A DNA stretch of 39,543 nucleotides from a virus. The stretch spans positions 1 to 39,543 of IMG/VR virus record IMGVR_UViG_3300033145_001218; one strand, given 5' to 3'. Positions 1 to 39,543 of the stretch are shown here, one piece after another. Position numbers and translations under genes: made by a program. Positions within the stretch are counted from its first letter, which is position 1. Each line of letters opens with the position of its first letter. Under the pieces are notes generated by a model, which did no database searches, was not told the DNA's origin, and saw only the letters and a list, made by a program, of their open reading frames with translations.

Positions 1-40
1 TTGGACTCGCAAATCGCGAGAAAAAAACCCCAATAATTAA
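1..40. other. Non-coding left end upstream of terminase
   Basis: There is no gene here. A short hairpin (CTCGC at 6-10, GCGAG at 16-20, loop AAATC) is followed by an A-run and an AT-rich stretch. TAA at 38-40 is in frame with the terminase ORF and closes it upstream. There is no recognisable Shine-Dalgarno for the first gene. If the molecule is circular or cohesive-ended, this joins the 121-base non-coding right end and makes a gap of about 160 bases between the last gene and terminase, where a packaging signal would be expected. That role is inferred from position. Confidence 0.5.
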
Positions 41-2164
41 ATGACGGCCGCAGCCAAAAAAAAGAAAACGGCGCCGGGCCCCAAGCCTGGGACGAAATCC
101 GTGTGCAAAACCAAGGCCGGCGCCAAGAGACCGAAGGGCGCAAAGGTAAAAGCGCGTGCCGAGTTCAAGCGACGCATGGGTGCGGCCGATGTAGAGCCCG
201 CCGCAAGGAAGCTGATTGAGGCCGACTGGATCTCCCTGACGCTGCAGCTCGTCGACATCCAAGCCCTCGCCGACGCAGGTGTGGCCAGCACCAGGGATCG
301 CGAGATTTCCAACACCACACGCCGCCAGCGCGACAAGCTCGAGGCGAAGGTGACAGGCGAGAAACCGCCGGAGGAGAAGACCCCCCTCGACGCTTCTGAC
401 CGCCGCGCCTTTTGTGAACGCCACCTCACGACACCTGACGGCGATCGTTTTTCGTTGAAGAGCCGCGAGTGGCAGCAGACGCATTTCTGGTCTGCGCTCG
501 ACGGCTACAAGCTCTGGCCCATCGACCGTGACCGCCTATGCCGGCAGTGCACAGCTCGAGCCGGCACGATTGTGGAAAGTGTCCACGCAGCCGACGAGTC
601 GCGGGCCGAAGAGCACGCCGAGACCAATGGCGGTTGCCGGGGGCTCCACTCGCACATGATCTGGCTGGTGCTCCTCCAGCTCAAACGCCGCCAGGGCAAG
701 ACCACAGGCTTCGCCGGCTACGCGATTTCGTCGATGTTTCGCCAGACGCGCGAGTCATACGCTTGGATCGCCGGCAGTGAGGACCAGGCAGAAGAGCTCT
801 TCATCAAAAACTTCGCCGGGATGCTCGACGACACGGTGAAGGAACATCTCGACGTGGGTCGAACCGGGTTCTCGAACCCCGCGGCTGTTTCCGACTTCAA
901 ACTGTTTCCGTGCTCGATGGCCGGCGCCACCGGCGGTGGCAAGTCGGTGGTCGGGATCGACGAGGCACGCGCCGTTCCATGGAAGATTGTGGCCGCCCTC
1001 ATTCCACAGACCCACGACCGCAACGGGTGGAGGTGCCCGTCCGGCGTGCTGGGGCACGCGTGGTCGACTGGCGATCTCGAGTTACTCGAGGGCGCCGAAG
1101 GCACCGCCGTTGACCCGCGCCAGGAGCGGTACCACCAGACATGCAACGTCTGCGGCCGCCCCGCCGAACCGTGGTGTGGCCGCGTGGTCGCGATGAGCTC
1201 GGCTCAAGAGCTCGACGGTACCGACGCCGATTGGTTCCACAACATCTGCGACAGCGCCGAGGCCGACCCACAACCCGACGTGCACGTCTTCCGTACGACA
1301 CAGAACCTCAACCCGAAGGTGAAGACGCAGATCGTCAGCAGGACCCAGACCTTCTTTTCGAAGGTCGACGGTCTCGGCGACCACATCGGAATTGAGACAG
1401 GCGGTGTCTCGCGAAAGAAGGGTGAGCCGTTCCTTACCGATGCACAGATCAAGGCGGTCGAGGACCGCGCGATCGAGAGCCGCGACAGCGGCATCAGGCC
1501 GGCTGTTGGTTTCCTCGACACGTCCGAGACCAGCGAGCTCACCAGTCTGGTCATATTCGAGGACGACGCGTGCGACGACGAGCGGCCGTGGCATCGGATC
1601 ATTGAGGCCCACATCAAGATCTGGGACCCGAAGAAGATGGGCGGCGTGATCGACGAGTTTGAGGTCGAGGCCTATCTGCGCGACATCGTGCCCGACTTTG
1701 GCCTGATCTCGCTGCGCATCGATGACCGGCTGCGGCCATGGGCCCGCTCGCTGATTAAGCGGCTCAAGACATCCAAGGATGTTCCATGGAAGGCGATTGT
1801 AAGAGGATGCAACGAGAAGGGCGATAGGTGGCACGGGTCGGAGCGTCGGCTCGCCTGGGAGAAGTTCGACGAGCGCGCGCTAGGCCACACCATCCGCCTG
1901 ATCCCGAACAAGCGCCAGCGTGAGGAGCTCCAGAACGCCAGGCGGTTCTACGACCCCGAGGGCGCGGTGGACGTGAGGGAGCCGAATCGCAAGGTGAAGC
2001 ATCTGGACGTGGCCGAGGGCGTGGCGTCGTGCTGCCTAATGGTGCACGAGATTTCGCAGAAACCGAAACGCCGCGGGATGGCGGCCGTAGGCGCGCGGTC
2101 GGGGGCGAGAGCCAAACTGCGATCCCTTCGCCGGGGGCGAGGGAGAATGGGTGACGACTGGTGA
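41..2164 (+). CDS. terL: Terminase large subunit
   Basis: This is the packaging motor: an ATPase that drives DNA into the prohead and a nuclease that cuts the concatemer. The 707-residue product has a lysine-rich N-terminus (about residues 1-45), a Walker A-like RRQGKTT (about 213-219) and a Walker B-like VVGIDEA (about 304-310). The C-terminal half carries nuclease-type acidic positions, including D in GFLDTSE, D in RIDDR and D in HLDVAEG. Two CxxC pairs (C167/C170 and about C367/C370) suggest zinc-binding insertions, which is unusual for the family. The next gene starts on its stop codon and the portal follows, as expected for a packaging module. ATG 41 is the first possible start but lacks a Shine-Dalgarno; ATG at 176 is an alternative. 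No small terminase subunit was recognised. Confidence 0.9.
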   Translation: MTAAAKKKKTAPGPKPGTKSVCKTKAGAKRPKGAKVKARAEFKRRMGAADVEPAARKLIEADWISLTLQLVDIQALADAGVASTRDREISNTTRRQRDKLEAKVTGEKPPEEKTPLDASDRRAFCERHLTTPDGDRFSLKSREWQQTHFWSALDGYKLWPIDRDRLCRQCTARAGTIVESVHAADESRAEEHAETNGGCRGLHSHMIWLVLLQLKRRQGKTTGFAGYAISSMFRQTRESYAWIAGSEDQAEELFIKNFAGMLDDTVKEHLDVGRTGFSNPAAVSDFKLFPCSMAGATGGGKSVVGIDEARAVPWKIVAALIPQTHDRNGWRCPSGVLGHAWSTGDLELLEGAEGTAVDPRQERYHQTCNVCGRPAEPWCGRVVAMSSAQELDGTDADWFHNICDSAEADPQPDVHVFRTTQNLNPKVKTQIVSRTQTFFSKVDGLGDHIGIETGGVSRKKGEPFLTDAQIKAVEDRAIESRDSGIRPAVGFLDTSETSELTSLVIFEDDACDDERPWHRIIEAHIKIWDPKKMGGVIDEFEVEAYLRDIVPDFGLISLRIDDRLRPWARSLIKRLKTSKDVPWKAIVRGCNEKGDRWHGSERRLAWEKFDERALGHTIRLIPNKRQREELQNARRFYDPEGAVDVREPNRKVKHLDVAEGVASCCLMVHEISQKPKRRGMAAVGARSGARAKLRSLRRGRGRMGDDW

Positions 2165-2376
2165 CCTCGAGAGAGTTGACCCCCAGGGAGCTGGCCACCG
2201 AACTCAGCGTCCACTATGACACCGTGGTGCGCTGGTGCGCGGCGGCTGTCGACGGAGACACGACCTCGCGCCTGTTCGGGTTCGTCACGCGGAACATCAC
2301 CGGGCGTTATCAAATCAGGGAAGAAGTACTTCACGAGCTCCGAAAGGAGCAAACTAGATTGGAGATGCAACGATGA
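2161..2376 (+). CDS. Small helix-turn-helix protein
   Basis: A 71-residue protein starts at a GTG that overlaps the terminase stop (GTGA). The N-terminus (LTPRELATELSVHYDTVVRW) has the look of an excisionase/MerR-type helix-turn-helix, and the C-terminus is a charged helix (EEVLHELRKEQTRLEMQR). Its place between terminase and portal suggests a role in packaging-site recognition or in regulating this operon. A diverged small terminase is possible but not shown by sequence. The exact function is unknown. Confidence 0.7.
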   Translation: MTSRELTPRELATELSVHYDTVVRWCAAAVDGDTTSRLFGFVTRNITGRYQIREEVLHELRKEQTRLEMQR

Positions 2377-2756
2377 CCACAGAGGCGCACCTGCAGGCGG
2401 AGCTCGAGCAGCTCCATGACCGGATGGCCGAGATGGGGCTCCTTTCGCAACACCTCATCGACGTCGACGCCAAGGCAACGGCTCAGAGTGCCGGGCTGAG
2501 GGCCCTCTTGCTGCGCATTGTTTGCGCTCCGGATGAGGCCCTTCGCTCGCGGGCCACCGAGGCCGCGCGCCTATCGCTCGGTGCCGTCGACGGTGACGTC
2601 ATCGCCGGAGATGGCAATCAGTGGGATCTCCGGTGCGAGTGCGGCGCCAGCGAACAAAAGCGGTGGACGATTGGCGACGGCCTCGACATCCAGGTCGAGG
2701 AGTGCAGAGCCTGCAGCCGGCTGCAGGTCTTCCGTCTCGGGCCTCGGCCGGGCTGA
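2373..2756 (+). CDS. Coiled-coil/zinc-ribbon protein, unknown function
   Basis: A 127-residue protein is coupled to the preceding gene by an ATGA overlap. Residues 1-45 are predicted helical or coiled-coil (AELEQLHDRMAEMG). The C-terminal third has CEC (about residues 88-90) and CRAC (about 111-114), spaced like a small zinc ribbon. No family was recognised. Being in the packaging operon, it may act with terminase or portal, but that is inference from position only. Confidence 0.65.
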   Translation: MTTEAHLQAELEQLHDRMAEMGLLSQHLIDVDAKATAQSAGLRALLLRIVCAPDEALRSRATEAARLSLGAVDGDVIAGDGNQWDLRCECGASEQKRWTIGDGLDIQVEECRACSRLQVFRLGPRPG

Positions 2757-2856
2757 CCCAGCCAAAAAAGCGACATCCGGCCTCAGCTTTCTTTGGACCC
2801 GATCGCGACGCCTTGCTCCCTGAATTCTGGTACCTACCCGGCAAAACAAGAAAATA

Positions 2857-3039
2857 ATGACGGCATTGACCGGTTCAACGTTATTGACCGGTTTGACGTC
2901 ATTGACCGGTTTGCCCGCAGACGCCCGCCCCTCTTTCGTGTCACGCGAAAAGGGTGCCGTTGCTTGCGCTACTTCCGGAGTCGTGGACGAAGAGGTCACA
3001 CCTCCGCGTCGTCGGCCAGAGCAACGAGGAGAAGAGTGA
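2857..3039 (+). CDS. Possible short ORF overlapping the portal start
   Basis: A 60-codon ATG ORF spans the 18-bp repeats, which it translates as a six-residue periodicity (LTGSTL, LTGLTS, LTGLPA). It overlaps the proposed portal start in another frame. The start has only a weak purine-rich leader. A strong GAGGAG lies at 3026-3031, just before its stop, but serves no usable start in the portal frame. It may be a spurious reading of a regulatory region, so I give it low weight. Confidence 0.25.
   Translation: MTALTGSTLLTGLTSLTGLPADARPSFVSREKGAVACATSGVVDEEVTPPRRRPEQRGEE
2865..2911. repeat. Three 18-bp direct repeats with ACCGGT palindromes
   Basis: ATTGACCGGTT occurs at 2865-2875, 2883-2893 and 2901-2911, exactly 18 bp apart. 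Each unit contains the palindrome ACCGGT, and the spacers hold two more palindromes, AACGTT (2877-2882) and GACGTC (2895-2900). Palindrome centres therefore alternate every 8 and 10 bp. The array sits in the gap before the portal gene. Candidate roles are a protein-binding array (operator or packaging site) or, less likely, part of a small ORF. Confidence 0.8.
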
Positions 3040-4423
3040 TGCGGTAGCCACAAAAAGCCCTGAGCCCCGCCGGCGTACAACGCCACGCCGGCGGGCGAGG
3101 GGTGGCGCTGGCACTCTGATCTCGGCCGGCCTGATCGACGACATCGACCCCAACCGCAGCCTGCGGGGCTCGAAGTGGTACGGCGAGGTTGGGAAAATCG
3201 GCATCGCCGGTCAGATGATGCGCGACGCCCACGTCCGGCGCTCGGTCGATTCCTTGTGCGATATCCTCGTCAACGCCCGCTGGTCATTCGCCCCGGGCGC
3301 CAAGACCAAGCTCGGCCGAGAGGTCGCAGACTTCCTCAACATGGCGGTCATCGAGAGTCTGCCGTGGACCGACTACGTCCGGCGAATCACGCGCGGCTAC
3401 ATGGTGTACGGCTGTCATTTCGAAGAGGTGACCGACGACTTCGCCCCCATCGACGCGGGGCGGTTCCCCAACCACCTCGCCCCCGAGATGGCGCTGCTGC
3501 CGACTGGTTTCCACCACCGGCCGACGAGGTCGATCTCTCGCTGGTGGCAGAGCAAGCGATCCCCCGAACAGCTCGCGGCCGTCGAGCAGTACCTACAGGG
3601 TGGTGACAGGGAAAAGCCTGGGTTCCTCACGATCCCCGGCAACAGGTTGCTCCGCTGGACGTACGACCAGGAGGGCGCTGACTTCGAGGGCCTCGCATTG
3701 CTCCGCTCAGCCTATGGCCCGTGGAAAGTCAAGCTCGCCCTGATCGGCATCGACGCAATCAAACACGAAAGGTACGGAGTTCCCACACCAATCGGCACCT
3801 TCCCGGAGGGAACCGCCGACCCGGACATCGACGCCTTCGAGGAGGCTCTCGAGAACCTCCGAAGCCTCGCCAAGGGATACATCGCGCTCGAGGAGGGCTA
3901 CAAGGCCGAGCCGTTCGATGGCGGCGAGGCGAAGTCAACGAACCTCGGCGCCGCGATTCACTCCAAGAATGTCGACATCGCCTTCAACACTGGCACAGCC
4001 TTCATGCTGTTGGGGCAGGGCGGCGGCACCGGCAGCTACGCCCTCGGATCGACACAAGAGGGCGCGCTGAACAACGCGGCCGAGGCACAGTCTTCGTTCT
4101 TCTCGAACCGCATCAACTTCGGGTTCGACGGCTGGTCACTGGTCAAGCGAATCGTGCACGCGAACTACGGGTTGAGTGCGCCAATCCCCCGCCTCCGCGC
4201 GAAGAACCTCCCGACGCGGCCGTGGATCGAGACCATGCAAGCCTTCAGCAAGGGCGCGGTCGCCGGCGTCATGACCCCGGATGCACAGACCGAGGACGAC
4301 TTCCGGGACGCGATGGGTGTCGACCCTCACGACCCGACCACCGCCCGTAAGCGGCCGAGCAACATGGGCACTCCGCCGGCCAGCGGCAGCGCCGAGGAGG
4401 AGCAGACCAACGATGATCAGTGA
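2954..4423 (+). CDS. Portal protein, DUF935/Mu gp29-like
   Basis: The portal is the dodecameric ring at the capsid vertex through which DNA enters and to which the tail connects. The product resembles DUF935 portals, with segments such as GYMVYGCHFEEV and PGNRLLRWTYDQEGADF and a long C-terminal helical part. Its length (489 residues) fits the family. The first about 45 residues are basic and low in complexity. The start is uncertain: GTG 2954 opens the frame, but TTG 2960 has an AAAAGGG five bases upstream and is a good alternative. It is followed directly by the protease/scaffold gene, the usual order in Mu-like heads. A separate Mu gpF-like morphogenesis gene was not seen. Confidence 0.85.
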   Translation: MPLLALLPESWTKRSHLRVVGQSNEEKSDAVATKSPEPRRRTTPRRRARGGAGTLISAGLIDDIDPNRSLRGSKWYGEVGKIGIAGQMMRDAHVRRSVDSLCDILVNARWSFAPGAKTKLGREVADFLNMAVIESLPWTDYVRRITRGYMVYGCHFEEVTDDFAPIDAGRFPNHLAPEMALLPTGFHHRPTRSISRWWQSKRSPEQLAAVEQYLQGGDREKPGFLTIPGNRLLRWTYDQEGADFEGLALLRSAYGPWKVKLALIGIDAIKHERYGVPTPIGTFPEGTADPDIDAFEEALENLRSLAKGYIALEEGYKAEPFDGGEAKSTNLGAAIHSKNVDIAFNTGTAFMLLGQGGGTGSYALGSTQEGALNNAAEAQSSFFSNRINFGFDGWSLVKRIVHANYGLSAPIPRLRAKNLPTRPWIETMQAFSKGAVAGVMTPDAQTEDDFRDAMGVDPHDPTTARKRPSNMGTPPASGSAEEEQTNDDQ

Positions 4424-5741
4424 CCTGATCAGCGACCGCGTGTGGGCGATGGAGCCCGCAGCGCTCGAGACCTTCGCCGGCCTTCTCGTCGGCGCCAACC
4501 TCGACACCCTCGCGCCCACCGCCGCCGTCGCCCTCAAGGCGGCGTTTCCCGCGGCGCCGCTGGCGACACAACGGGTCAATGTGTCCGGTGGCGTGGCGAC
4601 CATTCCGATCCACGGCGTGATCTTCAAGGCTGTGCCGCCGCTCCTCCGCCTCTTCAGCGTGGCGGCGACCGGGACCGACGAAGTCCGTGTGATGATCGCG
4701 GCAGCGCTCGACGATCCAGAAGTCAAACGAATCCACCTCGATATCCACTCGCCCGGCGGCACGGTCCAAGGCGTCCAGGCTCTTGCCGAGGACATCCGCG
4801 ACGCCCGGGAGAAAAAGCAGATCACCGCCCACGCGGGCGACCTGATGGCGAGCTCGGCCTATTGGATTGGTTCACAGGCATCGAAGCTCACCGCAGGCGC
4901 CGCGGCCGCGGTCGGTTCGATTGGCATCTGCGTATTGATCACCGACAGAAGCGAGGCTGCTGCCGAGGCCGGCATCAAGGTCCACGTCGTTCGCAGTCAT
5001 CCCCTGAAGGGCATCGGCTCCGGTCTCGGCGACGTCACCGACGAGCAGCTCGCAGAGACCCAACGGCTGGTCGATTCGTACACGGCCATCTTCGTCGATG
5101 CGGTGGCCAAGGGGCGGGGGCTCACCACCGAAGAGGTGCAGAAACTCGCCACCGGCCAGGTGTGGCTCGGCGCCGACGCCAAGAAGCGAAAGCTCGTCGA
5201 CAAGATCGCCCGCGAACCGGCAGCGGCCGACGACGACCAACCCGAAGAAGAAGAACCCGCGCCGCTCGGCGCAACAACCCAACAGGAGTCTGAAATGGAT
5301 CCCAACGAAAAGGCCGAGCTGCTCGCGCGGATGACCAAGCTCGAGACCAAGGTGCAGAAGTCGGGCGAGGACCGCGACCAGGCGGTCAGCGCGATGCACC
5401 AGGTGCTGATGGCTCAGTACCGAGGACGCATCACGCCAGCCAACAAGGCATCGGTAGAGGAGTTTGCGGCGTTCTGCGGCAATGACGCCGAACGCCTCAA
5501 GGCTCACCTCGAGTCGCTGCCCCCGGCCAGCCGGCCGGAACAGGTTGGCGATGGCGGCGCTGGCCAGGGCAGTGCCCGGGCCAACGAGACCAACGACCCA
5601 GGCGAGGCAAAGGTCGAGCAGATGCTCGGGCTCGCCCCGGGGAGCATCCAGGCCTTCGAGGGCGTCACCGCCTTCGACCCCAACAGCCGGAGCTTCCGCC
5701 GCAAAGACGGCAGCCACTTCCGGATCGAGGAGGTGAAGTAA
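4413..5741 (+). CDS. S49-family head maturation protease with C-terminal scaffold
   Basis: A serine protease of the SppA/S49 type matures the prohead. The start is ATG 4413 inside the portal 3' end, preceded by GAGGAGG; this gives 442 residues. Family signatures are SPGG (oxyanion region), the nucleophile region MASSAYW with the serine, VGSIGI, and a lysine in HPLKGIG that matches the catalytic dyad layout. From about residue 295 the protein changes to a charged, helical, scaffold-like domain. This is the classic protease-scaffold fusion in which the C-terminal part is also made separately from an internal start. Confidence 0.88.
   Translation: MISDLISDRVWAMEPAALETFAGLLVGANLDTLAPTAAVALKAAFPAAPLATQRVNVSGGVATIPIHGVIFKAVPPLLRLFSVAATGTDEVRVMIAAALDDPEVKRIHLDIHSPGGTVQGVQALAEDIRDAREKKQITAHAGDLMASSAYWIGSQASKLTAGAAAAVGSIGICVLITDRSEAAAEAGIKVHVVRSHPLKGIGSGLGDVTDEQLAETQRLVDSYTAIFVDAVAKGRGLTTEEVQKLATGQVWLGADAKKRKLVDKIAREPAAADDDQPEEEEPAPLGATTQQESEMDPNEKAELLARMTKLETKVQKSGEDRDQAVSAMHQVLMAQYRGRITPANKASVEEFAAFCGNDAERLKAHLESLPPASRPEQVGDGGAGQGSARANETNDPGEAKVEQMLGLAPGSIQAFEGVTAFDPNSRSFRRKDGSHFRIEEVK
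5295..5741 (+). CDS. Internal-start scaffold protein nested in the protease gene
   Basis: An in-frame ATG at 5295 has an AGGAG (5284-5288) six bases upstream. That would produce a 148-residue protein identical to the C-terminal part of the protease fusion. It begins with a heptad-like helix (EKAELLARMTKLETKV) and contains a glycine/alanine-rich linker. Lambda C/Nu3 and Mu I/Z use the same arrangement, so this is most likely the free capsid scaffold. The Shine-Dalgarno and ATG are seen; the scaffold role is inferred from family precedent. Confidence 0.7.
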   Translation: MDPNEKAELLARMTKLETKVQKSGEDRDQAVSAMHQVLMAQYRGRITPANKASVEEFAAFCGNDAERLKAHLESLPPASRPEQVGDGGAGQGSARANETNDPGEAKVEQMLGLAPGSIQAFEGVTAFDPNSRSFRRKDGSHFRIEEVK

Positions 5742-6539
5742 ATGACCGCTCTCGCTGCCCAAAAAACCCTCGACATGTACGGCGCCCCGATCTGCGCCCG
5801 CAAGTACCTGATGAAGGCCAGCACCACTATCTACAGTGGCGGCCTCGTCATGGAGAACGCCGCGGGCACCACCGAGCCGGGTGCGTGTGGCACCACGTCA
5901 AGGCGTGTTGTCGGCGTGTCGGCCGAGAACAAGATCAGCGGCGCGAGCGCGCCGAGCTGGATCCAGGTCTACGAGGGATTCTTCTGGCTGACGGGCACAA
6001 GCCTCGGTCAGGACGACGTTGGCAACCCGGCCTTCGTCGTCGACGACGCGACGATCGAGGAGACCCCGCCGGTCAACACCATCCCCGCCGGGCTCATCGT
6101 CGAGTACTCCTCGGCGACCAAGGTGCTGGTGTTGGTGACCGCGGAGAACATGGCCGGTCGCGCCATCGTCGGGCGCCACAGCCTCGGCACTCGGTCCCTG
6201 GCCGCCATCGCAGACGGCGACATCTCGATCGGGTGGATCCCGGGCTTCTGGGGCCGCATCCTCGGCATCGAGGCAGAGGCGGTGGTCGTCGCGTCGACGG
6301 CCGACAAGGCGACGACCCTCACCGCTGAGATCGACACCACCGACGTCACCGGGGGCACGGTGACGCTCACCACGGCCGGGCTCGATACGATCGGTGACCG
6401 CATGGTGAGCGCGGCCATCCCGACCGCTGGAAACGTCTTCACGCCGTCCAGCGTCATCGACGTCGAGGCTTCCGCCACCGCCGCCTTCAGCGAAGGCGAA
6501 GCCGAGATCGCCCTCAAGTACGAGCAATTCCTCTTCTAG
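5742..6539 (+). CDS. Putative head decoration protein
   Basis: A 265-residue protein starts immediately after the protease stop. It is rich in small and beta-forming residues, with repeated short strands and no signal peptide. The N-terminal half resembles DUF2190-like decoration proteins (phrases such as SGGLVMENAAGTTEPGA and GVSAENKISGASAP). Position between scaffold/protease and major capsid protein is typical for a cement or decoration protein that stabilises the expanded capsid. The family match is from pattern memory; a minor head role cannot be excluded. Confidence 0.6.
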   Translation: MTALAAQKTLDMYGAPICARKYLMKASTTIYSGGLVMENAAGTTEPGACGTTSRRVVGVSAENKISGASAPSWIQVYEGFFWLTGTSLGQDDVGNPAFVVDDATIEETPPVNTIPAGLIVEYSSATKVLVLVTAENMAGRAIVGRHSLGTRSLAAIADGDISIGWIPGFWGRILGIEAEAVVVASTADKATTLTAEIDTTDVTGGTVTLTTAGLDTIGDRMVSAAIPTAGNVFTPSSVIDVEASATAAFSEGEAEIALKYEQFLF

Positions 6540-6558
6540 AGGGCAAAGGAGCTGACAG

Positions 6559-7500
6559 ATGCCAATCTATGCACCCACCACCCTCGAGAAAGGTCTGCGG
6601 ACCTTGTTCCTGCATACCCTCGCGGGGATGCAGGCCAAGACGCTGATCGGTCTGATCGCATCGATCGAGACGACCGCCGCGGACTCCGAGAAATTCATTC
6701 ATCTGGGTCAGCCGCCGCAGATGCAGCCCTTCAAGGGCGACATCGAATACGGCGATCTGACCGAGGCCGGCTACACCATCACCCCGGAGCAGTACGCCGG
6801 TGGCCTCGTGGTGCGCCGCAAGGACCTGATCAACGACCAGACCGGCGGCATCCGAATGCGGGTGATGCAACTCGCCGCGGTGGCCTCGCGCCACGCCGAC
6901 AAGCTGGGCATCCAGGCGCTGGTCAACGGCACGTCGTCCACCATCGGTCTCTGCTACGACGGGGTGTCGTACTACAACGATGCTCATCCGGCCCGCAAAG
7001 GCGAAGGCGGCACCCAGGACAACCTGCTGGCCGGGTCCGGAACCTCGAGCGCAAACGTGGTGACCGATATCACCCAGGCGCTCACCTATTTCGGCAATGC
7101 CGTGGCCGAAAACGGCGAGCCGTACTTCGACGACGCCGAGCCCCGAGAGATCACCTTCGCCTTCCCTTGGGCGCTGATCGGCGCGTTCAAGACGGCAACC
7201 GGCGCCAAGGAGCTCAGCGGCACGACCAACGTCGTCATCGACGGTATCCGCGTTCGGTTGGTGCCGAGCGGTCGGCTCTATAAGGAGAGCGCGGACGCCA
7301 ACGATTGGTATGCCCTGCGCACGGACATGCCGGTCAAGCCGCTGATCCAACTGATCCGCGAGGGAGTGAGCTTCCACGCCCAGGAGAGCGACGCGAGCGA
7401 CAGCGTCTTCGATCACGACCTCTACAAGTACAAGACCATGGTCTACCACACCGTCAAGTACGGGCCGTGGCAGATGGCCTGCAAGTTCGTCAACACCTGA
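6559..7500 (+). CDS. Major capsid protein, Mu gpT-like
   Basis: This 313-residue protein forms the capsid shell. It resembles the Mu-like major head subunit family: an N-terminal helix (TLEKGLRTLFLHTLAGM), then GDIEYGDLTEAGYTITPEQYAGGLVVRRKD (residues about 56-85, as two adjacent strands and a loop), and a C-terminal YKTMVYHTVKYGPWQM. A strong Shine-Dalgarno (AAAGGAG) precedes ATG 6559. It lies downstream of protease/scaffold and decoration genes, as in other Mu-like heads. A perfect 10-bp hairpin follows it. Confidence 0.88.
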   Translation: MPIYAPTTLEKGLRTLFLHTLAGMQAKTLIGLIASIETTAADSEKFIHLGQPPQMQPFKGDIEYGDLTEAGYTITPEQYAGGLVVRRKDLINDQTGGIRMRVMQLAAVASRHADKLGIQALVNGTSSTIGLCYDGVSYYNDAHPARKGEGGTQDNLLAGSGTSSANVVTDITQALTYFGNAVAENGEPYFDDAEPREITFAFPWALIGAFKTATGAKELSGTTNVVIDGIRVRLVPSGRLYKESADANDWYALRTDMPVKPLIQLIREGVSFHAQESDASDSVFDHDLYKYKTMVYHTVKYGPWQMACKFVNT

Positions 7501-7519
7501 GTTCTGGAACCCCTTGCGT

Positions 7520-7545
7520 GGTGCGGGCGGTCGGTCGCCCGCACC
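7520..7545 (+). promoter_or_regulatory. 10-bp perfect hairpin after the capsid gene
   Basis: GGTGCGGGCG (7520-7529) and CGCCCGCACC (7536-7545) form a perfect stem with a six-base loop, starting 20 bases after the capsid stop. There is no T-run, so it is not a standard intrinsic terminator. A role in protecting the highly expressed capsid mRNA or reducing read-through is plausible. Confidence 0.6.
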
Positions 7546-7564
7546 CACCCGTCGGAGACTGACC

Positions 7565-8215
7565 ATGTACCTGCTGCGAATGAAGACCGGGGGCACCTGC
7601 CTCATGCGCGACACCGCCCGCCAGGGGACGCCGGCGGCCAAGGGCGATCCAATGCTCGAAGTCCCGCCCTGGGACTATGCGTTGTTCGAGAACCTGCCGG
7701 CTCGCGTCGAGCCGAGCGGCAACGCCGAGATCGAGGTGCACGCCGTTGCCGACCTCGAGGCGGCGCGGAGGTTGCGTGACTCCTTGATTGAGAGCATCCA
7801 CGCTGAGCGAGCGTCGGCCTTGAACTACAAGTCCGAGGTGCAACTCAAGATCGACCGCCTCATGGGGCGCGCGCCACCGCCCGACGAGGACGAGCTCGCG
7901 AAGGCTGAGGCCGAGACGGCCGAGGCCCAGAGAAAGCCGCCGGCGATCCAGGCCCGGATCGACAAGATGCTCGGCCGCGAGCCGGAGACCTCAGCCGAGA
8001 GCGCCGAAGCGAAGGCAGAGGCCGAAGCGAAGGCAGAGGCCGAAGCGAAGGCAGAGGCCGAAGCGAAGGCAGAGGCCGAAGCGAAGGCAGAGGCCGAAGC
8101 GAAGGCAGGGGCCGAAGCGAAGGCAGAGGCCGAAGCGAAGGCAGGGGCCGAAGCGAAGGCAGGGGCCGAAGCGAAGAACAAGAACAGCAAGAGCGGCAAG
8201 GGCCGCCGCCGCTAG
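7565..8215 (+). CDS. Structural-region protein with C-terminal AEAKAE helix repeats
   Basis: The preferred start is ATG 7565 (MYLLRMKTGG), because the GTG start at 7514 lies before the capsid hairpin. The 216-residue product has a small N-terminal domain, a charged helical middle with LIESIHAERASALNYKSEVQ, and then about ten tandem AEAKA(E/G) hexapeptides that should form a long single alpha-helix, ending in a basic tail (KNKNSKSGKGRRR). It lies between the capsid and the head-tail connector genes. The function is unknown; a head-associated or neck protein is likely by position. The repeat length may vary among relatives. Confidence 0.75.
   Translation: MYLLRMKTGGTCLMRDTARQGTPAAKGDPMLEVPPWDYALFENLPARVEPSGNAEIEVHAVADLEAARRLRDSLIESIHAERASALNYKSEVQLKIDRLMGRAPPPDEDELAKAEAETAEAQRKPPAIQARIDKMLGREPETSAESAEAKAEAEAKAEAEAKAEAEAKAEAEAKAEAEAKAGAEAKAEAEAKAGAEAKAGAEAKNKNSKSGKGRRR
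8003..8176 (+). repeat. Tandem 18-bp coding repeat (about 9.7 units)
   Basis: The unit GCCGAAGCGAAGGCAGAG repeats without interruption. Nine full copies and a partial tenth encode AEAKAE or AEAKAG. The only changes are A-to-G substitutions in the last codon (units 6, 8 and 9). The near identity at nucleotide level points to recent expansion by slippage or recombination. It is inside the gene, not a CRISPR array. Confidence 0.92.
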
Positions 8216-8226
8216 GTCGTGCTGCT

Positions 8227-8697
8227 GTGACCTACGCGAGCACGGACGATATCACGACCGGGCGCCTGCCCGGGCGCTCGCTGAGTGGCTCCTCGAAGCC
8301 GAACACCACCCAGATCGCTCAGTGGATCACCGAGGCCGAGTCGATGCTCCATGGCCGGCTCGCTCAGGCCGGGGTCTCCACGCCGATCACGGACAGCGAC
8401 GGCATCGAAATCATGAAGGCCTGGGCCTGCGACTACGCCACGGGCCAGACCCTGATGGCGTTGTCATCTGGCGCCGACGATCAGACCCACACCACCGGCA
8501 AAGAGTTGATCGACTCTTTCAAGGCGATCCTCGCCGAGATTCCTACCGACCCGTCCGGCTTCGAGTCGATGCTCAGCGGCGGCAGCACGAGCGAGAGCAC
8601 CCGGCGCGTGCGGTCCTATCCCGTGGATAACAGCGACGGGAAATCGATCTCCGATGGCGACTTCGACCCGACCTTCACCCGCGACGAGGTCTTCTAA
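8227..8697 (+). CDS. Putative head-tail connector/adaptor protein
   Basis: A 156-residue protein starts at GTG 8227. It begins with YASTDDITTGRLPGR and a helical segment (TTQIAQWITEAESMLHGRLAQAG), the layout of head-tail adaptor proteins (gp6/gp36-like) that sit under the portal. Its stop overlaps the next start (TAATG). The assignment rests on this N-terminal pattern and on its place after the capsid and before the tail genes. A direct family match is not certain. Confidence 0.6.
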   Translation: MTYASTDDITTGRLPGRSLSGSSKPNTTQIAQWITEAESMLHGRLAQAGVSTPITDSDGIEIMKAWACDYATGQTLMALSSGADDQTHTTGKELIDSFKAILAEIPTDPSGFESMLSGGSTSESTRRVRSYPVDNSDGKSISDGDFDPTFTRDEVF

Positions 8698-9278
8698 TGG
8701 CCGGCCGTGCCCTCAACCCACGGTCGCGGTCAATGGCGCACCAGATTCGGCGGGATCGCCAGTCGACCAGGATGATCCACTCCCAGACCGATCCATCCCC
8801 GGACAAGCTCGCCGAGATGTACGAGCACCTCGCCGCCGAGTTGACCGACTTCTCGTCACTGTGGCCGACGCTTGCACCGATGATCGGCAAGGACCTGGCG
8901 GCCAACGTCCTTACCGAGGGCCGGAACCTCGGCGAGACCTGGCAGCGGCTGAGCAAGGGCTACCTGGACAGAAAGGTCCGAGCCGGGTTCCCGCGGCGGA
9001 TGTTGATCCGCTCGAAGGCGCTCGTGGAAAGCCTCGGGCGCGGCCAGACGATGAGCCAGAGCCCGGGCCATTTGAGCGTAGGGATCCCGGGCGGCCCCGA
9101 CGCCTACGGCCATGACGTCCATTACGGATGGCGACGGCGCGGTGAGCACTGGCTCCCGCCGCGCAAGTTCATGGCGTTCAGCAAGCGGATGATATCGACC
9201 GCGCAGGAGATGATGTTCCAGCGCGTCCGGACGTTGCTCGAGGGCACAGGCCAGCGGCTCAACAGGGGTTGGACGTGA
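8697..9278 (+). CDS. Virion morphogenesis/tail completion protein (Mu gpG/P2 gpS-like)
   Basis: A 193-residue basic protein. The central pattern (KGYLDRKVRAGFPRRMLIRS, then ALVESLG and a GDA-type turn, then HDVHYGWRRRGEHWLPPRKF) matches the phage virion morphogenesis/HK97 gp10-like family: tyrosine and arginine-rich, ending with LPPRKFMAFS. Such proteins form the neck or complete the tail-head joint. It overlaps its neighbours at both ends, so it is translated with the connector genes. Confidence 0.7.
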   Translation: MAGRALNPRSRSMAHQIRRDRQSTRMIHSQTDPSPDKLAEMYEHLAAELTDFSSLWPTLAPMIGKDLAANVLTEGRNLGETWQRLSKGYLDRKVRAGFPRRMLIRSKALVESLGRGQTMSQSPGHLSVGIPGGPDAYGHDVHYGWRRRGEHWLPPRKFMAFSKRMISTAQEMMFQRVRTLLEGTGQRLNRGWT

Positions 9279-9751
9279 CCGAGCATTACGTTTCGGCCGC
9301 CGTCGCCGCGCTCGGCGACTACTACGAGGCCAACCTCGAGGACCAGCTCGCATTGGTGGAGGCCGCAAGCGGGCTCGAGGAAGGGGCACTTGAGCTACCC
9401 GACGCCTACGTGAAGGGCTTTGTCCCGTCTGACACCAGGTCCCCGCTGTTGATGGTCTTCGATGATGGCATGAGGGCCGTTGACCAAGGGTCTGGCATCT
9501 ATGCCGTCTCTTGTGGGGCGGCCATCGTGTTCAACGGTGACGCAGATGTCGCCGCCGGCCAAGAGAAGATCCGCAGGTATCTGACGGCCGTCGTGTGGAC
9601 GGTAGCGAAGAATCCAACGCTGAGTGGCGCCGTCATCAACTGTGCCTTCGTCCGCGCTAGCCGCGAGGGCGTCATCGACGCACCCGCAGAAACCCGACAC
9701 GCCTACTTCGTCGACTGGGAAGTCCTGGTGGACGACCCAGTGGCGATTTGA
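9275..9751 (+). CDS. Putative tail terminator/minor tail protein
   Basis: GTG 9275 overlaps the upstream stop (GTGA) and gives 158 residues; a TTG at 9269 is less likely. The protein is alpha/beta with a central FDDGMRAVDQGSGIYAVSCG and ends in a beta segment (HAYFVDWEVLVDDP). Size and position, after gp10-like and before the tail tube gene, fit a tail terminator (gpU-like). The sequence alone does not prove this. Confidence 0.5.
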   Translation: MTEHYVSAAVAALGDYYEANLEDQLALVEAASGLEEGALELPDAYVKGFVPSDTRSPLLMVFDDGMRAVDQGSGIYAVSCGAAIVFNGDADVAAGQEKIRRYLTAVVWTVAKNPTLSGAVINCAFVRASREGVIDAPAETRHAYFVDWEVLVDDPVAI

Positions 9752-9759
9752 GGTCACCC

Positions 9760-9999
9760 ATGCCAACGATGCGCCCTCCCCACTACCAAGGCCTGGTCTA
9801 CAACGGCCGGCACATCGCTGACGGCGACACCGTTGACGTTCTGCCCAGAGACGTCGTGGACTTCGAGGCCGCCGATTGGCACCGCGTCGATCCTGTCGGT
9901 GATCAAAAAGAGCCGCAGGACCTCGCTGAGCTCGAGGCGAAGTACGAGGCCTCGATTATCGCCGACGCCAAAACTGACACGGAGGAGCGCCAGCCATGA
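9760..9999 (+). CDS. Small conserved-type protein in the tail module
   Basis: ATG 9760 has GAGGT five bases upstream, giving 79 residues. The core reads as a small beta domain (YNGRHIADGDTVDVLPRDVV, then DWHRVD) followed by an acidic helix (LAELEAKYEAS). It overlaps the tail tube start (ATGA). A comparable tiny gene sits before the tail tube or sheath gene in many Mu-like phages. Function unknown. Confidence 0.6.
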   Translation: MPTMRPPHYQGLVYNGRHIADGDTVDVLPRDVVDFEAADWHRVDPVGDQKEPQDLAELEAKYEASIIADAKTDTEERQP

Positions 10000-11153
10000 C
10001 CAGTCCCGCCACCGACCTCACCCGAAGGATTTGGATCAAGGCCGAAACCTCCTACGACACCTACGTGGCGCTCGCAGCCACCGACGGCGTCGACGCTGAC
10101 CTCCAGCTCGTTCCGGATATCTCTTACACAAAAATCGAGAGTCACGTCGGCACCGCGTCGGTACAAGGGTTTATCCCAGGTGACCAGGACAACAAGTGGA
10201 ACTGCGAGACTCTTATCCGTCCCGGCGCCCTCGGGGTCGCCCCAGATATTGGTGCGCTACTCGCTCACGCCCTGGGCGCTGAGACCATCGTCGGCGGGAC
10301 GTCGGTAGTCTATGAAATCGACGACACCTGTCCGTCGGCCGGGCTCGAATTTGCCGCCCACGCTGGCTCCGACGGGCAGTACTACGCCCGCGGCAACGGC
10401 GGGTGGGCTGAATCGCTCACTATCGAGGCCTCGCAGGGATCGATGCCGAAGATCAAAGCCAGCGGCGGATACGCTACCCACTCGGCGATCAAGGCGGGCG
10501 CGGCGTGCACTGCGGTCGAGGACGCCGGCGAGTCGATCATCGCAGTCGATTCCGATGAGGCAGCCTGTCTGGCGGGCGAACCGATCGTGAAATTCGACAC
10601 CGAGGATAATGGTGGTGACGGGTACCAGGTTACATCTATCGACTACGCGGCCGACACCTTCACTGTATCCCCCGTGCTCGTCGGCCCCACCGAGATTGGT
10701 GACAAAATCTATCCCGTGGTCCCGTCCCACACTCTCACCGGCACGCCGATCGGCATCCAGCACATGGTCACAATCGGCGGTGTCGAGTTCGGAATCCTCA
10801 AGGCAACGATAAGCATGACCTTGAGCATCAAGCCACGCCGGGATGGCAGCAGTGACGTGCCGGTCGGCCTGATCGGACCCGTCATCCGCGAGTTCACTGG
10901 CGAGCTAGAGCTCTACGAACGGGAGGTCAGCACGCCGGTCACCGGCGCCGCGTGGTTCAACGGTATCAAGGCGGTCAACCTGCGGCTCGGCCCGGACACC
11001 CCCGGTGCTCGGTGCAAACCGCAGATGCCGGCATGCCAGCTCAAAGTCGTTAAGGAGAACTGGTCCACAGAGGATGGCCTGCGTGTCACCCTCGCCTTTA
11101 TGGCCAAGCAGAGCGCCGTCGCCGGCGACGAGTTCAGTCTCATCTTTGATTAG
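9996..11153 (+). CDS. Major tail tube protein
   Basis: A 385-residue protein begins MTSPATDLTRRIWIKAETSY, a typical opening for phage tail tube proteins of the siphovirus type. Beta-rich sequence follows, including a duplicated tube-fold pattern and an insertion around residues 190-240. The size is large but within range for tube proteins carrying an extra domain. The next two genes are the frameshifted chaperone and the tape measure, the canonical order. No sheath gene was recognised, which favours a non-contractile tail. Confidence 0.75.
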   Translation: MTSPATDLTRRIWIKAETSYDTYVALAATDGVDADLQLVPDISYTKIESHVGTASVQGFIPGDQDNKWNCETLIRPGALGVAPDIGALLAHALGAETIVGGTSVVYEIDDTCPSAGLEFAAHAGSDGQYYARGNGGWAESLTIEASQGSMPKIKASGGYATHSAIKAGAACTAVEDAGESIIAVDSDEAACLAGEPIVKFDTEDNGGDGYQVTSIDYAADTFTVSPVLVGPTEIGDKIYPVVPSHTLTGTPIGIQHMVTIGGVEFGILKATISMTLSIKPRRDGSSDVPVGLIGPVIREFTGELELYEREVSTPVTGAAWFNGIKAVNLRLGPDTPGARCKPQMPACQLKVVKENWSTEDGLRVTLAFMAKQSAVAGDEFSLIFD

Positions 11154-11165
11154 CAGGAGGCCACC

Positions 11166-11702
11166 GTGGCTCGACGAGTACAAGGACCGCCCCCGGGCCG
11201 CGAGGCCTGGTTCACCCCCGTCGCCTTCGGAAACGCCAAGGCGCTCCCCGAGGACAGGATTCGGGTCAAGCTCCGCTACCCGACCGAGGGCGACCGAAGG
11301 CGCGCATCGAGCGCGGCCATAAGGATGGAGATGGGCACCGCCCAGGGCGCAACCGGCGACGGCCCGGTGGTCGTCAAGGGTGGCTCCGTCGAGCAACAGA
11401 TTGAGCTGATCCTCACCGAACACGTCGTCGAGGTCGAGGGGTACGAGGACGCAGCCGGCCGGCCAATCACGACGGGCGCGCAGCTCTACGAGTACGGAGA
11501 GCGCGACATCGCTGACGAGGTCTACACGGAGCTCAGGGCAGGGCTCGCCCTACAGGAGGTAGAAAAAAAAACCTCCGACGAGTCGCCCGCCTCGCCGCCT
11601 CCGACGCCAGTCCCCTCGGATGGGACTGCGCCGAGTGCCGAAAGTTCGGCACCGACGTCGAGCGAGGACACGACGCAAACCAGCCCCACATCGTCACAGT
11701 AA
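11166..11702 (+). CDS. Tail assembly chaperone, zero-frame product (gpG-like)
   Basis: A 178-residue protein starts at GTG 11166, with AGGAGG 10 bases upstream. The folded part is about residues 1-135. After codon 135 the sequence becomes serine/proline/threonine-rich (SPASPPPTPVPS), exactly where a -1 frame carries a better-looking protein. As in lambda G, the short product and a longer frameshifted product would chaperone the tape measure during tail assembly. The function is inferred from position and the slippery site. Confidence 0.75.
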   Translation: MARRVQGPPPGREAWFTPVAFGNAKALPEDRIRVKLRYPTEGDRRRASSAAIRMEMGTAQGATGDGPVVVKGGSVEQQIELILTEHVVEVEGYEDAAGRPITTGAQLYEYGERDIADEVYTELRAGLALQEVEKKTSDESPASPPPTPVPSDGTAPSAESSAPTSSEDTTQTSPTSSQ

Positions 11703-11953
11703 CATGGAGGGACAAGTGGCACAGATGCCCCAAGGCATGGCTCGACCAAGAGGCTCGCCACGAGGCGGAGCTGTATGCCGACGCTCGGCGGTATCTGGTG
11801 CGGGGCATCATGCCGGAGGCGGGAGGGTGGAACGATCAGGATCCACGATGGGCTGAGGCCGTCGGGATAGTCGCGGAAGAAACCGAGGCAGCGAGAAAGG
11901 CGCAGGACAGTGGGAGCCCAAGCAAGCCTGACCACCACCCTCCGAGGCGATGA
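11166..11953 (+). CDS. Tail assembly chaperone, -1 frameshift product (gpGT-like)
   Basis: Reading the zero frame to codon 11568-11570 and then slipping -1 continues from AAC 11570-11572 to the TGA at 11951-11953, adding 127 codons for a total of about 262 residues. The extension is protein-like: CAECRKFGTDVERGHD with a CxxC pair, VTVTWRDKWHRCPKAWLDQE, then acidic helices. No start codon suits a separate gene. Its end overlaps the tape measure start (11910) by 44 bases. Lambda gpGT follows the same plan. The frameshift is inferred from sequence and not proven. Confidence 0.8.
11554..11571 (+). promoter_or_regulatory. -1 ribosomal frameshift site (A9 run) with upstream SD-like motif
   Basis: Nine A residues occupy 11563-11571. 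In the zero frame this contains A AAA AAA (11564-11570), an ideal slippery heptamer with two tandem AAA codons. AGGAGGT at 11554-11560 lies just upstream and could act as an internal Shine-Dalgarno stimulator, as in dnaX, though it is closer here than in dnaX. No downstream pseudoknot was worked out. Confidence 0.8.
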
Positions 11954-14168
11954 CAAGGTCAGTGCCACCCTCCACTCCGCCGCTGACGCTGCGCTCAAGC
12001 TGGCGAGCGCTGAGGTAGAGGCAGCAAAAAAGGCTGAAGCCGCAAGCGAAGGTTCGACCAAGGCCAAGAAGGCACAGGTCAGCGCATCCAAACAGGTCGC
12101 CCTCGCGATTGCCCAGGAAGCCGCTGCGGGTAACCCGCTCAAGTCCAAGCTGGCCGAGCTCAACGCGGCGCACGCCACCCTCAAGGCGCAGATGACCGCG
12201 CTCGTGAAGGCCGGCAAGCCGATCCCACCTCAGATGGCCGCGGCAGCCGCGGCGGCTGAGAAGGCCTCGGCCGCCATCAAACGGCAGTCGAAGGTACAGA
12301 AGACCGCGGCGACGAGCGGCGTCAACCTGACCGACAGCATCAAGGCTGCCGCGGTGGCCTACGTGAGCCTCGCTGCCGCAGCCAGGGCCGCGACGGCACT
12401 CAAGGATCTGGTCACCGACCACATCGAGGCCGGTGACGCTCTGTCGAAGATGTCGCAGCGCCTCGGCGTCAGCGTCGAGAAGCTGCAGGAGTATCAGTTC
12501 ACCGCCAGCTCCGCCGGCATTGCCAACGAGCAGCTCGCCGATGCTTTCAAGGCTTTGGGGCGCCGGGCCGCAGACGCCGCCGCCGGCAACAAGGAGTTCG
12601 GCAAAGGGTTCGAGATGCTCGGCGTCGACGTCGAGACCGCCAGCGGGCGCCTGAAGACGGTCGAGGAGCTATTACCTGAGATCGCAGACGGTCTCGCGGC
12701 ACAGGCTGACCAAGGCGTACGGGCAAGCGCTTCGATGCGAGTACTCGGCGACTCCGGGGTCAAGCTGCTCCCGATGCTACAGGGCGGCTCCGCTGAGTTG
12801 GAGAGGTACGCTGCCCGGGCGCATGAGGTAGGGGCCGTGATGTCCGACGAGACCGCGGCGGCGGCCGAGACTGCGGCGCAAGCGTTCACCGAGCTCGACG
12901 CGGCGACAGGTGGGCTCAAGACGGCCGTGGCAGCCGAGCTCGTCCCGGCTGTTACCGATCTCGCCAAAGGGCTCACTGAGATTGCCTCGTGGGGTGTGTC
13001 TGCCGACATCGCCATCGGCGGGCTCAAGGGGACCCTCTTGGCGCTCGCTGGTCCGGCCGCTGGAGTGGCAGCCTCGTTCATCAGCATTGCCGGCGCCGTG
13101 ACGGAGCTGTCCGAAGAGGAGAAGTTCCTGCTTGAGCAGGAGAAGCAGGGCGAAGCCGATCGGCTCAAGTGGGAGCGCGAGCAGGACGCCCGCGCCCGCG
13201 CCGAACTCTCGCGCATTGAGGCCAGGAAGAAGGCAAACGAGCAGGCGTCAAAGGAGCTGCTCAAGACCCGTGCCGCTGAGGAGAAAGAGCTCGCCGCCGC
13301 TGCGGCCGCGCGTGAGGCCGAGCAACAGAAGGAGACAGCGGCATCGCTCAAGATGCTGAGGCAGGTCGAGGCCGAAAAGGCAAAGATTGCCGAGAAGGAG
13401 CTCGCGGCGGCAAAGCAACAACAAGACGAGCTCGCCGCGCTCGCCAAGACAGCTAAAGAGGAGTCTATCGCCACGGCCGAGGCCACGGCCGACAAGTGGA
13501 TCACGGTCGGTACCGACATCGGCGCCACATTCGTCACGATGTTCTCCAACATAGCCGAGGGCGAGAAAACCGCCGGCGAGATTGCGGGCGAAGCCATGGC
13601 CAGTCTGCTCGCAATGGCCCTCCAAACAGCATCGGAGTTCATGGCAATCGAGGCGGCCAAGGCCGCCGCCGCAGCCTTTGCTGCCCACGCAGGCATCGGG
13701 CCTTTCATTGGTCTCGCCATTGGAGCCGCCGCCGCTGCCACTGCTGCGGCGGCCGTCATGAGTTTTGCCAACTTTGCCGAAGGCGGCCTGGTCACCGGAG
13801 GTCAACCCGGCCGCGATTCCGTTCCTGCGCTCCTCATGCCTGGCGAGCTCGTAATTCCCACTGACCAGACCGACGGGATCCGTCGATTGCTTGGAATGGC
13901 TGGCAGCGGCGCACCGCTTCGAATGGCCGATGGTGGCGTCGTGATTAACGGCGACGCAGGCAACACTACGTCCGCCGGCGCCACAATCGGAACGGTGAAC
14001 GAGGGCGACATCAACCTGACCATCAGCGCCAGTTTCCCGACGGATGCTGCGGGTTGGGATCAGCTGACCAAGGCTTCCATCATTCCATCGCTCAAGCGCC
14101 TGCAGAAGGCCGGACAGTTCACCATGGTGTCCATTGCCCTTCCACCTACGATGGTGAGGATCATCTAA
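11910..14168 (+). CDS. Tape measure protein
   Basis: This 752-residue protein sets tail length and passes into the host envelope on ejection. It starts at GTG 11910 inside the frameshifted chaperone gene. The sequence is alanine-rich and helical throughout: coiled coils about 20-135, a conserved-type core about 165-300 (ISKMSQRLG-like segment DALSKMSQRLGVSVEKL), another charged coiled coil about 395-530, hydrophobic helices about 560-615, and a C-terminal GGLVTGGQPGRDSVPALLMP motif that is common at tape measure C-termini. At roughly 0.15 nm per residue the tail would be about 110 nm. Confidence 0.9.
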   Translation: MGAQASLTTTLRGDDKVSATLHSAADAALKLASAEVEAAKKAEAASEGSTKAKKAQVSASKQVALAIAQEAAAGNPLKSKLAELNAAHATLKAQMTALVKAGKPIPPQMAAAAAAAEKASAAIKRQSKVQKTAATSGVNLTDSIKAAAVAYVSLAAAARAATALKDLVTDHIEAGDALSKMSQRLGVSVEKLQEYQFTASSAGIANEQLADAFKALGRRAADAAAGNKEFGKGFEMLGVDVETASGRLKTVEELLPEIADGLAAQADQGVRASASMRVLGDSGVKLLPMLQGGSAELERYAARAHEVGAVMSDETAAAAETAAQAFTELDAATGGLKTAVAAELVPAVTDLAKGLTEIASWGVSADIAIGGLKGTLLALAGPAAGVAASFISIAGAVTELSEEEKFLLEQEKQGEADRLKWEREQDARARAELSRIEARKKANEQASKELLKTRAAEEKELAAAAAAREAEQQKETAASLKMLRQVEAEKAKIAEKELAAAKQQQDELAALAKTAKEESIATAEATADKWITVGTDIGATFVTMFSNIAEGEKTAGEIAGEAMASLLAMALQTASEFMAIEAAKAAAAAFAAHAGIGPFIGLAIGAAAAATAAAAVMSFANFAEGGLVTGGQPGRDSVPALLMPGELVIPTDQTDGIRRLLGMAGSGAPLRMADGGVVINGDAGNTTSAGATIGTVNEGDINLTISASFPTDAAGWDQLTKASIIPSLKRLQKAGQFTMVSIALPPTMVRII

Positions 14169-14174
14169 CCCGCA

Positions 14175-15140
14175 ATGGCTTGGACAGCGGCCACAATCAG
14201 CGGCGACGAATGGACCGCGCACCAGGCGGACAAACCTTGCGCGGTCGGCACCCATTGCCTGATGGATGCCTTCGCCGCCTCAGCCACCGGCGGGATCTGG
14301 TCGCAGGCCGGCAACACCACCGACACCGACGAGACCGCGAGCGGTTACCCCACGACCTGCGCCTACGACGGGCTCGGCAACTCGAGCAAAGCCACCGCGC
14401 CCGACGCAGTCCAGACGGACTGGTATCTGTCCTTTGACTTGTCGGCCAACCCGATCGAGTTCGACACCGTAGCCATCTTCGCCGCAGACGGCCCCACGGC
14501 GATTGACTTCGACGACGCCACCTTTGTGCAGCTCGAGATTGCAGACGACGCGACGTTCTCAACCCGCCACGAGGCGCCGCTCGTACTCTCGTCAGGCGCA
14601 GCCTACGCCGTGGGAACCGGGCCGCTCAGCCTGCGCGTGTTCCACACGATGCTGACCCACGATTTTCCAGACCCAAAGCGGTATAGCAACGTGGCCTTCC
14701 TTCGTATCTGGGTGAGGCACAACGCAGGCCTCCTGCAGCCGTTGATCAACGAGCTCTGGCTCGGCCGCCGGCGGCAACTATTGCATCAGCCCGCCCTGCC
14801 CTGGGATGACCGCCACGAGATCTCGGCCCTCGAGGGCGGCGACCGCGCAACGTGTGGCCTCAATCCGGCCTACACCCGCCACCGCGGCCGCGCCCAGCGA
14901 ACCGTCCGTGCCGAGATCGGGACCGACGCCGAGCTCGAGGTCTTCACCGACTTCTGGGCGGATTGCGACTATGGCGCGCGTTCGTTCCTGTGGATCGAGT
15001 CTCCGGCGACCGCACCGGCCGGCTACCTGATGGTCGCCGCCGGCGGCGAGCCCGAGTTCAACGCCGCCAAGACCGGGCCGTTCCGCCGGGACCTCGAGCT
15101 CTCGATGATCGAGCTCGACCCGTTCAGGGGGCAGGCCTGA
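14175..15140 (+). CDS. Minor tail protein A (distal tail), paralogue of the next gene
   Basis: A 321-residue beta-rich protein begins MAWTAATISGDEW. The C-terminal half has LWLGRRRQLLHQPALPWDDRH, then a beta domain ending GARSFLWIESP, YLMVAAGG and a conserved-looking MIELDPF. This closely parallels the following gene along its whole length, so the two are tandem paralogues. Placed between the tape measure and the hub protein, it is probably a distal-tail or tail-tip component. The stop overlaps the next start (TGATG). Confidence 0.7.
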   Translation: MAWTAATISGDEWTAHQADKPCAVGTHCLMDAFAASATGGIWSQAGNTTDTDETASGYPTTCAYDGLGNSSKATAPDAVQTDWYLSFDLSANPIEFDTVAIFAADGPTAIDFDDATFVQLEIADDATFSTRHEAPLVLSSGAAYAVGTGPLSLRVFHTMLTHDFPDPKRYSNVAFLRIWVRHNAGLLQPLINELWLGRRRQLLHQPALPWDDRHEISALEGGDRATCGLNPAYTRHRGRAQRTVRAEIGTDAELEVFTDFWADCDYGARSFLWIESPATAPAGYLMVAAGGEPEFNAAKTGPFRRDLELSMIELDPFRGQA

Positions 15141-16045
15141 TGGCATACAGCCCAGCCACCATTGGGGCCGCCGAGCTCGCCCACTTCGACGCGGACAAGC
15201 CGGCCATCCTTGCAGCCAACGCGCTCCGTGACGGCGTGCCCTCGATCGCCAAGTGGACCCGAACCGGCGACCTGGCCGACGCTGACGAGACCGAGGACTT
15301 TGCTCGGGTGGCGAGGGCCTATGACGGGTACGCCCATCCAGGGGCGCACACCTATCCCGAGGCCAACCGGACGACGTGGTACCTCGGGTTCCAGCTCTCC
15401 GTGCCACAGGTTATTGATTCGCTGGTCCTCTGCGGCTCGAACCTGTCGGCGGCGGCCACAATCTCGGTGCAGGTTGCCGATTCGGCCGACTTCCTCACCA
15501 ACCCGAACACGATAGCCGTGCTAACCCCCCCGTCTCCGGAGGGCCGTGTCGTCTCGATGAGTTTCCGCTGCGGCGGTCCGTGGGATCAGCGGATATCAGA
15601 CGTGAAGTTCATCCGCCTGGTCGTCACCCACGCCACCGGCTACGCCCCGCGGATCCGTGAGCTCTGGATCGGGCAACGCGTGCAACTCGAGTCGCGCCCT
15701 CACACCCCCGTCGACGATCGACACTATGCCGCGGTCGTCACCCAGGCCGACAGCAAGAGCGGGGTCATCACCCAGGCGCGCCACGAGCGCGGGGGTGCCC
15801 GCCGCGAGGCGGCCTTCGCCTTCGAGGACAGCGCGGCGGCCGCGGTCGTCGAGGGTTTTTGGGACGACTGCCGAGAGGGGGCCGCGCCGTTCTGGTGGGT
15901 CGAGACACCGAGCTCGGATCCTCAGGCCTACCTGATGAAACACGATGGCCTGCCCGAGTTCTCTCCGACCAATATTGGAAACAACGTCCGCGAGTGGCGT
16001 CTCCCGATGCGTGAGCAGAACCCCCTCCTGGCACTCGAGGGCTAG
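15140..16045 (+). CDS. Minor tail protein B (distal tail), paralogue of the preceding gene
   Basis: ATG 15140 overlaps the preceding stop, giving 301 residues; the frame stays open further upstream but only as a shadow of the previous gene. Features shared with its neighbour include the opening MAYSPATIG, LWIGQRVQLESRPHTPVDDRH, a tryptophan-containing GAAPFWWVETP, YLMKHDGLPEF and a C-terminal LPMREQNP. Clear similarity in order and spacing, with low identity, indicates an old duplication. It is probably a tail-tip ring component. Confidence 0.7.
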   Translation: MAYSPATIGAAELAHFDADKPAILAANALRDGVPSIAKWTRTGDLADADETEDFARVARAYDGYAHPGAHTYPEANRTTWYLGFQLSVPQVIDSLVLCGSNLSAAATISVQVADSADFLTNPNTIAVLTPPSPEGRVVSMSFRCGGPWDQRISDVKFIRLVVTHATGYAPRIRELWIGQRVQLESRPHTPVDDRHYAAVVTQADSKSGVITQARHERGGARREAAFAFEDSAAAAVVEGFWDDCREGAAPFWWVETPSSDPQAYLMKHDGLPEFSPTNIGNNVREWRLPMREQNPLLALEG

Positions 16046-16048
16046 ACG

Positions 16049-18262
16049 ATGCTCACGATCACAGGACTCATCGCCAAGGCCCTCGCGACCCAGTCGCCCA
16101 AGCTGGTGGTCCTCGCCCGCATCACCGATCAGGACTCCAATGATTTCTACTTCACGAGCGGGGCCCATCGTCCCGACCTGACGACCTACCTCGACTACGT
16201 CCAGGGCTTGCACTCGGTCACGCCGATCTCGCCGCAAATCGATCCGATCACCCGCAAATCTCAGTCCTCGATGGTGACGGTCACGTTCGTCGATGACGGT
16301 GTGATCCGCGAGATCATGCAGACGCAGCCGCTCAAACAGGCAACGATGACGCTCCGCCTCACGACCGCCGACGACACGAGCGGCAGCAGCATTGGCCTGT
16401 GGAAGGGCATCATTCACGATGTAGTCCCCCAGCCGGGCTTCATCGAATTCCAGTGCATGGATGCCCTCTCGATCGCGTTTGGAGCCTACTACTACGGCCT
16501 GCTGATGAACCGTCACCCGCTCGAGTGGGTCGACGACCTGGCCGAGGCCGCCGGCGTCCCCTCGGCGTTTCGGGATTCAACGTCCCTCGACCCCGACACC
16601 GACACCGCGATCAGCCACTTCTGCGTCAACTGCAGGTGGACACCGACGGAGACCGACCAATCTACGGAGGCCAACGTCGCCGGCGACGTGATGCCGCCGC
16701 AGACCGACTACACCACCTACGACGCGACCCAAAACCGCGAAGACGTGATGTTCTCTCCTGCCGTTGAGATCGGCGAAGCCATCGCTGACATGGCGCTCCT
16801 TCTCTACGGAACAATTCTCGCCGACGAGGACGGCAAGATCGGGTTCAAGCGTTTCGATCCGTCGGGGGCGGTCGCGGCCACCTGGACCTCCGAGGACATC
16901 CTCAGCCTGCGTCAGCTCTCCACTTACGACAACCTGATCAACGAGGTGCAGGTCGAGCTCGGCTCCGGAGTGATCAAGGAGGCCTACATCCGCCGCGACA
17001 CCGACAGCCAGGCCCGGTACAAGACCGCCGGCGCAACCCAGCGCGACTACGTCCTCAAGCTCAATCTCTCGTATGCGTGCCAGGAGATCTGGTTCGTTGG
17101 CGATATCGACAGCTCGCAAACGACGGGGATCATCCTGGGCCACACCCGGCTCAGCGGGATGTGCGGGACCAGGGTCACCGCCGGCTCATTCCGAAATCAG
17201 GCAGCCGCGACGGCGTGGGGCGACGTGTCGCCGTTTATAGTCCCTGCGGCAGCGCAGCTCTCAGATTCCCGTAAACTCTACATCAAGGCAGACGGGGAAA
17301 TCCTCACCACAACGGCCATCGGCTTCACCATTAACAACTATTGGGATATCCCTGACATCGATCGGCGCGGCGCGGCCCTGACCACCCATTCGTTTTTCCC
17401 GACCCGCGCTTTGATCATCGGAGCCGTTCGCGGAGTCGGTGGTACCGGCCAGGCACACACCCAGGGTGCGGCCGCCTCGCCCTATTACGACATCACGATC
17501 GCGCACTACGTAGCCGCCGCGATCATCGACCGCGCAGCCAATGGGATCCCGGAGCTTGAGGTTGAGACGACGTTCGCCCAATACGGTGTCCAGGTTGGCG
17601 ACCTCGTCGACCCCGTCGACGACTATCCCCTTTGGTGGGGCGTCGACGGCGTCAACAGCGTGAACCAGATCAAGTGGGAGGTCATCGCCAAGGAAGCCGA
17701 TCCCCTCGGCTCCGGCCGAATTCGTTGGCGCCTGGCCTACGCCGCTATCGCCACGCCGCCCTGGACCACAACGGTCGAGGACGACCCGGTCGACCCGGAG
17801 TACCAGCCCGACGCGAGCGGGGCCCCTAGGGTTGACATCACGCTGACGGCCGACCAATCGATCACCGCAAAGGCTTGGGCCCTCATCGAGTTTGACACGA
17901 TCGAGTGGCAGCAGGGCCAGGGCCTCGGCATCACAACTCACGACTACGTGTGCCCGGCCTCGGGCGCCTACTCGATATCCGGCCGGGCGCGCATCCTGTC
18001 CCTCGATGCGGGGGCGTATGTGCAGCTCGGGATCTACATCAACGGCACCGGGACCGTCTTCGGCCTGCGCTTCTACAACGACAGCGCCTCGCCTCGGAAC
18101 ACGGACTGCGACATATACGTGTCCCCGCAGTACGTCGGCGTCGGCGAGACCGTCGACCTTCGGATCTACCACTCGGGCGCCGGCGTGCTGAACGTCTCCG
18201 GCTACCCCGATTACACCAGGTTTCAGATTGCCCTCGTTGCTGCCCAAGGCAGCGGGGCTTGA
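16049..18262 (+). CDS. Tail tip hub protein with C-terminal C1q-like domain
   Basis: A 737-residue protein. The N-terminal about 570 residues resemble phage tail hub or baseplate proteins: beta-rich with VVLARITDQDSNDFYF, a long ring domain and EVETTFAQYGVQVGDLVDPV. From about 590 to the end the sequence (DITLTADQSITAKAW, then DYVCPASGAYSISGRARI and GVGETVDLRIYHSG) fits the C1q/TNF-like trimerising or carbohydrate-contacting fold found on phage tail tips. It follows the two paralogous tail genes and precedes fibre genes, so it is likely the central tip protein. Confidence 0.72.
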   Translation: MLTITGLIAKALATQSPKLVVLARITDQDSNDFYFTSGAHRPDLTTYLDYVQGLHSVTPISPQIDPITRKSQSSMVTVTFVDDGVIREIMQTQPLKQATMTLRLTTADDTSGSSIGLWKGIIHDVVPQPGFIEFQCMDALSIAFGAYYYGLLMNRHPLEWVDDLAEAAGVPSAFRDSTSLDPDTDTAISHFCVNCRWTPTETDQSTEANVAGDVMPPQTDYTTYDATQNREDVMFSPAVEIGEAIADMALLLYGTILADEDGKIGFKRFDPSGAVAATWTSEDILSLRQLSTYDNLINEVQVELGSGVIKEAYIRRDTDSQARYKTAGATQRDYVLKLNLSYACQEIWFVGDIDSSQTTGIILGHTRLSGMCGTRVTAGSFRNQAAATAWGDVSPFIVPAAAQLSDSRKLYIKADGEILTTTAIGFTINNYWDIPDIDRRGAALTTHSFFPTRALIIGAVRGVGGTGQAHTQGAAASPYYDITIAHYVAAAIIDRAANGIPELEVETTFAQYGVQVGDLVDPVDDYPLWWGVDGVNSVNQIKWEVIAKEADPLGSGRIRWRLAYAAIATPPWTTTVEDDPVDPEYQPDASGAPRVDITLTADQSITAKAWALIEFDTIEWQQGQGLGITTHDYVCPASGAYSISGRARILSLDAGAYVQLGIYINGTGTVFGLRFYNDSASPRNTDCDIYVSPQYVGVGETVDLRIYHSGAGVLNVSGYPDYTRFQIALVAAQGSGA

Positions 18263-18275
18263 GAGGAAAGACCAC

Positions 18276-18386
18276 ATGAGACCCTTCACCACTTTGGGGG
18301 GTGAACAATACCGGACCGAGAACGTGCGCCGGTGGCGACGGTGCCGGCGGTTTTATCCTCATCGAATACTGAGAGTCGAGGCATGA
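18276..18386 (+). CDS. 36-residue basic ORF between hub and fibre
   Basis: ATG 18276 has GAGGAAAG (18263-18270) five bases upstream, and the stop overlaps the next start (ATGA at 18383-18386). The product (beginning MRPFTTLGGEQYRTENV) is very rich in arginine (WRRCRRF) and has no recognisable domain. The strong ribosome site plus the stop/start overlap support translation, either as a small protein or as a leader that couples the fibre gene to the hub gene. Confidence 0.55.
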   Translation: MRPFTTLGGEQYRTENVRRWRRCRRFYPHRILRVEA

Positions 18387-19738
18387 TCCGCAGATCGCAC
18401 CACTGGACCGACACCCCGCTTGAGGGTAGGCGGCGGCGCCGTACGATCGGCAACTGGTTGAACTACTGCGAGCCGGGCGGCGAGTGGCGACCGAGCTCGC
18501 CGGCAGTGCAGTCGGCGCAGGGGGCGCCACCGAACTGGGCAGGGGCGTTCGATTTCTCGTTCAAGAGCGAGGAAGCACCGCTACAATGCTTTCTCCGCGA
18601 CGCGGCCGACGTCGGCAATCGCGCGATGGTCGGCGTGCGAATGGCTGGGCGGCCGGGGAGCTGGCTGAATTTCAAAGCTCTCGATTGCTCATCCGTAGAC
18701 GCAGTAGTTGTTGGGCCAGCCGTGTGGTGGCCTGATCTTTGGCCCCAGTGTGACCTCCGTTATCGCCCCGGCCGTCACAAGCTCGTGAAGGAGATCATCT
18801 GCCACGGTCCTGGCCATCCTGAGACATTTGCGTTCAGCCTGCGTACCACGCCAGGGCACAGCATCGTGTTTGCCGGGGGTGGAGCGCGGGTGTTGGACGA
18901 CGGCGGCGATGAAGTCCTGCGACTGAACCCTCCCTGGGCTCACGATAGTTCGACGGTGCATCCCACGCCCGGTGGTCACAAGCCAATCGGGGTGACGTTG
19001 CACGAGGGTGAGCCGCGTGTGATTGGCGGTCGAGCGCATCAGGTGGTCGAGCTGGCCCTGGACCCGGAGGATTTGGAGGGCGCGGTCTACCCAGTGACCA
19101 TTGACCCCACTGTGCAAATCACGGGGACGACGGACATCGAAGACACCAGTCTAATCAGTGCAAACGATAACAATTATGGTGGAAGCGACACGATCTACAC
19201 AGGGCAGGCCAGTGCCTGGAGGGGACTGGTTCGCATTGCGGAAATATCCTCTATTCCGGCGGGTACGATCACGGCATTGAAAATGATAGCGTACGCGTCT
19301 ACGGCCTCTTCATTTGAACCTCTAGTTGCTCACATTGTCACAGACGCAAACAATTGGGTGGAGGGGACCCTTACCGGCGTCCCCCAAGTTGGATCTGCTT
19401 GTTGGATGCAATCTCGATACTCTGAGCAAGACTGGGCTGGGAGCGTTGGCTGTGGCACTTCTGGCGTGGACTATGACGCCGATGCATCGCCGCCAGAGCA
19501 TTTTTACACCACAGGCTGGCACACCTTCGATCTGAAGCCTGAGTGGGCGACCGCTTGGCGAAATGCTGTTCGAGAACCCAACGGCATCAGGTTCGTTCAA
19601 AAGGCCCCCGCGCTGGGTACTGTCTACCTCCTCAGCACAGAACGAGTAGGGTACGAGCTGTACTTCGAGATCGACTATGAAGAGGGCGCCGCCGCCTCCA
19701 TCGCGGCGATGTCCCTCCCGAGGAGGATCCACGAATGA
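18383..19738 (+). CDS. Tail fibre-like protein with DNRLRE-type domain
   Basis: ATG 18383 (overlapping the small upstream ORF) gives 451 residues; a GTG at 18332 is also in frame. The first about 240 residues are unassigned. After VYPVTIDPTVQI comes EDTSLISANDNNYGGSDTIY followed by RGLVRI and SIPAGTITALKMIAYA, the hallmark layout of DNRLRE/CBM-like jelly-roll domains found in phage fibres and secreted adhesins. It is probably a receptor- or polysaccharide-binding tail protein. The next gene overlaps by ATGA. Confidence 0.65.
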   Translation: MIRRSHHWTDTPLEGRRRRRTIGNWLNYCEPGGEWRPSSPAVQSAQGAPPNWAGAFDFSFKSEEAPLQCFLRDAADVGNRAMVGVRMAGRPGSWLNFKALDCSSVDAVVVGPAVWWPDLWPQCDLRYRPGRHKLVKEIICHGPGHPETFAFSLRTTPGHSIVFAGGGARVLDDGGDEVLRLNPPWAHDSSTVHPTPGGHKPIGVTLHEGEPRVIGGRAHQVVELALDPEDLEGAVYPVTIDPTVQITGTTDIEDTSLISANDNNYGGSDTIYTGQASAWRGLVRIAEISSIPAGTITALKMIAYASTASSFEPLVAHIVTDANNWVEGTLTGVPQVGSACWMQSRYSEQDWAGSVGCGTSGVDYDADASPPEHFYTTGWHTFDLKPEWATAWRNAVREPNGIRFVQKAPALGTVYLLSTERVGYELYFEIDYEEGAAASIAAMSLPRRIHE

Positions 19739-20646
19739 TCATCGCAGGCCAGGCTAAAGACCTCTCGGCCGCTGTCCACCTCGCCAGCGACGGCTCCCAG
19801 GTGGCAGCGGGCACGATCTACTGCGTGATCCGACTGGAGAGCGACGACGCGGACGATGGCCGGTATTGGGGCGGCGATTCATGGGAGGCGGCGCCGGCCG
19901 CGTGGCCAGTAGGTACCCACACCCAGGCTGGCCAGTGGACCTACGCGCTCCCGGCCGCAGCCACAATCGGCAAATCGGACAGCGTGGTCCACTACTCGTA
20001 CACGGACGACCTGGACGAGGCGTTGGCCACAACCGTGTGCGCCGGCGGCGAGCACTACGCGCTGGCGGGCAGGCCGGCGACCGAACCAACGGGTAGCCGC
20101 GCGATTACGGTTCACACACAAGAGGCCGATGCCACCACGATTCCCCAAGCACAGGTGTCGCTGTGGGCAGATGCAGAGCACACCAATTTGATTGCACAGT
20201 TCACCACCGACGTGGCGGGTAACGCGGACCTAGCCCTCGATGATGGGACGATTCACCACACGACCGTAAAGAGCGGGCACACGTTCACCCCTGGGTCATT
20301 CATTGTCTCAGCCGATGCCACGCACAACATCGAGGGCGTGAAAGTGACACCCAGCGCACCGAGTGCGCCAGACCTCTGCGTGGTTTACGGCACAATCCTC
20401 AACGCCTCTGGTGTGCCGGTGGCGTCGGCACCCGTGACAGCCAAGGCCACCACACCTGCCGATAGCGGCGGCAATCAGCTCGCGGGGAACAGCGTCACCA
20501 CAACCGCCGACCTGAGTGGATATTTTGAGTTGGAATTGATCTGGGGGATCGAGGTCCGTTTTAAGGCCAAAGACACCGGTCTCGATGGGCTCTACGATGT
20601 GCCGAACGCCGTAAACCAAGACGTGACGACGTGGGCGCCAAAATGA
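19735..20646 (+). CDS. Fibre/baseplate-upper-like beta-domain protein
   Basis: A 303-residue protein starts at an ATG overlapping the upstream stop. The N-terminal part (MIIAGQAKDLSAAVHLASDG) resembles baseplate-upper or fibre-tip domains. The C-terminal part has two Ig/carboxypeptidase-regulatory-like repeats, with VSLWADAEHTNLIAQFTTDV and VVYGTILNASGVPVASAPVT. No enzyme motif is visible. It probably assembles with the preceding fibre protein for host recognition. Confidence in the tail role comes from position. Confidence 0.6.
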   Translation: MIIAGQAKDLSAAVHLASDGSQVAAGTIYCVIRLESDDADDGRYWGGDSWEAAPAAWPVGTHTQAGQWTYALPAAATIGKSDSVVHYSYTDDLDEALATTVCAGGEHYALAGRPATEPTGSRAITVHTQEADATTIPQAQVSLWADAEHTNLIAQFTTDVAGNADLALDDGTIHHTTVKSGHTFTPGSFIVSADATHNIEGVKVTPSAPSAPDLCVVYGTILNASGVPVASAPVTAKATTPADSGGNQLAGNSVTTTADLSGYFELELIWGIEVRFKAKDTGLDGLYDVPNAVNQDVTTWAPK

Positions 20647-20696
20647 CATCCAAAGAGATCATCGCCCTGATCACCCTGGGACTCGGAGTGACGTGA
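20643..20696 (+). CDS. Possible 17-residue hydrophobic peptide
   Basis: ATG 20643 overlaps the fibre stop (ATGA) and its TGA overlaps the next ATG (TGATG at 20694-20698). The peptide MTSKEIIALITLGLGVT is hydrophobic. It may be a coupling ORF without its own function, or it may simply bridge translation into the lysis cassette. Confidence 0.3.
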   Translation: MTSKEIIALITLGLGVT

Positions 20697-21103
20697 TGGC
20701 CGCCGGCGAGACCACCAACCCGGAGATCCAGCCCGAGCTCACCGACCGCGAGCGCACTCTCGTCCGTGCGTTCGCAGAGGCAGCCAACGGCCGGCCGCCC
20801 TGGTTCAAGCGGTACGCCCCGGCGGCCGGCTTCCTGGTCGCCCTCGGCACAATCATCGGCGGATTCTTCCTCGTGATGGATTCCCGCTACACGACCATCC
20901 CCAACGCCGCCGCCGCCCAGCTCGAGGACAAGACCGATCACGAGTCCATCCGGACCGATCACCGCAACGACCTCGCCGAGCTCGTCGAGGGGCTGCGTGA
21001 GGAAGTTCGGCTCAGGTCCCTACAGGGCAAGGACGTCGAGGCGAACCAGAAGGACGTCCGGCGGCTCGAGCGGCGGATAACCCGCATCGAGGACCGCCGC
21101 TGA
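20696..21103 (+). CDS. Single-pass membrane protein with C-terminal coiled coil (lysis cassette)
   Basis: A 135-residue protein; GTG 20693 would add one residue. One membrane segment (about residues 44-60, GFLVALGTIIGGFFLVM) is followed by a long charged coiled coil (LAELVEGLREEVRLRSLQG and QKDVRRLERRITRIEDRR). It sits directly before the endolysin with overlapping stop/start. A holin-like, antiholin or inner-membrane spanin role is possible. The topology is seen; the role is inferred. Confidence 0.65.
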   Translation: MAAGETTNPEIQPELTDRERTLVRAFAEAANGRPPWFKRYAPAAGFLVALGTIIGGFFLVMDSRYTTIPNAAAAQLEDKTDHESIRTDHRNDLAELVEGLREEVRLRSLQGKDVEANQKDVRRLERRITRIEDRR

Positions 21104-21723
21104 TGCCGTGGCCAACCTCAGCAGTCTCAACCCTCATGATCCACGACCGAGTCGCGGAGTGCAGCGACGGCAACGTCGAGACGATCGAGCACATCGAGGC
21201 GCTGGTGATGCACCGGATCAGCCTCGTCGGCCTCGGCATCCCCGACGAGCAGCTCGACGGTCCTCGGATGTGCGCCGCGTTCCAGGACCCCGAGAAGCTC
21301 GGCGGGTACACCGGCGACGAGAACCCCTACCCTCTGCTCGTGCGGTTCCCTGAGGGCGTCATCGAGCAGCTCATGCCACTGCGGGAAGTCGGTAAGCACG
21401 CCGCGGCCTGGAACAGCAAGGCCATCGCAATCGCCGTCGTTGGCGACTTCCGCAAGCATCACCCCGACCCGCGACAATGGAACCGCGCGCTGCTGCTCGC
21501 CGCCGTGCTGAGCCAGGCTCTCGACCTGCGCATCCTCGGCCACGACGAGCTCGGCGCCGGCGGATCGAAGGATCCGGCGAAGCGCTGCCCGGGCCGCTTC
21601 TGGCCGATGCCGGCGTTCCGCGCGCAGGTGGCCGAGACCGTATCGAACAACCGCGGTGACCTGGGCTCCCAGGGATCCGCCCTTTCTCTGCTCGCTCGAG
21701 CGGGCGCAACTCTTGGAGGATGA
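21103..21723 (+). CDS. Endolysin, N-acetylmuramoyl-L-alanine amidase (Amidase_2/T7 lysozyme-like)
   Basis: This peptidoglycan amidase cuts the stem peptide from muramic acid during lysis. The 206-residue product has the zinc ligands of the T7 lysozyme fold: H37 in MHRIS, H147 in GHDELG and C162 in KRCPG, with K160 two residues before the cysteine as in the T7 enzyme. GKHAAAWN and IAIAVVGDF match the fold's core strands. The H147-C162 distance is longer than in T7 lysozyme because of a GAGGSKDPA loop. There is no signal peptide, so export needs a holin. It overlaps both neighbours. Confidence 0.88.
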   Translation: MPWPTSAVSTLMIHDRVAECSDGNVETIEHIEALVMHRISLVGLGIPDEQLDGPRMCAAFQDPEKLGGYTGDENPYPLLVRFPEGVIEQLMPLREVGKHAAAWNSKAIAIAVVGDFRKHHPDPRQWNRALLLAAVLSQALDLRILGHDELGAGGSKDPAKRCPGRFWPMPAFRAQVAETVSNNRGDLGSQGSALSLLARAGATLGG

Positions 21724-22046
21724 CCATGCCTGACGTTCAACCCCTCACCGCCGACGACCAGGTCGACCTCGAGGCCATCGCCGGCGAGCTCGTGCCGCAA
21801 CAGGTCGCGCCCATTCCCCACGATGGCTGGCACTCCCGCAAGTTGATCGCTGGGGGCGTGACCCTGGTCTTGTTCGTCGGGCTTTCGTTTTCCATGATGT
21901 TCGTCGAGTCGCCCCTCAGCGGCGAGCCGTTGGCGACGAGTTTACAGGTCTTCAGCTTCTGGGCGATTCTGGTCCCGAGTGTGGTGATCCCCGTGATGGG
22001 CTCCCTCGGCATCGACAAGTTGGCCGAAGCTCGGCGGGTGCGGTGA
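21720..22046 (+). CDS. Two-membrane-segment protein, holin candidate
   Basis: A 108-residue protein starts at ATG 21720 overlapping the endolysin stop; ATG 21726 is an alternative. Two hydrophobic segments (about residues 41-60, GGVTLVLFVGLSFSMMFV, and about 76-95, VFSFWAILVPSVVIPVMG) are separated by a short polar loop, with a basic C-terminus (EARRVR). Size, topology and position next to the amidase make it the best holin candidate. No family was recognised. Confidence 0.65.
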   Translation: MTMPDVQPLTADDQVDLEAIAGELVPQQVAPIPHDGWHSRKLIAGGVTLVLFVGLSFSMMFVESPLSGEPLATSLQVFSFWAILVPSVVIPVMGSLGIDKLAEARRVR

Positions 22047-22432
22047 CCGGTGTCCTCGCAAAGCTCAGCGGCCTCTCCGCGCCCGCCAAGGTCGCGCTCG
22101 CCGTCACCGTCGCTGTCGTTGCCGGAGTGGTCGGGTATTTGGTCCTCGGTCCGACAGCTGGCGGCCTGGCGGGGCTCGGTGGTCTCATCACCACCGCCGG
22201 CAAGCTGTTCCGCCGCCAGCCGCGGCTCTCCGACTCCGCCGGCGATCTCGCCCGGGAGCATACCCAGCGCCAGAAGGCGGACGCTGCAGCTGCTCGTGAG
22301 GTTGCCGCCGCCAAGTCTCGTGACCGCGCTGCGGCGCGTGACGCGTCTGCCCTGGATCGCGCTCGCGCTGCTGGTGCTGACGACGGCGGGGACCCTCGGC
22401 GGGTGCTCGACCGCCAGCGTGGGTCCCGCTGA
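22043..22432 (+). CDS. Membrane/coiled-coil protein, i-spanin-like
   Basis: GTG 22043 overlaps the holin candidate's stop, giving 129 residues. An N-terminal hydrophobic segment (about 17-40, VALAVTVAVVAGVVGYLVLG) is followed by a second weaker one, and then by a long alanine/arginine-rich coiled coil (KADAAAAREVAAAKSRDRAA). This is the plan of an inner-membrane spanin (Rz). A lipoprotein gene starts inside its 3' third in the +1 frame, as Rz1 does in Rz. The role is inferred from topology and nesting. Confidence 0.55.
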   Translation: MTGVLAKLSGLSAPAKVALAVTVAVVAGVVGYLVLGPTAGGLAGLGGLITTAGKLFRRQPRLSDSAGDLAREHTQRQKADAAAAREVAAAKSRDRAAARDASALDRARAAGADDGGDPRRVLDRQRGSR

Positions 22433-22847
22433 CGTCCGGCTCGAACCGCCTGCGATCAACGAGCCGGCGGTGCCGGAGCTCGTGGAGTTTGACGGGCCGT
22501 GCACGGTCGGCTCGGCCGAGGAGTGGGGCTGCGACGAACCGCCAGCCGCCGGCGACCTGGCGTTGAAGCCGCCAGAGTGGGGCGCCATCAAGCTGCAACT
22601 CGACGCCTGGAACGTCTTCGCGCAGGACTGGCGCGCCGCCGCCGCCGACTACGCCGGGGAGTGGGAGGCCTACGTCAACGGGCTCGTCGCCATCGAGGCC
22701 GCCCGCCTCACCGAGGTTCAGGTCGCGTCCCGCCTCGAGGCTCAGGGCTGGGAGTGGTGGGAGTGCCTGGCTGTTGTTGGGGTGGTGGTTGGGGCGCTCG
22801 TCGCCGGCACGGGGATCGGGGCGGTGCTGACGCTGGTGGGAATGTAG
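22320..22847 (+). CDS. Nested lipoprotein with C-terminal membrane segment, spanin candidate
   Basis: GTG 22320 starts a 175-residue protein in a different frame inside the upstream gene; GTG 22338 is a second option. It has a basic N-terminus, a hydrophobic h-region (WIALALLVLTTAGT) and a lipobox LGGC, so it should be an outer-membrane lipoprotein. The mature part has tryptophan-rich helices (WNVFAQDWRAAAADY) and ends in a clear hydrophobic helix (VVGVVVGALVAGTGIGAVLT). A lipoprotein plus C-terminal transmembrane helix is the plan of unimolecular spanins such as T1 gp11, yet the nesting is that of Rz1. Which model applies is open. Confidence 0.7.
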   Translation: MTALRRVTRLPWIALALLVLTTAGTLGGCSTASVGPADVRLEPPAINEPAVPELVEFDGPCTVGSAEEWGCDEPPAAGDLALKPPEWGAIKLQLDAWNVFAQDWRAAAADYAGEWEAYVNGLVAIEAARLTEVQVASRLEAQGWEWWECLAVVGVVVGALVAGTGIGAVLTLVGM

Positions 22848-22848
22848 C

Positions 22849-22956
22849 TCACAGACCTAGCGCCACACGCGCCTGGCGCCGGTCGATCGAGTAGTACCTG
22901 TAGCCGCCCTCTTCCGCAGACCTCAGCTCCACCCCGGCCGCCTCGTCGTCAACCAT
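22849..22956 (-). CDS. 35-residue ORF downstream of the DUF1643 gene
   Basis: ATG at 22956 (minus strand) overlaps the end of the DUF1643 gene by eight bases. The peptide starts MVDDEAAGVELRSAEEGGYR and ends with RVALGL. An acidic start and aromatic GGYRYYSIDRR centre look protein-like. The overlap supports co-translation, but the gene is too short for a family call. Its 3' end contains a short inverted repeat (GCGCCA 22860-22865, TGGCGC 22874-22879) without a T-run, facing the convergent lysis operon. Confidence 0.45.
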   Translation of the reverse strand: MVDDEAAGVELRSAEEGGYRYYSIDRRQARVALGL

Positions 22957-23464
22957 GGCTATTTGATGCCCCCGGGGTCTGAGCCCAGGCCTCAGGCGTG
23001 GTGCAGGCTCGCAGATAGAGCGGGTGCCGCGGGTGACCGTCCTTGGTCAGGCCGAGGTGATGGACGGGCCCGGCCGCCGCCAGGATCTCGACGACGGCCT
23101 CAACACGCCCAGAGACGCCGGCGCGGCTTGAACCAGAACCCCACCCTGCAACGACCAGGTCGGGCCCGGCGTCGAGGGCTGCGCGGATCGCCGCGTCGTT
23201 CCCCGAGCCCACAGGATCCTCGGCGTCGGCGAGCTCGCGGGGGTCGGTGGCTCGGAAAGCGAACAGGTTGACCACCGTCAATCCGGCAAGCCCGAACGCC
23301 TGAGAGAAGCCGATCAATCTCCGGACCGTTGGGTCGTCGACCATCGCGTCGGCCGTTGATGGATTGAGCATCACCCAGAGGGCGTGTCCTTGGCCGAGCA
23401 GCCACCGGCGCGTGAGGCTGTAGCGGTACTGGCCGCACAAGCTGAAGACTGCGTCCCTGATCAC
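22949..23464 (-). CDS. DUF1643 family protein
   Basis: The preferred start is GTG at 23464 (reading MIRDAVFSLCGQYRYSL), giving 171 residues; the frame is open further upstream to 23551 but that part is proline/glycine-rich and unlike the family. Family hallmarks are WVMLNPSTADA, DDPTVRRLIGFS, VVNLFAFRATDP, DPVGSGNDAAI and a final HPLYL. DUF1643 proteins are common in phages and their hosts and have no established biochemical role. It is encoded opposite to the lysis genes and lies next to attP, a usual place for accessory genes. Confidence 0.85.
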   Translation of the reverse strand: MIRDAVFSLCGQYRYSLTRRWLLGQGHALWVMLNPSTADAMVDDPTVRRLIGFSQAFGLAGLTVVNLFAFRATDPRELADAEDPVGSGNDAAIRAALDAGPDLVVAGWGSGSSRAGVSGRVEAVVEILAAAGPVHHLGLTKDGHPRHPLYLRACTTPEAWAQTPGASNSHG

Positions 23465-23594
23465 GCCACACCCCCGGTCACCACCTGGCACATCGCCCCC
23501 GGCACCCCGAGCGCCACCTGTCCCGGTGACTGTCCCGGTCGACTCGCGCAAGGAGCTGATTTCAGGTGATCAGGGCCGCACCCAGTGGAGCGAA

Positions 23595-23664
23595 AACGCG
23601 TGTAGTTTCGCAGAGTAAGCAGCCTTCCAAGCTGAGGGTCGTGAGTTTGAACTTCATCGCCCCC
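23595..23664 (+). pseudogene. Degenerate tRNA-Gly(UCC)-like sequence
   Basis: GCAGC-CTTCCAA-GCTGA (23619-23635) matches an anticodon arm with UCC anticodon (four of five stem pairs). GTGAG-TTTGAAC-TTCAT (23641-23657) matches a T-arm with two wobble pairs and a C-to-T change in the usual TTC. Upstream, GTGTAGTTT resembles the start of a tRNA-Gly. The acceptor halves do not pair and there is no CCA, so it is not a working tRNA. It may be a decayed phage tRNA or an old attachment site. Confidence 0.5.
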
Positions 23665-23685
23665 GGGTTGCACTCCGGGTTGCAC
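23665..23685. promoter_or_regulatory. Left pair of GGGTTGCAC arm-type repeats
   Basis: GGGTTGCAC occurs at 23665-23673 and 23677-23685, 12 bp apart. The same nine bases occur twice more to the right of the tRNA core (23901-23922). Paired direct repeats on both sides of an attP core are the expected layout of integrase arm-type binding sites. Integrase binding is inferred. Confidence 0.7.
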
Positions 23686-23788
23686 TTGTTGATTGGTCTC
23701 CGTCGACACACCGCGACAAAATGCGACCTTAGCCACCAACGATCCCGGGCATTTACGAGCAATCACGGGCCCAGAATCCGGACCATGC

Positions 23789-23837
23789 AACCTTGCCAAG
23801 GTTGAAGTCGCGAGTTCGAATCTCGTGTCCCGCTCCA
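23789..23837 (+). other. attP: attP core: 3' half of tRNA-Gly(GCC)
   Basis: The 49 bases read as the 3' part of a bacterial tRNA-Gly(GCC): anticodon arm ACCTTGCCAAGGT (loop CTTGCCAA), T-arm CGCGAG-TTCGAAT-CTCGTG, acceptor strand GTCCCGC, discriminator T and CCA. The matching 5' half (GCGGGAC at the 5' end) is absent, so this is not a tRNA gene but the segment that restores a host tRNA gene after integration. The integrase gene ends 113 bases away, and arm repeats flank the core. Confidence 0.88.
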
Positions 23838-23851
23838 AAAACGACAACGGA

Positions 23852-23878
23852 AACGCCTCGGTAACCCGGGGCGTTTTT
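23852..23878 (+). terminator. Intrinsic terminator downstream of the tRNA-Gly core
   Basis: AACGCCTCGG (23852-23861) and CCGGGGCGTT (23866-23875) form a 10-bp stem with one wobble pair and a TAAC loop; the T-run is 23874-23878. It probably serves the restored host tRNA after integration, and would also stop plus-strand transcripts reaching the integrase region. Confidence 0.85.
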
Positions 23879-23900
23879 GTTGGTGCCCCAGGATCGGGCC

Positions 23901-23922
23901 GGGTTGCACATTTGGGTTGCAC
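23901..23922. promoter_or_regulatory. Right pair of GGGTTGCAC arm-type repeats
   Basis: GGGTTGCAC occurs at 23901-23909 and 23914-23922, 13 bp apart, between the terminator and the integrase stop. The second copies of the left and right pairs also share the next two bases (TT), suggesting a longer consensus GGGTTGCACTT. Integrase binding is inferred. Confidence 0.7.
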
Positions 23923-23949
23923 TTCTTTGGGTGGGGTCATCAGGGCATC

Positions 23950-25215
23950 TTATCGGGATTGGCCACGGCCATCCGCAAACACCAGCTCCACCACCGCCGC
24001 CGCCGCTGCATCGCGCTCGCCCCGCTTGACCGTCGCGTAGATCCCCTGCGCCTTGTCGGTCCGCCACCCGGCCACCGCGCGCCGCACCAGGTCCTCGACG
24101 CCGGCTTCGCGCAGCAGATCCTCGAAGGTCCGGCGCAGCGCGTGCGGTGTGATCCGCGGCACCTTCGCCCTGTCACACGCGGCCGCCACCGAGGCTCGGA
24201 TCGCCGATTGGCTACGATACCAGACGATGTCATCGCCACGCCGGCCGAGCCCGTGGCCTGGCGACGCGGGGAAGATCAGTCCAGACTCGAGGCCGGGGTG
24301 TTGTCGCTCCAGCAGCCACCGGCGCTGTTCTTCGATGGCCTGCTCGAGCGGACCAACTAGCGTGACCCTTCTGGGGTCGTCGGTCTTTGTCGCCTTCACC
24401 TTGCCGCGCCACACGGACCGCTCGATGGCGAGCTCGCCGGCGGCGATGTCGTCGAACCGCAGGGCGATCACCTCTCCGATGCGAGCCCCGGTCCAACTCA
24501 GCGCAACGACGGCGCGCGCCAGGTCCGGAGCGATGCCATCGCCGTGACCGCGCTGACCGTGTTTCCCCTCGGCGTGTGCGGCGACCCGTTGGCGCTCGAC
24601 TTCCGCGCCGATCTCGCCGAGTCGCGTGACGGCCTTTAAGAAGCCGCGGAATTGATCAGCAGACAGGGACCTCCCCCTGGCTCCTTTCGTGCGCGCCTCG
24701 GGCAATGTGGCCAGAGCACGCGCCGAATTTGAGGCGACTACGCCATCATGCATCGCGCGATCCAGAATGAGGCGCAACGTGCGCAGCCGGCCGTTGACCG
24801 TCGGCGCAGCGTGGGCTTTGCGCGCATCATCTTGCCATGTGTCGAGAGCGTCGACGGTGATCGCGTCGACCCACCATCCACCGAAGTCGAGGATCAGATG
24901 GGCGGTGTCGTTGGTGTAGCGCTCGAGCGTGGAGGCGGCGAGGTTACGCTTGGCGTCGTGTCGTTTGAGCCAGCTCGTCGCGAAGCTCTCGAACCTTGGC
25001 CGTGTGGGCCTTGCTCCGATCTGCGCCGGCTGCAGGCCGGCCCTCTCCTCGACGGCCGCCTCGAGTGTGCCCTCGACGATCTTGTGCCGCTGGGCTCGCC
25101 GGCCCGTCTTCGGGTCGGTCCACGTCCGTCGGATCAGGTAGCGGCCGTCGGGCAGGCGCCGGACGCCCGGGTAGCGGGTCGGCTGGGCGTCGGGGCGTTT
25201 CTTGATCGGGGTCAT
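23950..25215 (-). CDS. int: Tyrosine integrase (tRNA-Gly site)
   Basis: A 421-residue site-specific recombinase that inserts the phage at a tRNA-Gly. The N-terminal about 65 residues (RYPGVRRLPDGRYLIRRTW) form an arm-binding-type domain, and about 75-170 is the core-binding SAM-like domain. The catalytic set is R245 (TGARIGE), K277 (KATKTDD), H358-x-x-R361 (HALRR), W384 in place of the second histidine (as in Cre) and Y393 (GIYATV). GAGGAGGAG just upstream of ATG 25215 supports this start. The upstream Xis-like frame runs 271 bases into it. The gene ends beside attP. Confidence 0.92.
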   Translation of the reverse strand: MTPIKKRPDAQPTRYPGVRRLPDGRYLIRRTWTDPKTGRRAQRHKIVEGTLEAAVEERAGLQPAQIGARPTRPRFESFATSWLKRHDAKRNLAASTLERYTNDTAHLILDFGGWWVDAITVDALDTWQDDARKAHAAPTVNGRLRTLRLILDRAMHDGVVASNSARALATLPEARTKGARGRSLSADQFRGFLKAVTRLGEIGAEVERQRVAAHAEGKHGQRGHGDGIAPDLARAVVALSWTGARIGEVIALRFDDIAAGELAIERSVWRGKVKATKTDDPRRVTLVGPLEQAIEEQRRWLLERQHPGLESGLIFPASPGHGLGRRGDDIVWYRSQSAIRASVAAACDRAKVPRITPHALRRTFEDLLREAGVEDLVRRAVAGWRTDKAQGIYATVKRGERDAAAAAVVELVFADGRGQSR

Positions 25216-25381
25216 CGACTCCTCCTCGGATGAATCGGTCGAGCATCTCGACGCTGAAGCGTTTCGAGCGTCCTACCTTGCCGTCCGGCGCGAGCTCGCC
25301 GCGGGCCATCATCTTGTAGACCTGGGCGCGGCAGACGCCGAGGTGGGTTGCCGCGGCGGTGAGGGTCAGCCAGGTGGTCAT
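24944..25381 (-). CDS. xis: Excisionase-like HTH protein overlapping integrase
   Basis: ATG at 25381 (overlapping the upstream stop, ATGA) opens a frame of 145 residues. Residues 1-55 are a typical excisionase/HTH_17 domain: LTLTAAATHLGVCRAQVYKM, then ARGELAPDGKVGRSKRFSVE and MLDRFIRGG. The rest is proline/arginine-rich and overlaps the integrase 5' end in another frame for 271 bases. Either the long tail is translated, or the frame is open simply because of GC bias. Xis proteins bend attachment-site DNA and direct excision. Confidence 0.72.
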   Translation of the reverse strand: MTTWLTLTAAATHLGVCRAQVYKMMARGELAPDGKVGRSKRFSVEMLDRFIRGGVDDPDQETPRRPADPLPGRPAPARRPLPDPTDVDRPEDGPASPAAQDRRGHTRGGRRGEGRPAAGADRSKAHTAKVRELRDELAQTTRRQA

Positions 25382-25671
25382 GGTGCCTTTCCTGACAAAG
25401 GCAGCTCGTCCAACGTCAAAAAGGCCTCCCGGCAAACCAACAAGGCGTGGAAATCGTATTTCTTGGCCCGCCGGCACCTGGTCGTCATCAGTGCGGCGCC
25501 GACCGTCCTCGCATACCCGGTCTCGGCGGCCGACCTCGCCACCGTGTAGCGAGCCCGCGCCCTGGTCTCGGCGATCGCGATGCCAGTGACACCGCAACAG
25601 GTGATCTCCCACGCCTTCCAGTCGTAGCTCACCCGCGGTGGAGAGGTGGCCGGCTCATTACCTCTGCTCAT
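25378..25671 (-). CDS. Conserved-type small phage protein upstream of xis
   Basis: ATG at 25671 with AAAGGT eight bases upstream gives 97 residues. The middle (AIAETRARARYTVARSAAETGY, as two adjacent helices) resembles small phage proteins with an arginine-rich helix, followed by CRRAKKYDFHALL. The stop overlaps the xis start. I recognise the type but no function. Confidence 0.65.
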   Translation of the reverse strand: MSRGNEPATSPPRVSYDWKAWEITCCGVTGIAIAETRARARYTVARSAAETGYARTVGAALMTTRCRRAKKYDFHALLVCREAFLTLDELPLSGKAP

Positions 25672-25717
25672 CGTCGTTACCTTTTCGCATGATCGTGCCT
25701 GGCGCGACGCCACCTGT

Positions 25718-25774
25718 TTAACCCCCAGGCGGGCGGCCCGGGGATGTGCCCCGGGGGAAGGCTCGGCTTTTCAT
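25718..25774 (-). CDS. Possible 18-residue leader ORF
   Basis: ATG at 25774 overlaps the stop of the upstream gene (ATGA). The peptide is MKSRAFPRGTSPGRPPGG. It runs through the 25737-25755 hairpin and stops 46 bases before the next gene. It might be a coupling or attenuator leader in the 100-base gap, or it may be chance. Confidence 0.25.
   Translation of the reverse strand: MKSRAFPRGTSPGRPPGG
25737..25755. promoter_or_regulatory. CCCGGGG/CCCCGGG hairpin in the minus operon
   Basis: A perfect 7-bp GC stem (25737-25743 and 25749-25755) with loop ATGTG lies in the only sizeable gap of the minus-strand operon. No T-run follows on either strand. It may be a processing or attenuation site upstream of the xis/int genes. 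Confidence 0.45.
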
Positions 25775-26142
25775 TCGAGGGTTACCGTCTCCTCATCCAC
25801 ACCCGTGCTCCAACTCGCGGCCGAGACGTACCGCACCGCCCACTGACCAACCACCACCTTCAGGGCGGCCTCCGCGTCGGCTGGGGCGTCGAATAGTTGG
25901 TCGCCGCCGGTGTAACGGCCGTCGTCGAAAGCGGCTTGGTCCATGCGCTCGAGCAGGTCGTCGACGTCGATAACGGACCGAGCGAACTCTCCCGGATCTG
26001 GCCAGCGCAGGACGCTGACGGCCACCCGCGCGCCGGGTTCTCGTTCCTCGCGGGCGTTTACAATGGCTGCTTCCCGGGTGGCGAACGGACCATCGGCGTG
26101 CTCGCTGTTCGGGTCCCTCCAACACCATCCTTGTACGATCAT
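25771..26142 (-). CDS. Hypothetical protein, early operon
   Basis: ATG at 26142 (overlapping the upstream stop) gives 123 residues. The start MIVQGWCWRDPNSEHADGPF leads to ATREAAIVNAREE, a pattern seen in phage proteins of unknown role. The C-terminal half is acidic with FDAPADAEAALKVVVGQW. No catalytic motif is visible. It is co-transcribed with the zinc protein upstream. Confidence 0.65.
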   Translation of the reverse strand: MIVQGWCWRDPNSEHADGPFATREAAIVNAREEREPGARVAVSVLRWPDPGEFARSVIDVDDLLERMDQAAFDDGRYTGGDQLFDAPADAEAALKVVVGQWAVRYVSAASWSTGVDEETVTLE

Positions 26143-26522
26143 TCCTGGCCCTCCACTGCCTGCCGAAATGCCTCCCGGGCGGCAACCGTCGCCTGGTCCC
26201 ACTGCGCCATGGCGCCCTGGTCATCCTCATCCCGGAGCGCACCGCTCACGATGTCGATCTCGAGGCAATCCCAAACATCCTCGCGCAGCGACCCGTGCAT
26301 CCCGCAGCCGAAATCCCGGCGGATAGCGACGCACATGAGACACGTCTTGATCACTGCCCACTCGCCGTCCCACATCGCGTTGACGTGCTCGTATTGCTCA
26401 CCCGGCTTGATTACCCGTAGGCACTCCGTGCACTGGTGAGGTTTCCGCGCTCTGCGTGTCTTGCACTGGTAAACCGTGGCGACTTCGCCATCGCCGACGT
26501 CACAGCTGCAGCTGCACTCCAT
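26139..26522 (-). CDS. Zinc-binding phage protein
   Basis: ATG at 26522 overlaps the preceding stop (TGATG), giving 127 residues. An N-terminal CSCSC is followed by a treble-clef-like set: ARKPHQCTECLRVIKPGEQY, then KTCLMC and FGCGMHG. This ARKPHxCxECxxxIxPGExY pattern recurs in small phage proteins and suggests zinc binding. The biochemical role is not known to me. The acidic C-terminus ends in helices. Confidence 0.7.
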   Translation of the reverse strand: MECSCSCDVGDGEVATVYQCKTRRARKPHQCTECLRVIKPGEQYEHVNAMWDGEWAVIKTCLMCVAIRRDFGCGMHGSLREDVWDCLEIDIVSGALRDEDDQGAMAQWDQATVAAREAFRQAVEGQE

Positions 26523-26950
26523 CACGGGCTCCACTCGATCGACTCGTGCTTGCCGGCGGCCTCCTGCGCCTTGCGCACGAAGTCGGAAAACGGCGCCAGG
26601 TCCAAGACCTTCGGGTCATCACTCGACCAGTCCACAGGCAGTGCGGCGATAGACGCAGCGAAGGCCTCGCAGGCCTCCTCGGTCGATACGCCAAAAAAAC
26701 CACGGTGGACGTAGGCGCACAGCCCGGTTGGAATGTGATCAAGACGACCACCGCGGACCCACAGTTCCTCGCCGCATGAATGTGGCGCGAAGATCTCCCG
26801 GACAGCGAAGTGTTGCTGGACCCGGTAGGCCGGTGTGCGGTCGATCGCGATGATGGGTTCTTTCCCGACCACGCCGTCCTCTGCGTTGGCCTTCCTGAGC
26901 TCGACTTCGTTCACCGGCCCGTAGGCAACCTTGTAGGTGTCGACAGCCAT
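26522..26950 (-). CDS. Hypothetical protein downstream of ParB
   Basis: ATG at 26950 overlaps the ParB stop (ATGA), giving 142 residues beginning MAVDTYKVAYGPVNEVELRK. It has an acidic, mixed alpha/beta composition with GEELWVRGGRLDHIPTGLCA and a helical end (FSDFVRKAQEAAGKHESIEW). No family was recognised. The position suggests a partner of the ParB-like protein or simply a shared transcript. Confidence 0.6.
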   Translation of the reverse strand: MAVDTYKVAYGPVNEVELRKANAEDGVVGKEPIIAIDRTPAYRVQQHFAVREIFAPHSCGEELWVRGGRLDHIPTGLCAYVHRGFFGVSTEEACEAFAASIAALPVDWSSDDPKVLDLAPFSDFVRKAQEAAGKHESIEWSP

Positions 26951-28593
26951 CAGCTCGCCTTCTTCTTCCGCCGCGGCGCCTTCTTCGCGGCCTTCTTCTT
27001 CGCCGGCTTGGCCTTGGCCTTCTCCTCGGCCGCCTTCGTCTTGGCCTCGGCCTTGAGCTTGGCGCGCAGTTCCTCGGTGACCTCCTTCTCGACCTTGTGG
27101 CGATCGATCCCCAGGCCCAGGCCGGCGAAGACCGGGGTGGCGCTTAGATCCGTTTCCCTGTCGAGCTCGAACAACACGACCGCCCGGGCCTCCGCCGGGG
27201 TCATGCGCAGCAGGTGCTTGGTGACCGTTTCCTGCTCCTTGGATGACAGCGGGAGCCAGGAGCTCTTGGCGATCTCCACCCAACCGAGAGCCTCGGCGAG
27301 TTGACGTCCACTGTGCCTGCCCCCGAACAGCCCCTCAGCGAGATTGCGCACGAACGCCGAGTCATCCCCGGGGAGCCGCGCGACCATGCGCGCCATCCAT
27401 CGCCTGTTGGTCTCTTCGTCGATGTCGTCCCAGCTCGGCTCAGGGGCATTGACCTCCCCCTTGCCCGAGCTCGTCGAGGCCCCCGAGGCCGCCGCCTTCG
27501 GCCGGGGCGGATACAACCGAGCCTTGTCCTCGGGGGCCAAGGCCTTCTTCGCCTCCTTGAGCTCATAGACCTCCACCACCTCACCTGTCGTCGGGTGCTG
27601 GGTCACGGACGGCTTCAGGGCCTTGCCCACGAACCCCTTCCACGACTTGGCCCGCCCCTTCCTCGGAACGGCCTGAGACGGGCTGTCCTTAGCCAACACG
27701 AGCCCGCGCTGGAGGCCGGCGTAGTATTTGTCGTGCCCGAATACCTCCTTCGTCTTGAGCACCGGCTGCCCCTGGGCCTCGGCCTTCGCCTTCGCGCGCT
27801 CCCAGTGTGCCTTGACCTTCGCTGCGTGGCACTCCGGGTTGGTGCAGACCTCCGGCTCGTCGCCAGCGAGCGACCCGAACAGATCCGTCTGGTTGCCAGA
27901 TCGATTCGGGCAGGTGGTGCAGGCGCCGACGTCGACGAGCAGCCCGGCGTCCTTGGTTGGAAACGGCGCGCGTCTGAGATCTTCAGTGAACGGCCGGAGA
28001 CGTCGGGCAGCCTCCCTGTAGCGCATTGGCGCCTCGCCACTGGGCGACGCGACCACCTTGAGCGCCTTGTCCTGCAACTTGCCCTCGAGGCGGGTCAACA
28101 AGAGCGCAACGCCGGCGCCGATCAACTCACCCTCGAGCGCTTCCCGGGCCTTGGATCCAAGGTCGTTGGCGAGCTGGAGACGCTTGGAGACGTGCGACTT
28201 ACTCTTGCCCACCTTGGCGGCGATGTCTTCGACATCCATGACGCCGCCGGCGATGATGGCCCGGTACGTGTCGGCCTCGTCGAGGGGGTCGACGTCGTCG
28301 CGCTGGCAGTTCTCCACGAGCTGTGCTTCGAGGACCCCCGCATCGTCGAGGTCGCGGACGTTGGCGGGGATCTTGTCGAGGCCGGCGGCCGCGGCCGCGC
28401 GCAGGCGTCGGTGGCCAAACACGCACTCATACGGCCTTCCTCCTCCATTCGGCGCCGGCCGCACCAGGATCGGCTGGTAGATGCCGCTGGCGCGGATGCT
28501 GGCCTCGAGCTCGTCGAGGTCGCGGTACCGTCGCCGGGGCTGCGTGGAGCTCTCCTGGATGTGGTCGATTGGGATGGTCTGTTGGGTATCCAT
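26950..28593 (-). CDS. ParB-like DNA-binding protein
   Basis: ATG at 28593 with GGAGGACATCA upstream gives 547 residues. The N-terminal ParB/Srx domain has PILVRP (about 41-46) and the box II-like FGHRRLRAA (59-67). A helix-turn-helix follows (about 121-143, VEDIAAKVGKSKSHVSKRLQ), then a zinc-like cluster C225, C228, C250 and C255 that is typical of phage and plasmid ParB relatives. The C-terminus is an extreme lysine/alanine-rich tail. No ParA is encoded, so plasmid-style partition is unlikely without a host partner; gene regulation or a replication role fits a lone phage ParB. Confidence 0.85.
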   Translation of the reverse strand: MDTQQTIPIDHIQESSTQPRRRYRDLDELEASIRASGIYQPILVRPAPNGGGRPYECVFGHRRLRAAAAAGLDKIPANVRDLDDAGVLEAQLVENCQRDDVDPLDEADTYRAIIAGGVMDVEDIAAKVGKSKSHVSKRLQLANDLGSKAREALEGELIGAGVALLLTRLEGKLQDKALKVVASPSGEAPMRYREAARRLRPFTEDLRRAPFPTKDAGLLVDVGACTTCPNRSGNQTDLFGSLAGDEPEVCTNPECHAAKVKAHWERAKAKAEAQGQPVLKTKEVFGHDKYYAGLQRGLVLAKDSPSQAVPRKGRAKSWKGFVGKALKPSVTQHPTTGEVVEVYELKEAKKALAPEDKARLYPPRPKAAASGASTSSGKGEVNAPEPSWDDIDEETNRRWMARMVARLPGDDSAFVRNLAEGLFGGRHSGRQLAEALGWVEIAKSSWLPLSSKEQETVTKHLLRMTPAEARAVVLFELDRETDLSATPVFAGLGLGIDRHKVEKEVTEELRAKLKAEAKTKAAEEKAKAKPAKKKAAKKAPRRKKKAS

Positions 28594-28631
28594 TGATGTC
28601 CTCCGGTTGGTTGTTCGAATTCGGACGCGGC

Positions 28632-29120
28632 TCAGCCCAGCGGCGTGCCATCTGGGTTGAGTTGGACGCCGGACCTCGGGTTGTCCGGCGTGTAGGTCTC
28701 CTTCGGAGGTTCCCCGGGCTCGAGCCGCTGGTGGCTGGCCGCGACTCCTGGCCCCTTGCACCCCCGGCAGGTGAACTCGGCCCACCCCTTCATGAGACAA
28801 TGGTCAAGGCACAGCGAGTAGGCGATGCACTCGGGTGCTCGCAGCCCCGGCTCGCCCAGGCAATCACGCGACACCTCCTGCGGTGTGCCGATCGTGATGA
28901 CGCCGGCGGCAAGCCGGGCACTGGCTGTCGATTTACCGGACGGGATCGGCGCTCGCAACGTTTGGCCCGAGAACAACTGCGTCACGCGCTCGACGAGCTT
29001 GTCTATGGACCGCTCGGACATCCACCGTGGGTCAACATCGTCCGGTTCGTAGTCGGACTGGAACCACGCGAGCACGAATTGCTCGGCGCGCTCTCGCGCC
29101 CCCTGCATGGGAGTGACCAC
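28632..29120 (-). CDS. Hypothetical protein with cysteine-rich C-terminal part
   Basis: GTG at 29120 with AGGAA six bases upstream gives 162 residues; ATG at 29108 is an alternative. The N-terminal half is helical (ERAEQFVLAWFQSDY). The C-terminal half has CIAYSLCLDHC and FTCRGCKGPG, spaced as a possible zinc site, and ends in a disordered proline-rich tail. Function unknown. Confidence 0.6.
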   Translation of the reverse strand: MVTPMQGARERAEQFVLAWFQSDYEPDDVDPRWMSERSIDKLVERVTQLFSGQTLRAPIPSGKSTASARLAAGVITIGTPQEVSRDCLGEPGLRAPECIAYSLCLDHCLMKGWAEFTCRGCKGPGVAASHQRLEPGEPPKETYTPDNPRSGVQLNPDGTPLG

Positions 29121-29128
29121 GTTGGTTC

Positions 29129-29530
29129 CTACGCCTCAGCCTGTTTGACCCACGAGTAGAGGGCGGACAGCTTCAGCTCCCTCTCCTCGCCGTTTGGCCA
29201 GGTAACCACGGCGCCGGCGGCCGCCTTGAACGCCGCGGCGCGCTCGGGGGTGCCGGCCTCGTGGCGAAGGATCGGTCGCAGGATCTTGGCGCGGAAGGCC
29301 TTGATCGCCGGGTGGCTCCCGGGCGTGGTCCGGCCGATGGTCGCGGCTCCGTTGCCGTGCGTGCGGCGGGCCTTCTTCTTGGCGGGCTTCTTCTTGCGAG
29401 GAGAGGCGCGCTTCACCGCCGGCGGCGGTGCCCCCCCCCCTGCAATTCGCTCGAGGCTAACGATGAGCTGGTCGAGCTCGTCACGCTGCGCGCGGAGCTC
29501 ATCGATGGCGTGGGTGATGTGGCTGCTCAA
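29129..29530 (-). CDS. Basic coiled-coil protein, TTG start
   Basis: TTG at 29530 has AGGAG six bases upstream and overlaps the upstream stop (TTGA), giving 133 residues. Residues 1-30 form a coiled coil (AIDELRAQRDELDQLIVSLE), a glycine/proline hinge is encoded by a run of ten G, then comes a lysine-rich block (PRKKKPAKKKARR) and a C-terminal domain (GAVVTWPNGEERELKLSALY). It looks like a nucleic acid-binding protein. The G10 tract could change the reading frame. Confidence 0.6.
   Translation of the reverse strand: MSSHITHAIDELRAQRDELDQLIVSLERIAGGGAPPPAVKRASPRKKKPAKKKARRTHGNGAATIGRTTPGSHPAIKAFRAKILRPILRHEAGTPERAAAFKAAAGAVVTWPNGEERELKLSALYSWVKQAEA
29431..29440. repeat. Homopolymer tract of ten C (G10 in the gene)
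   Basis: Ten consecutive C on the plus strand lie inside the basic coiled-coil gene, encoding glycines in the hinge. Tracts of this length slip readily in replication and in sequencing. As given, the frame is intact on both sides. Confidence 0.9.
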
Positions 29531-29820
29531 CGTTTTCTCCTGTGTTTGCCCGCCTGCGGACAGGTGGCGAAGTGGCTGGTGTAACGGTTGCGGTCCCTAT
29601 CGAGGCGCGCCTGCCGTACGCGTCTGCTCGGGGAGCCGACGTGCTCAACCTCGATGCGCCCGAACCGCCCGCCCACGACGAAGCCAAAGAACCGGCCGTC
29701 CGGCCCCGGCGTCGCGTTGACAGGCATCTTGCTGCCCGACTCGGTCACCACCCAAACGATAGGCTGCTTGCAGCCCCTACAGCGTGTGGTGACGCCGGCG
29801 GGCTTTAGGTCGCCGCTCAT
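29527..29820 (-). CDS. Small zinc-ribbon protein
   Basis: ATG at 29820 overlaps the stop of the gene before it (ATGA), giving 97 residues. The pattern RCRGCKQPIVWVVTESGSKM, then PVNATPGPDGRFF and HFATCPQAGKHRR, is common in small phage proteins: a zinc pair near the start and a late cysteine/histidine pair. The role is unknown; nucleic acid binding is plausible. Confidence 0.7.
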   Translation of the reverse strand: MSGDLKPAGVTTRCRGCKQPIVWVVTESGSKMPVNATPGPDGRFFGFVVGGRFGRIEVEHVGSPSRRVRQARLDRDRNRYTSHFATCPQAGKHRRKR

Positions 29821-29990
29821 TTGTGGTCACCTAGGTCTTTTCGATTGAGCTGCCCGACGAGAGCCGAGGCCGGAGGTGAGGGGGATAACCCCGACCCTCG
29901 AAGGACAGCAGGTTGGCGATTGAGGCCGACGGAGCGTTTGTTTCCACAACGAAACCCAAACGATGAGAAAAATGCTCCGCCAGCCAACAT
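29817..29990 (-). CDS. 57-residue ORF, hypothetical
   Basis: ATG at 29990 starts three bases after the previous stop and ends overlapping the next ATG (ATGA). The peptide begins MLAGGAFFSSFGFRCGNKRS and is serine/proline-rich later. No domain is seen. The exact packing between both neighbours is the main evidence; otherwise this 170-base stretch would be the largest gap in this part of the operon. Confidence 0.45.
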   Translation of the reverse strand: MLAGGAFFSSFGFRCGNKRSVGLNRQPAVLRGSGLSPSPPASALVGQLNRKDLGDHK

Positions 29991-29993
29991 CGG

Positions 29994-30197
29994 TCAGGCC
30001 CCCCGAGGTCTGGGCTGGTGTTGTGCGACCTCGTCCGCGATGCGCTCCGCGAGCTCGAGCGAGCTGGCACAGCCGACGACCTTCTCCACGGTGAACGCAT
30101 TGGGGCTCAGCTGGATGATCCGGACGCCGCTGAGGCTCTTCACGATCCGCGGGTAGTGCGGCTGCGTCCGCACCTTGCGCACCGGGACGGCGGTCAT
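29994..30197 (-). CDS. Small hypothetical protein
   Basis: ATG at 30197 overlaps the stop of the membrane protein upstream (ATGA), giving 67 residues; ATG 30203 would add two. The sequence (beginning MTAVPVRKVRTQPHYPRIVK, then GVRIIQLSPNAFTVEKVVGC) reads as a basic N-terminus, a beta hairpin and a C-terminal helix (LELAERIADEVAQH). No function is known to me. Confidence 0.6.
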   Translation of the reverse strand: MTAVPVRKVRTQPHYPRIVKSLSGVRIIQLSPNAFTVEKVVGCASSLELAERIADEVAQHQPRPRGA

Positions 30198-30352
30198 AAC
30201 CATCCCCCAGTGAGCAGAGCGACCAGCCCGCCGACGATGGCGAAGGCGAGCAGAACGACTGCGACGGTCCGGGCCGCCGCCCTTGTTCGGCGTTCGGCCT
30301 CGAGGTCCTCGTAGCGGTCGACGACGTCATCAGGAGACGGTGGTCTGGTCAT
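30194..30352 (-). CDS. 52-residue single-pass membrane protein
   Basis: ATG at 30352 with GAGG six bases upstream. The N-terminal half is charged (DVVDRYEDLEAERRTRAA) and the C-terminal half is one membrane helix (TVAVVLLAFAIVGGLVALLT) ending GGWL. The stop overlaps the next start. It is the first gene of the minus operon, so it would be expressed early or in lysogeny. Superinfection exclusion is one role for such proteins, but nothing here proves it. Confidence 0.6.
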   Translation of the reverse strand: MTRPPSPDDVVDRYEDLEAERRTRAAARTVAVVLLAFAIVGGLVALLTGGWL

Positions 30353-30365
30353 TGGCATCCTCGCG

Positions 30366-30395
30366 TTGACTGGCGATGGCGGTCGCCCCTATCCT
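30366..30395 (+). promoter_or_regulatory. Sigma70-like promoter for the collagen-like membrane protein gene
   Basis: TTGACT (30366-30371) and TATCCT (30390-30395), spaced 18 bases, match the -35 and -10 boxes at five and four of six positions. The start of transcription would fall near 30402, about 26 bases before ATG 30428. This supports independent expression of an isolated gene. Confidence 0.5.
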
Positions 30396-30427
30396 GACCG
30401 GGCATCAAACACGGATGGGGGACCCCA

Positions 30428-31043
30428 ATGATTGTTGGATTCTTTCTCGTCGCCTTGGCGACTGCTGGCGATTCTGCACCCGAGCCCGAGCCCGACGCCG
30501 CGAGCGCGCCGGTCACTGATCCGGTGGAGACAGAGGCGGCACCCGTTGAGGTGACTGTCGAACCGGCGGTGCCGCCCGCAGATGCCGAGGAGCCCGTGGA
30601 AGACGACGTACTCGAAGAGAAACCCCGGCCACCAGGGCCACCGGGGGCACCAGGGCCACCGGGGGCACCAGGGGCACAGGGGGCATACGTGCCGCCGCCG
30701 CCACCGGAGCTGGCGCAGCCAGCGCCAAAACTCCAGCCGAAGGCGGTTGGAGTACCTCGAGCAGACGTGCCTGACCGCGCGAGCCGAGTTGCTCAACCGC
30801 GGAGTGACACAACAGTCGTATGGGGCGCCTCTGGTGTTGATTGGCGCCATTGCCGTCGTGACTTCGATTGCGTCGGCGATCGCCATTCTCGGTGTTGGGT
30901 CTGGAGAGGACAACGAGTTGCCCTGGGCGATCACCGGGATCTCGGCGGGCGCCGGGTTGGTGCTCACCTTGACCGGCGGGCTCTTACAGGGCTTCGCCGA
31001 CGAGAACGTGGCCGCGGCGATGGTGATGGGGTGTGGTCCATAG
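30428..31043 (+). pseudogene. Secreted/membrane protein with collagen-like stretch, frameshifted
   Basis: ATG 30428 (GGGGGA upstream) opens with a signal-like MIVGFFLVALATAGDSA, then a proline/glutamate-rich region and a collagen-like run (GPPGAPGPPGAPGAQG). Near 30727-30755 the protein-like frame changes by +1: the continuing frame becomes arginine-rich, while the other frame gives RRRLEYLEQTCLTARAELLN, then two membrane helices (VLIGAIAVVTSIASAIAIL and ITGISAGAGLVLTLTGGLL) to the TAG at 31041-31043. The join would make about 200 residues. It could be a sequencing error, a true inactivation or recoding at CCAAAACTCC. Confidence 0.65.
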
Positions 31044-31281
31044 ACGCGGACCCGTGCCGGCGCACGCGCGCGATAACGGATCAGTTGGTATGCGGCACCG
31101 TCCAACACGACAGCGGCAGTGCTGCTGCTCACCGTGCGCGGCTGACCGGCGAACTGGCGACGATCGCCGCTAACAAAACCCCCGAGATACATCGGAGACT
31201 CTGTTAGCATATGTGATTTAGGTTAGCAAGTGTTATCCGTGGCCGGTATTGAAACTTCTCAGCGCCGAGTGCCTCCCTCGA
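31044..31281. other. Non-coding region between convergent genes, with GTTAGC repeats
   Basis: There is no convincing gene in 238 bases. The right half is the most AT-rich part of this neighbourhood. It holds GCTAACA (31169-31175), its inverse TGTTAGC (31202-31208) and a further GTTAGC (31222-31227), followed by TTATCCGTG (about 31232-31240), a poor match to a DnaA box. Short cysteine-rich or arginine-rich ORFs here look spurious. Confidence 0.6.
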
Positions 31282-31608
31282 TTACCCGCCATCCGCGCCG
31301 GTGCGCTTCGCAGTGCGCGGGCCCGTTCTTGCCCCCTGAGGGTCGAGAATCTCGAGAACCTCGGGCGGATCGTGGAAGAGAACGAGATTCAGGTCGAGAT
31401 GAAGGAATCGACGTAGCTTCAATACAGAGTCCAGCCCAGCAGATCGAGCCCCGCTGAGAATCTGGCTCAACTCAGGCCTGCTCATACCGGCCACCCGCGC
31501 GAAATCTTTGTCGTTCGGGCACACCTTCCGGTACCGCTCCCGTTCGTGCCGAAGCCACTTCCGGACCCGTTCACGTACTTCAAAATCGGTTTTCTTCTTG
31601 GCCATCAT
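31282..31608 (-). CDS. XRE-family regulator, repressor candidate
   Basis: ATG at 31608 (or 31605; 31671 opens the frame further upstream) gives 108 residues beginning MMAKKKTDFEV. The core is a lambda repressor-like helix-turn-helix: DKDFARVAGMSRPELSQILS, followed by SVLKLRRFLHLDLN. There is no LexA-type self-cleavage domain. It is transcribed away from a Cro-like gene, the classic switch layout, so it is the best CI-type repressor candidate. Induction would need another mechanism. Confidence 0.65.
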   Translation of the reverse strand: MMAKKKTDFEVRERVRKWLRHERERYRKVCPNDKDFARVAGMSRPELSQILSGARSAGLDSVLKLRRFLHLDLNLVLFHDPPEVLEILDPQGARTGPRTAKRTGADGG

Positions 31609-31688
31609 CAACGCCTTACCGCTGGTGGCCTTGCAAGAGCGGAATATCTGTTGCGCAGTGAGTTCACACATGCTACCGCTTGAACATC
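31609..31688. promoter_or_regulatory. Divergent switch region between two XRE genes
   Basis: About 80 bases lie between the two divergent regulator starts. It contains the imperfect palindrome GTGAGTTCAC (31658-31667) and AT-rich GGAATATCTG. I could not place convincing -35/-10 pairs. Operators for one or both XRE proteins are expected here by analogy with cI/cro. Confidence 0.45.
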
Positions 31689-31901
31689 ATGAAAATTAAT
31701 GGGCGCGCGCTTCTTTTGAGTTTTTTGATGAAGAGGGGCCTTGATCAGGCCGAACTCGCGACAGCCCTCGGCGTCGCTGCTTCCTTGGTTTCATATTGGG
31801 TGAACGGGCAGCGCCGCCCAAGCATCGACAACGCCTTCGCGCTTGAAACGCTCACCAAGGGCTTGGTCCCCGCCAAATCTTGGACGCGGCCACCACGCTG
31901 A
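31689..31901 (+). CDS. Cro-like XRE regulator
   Basis: ATG 31689 gives 70 residues; a TTG at 31680 is in frame. The helix-turn-helix is clear: GLDQAELATALGVAASLVSY, then WVNGQRRPSIDNAFALETLT. Small size, absence of other domains and divergent orientation to the larger XRE gene make it a Cro-type candidate that starts the plus-strand early genes. Confidence 0.7.
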   Translation: MKINGRALLLSFLMKRGLDQAELATALGVAASLVSYWVNGQRRPSIDNAFALETLTKGLVPAKSWTRPPR

Positions 31902-31921
31902 TCTGACGGAGGCCGCCCCAA

Positions 31922-32128
31922 GTGACCCCAACCACCGCCACCCTCCTGTCAGCAGCGCTGACCCTGCTTGGTGCGTCCATTCTCGTCCCTCCCCTGCTCC
32001 TAGCTCTTTGCCTGTTCGGCGCGCCCGTTCTCGTTACCTTTCTCGATCTGACCGACCAAGCTGATCCGATCCTACCGGGCCCAGAGCAAGCCCGAAACCC
32101 CAACCCCAACGAACCCCCAGGGGTGTAG
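31922..32128 (+). CDS. Small hydrophobic protein
   Basis: GTG 31922 with GGAGG (31908-31912) nine bases upstream gives 68 residues. Residues about 6-42 are strongly hydrophobic (TLLSAALTLLGASILVPPLL, then LALCLFGAPVLVTFL), enough for one or two membrane passes, followed by a proline-rich tail. Function unknown. Confidence 0.55.
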   Translation: MTPTTATLLSAALTLLGASILVPPLLLALCLFGAPVLVTFLDLTDQADPILPGPEQARNPNPNEPPGV

Positions 32129-32130
32129 GA

Positions 32131-32628
32131 ATGGCCCGAGACTACGGCGCGGACGGCGACTTGGTCCGCGTGATCAGCGATGTCGTGGGGCTCGTCGGCA
32201 ACACGAGAAAGCTCGCAGCTGCGTGCGTGATCGATCGCTCCACGCTCTATGCCTGGATGAGCAAAGAGAGCAAAAAACACCCCGCGCCCGTCCCCGCGTA
32301 TACGGTTCAAAAGCTGGCCGCGGGGCTGGCCGCCATTGGGCGCATCGACCTAACGATCAAGCTGATCACCGACGCGTACGGTCTCAGGGGGATGGGCCTC
32401 ATCGTATCGCGTATCCCATCTGAGGGCGCAACGACCGAGCAGCTGCAGCGTCAGGCGCTCAGGGTCAACCATGATGCCGGGCTGCTCGGCCTCGACGTGG
32501 CCGACGCGCTCGAGGACGGGGTGATCGACCACCAGGAGGAGGCGCACCTCAAGACCAGGATCGACGAAACCGAACGCGAGCTCGAGGAGATGCGGGCGAC
32601 GCTGACGGTTGTGAGGAGGACGAGCTGA
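32131..32628 (+). CDS. Phage regulatory protein, CII-like (CP76-type)
   Basis: A 165-residue protein. Residues about 18-45 form a helix-turn-helix (NTRKLAAACVIDRSTLYAWM). The C-terminal half pairs a segment LGLDVADALEDGVIDHQEEA with a charged coiled coil, as in the CP76/CII family of P2-like and lambdoid phages. In that family the protein activates repressor and integrase promoters after infection. The position after the Cro-like gene agrees. The family call is from pattern memory. Confidence 0.6.
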   Translation: MARDYGADGDLVRVISDVVGLVGNTRKLAAACVIDRSTLYAWMSKESKKHPAPVPAYTVQKLAAGLAAIGRIDLTIKLITDAYGLRGMGLIVSRIPSEGATTEQLQRQALRVNHDAGLLGLDVADALEDGVIDHQEEAHLKTRIDETERELEEMRATLTVVRRTS

Positions 32629-32930
32629 TGGATTTGGAACAACGCTACTGCATGACTCTGGAAGAGGAGCTGCGTCGGCCGGAGAGACGATGGCGCAAAC
32701 TCGTGGCGGCTGAGGATCTCCTACAGCCGGGTACGGTCGTGTTCGACCTACTTCCGATGTCCGATTGGGCCGAGGTCGCTCGTTCGCTCCGCGAGACTTT
32801 CACCGTCAAGGCGGGCGCTACTGCTAGTGCCCCGCCGGTGCCTGCTGCATGCCAGCGATCCCGGCTTTCAGCGAGTCTACGAACTTTTTGGAAGCGTCTG
32901 TTTCGCTCATTTGGTCGAGGATGCCCATGA
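32628..32930 (+). CDS. Hypothetical protein
   Basis: ATG 32628 overlaps the upstream stop (TGATG), giving 100 residues. The first about 65 residues look like a small folded domain (CMTLEEELRRPERRWRKLVA, then VVFDLLPMSDWAEVARSL). The last 35 are arginine/serine-rich and lie antisense to the next gene's 3' end, so they may reflect that gene's codons read backwards. No function seen. Confidence 0.5.
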   Translation: MDLEQRYCMTLEEELRRPERRWRKLVAAEDLLQPGTVVFDLLPMSDWAEVARSLRETFTVKAGATASAPPVPAACQRSRLSASLRTFWKRLFRSFGRGCP

Positions 32931-33072
32931 GTTCGCTGCAGGCCGAGCCAATTTCCTCGGGGACATCCTCTTTCCGAACCGGATGGCCCTCGTTGACGGC
33001 GGTCAGGATCGCGTTGACCTTGGTCGTGGTGTGGATCAGCGCCAGGAGCACAAACATCTCAAAATCTGACAT
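32824..33072 (-). CDS. Small minus-strand protein, hypothetical
   Basis: ATG at 33072 with AGGAAAG five bases upstream gives 82 residues: an N-terminal hydrophobic helix (FEMFVLLALIHTTTKVNAIL), then an acidic helical part (EEIGSACSELMGILDQMSET). Its 3' end overlaps the converging upstream gene by 107 bases. The ribosome site lies in an arm of the inverted repeat, so folding could mask it. It may be a small regulator of the early region. Confidence 0.6.
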   Translation of the reverse strand: MSDFEMFVLLALIHTTTKVNAILTAVNEGHPVRKEDVPEEIGSACSELMGILDQMSETDASKKFVDSLKAGIAGMQQAPAGH

Positions 33073-33073
33073 C

Positions 33074-33138
33074 TTGGCTTTCCTTCCGTGGGGTATTGGC
33101 TTTCCGCCCCGTTTGCGACGGAAGGAAAGCCAGTTTTT
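33074..33138. promoter_or_regulatory. 14-bp inverted repeat plus direct copy before the methyltransferase
   Basis: GGCTTTCCTTCCGT (33076-33089) and ACGGAAGGAAAGCC (33118-33131) are perfect inverse copies, followed by GTTTTT (33133-33138). TTGGCTTTCC is repeated directly at 33074-33083 and 33096-33105. It reads as a plus-strand intrinsic terminator with a 28-base loop, or as a multi-site operator between divergent genes. It also covers the ribosome site of the minus-strand gene. Confidence 0.65.
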
Positions 33139-33177
33139 CCGACAATACCAGGCGCCCCCGACAGGAACGGTTGTGTG

Positions 33178-34176
33178 ATGACCAAGGGTGTCGGCACCAA
33201 CACCACAACCCGGGCGGCGGTGGTTGACATGCCCGGCGGCCCGCTAACGGAAAAAGAGCGAGCCCTTCTGGCCCGCCTCGAGGCCATTGCCGACGAGGGA
33301 ATTCTCTCGTTCCGCCGAGTGGGGAACGTGCTCGCGATGATCTGTGATGCCCGCCTGTACAGGGAAACCCATGTGACCTTCGAGGAGTACCTAAAAGAGC
33401 GCTGGGACATCGGCCGAGCGCGCGGCTACCAGATGATGAAGGCAGCGGCCACCGTCGGGGCTCTGTCTACAATTGTAGACAAACCGCTGCCGGCCAATGA
33501 GGCCCAAGCCCGTGAGCTCGGGAGGGCACCCGACGACCAACGGCAGGATCTCTGGAACAAGGCCGTCGACACCGCCCCGAACGGCACCCCTACTGCCGCG
33601 CACGTCCGCAAGGTGGTGGAGGCCGAGGTCCGCCCCCGGAGCGCCCGGGAGGTGCTCCAAAGCAGCAAGTCGGTCGAACACTACACGCCGAGTTGTTACG
33701 TCGAGGCCGCTCGAGCTGTCCTCGGACGGATCGACCTCGACCCTGCCAGCTGCCGCGAGGCCAACCGTGTGGTGAAGGCGACGCGGATCCACACCATCAA
33801 GGACGATGGACTGTCGCGTCGCTGGAGCGGCAACGTCTATCTCAACCCGCCCGGCGGCCGGGACAAACACCACCGGTCGGTAGCGGCCAAGTGGGTGGCC
33901 CGCCTGCTCGAGGAATACGAGGACGGCGACGTCGAGGCGGCCGTGCTCGAGGTGTTCAATGCGCGACCGTGCGAGAAGTGGTTCACCCCTCTCTGGCAAT
34001 ACCCAATTTGCTTCACCGATCACCGTGTCGACCACTGGGGCCCGGGTTCGACGGGCAACCCCGTGCACGGCGCCGCGTTCGTCTATTTCGGCATCGGTGT
34101 CGCCGCGTTCGTCGAGCATTTCGGCCAATTCGGCCGCTGTGTGATCCCCCACGGCCAGCTAAGCGAGGTCGTCTGA
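33178..34176 (+). CDS. DNA N6-adenine methyltransferase with N-terminal ParB-like domain
   Basis: ATG 33178 (AGGAA upstream) gives 332 residues. The C-terminal domain matches phage Dam-type enzymes (DNA_N6-adenine_methyltransferase): EHYTP (167-171), IDLDPAS (185-191) in the SAM-binding region, the catalytic NPPG (223-226) and WFTPLWQYPICF. The N-terminal about 150 residues resemble a phage ParB/KilA-like helical domain (LKERWDIGRARGYQMMKAA, then LPANEAQARELG). Methylation may protect DNA from restriction or regulate genes. The recognition sequence is not predictable here. Confidence 0.85.
   Translation: MTKGVGTNTTTRAAVVDMPGGPLTEKERALLARLEAIADEGILSFRRVGNVLAMICDARLYRETHVTFEEYLKERWDIGRARGYQMMKAAATVGALSTIVDKPLPANEAQARELGRAPDDQRQDLWNKAVDTAPNGTPTAAHVRKVVEAEVRPRSAREVLQSSKSVEHYTPSCYVEAARAVLGRIDLDPASCREANRVVKATRIHTIKDDGLSRRWSGNVYLNPPGGRDKHHRSVAAKWVARLLEEYEDGDVEAAVLEVFNARPCEKWFTPLWQYPICFTDHRVDHWGPGSTGNPVHGAAFVYFGIGVAAFVEHFGQFGRCVIPHGQLSEVV
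33464..33481. promoter_or_regulatory. Perfect 18-bp palindrome inside the methyltransferase gene
   Basis: TGTCTACAATTGTAGACA equals its own reverse complement over all 18 bases. It lies within codons for the segment ALSTIVDK, where codon choice alone need not create such symmetry. The core TACA-n2-TGTA resembles operator half-sites of dimeric regulators. A binding protein is unknown. Confidence 0.6.
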
Positions 34177-34400
34177 TGTGTAGCCACGAAAGGCTGGTGT
34201 TTGGGTGCGGCGACTGCCGCGGGCGCGGTCAGCGCCTGGACTGCTGGACGTGCGGCTGCGGCGACGATCGGTTGCCGAGCTGCAGCTACTGCATGGTGTG
34301 TCGCCGCCGGCGGCCGCTGCGTTTCTCTGAGCGGGCGCTGCACCTCGTCGGCGACCAGGTCGAGACGCCCCTACTTCCGGGGGTGATTTGGTGGGGATGA
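34176..34400 (+). CDS. Cysteine-rich zinc-finger-like protein
   Basis: ATG 34176 overlaps the methyltransferase stop, giving 74 residues. It has CSH, CGDC, CWTCGCG and CSYCMVC within about 50 residues, enough for two zinc sites, followed by a basic RRRRPLRF and a C-terminal GVIWWG. Small zinc proteins of this kind are common near phage replication genes. No specific role is known to me. Confidence 0.6.
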   Translation: MCSHERLVFGCGDCRGRGQRLDCWTCGCGDDRLPSCSYCMVCRRRRPLRFSERALHLVGDQVETPLLPGVIWWG

Positions 34401-34810
34401 CTCGGGCAGAGCAACGCAATCGCATCGAGGAGCTCGAGCGGGAGATCGACGGTCTCCGGGTTGGCATGTTGGTGGCGACCCTGGACGCCCGCGGCGGTGC
34501 GAGGCTACGGGCGGCGGTTGACCGCGCGTCGGCCGGCGAGCTGTGCCGCGACGCGGTGGATGGCCAGGCCCTGGCGCGGATGGTCCTAGACGACCCGTAC
34601 GTGGCGGCCGACTCACCAACGTGGCTGGCGGCAGAGAAGATGGTTCTCGCGGGCGAGGCCTGTCAGCTGTCGAGGCACTCGCCGGGCTGTCAGTGCAAGG
34701 TTCACAACGCGGCGCGCCGGGCGCCGCGGCTGGAAAAATACGAAGCGGGTACTGCTCCCGTACCCCCTTTGCGGCCGACTGGGGGGGAAGGACATGGAGC
34801 TGATGAATAA
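34397..34810 (+). CDS. Hypothetical helical protein
   Basis: ATG 34397 overlaps the upstream stop (ATGA), giving 137 residues. The N-terminal coiled coil (AEQRNRIEELEREIDGLRVG) is followed by an alanine-rich helical domain (ARMVLDDPYVAADSPTWLAA) and a late CQCKVH. No family recognised. The following 77 bases contain a GCCGGC-aatct-GCCGGC hairpin and no gene that I can support. Confidence 0.55.
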   Translation: MTRAEQRNRIEELEREIDGLRVGMLVATLDARGGARLRAAVDRASAGELCRDAVDGQALARMVLDDPYVAADSPTWLAAEKMVLAGEACQLSRHSPGCQCKVHNAARRAPRLEKYEAGTAPVPPLRPTGGEGHGADE

Positions 34811-34887
34811 ACAGACCCGCTTCTTGCGTGCCGGGCCGGGCGCCGGCAATCTGCCGGCTCCGTCTGCATCGATAAGGAGAAGCGCCC

Positions 34888-35199
34888 ATGTGCCCCGACG
34901 TTGTGATCGCCCCAGACTTCCGCGACGCGCCGAATATCAACAGTCTTGCTTTGGCGCTGGGAACCGACAGATTCAAAGTCATAGGGCATTTGGTCGTAAT
35001 GCACTGCTGGATGGCTGTCCACGGCGGCTGGGCCGGGGACGGGGACGGCCCGGGTGCAACCACAGGCGATCTGGAGTTCGCTGCCCAGTGGGATGGTCCG
35101 GAAGGCGCTCTGATCGGGGGCCTGCAAGATGTCGGGATGCTGTACACGGACGAGAACGGCCTAAAACAGCTCTGGATCGACCCGATCAACATCAAGTAG
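34888..35199 (+). CDS. Small winged-helix-like protein beside the replication gene
   Basis: ATG 34888 with AAGGAG nine bases upstream gives 103 residues. The pattern (NSLALALGTDRFKVIGHLVV, then MHCWMAVHGGW and LIGGLQDVGML) resembles the N-terminal winged-helix domain of phage replication initiators, here as a stand-alone protein. It probably works with the next gene in replication. The fold and role are inferred from pattern and neighbourhood. Confidence 0.55.
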   Translation: MCPDVVIAPDFRDAPNINSLALALGTDRFKVIGHLVVMHCWMAVHGGWAGDGDGPGATTGDLEFAAQWDGPEGALIGGLQDVGMLYTDENGLKQLWIDPINIK

Positions 35200-35239
35200 T
35201 TGCTGGGCTCTCATTGGCGGCCTTTGGCGGGGGGCTGTC

Positions 35240-36289
35240 ATGAGAGAGTTTTCCAAGATCACGCCGCAGTTCTGGATTGGCGAGACCGGGCGGGAGCTTC
35301 GCGCCCACGGACCCGAGGCCCAGATCGTCGCCATGTACCTGCTGACGGCGCCGACCGCCGGCATGCTCGGTCTCTACTACCTACCTATCCCGACCATCGT
35401 TCACGACACTGGGCTTTCCGCTGAAGGGGCTTCGAAGGGGCTTCGGAGGGTCTGCGAAGGGGGGTTTGCCTCGTATGACGAGATTTCTGGCTTCGTCTGG
35501 GTGCACGAGATGGCCCGGATCCAGGTCGGGCAGCTCTCCTCGAAGGACAACCGGGTCAAGGGCATCCGGCGCGAGTACGCTTCGATGCCTAACAACCCGT
35601 TCTTGGGACCGTTCTTCGAAAAATACACAGGTATTTTCCACATCGAGGAGCGCCGGGAAGGAAGGGGCTTCGGAGGGGCTTCAGAGACCCTTCGAAGCCA
35701 AGAGACAGAGACAGAGATAGAGACTGAGAAAGAGAGAGAGACAGAGACAGATCAAGGGCCCGCTCGCAAGCTCGCGCCGGTTTCTCTCTCCACCCGGCGC
35801 CGTCCCGGCGTCGAACAGGTGCTCGAGCACTACTGTCTCCGGTACCCGAAGCGGCGGGGTCAGGCCCAGAACCCAGACGTCCTCGACCTCGTCAGCGCCC
35901 GGTTAGCCACCCACAGCCCGGAGGATCTGTGCCAGGCCATCGACGGCAACCGGGACGGCGATGACGGCTGGTGGCGGAAAAAGGGACACACAGAGCTCGA
36001 TCGGATCATGGAGAGCGACAAGGCGGTGGACAAGTTCATCGCCCTGGCGGAGTCGGCCAAGGAGGCCGAGCTACCAACCGGCAAGGCCCGGGCGGTTGAG
36101 CTTTGGCCCGTGATTGCCAAGGCCGCCGCTTCCCGCGGGCACATCGAGGACCCGCTCGCCCGAGAGGCGGTGAAGGCGATGGGCGGTCTGCACGTGCTCG
36201 GCGCCATGGGCGTGAAAGACCTTCATCGGGTCGGCCGCGACGGCTTCATCGACGAGTTTGTGAGAGCGGCCGGGAAGGTCGCGTCATGA
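35240..36289 (+). CDS. Replication initiator (O-like/DnaD-like)
   Basis: A 349-residue protein. The N-terminal about 125 residues form a winged-helix-type domain (REFSKITPQFWIGETGRELR, then VAMYLLTAPTAGMLGLYYLP and SKGLRRVCEGGFASYDE). A glutamate/threonine linker (about 154-171, ETETEIETEKERETETD) joins a C-terminal helical domain (VEQVLEHYCLRYPKRRG, then WWRKKGHTELDRIMESDKAV). This plan matches phage initiators that bind iterons with the N-terminal domain and recruit helicase with the C-terminal one. The gene itself contains the iteron clusters described next. Confidence 0.7.
   Translation: MREFSKITPQFWIGETGRELRAHGPEAQIVAMYLLTAPTAGMLGLYYLPIPTIVHDTGLSAEGASKGLRRVCEGGFASYDEISGFVWVHEMARIQVGQLSSKDNRVKGIRREYASMPNNPFLGPFFEKYTGIFHIEERREGRGFGGASETLRSQETETEIETEKERETETDQGPARKLAPVSLSTRRRPGVEQVLEHYCLRYPKRRGQAQNPDVLDLVSARLATHSPEDLCQAIDGNRDGDDGWWRKKGHTELDRIMESDKAVDKFIALAESAKEAELPTGKARAVELWPVIAKAAASRGHIEDPLAREAVKAMGGLHVLGAMGVKDLHRVGRDGFIDEFVRAAGKVAS
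35423..35757. other. ori: Putative replication origin inside the initiator gene
   Basis: Cluster 1: GAAGGGGCTTC at 35423-35433 and 35434-35444, with weaker units at 35445-35455 and 35456-35466, all 11 bp apart. Cluster 2: GAAGGGGCTTC 35661-35671, GGAGGGGCTTC 35672-35682 and AGAGACCCTTC 35683-35693. Each good unit is a near-palindrome (GAAG-GGG-CTTC). A strongly purine-biased tract follows (about 35694-35757). Iterons in the initiator gene followed by a purine-asymmetric tract is the lambda ori plan. Origin function is inferred. Confidence 0.6.
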
Positions 36290-36636
36290 GCAGCGATCCC
36301 GAGGATCTGCTCACGACGGCGGAGGCCGCCAAGGTGCTGCGGTGCTCGGTGTCGTGGCTGGGGCGAGCTCGGCGTGGAGGCCGAGGCCCCGCGTCCACGC
36401 GCATGGGCAGCCTGATCCGGTACCGCCTCGGCGACGTGCACGACTACATCCGTTCCAAGCGGGAGCCGCAATGCCAGACCAGAGACGATGGAGCCGAGAT
36501 GGCATCACCTACTTCGAGCGCGGCGACCGCAGGACCATCTGGGTCGACATCCACGTTGAAGGTCGCCGATTCAAACGAAGCACGCGCGAAACGACTCGGC
36601 AAGCAGCTGAGAGAGCAGGACGCAGAATCCGCGTAG
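36286..36636 (+). CDS. Second Xis/AlpA-like HTH protein
   Basis: ATG 36286 overlaps the initiator stop (ATGA), giving 116 residues. The HTH_17-type domain is clear: LLTTAEAAKVLRCSVSWLGR, then ARRGGRGPASTRMGSLIRYR and LGDVHDYIRSKRE. The last about 55 residues overlap the downstream recombinase in another frame and are serine/alanine-rich. It is probably the directionality factor or regulator for that recombinase. Confidence 0.65.
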   Translation: MSSDPEDLLTTAEAAKVLRCSVSWLGRARRGGRGPASTRMGSLIRYRLGDVHDYIRSKREPQCQTRDDGAEMASPTSSAATAGPSGSTSTLKVADSNEARAKRLGKQLREQDAESA

Positions 36637-37862
36637 AGCTCGAGGCGGAGCTCCACGCGGCCCCGCCCCTGGCTGACCATCACCTGTTTTTGGAGACGTG
36701 GGCCCGTGAGGAAATCCGTCGCACCAGGGAGGCCGCCAAGCATCCCGCCACCGTCAGCGCCCAGATCTCGCGCTGGGTGCAGATCGTTCGCCACCTCGGC
36801 ACCGAGTGCAGGCTCACCGACATCGATGTACCCAAGCTGCGCTGGTACCAACGCCAACGCCGCGACATCGACGGCACCAGGGCCCAGACGATTGTGCGCG
36901 AATGGGGCGCTATCCGGAGGTGCTTCGTGATGGCGCTCGAGCAGCGAGAGGTCCAGGAGCACCGCGAGGTGGCGGACTACCTGCGCAACATGCTCGCTGT
37001 CTGGCCTCGGATGGTGGGGCGCGACCCAAAGTCCGACACGCTCAAGGGACACCTCCGGACGGCCGACCAGATCCGCGCGGTGTGCACTCTGGCGAGCGAG
37101 GACCTGCAGGACATCCTGTTGTTCGCGCTGATGACGGGCCTGCGGCGCGGCGAACTCCTGCGCCTCGAGTTCGGGTGGATCCGTGAGGCGCCGGCGGGGT
37201 TCGACGTGGCGGCCGTGCTCAAGTTGCCCGATGAGTCGGCCAAGACCGACCAAGGCGGCGGTGTGGTTGGGCTCTCATCCCTCGCGCTCGACATCGCCCA
37301 TCGTCGATTCGAGGAGGTGCAGGACCTCGGCGCGAGGCTCTTCCACACGGGGTGCAGCAAGCAGCTGCGGCGCATCAACCGAGAGCTCCACATAGACCCG
37401 CCAGTGAAGCTGCGCGACATGCGCACGACCCATGTGACCTGGTCCAAGCAGGGGGCCGGCCTCGACGCTGCACAGGCGTCTGCGCGCCACTCAGATCCGC
37501 GCACCACGATGGCGTACCTGCGAGAGAACGACTTCTCGCCGGCGGCACTCAAGGCGGTCACGGCCGTGTCCAACCGGTTCGACCCGGCGCCAACCCATGG
37601 ACAAGACAGTGGACAACCGGCTCACCCAACCGGAACACCTACGGCGACGGTGGAGCCCGTGCCTCTCTTCGTCGTTGAAATCAAACCAGAATCGGGCACA
37701 GAAAGCGCGGCCGGCGATGGGGGCCCTTGGCCTCGAAGGCCTCGCGTCCCCTGTCACGGGGCGGACACGGGCGCCTCGGGTGACCCGGGGGCGCACGCGG
37801 GGGGACGGGGACGCACAGGGAGCGCACTGGGCACCGCAACTGACTCGGCGGTGACATCATGA
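36471..37862 (+). CDS. Second tyrosine recombinase
   Basis: ATG 36471 with GGGAG upstream gives 463 residues. The N-terminal part (DGITYFERGDRRTIWVDIHV) is an arm-type or AP2-like domain, then a core-binding domain. The catalytic set is R225 (TGLRRGE), K258 (SAKTDQG), H340 (ARHSDPRTT) and Y349 (AYL). The HxxR position reads R315-D-M-R318, so the first histidine of that box is replaced, which may change activity. A tail of about 95 residues after DPAP is low in complexity. No attachment site was found beside it. It could resolve dimers, invert DNA or be a relic integrase. Confidence 0.8.
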   Translation: MPDQRRWSRDGITYFERGDRRTIWVDIHVEGRRFKRSTRETTRQAAERAGRRIRVELEAELHAAPPLADHHLFLETWAREEIRRTREAAKHPATVSAQISRWVQIVRHLGTECRLTDIDVPKLRWYQRQRRDIDGTRAQTIVREWGAIRRCFVMALEQREVQEHREVADYLRNMLAVWPRMVGRDPKSDTLKGHLRTADQIRAVCTLASEDLQDILLFALMTGLRRGELLRLEFGWIREAPAGFDVAAVLKLPDESAKTDQGGGVVGLSSLALDIAHRRFEEVQDLGARLFHTGCSKQLRRINRELHIDPPVKLRDMRTTHVTWSKQGAGLDAAQASARHSDPRTTMAYLRENDFSPAALKAVTAVSNRFDPAPTHGQDSGQPAHPTGTPTATVEPVPLFVVEIKPESGTESAAGDGGPWPRRPRVPCHGADTGASGDPGAHAGGRGRTGSALGTATDSAVTS

Positions 37863-37996
37863 TTGCCCGCCTTCTGTGTTGGCTGGGACGGCATCGGTGG
37901 GGGACTTCCCCGTTTGAGACCATGGACAAGGACGGTCAGGTCTTCGAGTGGAACCACTGCCAGGAGTGCATGCTGCACATGGGGAGGCCCAAATGA
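37859..37996 (+). CDS. 45-residue zinc-type small protein
   Basis: ATG 37859 overlaps the recombinase stop and the TGA overlaps the next ATG (both ATGA). The sequence MIARLLCWLGRHRWGTSPFE, then EWNHCQECMLHMG, has the C-x4-H-x-W ... CxxC layout of a very common class of tiny phage zinc proteins. Overlaps at both ends strongly support translation. Role unknown. Confidence 0.65.
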   Translation: MIARLLCWLGRHRWGTSPFETMDKDGQVFEWNHCQECMLHMGRPK

Positions 37997-38316
37997 GCGG
38001 CGCGGATAGGCATGCTGAGAGGGCCTCGTTGGTGCTTCAGGAGGCTCAGGAGCGCCAGCGGGGGGGCGGGGGCGCACCGAACGAGACGATGCGCCGCGCG
38101 GCCGACGCCTGCCTTGATTACCACATGAGCCTCAACGACCGTTTGTTGGGGCGCAACCCCAACAAAGCGTGGGCAGCCCGAGTTCTTCAGATCGGTTCCA
38201 CATCGATCGCCCGCTGCGTGGACGTGGACGACGGGGATGTTGTTGTCACCTCCGACGACCTTCGGCGTGTGGCTGACTCGGTTATTTCCCTGGCCGACCA
38301 GGAGGCGGGGGGATGA
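37993..38316 (+). CDS. Hypothetical protein
   Basis: ATG 37993 overlaps the preceding stop, giving 107 residues. It is mostly helical (SGADRHAERASLVLQEAQER, then LDYHMSLNDRLLGRNPNKAW), with a glycine run encoded by a G-rich tract and an acidic C-terminus. No family recognised. Its stop overlaps the next start (ATGA). Confidence 0.6.
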   Translation: MSGADRHAERASLVLQEAQERQRGGGGAPNETMRRAADACLDYHMSLNDRLLGRNPNKAWAARVLQIGSTSIARCVDVDDGDVVVTSDDLRRVADSVISLADQEAGG

Positions 38317-38735
38317 GGCCGAACAGGCGGGAGCGCAGGGCGAGGCGGTCGTCCATTGTCCGAACCCACTCGAAGCGTTCCGGGTGGCAGCGGCTGCCCA
38401 TAGACAGGGCGGTCCTTGACCGGCACCCGGCCTGCGCCCCGATCTCGCGTATCCACGCAAACGAGACCTACAGCGTCCAGGTGTACGAGTTGGAGACAGA
38501 ATGGGGTCAGGTGGATCACCTAATCGTCCGGCGCCACGATGAGCGGCCTGTCCGGTCGTGGGGCGACCTCCAAGCCATCAAGGACGAGATCTGCTCACCG
38601 GACCGCACGGCCGTCGAGGTATTCCCGCCGGCCGACGATCTCGTAGATCAGGCGAACCTCTATCACCTTTGGGTCTTACCTACCGGCTTCCTCCTTCCGT
38701 TTGGTCTCGACCGCGAGGGGGCGGGATACGCATGA
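38313..38735 (+). CDS. DUF7694-like phage protein
   Basis: A 140-residue protein coupled by ATGA. After a very basic N-terminus (RPNRRERRARRSS) comes a conserved-looking domain: YSVQVYELETEWGQVDHLIV, WGDLQAIKDEICS, AVEVFPPADDLVDQANLYHL and WVLP. This matches my memory of the DUF7694 family in phages, with the D-x-AN-x-YHLW signature. No biochemical role is known to me. Confidence 0.7.
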   Translation: MRPNRRERRARRSSIVRTHSKRSGWQRLPIDRAVLDRHPACAPISRIHANETYSVQVYELETEWGQVDHLIVRRHDERPVRSWGDLQAIKDEICSPDRTAVEVFPPADDLVDQANLYHLWVLPTGFLLPFGLDREGAGYA

Positions 38736-39100
38736 CGGCAGACACTGTTTCAAAAAGGAAAGCGCGACCGGAGACGCCAGAGGCCGGTGACGGCCCGGAG
38801 AGACGGGCACCAACAGGAGAGACCACCATGGCGATGAACCCAGACACGAATGAGATGGAGCACTGGCTAGTCGGCCCCGCCCACTCCGGCGACAAGACAT
38901 CGTTGGCACTACCCGAGCAGCTCGTGCGGGCGAACGGAGAGCCCGTGCCAGAGCACTGGTCAACCTACACCACGGGCGAGGAGGTAATCGTCAAGGGCTA
39001 CCGATGGACCGTGGCTCACATCGGCGACGGCCACATGCTGCTCGAACCGGTTGGTCCGGTGCTGGTCGGCGCCGACGAGAGGGACAGCGATGACCGATGA
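38732..39100 (+). CDS. Hypothetical protein
   Basis: ATG 38732 overlaps the preceding stop, giving 122 residues. A second start, ATG 38828, has AGGAGAG seven bases upstream and would give 90 residues without the charged N-terminal stretch; it may be the main one. The conserved-looking part is MEHWLVGPAHSGDKTSLALP, then VIVKGYRWTVAHIGDGHMLL, a small beta domain. Function unknown. Confidence 0.6.
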   Translation: MTADTVSKRKARPETPEAGDGPERRAPTGETTMAMNPDTNEMEHWLVGPAHSGDKTSLALPEQLVRANGEPVPEHWSTYTTGEEVIVKGYRWTVAHIGDGHMLLEPVGPVLVGADERDSDDR

Positions 39101-39422
39101 GACCAACACCAACCCCGAGCAGCCCAACACAGTCGACGTGACGGTTACCCTGACCAAGACCGTCCTACCACCCGGGGCCCCATTGAAGGCGGCGGTCCTG
39201 CTGTTCTTCATTGCTGACTACGCATGCCCTCAGTGCGCGAAGGGGGCCCGCATCTCGTCGAGGGACAGACCGGACCTGTACCTCGGCGTGTTGCAGGAGA
39301 CCCTGGTCAACAACTGCGACTGCGGCCTGGCCCTCCGGCTCCGGGTGCCGGTTGTCCAGATAGCCAAGCGCCTCGGCCTCGGGGCGAAGAGGAACGGCAA
39401 GAAGGTGGTGACGCTCAAGTGA
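39090..39422 (+). CDS. Small zinc-binding protein, last gene before the terminase end
   Basis: ATG 39090 overlaps the previous gene by 11 bases, giving 110 residues. A beta N-terminus (TVDVTVTLTKTVLPPG) and a hydrophobic segment (AAVLLFFIADYACPQCAKG) lead to CPQC and a later CDCG, suggesting a zinc site; the C-terminus is basic (RLGLGAKRNGKKVVTLK). It precedes terminase if the genome is circular, so a diverged small terminase was considered, but no helix-turn-helix is visible. Confidence 0.55.
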   Translation: MTDETNTNPEQPNTVDVTVTLTKTVLPPGAPLKAAVLLFFIADYACPQCAKGARISSRDRPDLYLGVLQETLVNNCDCGLALRLRVPVVQIAKRLGLGAKRNGKKVVTLK

Positions 39423-39543
39423 CGAAACCATCGAACACGCTCGACCCTCGCGCGGCGATTGCCACCCAACAGCCAGGCGCCCTATTGTCCGGGGGCACGG
39501 CGGCCCCCCGGCCCGAAATTACTAGAAACCGAGGCCCGGAGAG
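39423..39543. other. Non-coding right end with GC hairpin
   Basis: No gene in the last 121 bases. CCGGGGG (39489-39495) and CCCCCGG (39505-39511) form a strong hairpin with a nine-base loop; no T-run follows. With the left 40 bases this forms the gap upstream of terminase, the likely place for a packaging or cohesive-end site and a late promoter. None of these could be identified directly. Confidence 0.5.

Follow-up and report, generated by a model that had tools for sequence, protein, structure and literature searches.

The locus studied here raises the question of whether the gene preceding a phage tape measure gene specifies one protein or two. In the 39,543-nt stretch that was analysed (the window), positions 11166-11953 very probably encode a tail assembly chaperone pair of the lambda G/GT type through a programmed -1 frameshift; that the shift occurs in this phage, and that its products act in tail assembly, we infer. 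The zero-frame gene (11166-11702, plus strand, as are its neighbours and the elements within and around it) has a GTG start and encodes 178 aa. Its assignment as a G-like tail assembly chaperone comes from position and architecture, with no family match. It sits between a tail tube protein-like gene (9996-11153), for which the match to Pfam Phage_tube_2 is weak and under the curated cut-off (E 1.5e-4), and the tape measure protein gene (11910-14168; PHROG tail length tape measure, 1.8e-31). Pfam, PHROG, PDB and profile searches returned no match for the N-terminal domain of the chaperone, which also matches no relative's chaperone, and an AlphaFold single-sequence model of the chaperone alone was poor. 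Elsewhere in the window, an ORF at 7514-8215 ends in a long Ala/Glu/Lys repeat (AEAKAEAEAKAE...).

Late in the chaperone gene lies a run of nine A (11563-11571), longer than any other A or T run in the window. The zero frame crosses it as GAA AAA AAA ACC, codons 133-136 of the ORF that starts with GTG at 11166, and the heptamer A_AAA_AAA (11564-11570) is in phase with the gene and ends codon 135; relatives carry equivalent heptamers. Stop to stop, the open -1 frame spans 11516-11953, and none of its codons is ATG, GTG or TTG. A -1 slip at 11564-11570 would join the first 135 codons of the chaperone, common to both predicted products, to an extension (T-like domain, 11570-11953) of 127 codons plus stop, giving 262 aa compared with the 178-aa zero-frame product, which alone contains the 43-codon tail. 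An earlier note on this DNA had described the site in this way, and its reading of the sequence was borne out: the A-run is in the correct frame at codon 135, the extension contains CAEC and WRDKWHRCPKAW and lacks a start codon of its own, the zero frame becomes rich in Ser, Pro and Thr past the site, and the extension overlaps the start of the tape measure gene (GTG at 11910) by 44 nt. In-phase heptamers occur four times in the 16 genes checked; a long -1 frame lies behind the one at 11564 only, and behind the others the -1 frame runs for 1, 2 and 51 codons. The openness of the -1 frame nevertheless proves little alone, because in this GC-rich DNA 16.5% of zero-frame positions in neighbouring genes are followed by 127 or more open codons in the -1 frame. 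With the chance of an open -1 frame this high, the case depends on relatives.

Pfam, PHROG and PDB searches with the chaperone part and the extension gave nothing usable; the extension belongs to no Pfam family and has only a sub-threshold PHROG match. Direct searches of viral contigs with the extension or the tube protein, and scans of genome contigs, found no relative. A tblastn search with the extension gave two weak matches (E 0.2), one in Synechococcus phage MinM1 and one in Microcystis phage Mae-JY22. Both immediately precede the tape measure or next tail gene and lie in the -1 frame behind an A_AAA_AAC at the 3' end of the preceding ORF. Alignments of these two led by a search chain to locus L028, from there to L030, L031 and loci up to L043, and searches with these loci led to phages of Rhodobacter, Rhizobium and Gordonia. 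A match in Klebsiella phage F14 was dropped because it adjoins terminase genes and not a tape measure gene. The extension thus has relatives in about ten other phage lineages (Synechococcus, Microcystis, Rhodobacter, Rhizobium and Gordonia phages and metagenomic ones). With the exception of one contig (L038), every relative has an in-phase X_XXY_YYZ heptamer at the junction, and the extension follows just 3' of it, where the gene that precedes the tape measure or next tail gene ends.

The heptamer is A_AAA_AAC in MinM1 and L022, in Mae-JY22 and in L028; A_AAA_AAA followed by TAA in L030/L031; G_GGA_AAA in L033-35/L037/L040; C_CCA_AAC in L041 and L042/43; G_GGA_AAC in Rhizobium phage RHph_I4; A_AAA_AAG in Rhodobacter phages RcTiptonus/RcDurkin; and G_GGA_AAT in Gordonia phage Jumbo, where the depositors annotate a joined, frameshifted tail assembly chaperone and the extension matches PHROG 9001 'tail assembly chaperone' at 1.1e-5. 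Variation of the heptamer sequence among relatives points to a kept function and not to mere descent. In codon shuffles, the probability of an in-phase heptamer in the overlap was 0.001 to 0.11 per lineage, with a product of about 1e-20 over 11 lineages. The earlier note had made conservation of the -1 frame in homologues the test of its claim, and the frame is kept behind a heptamer in distant phages, one contig excepted.

In that contig (IMGVR_UViG_3300048839_000544; L038:2650-3243) the extension lies in the frame of the upstream ORF behind a single TGA, with no slippery heptamer and the junction CCC GAT TGA CTG ATT. Readthrough of the stop codon instead of a frameshift, or a sequence error, is possible there; a further scan returned the same contig only. 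L028 carries two in-phase heptamers 21 nt apart, TTTTTTG and AAAAAAC, at the end of one chaperone gene (L028:2809-2836). Relatives found through the tape measure protein (L004-L019) have other frameshift-like chaperones or none, and never this extension. Among these loci, heptamers at L006:5436-5445, L005:5179, L008:4148 and L015:1280 end the preceding ORF and are followed by different -1 extensions that lack the GxLPEAGGxxDQ family signature.

GC content by codon position is.73/.47/.81 before the slip site and.71/.54/.73 in the extension, which is gene-like, and.54/.79/.74 in the zero-frame tail, which is not; a switch at the slip site is as expected if the -1 frame codes for protein. At -0.02 per codon, the extension has the highest codon log-likelihood of the six frames, though it scores lower than the other window genes (mean 0.35, sd 0.17). 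A profile built from 12 relatives without the window found the window's -1 ORF at E 3.4e-13, the next best of 898 six-frame ORFs scoring 4.1, and a zinc-subgroup profile scored it at E 9e-14. Because the relatives were gathered by search chains begun with the window, the profile E-value is not wholly independent; synteny and the heptamers lay outside the queries. The searches found no close relative of the window itself, and dN/dS values for the -1 frame come from close pairs among the relatives: 0.03 (L030/L031), 0.19 (L033/L037) and 0.39 (MinM1/L022). Purifying selection acts on the -1 frame in the relatives.

The predicted fold of the extension is a helical hairpin whose loop carries the conserved GxLPEAGGxxDQ. 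Its AlphaFold model has a pLDDT of 69.9 and is confident only in the hairpin (about residues 60-115, at about 90), where the signature RGIMPEAGGWNDQ (11801-11839) forms the loop between two predicted helices; the putative zinc part is of low confidence, and a structure search with the model gave no significant fold match. The earlier note had also called the extension zinc-bearing. Four positions, Cys20 (11627), Cys23 (11636), His34 (11669) and Cys53 (11726) of the extension, make up a putative zinc site at 11627-11728 and align with C-x2-C-x9-C ... CP in RcTiptonus, RHph_I4 and Mae-JY22, so that these phages and the window have the pattern C-x2-C-x9/10-[C/H] ... CP in common. A metal ligand would accept the exchange of Cys for His seen at the third position, and from these residues the segment, which in the window and several relatives precedes the hairpin, likely binds zinc. 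The pattern recurs in several relatives but not in all: it is partial in L028, L030 is Cys-rich, the motif is lost in MinM1/L022, and it is absent from L033, L041, L042 and Jumbo. Since MinM1 and the shorter extensions do without it, the Cys/His motif is an optional segment. In the libraries searched the extension family is apparently unnamed. A broader reading, which we offer tentatively as slightly less probable than an even chance, is of an unnamed T-domain family marked by GxLPEAGGxxDQ in phages of very different hosts, with a zinc segment gained and lost, and with tail initiation dependent on zinc in some of these phages.

We examined the sequence on both sides of the slip site for stimulatory signals. 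A Shine-Dalgarno-like AGGAGGT is present at 11554-11560, as the earlier note had pointed out, and its AGGAGG ends 4 nt before the heptamer. Stimulators of -1 frameshifting act at a spacing of 9-14 nt (PMC5009743), and the AGGAGG is not conserved at the slip sites of relatives. With its spacing unfit and conservation lacking, it was rejected as a -1 stimulator and carries no weight in the argument. The A-run forms the loop of an inverted repeat whose arms are AGGAGGT and ACCTCC (11554-11576). Downstream, a candidate multibranch 3' RNA structure with two strong hairpins (11576-11661) is more structured than shuffled sequences, with a z-score of -2.6 for 90 nt and of -1.9 for 100 nt. Downstream RNA is likewise structured at 75-100 nt in most relatives, but the strongest downstream hairpins start about 36 nt from the slip site.

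Tandem slippage of tRNA-Lys at A_AAA_AAA is the simplest reading. Most ribosomes would read the zero frame and make the 178-aa G-like protein, and a minority, with two tRNA-Lys on AAA AAA at 11565-11570, would slip by -1 and continue into the extension to make the 262-aa GT-like protein. If the division of labour is that of lambda, binding of the tape measure protein would fall to the N-terminal part common to both products and recruitment of tail tube subunits to the extension, and both products would then leave the tail. A point against this reading is that in E. coli A_AAA_AAA is less shift-prone than A_AAA_AAG (review PMC5009743).

Other routes to the same protein were weighed against ribosomal slippage. 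RNA polymerase could add an extra A at the run, so that ordinary translation would yield the same fusion, and a run of nine A is long enough to raise suspicion of polymerase slippage. Cases of transcriptional slippage include Thermus dnaX, Shigella spa13 and a considerable number of IS elements (PMC5009743). The sites of most relatives, however, are six A before C or G, or GGGAAAN or CCCAAAC, sites of the kind expected for tandem tRNA slippage and not for a polymerase that slips on long runs. We consider the transcriptional route improbable as the explanation, and a mixture of ribosomal and polymerase slippage may operate in this one phage. It is far less probable that the run length is an artefact of sequencing or assembly and that both parts form one ordinary gene. 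Errors are frequent in such runs, and the window comes from one virus record that has no near relative, but the out-of-frame junction recurs in about ten other lineages, several of whose sites are not long homopolymers and several of which have a zero-frame stop directly behind the heptamer.

To an equally small degree of probability, the extension could be a separate gene that uses a non-standard start codon or termination-reinitiation. This would fit the AGGAGGT just upstream of the site and the annotation of the equivalents in MinM1, Mae-JY22, RcTiptonus and RHph_I4 as CDSs of their own; against it, the window's -1 frame offers none of the three usual start codons, and similarity between the relatives, Cys segment included, begins upstream of most annotated starts. 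Finally, an open frame arising by chance in GC-rich DNA, which the frequency of long -1 frames in neighbouring genes would allow, is refuted by homology (profile E about 3e-13), and the codon-position signature, purifying selection in relatives and the conserved slip site speak against it as well; we give it next to no weight.

With programmed ribosomal frameshifting as the preferred reading, an unannotated stretch becomes a defined protein, and the GxLPEAGGxxDQ signature provides a means of recognising such extensions. Free hypothetical CDSs are annotated at L002:149-403, L003:5965-6207, L045:2438-2809 and L046:2519-2764, in MinM1, Mae-JY22, RHph_I4 and RcTiptonus. Each is probably the frameshift extension of the tail chaperone gene ahead of it, with a misplaced start. 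The frameshift mechanism itself is textbook for tailed phages; what is new is a possible zinc site and a domain family without a name.

The -1 frameshift is described as conserved in long-tailed phages (Xu, Hendrix and Duda 2004, cited in PMC2628397; review PMC5009743). Lambda makes its short and long products in a ratio of about 30:1; the short part is the one that binds the tape measure protein, whereas recruitment of the tail subunit falls to the -1 part (PMC5009743). The window shares with lambda G/GT the overlapping frames between the major tail protein and tape measure genes, and a second frame that lacks a start codon and is entered by slipping -1 late in the first gene; an abundant short product and a rare long one are expected here as well. 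It differs in that neither part has detected similarity to known family models, in its heptamer A_AAA_AAA and in the likely zinc segment of the extension. Gordonia phage Jumbo gp19/gp20, where a frameshift is already annotated, has an LPxAGGxxDQ-type signature in its -1 extension, whereas its site is G_GGA_AAT and its extension, of 90 codons, has no Cys segment. The window also resembles gp42/gp43 of RcTiptonus/RcDurkin, in which an in-phase A_AAA_AAG in the chaperone gene, directly before the tape measure gene, precedes a -1 extension with C-x2-C-x9-C ... RCP and GILPCPGGLDQQP. Their third ligand is Cys where the window has His, and their gp43 is annotated as a free hypothetical protein.

What the first reader, a model, noticed from the sequence alone, without database searches (positions are those of the whole stretch)
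23595..23922. attP with tRNA-Gly(GCC) 3' half and symmetric pairs of GGGTTGCAC arm sites
A 49-base identity to the 3' half of tRNA-Gly(GCC), a terminator and four GGGTTGCAC copies (two on each side, 12 and 13 bp apart) sit beside the integrase. This gives a concrete integration site and a candidate arm-binding consensus (GGGTTGCACTT). It also shows that the sequence is in phage order, not an integrated prophage.
Basis: partly seen in the sequence, partly recalled or inferred. Interest (0 to 1): 0.55.

Follow-up and report, generated by a model that had tools for sequence, protein, structure and literature searches.

The report
Phage attachment site at glycine tRNA
This stretch looks like the docking site a bacterial virus uses to insert itself into a host glycine-tRNA gene, with paired handles for its integrase on both sides; the design is known, but distant relatives keep the spacing of the handles while changing their letters.

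Summary
The window is a virus record in phage gene order. Beside its tyrosine integrase (23950-25215, minus strand) lie the 3' part of a tRNA-Gly(GCC) (23786-23837, 51 of 52 bases identical to a real gene), a 17-bp hairpin, and four exact, co-oriented GGGTTGCAC copies, two on each side (steps 12 and 13).

Relatives support the attP reading. A second viral contig (L094, integrase about 45% identical) has the same order with the letters GGGTGTACC. In bacterial genomes, related integrases sit beside tRNA-Gly(GCC), Val(CAC) and other tRNA genes. Using each integrase-side repeat as a probe gave a far-end-like site in 3 of 4 searches, two with a partial tRNA; these lie on other contigs, so the pairing of ends is inferred. 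Pair positions from the anticodon loop are nearly constant (one element is shifted), while the arm letters differ by lineage after a shared GGG.

The proposed consensus GGGTTGCACTT is too long; only GGGTTGCAC is in all four. A decayed tRNA-Gly(UCC)-like piece left of the left arms went unreported.

The architecture is known from mycobacteriophages, so this is a new member of a known kind. No prophage of this phage was found, and protein binding is untested.

The parts
23665..23685 (+). left arm pair: GGGTTGCAC at 23665-23673 and 23677-23685 (step 12; -128 and -116 from the anticodon loop start)
23786..23837 (+). attP core: 3' part of tRNA-Gly(GCC), from two bases before the anticodon stem to CCA; anticodon loop TTGCCAA at 23793-23799
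   Evidence: 51/52 identical to a tRNA gene beside a related integrase; positions; weak Rfam tRNA hit below gathering score
23845..23882 (+). 17-bp hairpin, terminator-like, between core and right arms
   Evidence: z -5.2; an equivalent hairpin lies in L094
23901..23922 (+). right arm pair: GGGTTGCAC at 23901-23909 and 23914-23922 (step 13; +108 and +121)
23950..25215 (-). tyrosine integrase gene (421 aa), 3' end facing attP
   Evidence: Pfam Phage_integrase 3.9e-9; phrog_1 8.5e-44
25202..25549 (-). HTH_17 protein overlapping the integrase start; excisionase/RDF candidate
   Evidence: (2e-10); an HTH_17 gene also overlaps the integrase in L094 and L024
23620..23662 (+). decayed tRNA-Gly(UCC)-like piece two bases left of the left arms (weak similarity may extend to 23597)
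   Evidence: 86% over 43 nt, E 6.5e-8 in G001; local score 72 against a maximum of 40 in 500 shuffles; 5' half alone not clear

Best explanation
This is the attP of a temperate phage with a lambda-type tyrosine integrase. Shown: a partial tRNA-Gly(GCC), a hairpin and two direct pairs of a 9-base repeat lie next to the integrase, and the same layout with other repeat letters occurs in relatives. Inferred: the N-terminal domain of the integrase binds the four GGGTTGCAC arm sites and folds the DNA, while its other domains act on the core. The strands are exchanged in or next to the anticodon loop. Integration joins the host tRNA 5' half to the phage-borne 3' half and its hairpin, so the glycine tRNA stays intact on the integrase side, and the far side keeps the left arm pair and the old 3' half. 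The HTH protein next to the integrase probably directs excision.
For: Window anatomy. A second site with pairs on both sides of the core on one contig, L094. Of 10 integrase hits in 195 genomes, 7 of 10 have a complete tRNA converging on the integrase 3' end; by reading, 2 of 10 have a half tRNA and 1 of 10 has a tRNA in the other orientation. Searches with the arm pair of one element gave exactly two places in 4 of 4 searches (three genomes, G001 twice), reversed-pattern controls 0; in 3 of these 4 the second place looks like a far end, two with a partial tRNA and one with a complete tRNA. Pair positions match within a few bases apart from L094's left pair and the G010 element. In three sites the identity to the tRNA begins one to three bases before the anticodon loop (L099, L071, L094). 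N-terminal domain model: three strands and a helix, pLDDT 74; its structural matches include the lambda Int N-terminal domain (Z 4.3), the HPI integrase arm-binding domain (4.4) and a P4-like integrase domain (4.8).
Against: No prophage of this phage was found: the arm pair appears in 1 of 195 genomes, there in a 12-bp tandem array, and the genome-contig scan gave one relative only, a 40-residue fragment. The far ends lie on other contigs than the integrases, so which ends belong together is inferred; the core in L071 differs by one base from that beside its presumed partner L024 and is interrupted. Two distant integrases (L041, L043) have no pair at a step of 11-14, and L039 only a 7-base one, matched by 25 of 1000 shuffles. 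Z-scores of 4-5 for a 68-residue model are modest, mitoribosome proteins score alike (Z 5.5 and 4.9), and Foldseek gave no match at E <= 0.001. His358 is Gln in L024. The right pair of the window is 3 bases nearer than in the relatives listed at +111.
Confidence: 0.93

Rival explanations
1. The pairs bind the excisionase (HTH protein) or a host protein rather than the integrase, and the integrase arm sites are elsewhere.
For: An HTH_17 gene sits beside the integrase in 3 of 3 elements scanned for it, so it could have co-evolving sites too.
Against: The pairs stand on both sides of the core in window and L094 and, if the ends are paired rightly, in the two G001 elements, which fits integrase arms better than one-sided directionality sites; letters differ between two elements of one genome (G001), so a common host protein is unlikely.
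Confidence: 0.05
2. The site is a dead remnant: a junction between two tandem prophages or a decayed attP that no longer works.
For: A second, decayed tRNA-Gly-like piece lies beside it; two integrases about 110 kb apart in G185 look like tandem elements at one tRNA.
Against: All four repeats are perfect, the integrase frame is open over 421 codons with conserved residues kept, and the core is 51/52 intact.
Confidence: 0.03
3. The decayed piece at 23620-23662 is a worn-out phage tRNA-Gly(UCC) gene and has nothing to do with integration.
For: The alignment to a tRNA-Gly gene can be carried over nearly the whole gene with gaps, as for a gene and not for a half.
Against: The score of the 5' half alone is reached by 20, 61, 272 and 331 of 500 shuffles for the four reference genes, and in four genomes BLAST begins at the same base in the anticodon stem, as it would for an attP core.
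Confidence: 0.55

Closest known systems
Cluster J mycobacteriophage attP (Omega, BAKA; PMC3706429, passages seen)
   Same: attP downstream of a tyrosine integrase; 44-bp core shared with a tRNA gene, about 100 bp from the integrase 3' end, left end of attB in the anticodon loop; flanked by pairs of direct-repeat putative arm sites; HTH genes upstream of int proposed as directionality factors.
   Different: Core is tRNA-Leu, arm consensus a TGCATAC-like 10-mer; extra inverted sites at the integrase start, for which no inverted pair within 2 mismatches was seen here. No sequence relationship was tested.
Cluster K mycobacteriophage attP (CrimD, Pixie; PMC3203893, passages seen)
   Same: Two pairs of putative arm sites flank the CrimD core with a putative terminator between core and one pair; Pixie and Tweety, related integrases predicted to use one site, do not share arm sequences.
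   Different: attP lies 5' of the integrase gene; CrimD right pair is inverted, Pixie has six sites; cores are tmRNA (CrimD) or tRNA-Lys (Pixie).
tRNA-dependent lysogeny phages (PMC10865867, passages seen)
   Same: Tyrosine integrase, tRNA site, pairs of putative arm sites flanking the core.
   Different: There a 10-bp core fails to rebuild the tRNA and a phage tRNA complements it; here the core carries the 3' part to CCA and the window has no complete tRNA.

Membership tests
attP of lambda-type (arm-binding) tyrosine integrases at tRNA genes | Tyrosine recombinase with conserved catalytic residues (Arg, Lys, His-x-x-Arg, His/Trp, Tyr; motif recalled) | tested here: met
   R245, K277, R361, W384 and Y393 are invariant in 6 aligned sequences, one of them partial; H358 in 5 of 6 (Gln in L024); Pfam and PHROGs hits
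attP of lambda-type (arm-binding) tyrosine integrases at tRNA genes | N-terminal arm-binding domain | tested here: inconclusive
   Domain model (pLDDT 74) matches AP2 and integrase arm-binding domains at Z 3.1-5.7, with unrelated-looking rows at like Z; no Foldseek match at E <= 0.001
attP of lambda-type (arm-binding) tyrosine integrases at tRNA genes | Core identical to a host tRNA part that restores the gene on integration | tested here: met
   51/52 identity to tRNA-Gly(GCC); complete tRNA at the integrase side in 7 of 10 relatives. Restoration in this phage itself is inferred
attP of lambda-type (arm-binding) tyrosine integrases at tRNA genes | Arm-like repeats on both sides of the core | tested here: met
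   Pairs on both sides in window and L094; in G001 on separate contigs, pairing inferred
attP of lambda-type (arm-binding) tyrosine integrases at tRNA genes | Integrase binds the arm sites | not testable with these tools
   needs footprinting or gel shift
attP of lambda-type (arm-binding) tyrosine integrases at tRNA genes | Lysogens of this phage with attL and attR at tRNA-Gly(GCC) | tested here: inconclusive
   No prophage with GGGTTGCAC pairs in 195 genomes; viral and genome scans with this integrase found no close relative
tRNA-dependent lysogeny | Short core that does not rebuild the tRNA, plus an intact phage tRNA of the same isotype | tested here: not met
   Core carries the tRNA 3' part to CCA and ARAGORN finds no complete tRNA in the window

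The most novel reading that the evidence does not exclude
In this integrase lineage the arm sites act as interchangeable address labels: a rigid ruler (pairs with a step of 12-13, 229-244 bp between left and right pairs) is kept, the first bases GGG are kept, and the remaining letters are rewritten in each lineage together with the arm-binding domain, while the core can move among tRNA genes, including between glycine isoacceptors. In this phage the piece at 23620-23662 would be the trace of an earlier tRNA-Gly(UCC) core. This would give a natural set of mutually blind integrases that tolerate each other in one cell.
Probability: 0.3. Interest if true: 0.55.

Novelty: new member of a known kind. 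Interest (0 to 1): 0.35.

Why it matters
It gives a concrete, testable integration site and arm motif for a phage whose integrase has no tblastn match in the phage and plasmid collections searched. It also shows that arm sites can be used without binding data: the repeat beside an integrase, used alone as a probe, led to a far-end-like site in three of four searches (one of them already met through its tRNA core). The series of arm sequences at one near-fixed geometry in related integrases is a ready-made set for working out how arm-binding domains read DNA and for choosing integrases that do not cross-react.

Tried and rejected
Searching viral contigs for GGGTTGCAC tandem pairs gave 15 contigs. 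None of the 15 loci encodes a relative of this integrase by tblastn at E 0.01; 3 of 15 hold an integrase-like frame somewhere, kilobases from the repeats. They were not used as evidence. The same pattern in 195 genomes gave one place, a 12-bp tandem array in G004 with no integrase or tRNA found there; rejected.

Protein searches with the integrase found nothing in the phage and plasmid collections, and viral-contig scans with it or with A1 found no relative. A scan with A3 found L094 again and L107. A viral-contig scan with the portal protein matched nothing. The genome-contig hit L002 is a 40-residue fragment; its use was to lead to genome G001.

Rfam gave the core only as a sub-threshold tRNA hit and did not report the decayed piece as a tRNA; its chance-level hits were ignored. 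The folded decayed piece is no more stable than shuffles (z -0.9). The full-length integrase model was too poor to use (mean pLDDT 41.5), so only the N-terminal domain was searched. The integrase profile gave one weak PDB sequence match, XerA (E 0.0029). A search for GGGTTGCAC-like sites up to 2 mismatches in 23300-25700 found no inverted pair at the integrase start. No arm pair was found near the second recombinase-like gene. L082 and L076, partial glycine-tRNA matches in G017, showed no integrase and were dropped. L077, a contig end in G001 with one GGGTCAGTG copy before the core, was not counted. Far ends were sought only for L024, L023, L036 and L037; in G016 the second pair is another integrase-side junction, so no far end was found there. 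A literature search for GGGTTGCAC listed 15 of 131 papers, none with a title on phage integration; the searches for arm-site literature were made, and passages of PMC8138268 were seen. I make no claim that the geometry rule is absent from print.

Full report
What is there. The window is a virus record of 39,543 bases. Portal, protease, major head, tape measure and endolysin-like genes lie left of the site; a tyrosine integrase, an HTH_17 gene overlapping its start, a CII-like and a DnaD-like loader gene lie right of it. Between them, at 23665-23922, are two direct GGGTTGCAC copies (step 12), the 3' part of a tRNA-Gly(GCC), a 17-bp hairpin and two more copies (step 13), followed by the integrase 3' end. 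The four copies are the only exact ones in the window. Repeats as long at a step of 11-14 occur in 0 of 1000 (left) and 5 of 1000 (right) shuffles.

A second site with the same plan. A DNA pattern for a conserved integrase motif found one viral contig, L094, whose integrase is about 45% identical by tblastn. Read in the same orientation it has a pair GGGTGTACC at -118/-106 from the anticodon loop, a tRNA-Gly(GCC) 3' part, an 18-bp hairpin (z -5.9) and a pair at +111/+124 before the integrase. I did not test whether the rest of that contig is phage. A more distant viral contig (L107, 30% identity) has GGGAGCTACCA pairs with steps 12 and 13, 174 bp apart, with a third, variant copy between them and no complete tRNA found by ARAGORN in the locus.

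Prophages. In 195 genomes of the phylum of G001 (a Bdellovibrionales assembly by the record title of L002), 6 hold integrase matches at E <= 1e-20, 10 matches in all. Beside the integrase 3' end lie tRNA-Gly(GCC) in three genomes (L024, L037, L042), Val(CAC) (L023), Gly(CCC) (L039), Ala(TGC) (L040) and Pro(TGG) (L043), all converging: 7 of 10. By reading, L036 and L041 have half tRNAs; L038 has a tRNA in the other orientation. Repeats of at least 9 bases at a step of 11-14 lie between tRNA and integrase in 4 of 4 of the closer relatives among these 10 (L023, L024, L036, L037) and in 3 of 6 of the distant ones (L038, L040, L042). L039 has a 7-base one, reached by 25 of 1000 shuffles, and L041 and L043 have none. 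Among 1224 tiles of 110 bases from eight loci, the sites themselves included, 26 hold a repeat of at least 9 bases. GGGTTGCAC itself is absent from 11 of 12 integrase loci (the 10, L094 and L107) and occurs once in the twelfth, L037, inside the integrase gene.

Far ends. I searched G001 (twice), G010 and G016 with the arm pair of an element of that genome. Each of the 4 searches gave exactly two places and no match of the reversed pattern. G001:C78 has the GGGAGTATC pair at -127/-115 and a tRNA-Val 3' part whose identity to the gene beside L023's integrase starts one base before the anticodon loop. G001:C86, already met through its tRNA core, has GGGTCAGTG at -127/-115 and a Gly(GCC) core broken by a 73-base insert. 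G010:C108 has GGGAGTACC followed by a complete tRNA-Gly(CCC). The G016 search gave a second integrase-side junction, 93.7% identical over 382 bp (tRNA included), at tRNA-Gly(CCC) instead of Gly(GCC). So in G016 one element family with the same arms is found at two glycine isoacceptor genes. All far ends lie on other contigs than the integrases, so the pairing of ends rests on the arm letters and the tRNA.

The ruler. Right pairs: window +108/+121, L094 +111/+124, L024 +111/+123, L023 +111/+124, L037 +111/+124, L102 +112/+125. Left pairs: window -128/-116, L071 -127/-115, L099 -127/-115, L094 -118/-106. The G010 element has +68/+81 and -176/-163: both pairs are shifted the same way, so the distance between first copies is 244 against 229-238 elsewhere. 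I infer that its exchange point moved towards the tRNA 5' end and that the ruler follows the exchange point. The arm letters are GGGTTGCAC, GGGTGTACC, GGGTCAGTG, GGGAGTATC, GGGAGTACC, GGGTAACCG and, more distantly, GGGAGCTACC: all start with GGG and otherwise differ. The repeats of the distant L038, L039, L040 and L042 are CCC-rich in the same reading direction and do not fit this rule as written.

Integrase. Six aligned sequences keep R245, K277, R361, W384 and Y393; H358 is kept in 5 of 6 (catalytic roles recalled). The N-terminal 68 residues model as three strands and a helix (pLDDT 74). Foldseek gave no match at E <= 0.001. In the VIA-align list of its candidates, AP2 domains and arm-binding domains of P4-like, HPI, lambda, HAI7 and Tn916 integrases appear at Z 3.1-5.7; two mitoribosome rows score alike. 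The matches are modest but consistent.

Decayed piece. Window 23620-23662 matches tRNA-Gly genes of three genomes (one CCC, two TCC) at 84-86% over 43 bases, best E 6.5e-8, and scores 72 against a maximum of 40 in 500 shuffles. Whether it is an old core or a decayed tRNA gene is open; the 5' half gives no clear answer.

Known or new. Pairs of putative arm sites around a tRNA- or tmRNA-derived core, in CrimD with a terminator between core and arms and in Omega-type phages with attP 3' of the integrase, are described for mycobacteriophages (passages of PMC3203893, PMC3706429 and PMC10865867 seen). PMC3203893 already notes that related integrases with one site can differ in arm sequence. This is a new member of that kind; its integrase has no match in the phage collection searched. 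What is added is the comparative series and the near-constant ruler. No binding, recombination or lysogen data exist here.

Noticed in passing
window 36342-37862 (+), with 36286-36492 (+): A second tyrosine-recombinase-like gene (phrog_1 E 4.6e-27; Pfam 21.4 bits, below its cut-off of 27.1) next to an HTH_17 frame (5.6e-10): a second xis-int-like module, with no arm pair found nearby.
   Followed up: partly
window 26950-28800 (-): A 616-codon frame with a strong ParB_N match (6.2e-24) on the same strand as the integrase.
   Followed up: no
L036 and L100 (G010): The integrase side keeps only the 5' half of a tRNA-Gly(CCC), while the far-end-like site has the complete tRNA with a promoter-like TTGACA-17-GATACA just before it, seen by eye: this element seems to supply a new promoter instead of a new 3' half.
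   Followed up: partly
L037 and L102 (G016): Two copies of one element family, 93.7% identical over 382 bp and with the same arms, sit at two different glycine isoacceptor genes, GCC and CCC.
   Followed up: partly
L041 and L043 (G185 contig 1): Two integrases about 110 kb apart, one beside a complete tRNA-Pro(TGG) and one beside only a tRNA-Pro 3' half (by reading), suggesting two elements in tandem at one tRNA gene.
   Followed up: no
L071 (G001 contig 86): The tRNA core is interrupted after GAATCTC by a 73-base insert with a long hairpin; an AbiEii gene and a weak AbiEi match (below cut-off) lie on the arm side, where the window has a DUF1643 gene (22949-23551).
   Followed up: partly
L009, L010, L011, L012, L014, L017: Six viral contigs share a triple GGGTTGCAC array with steps of 12 and 24; an integrase-like frame lies kilobases away in three of them.
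   Followed up: no
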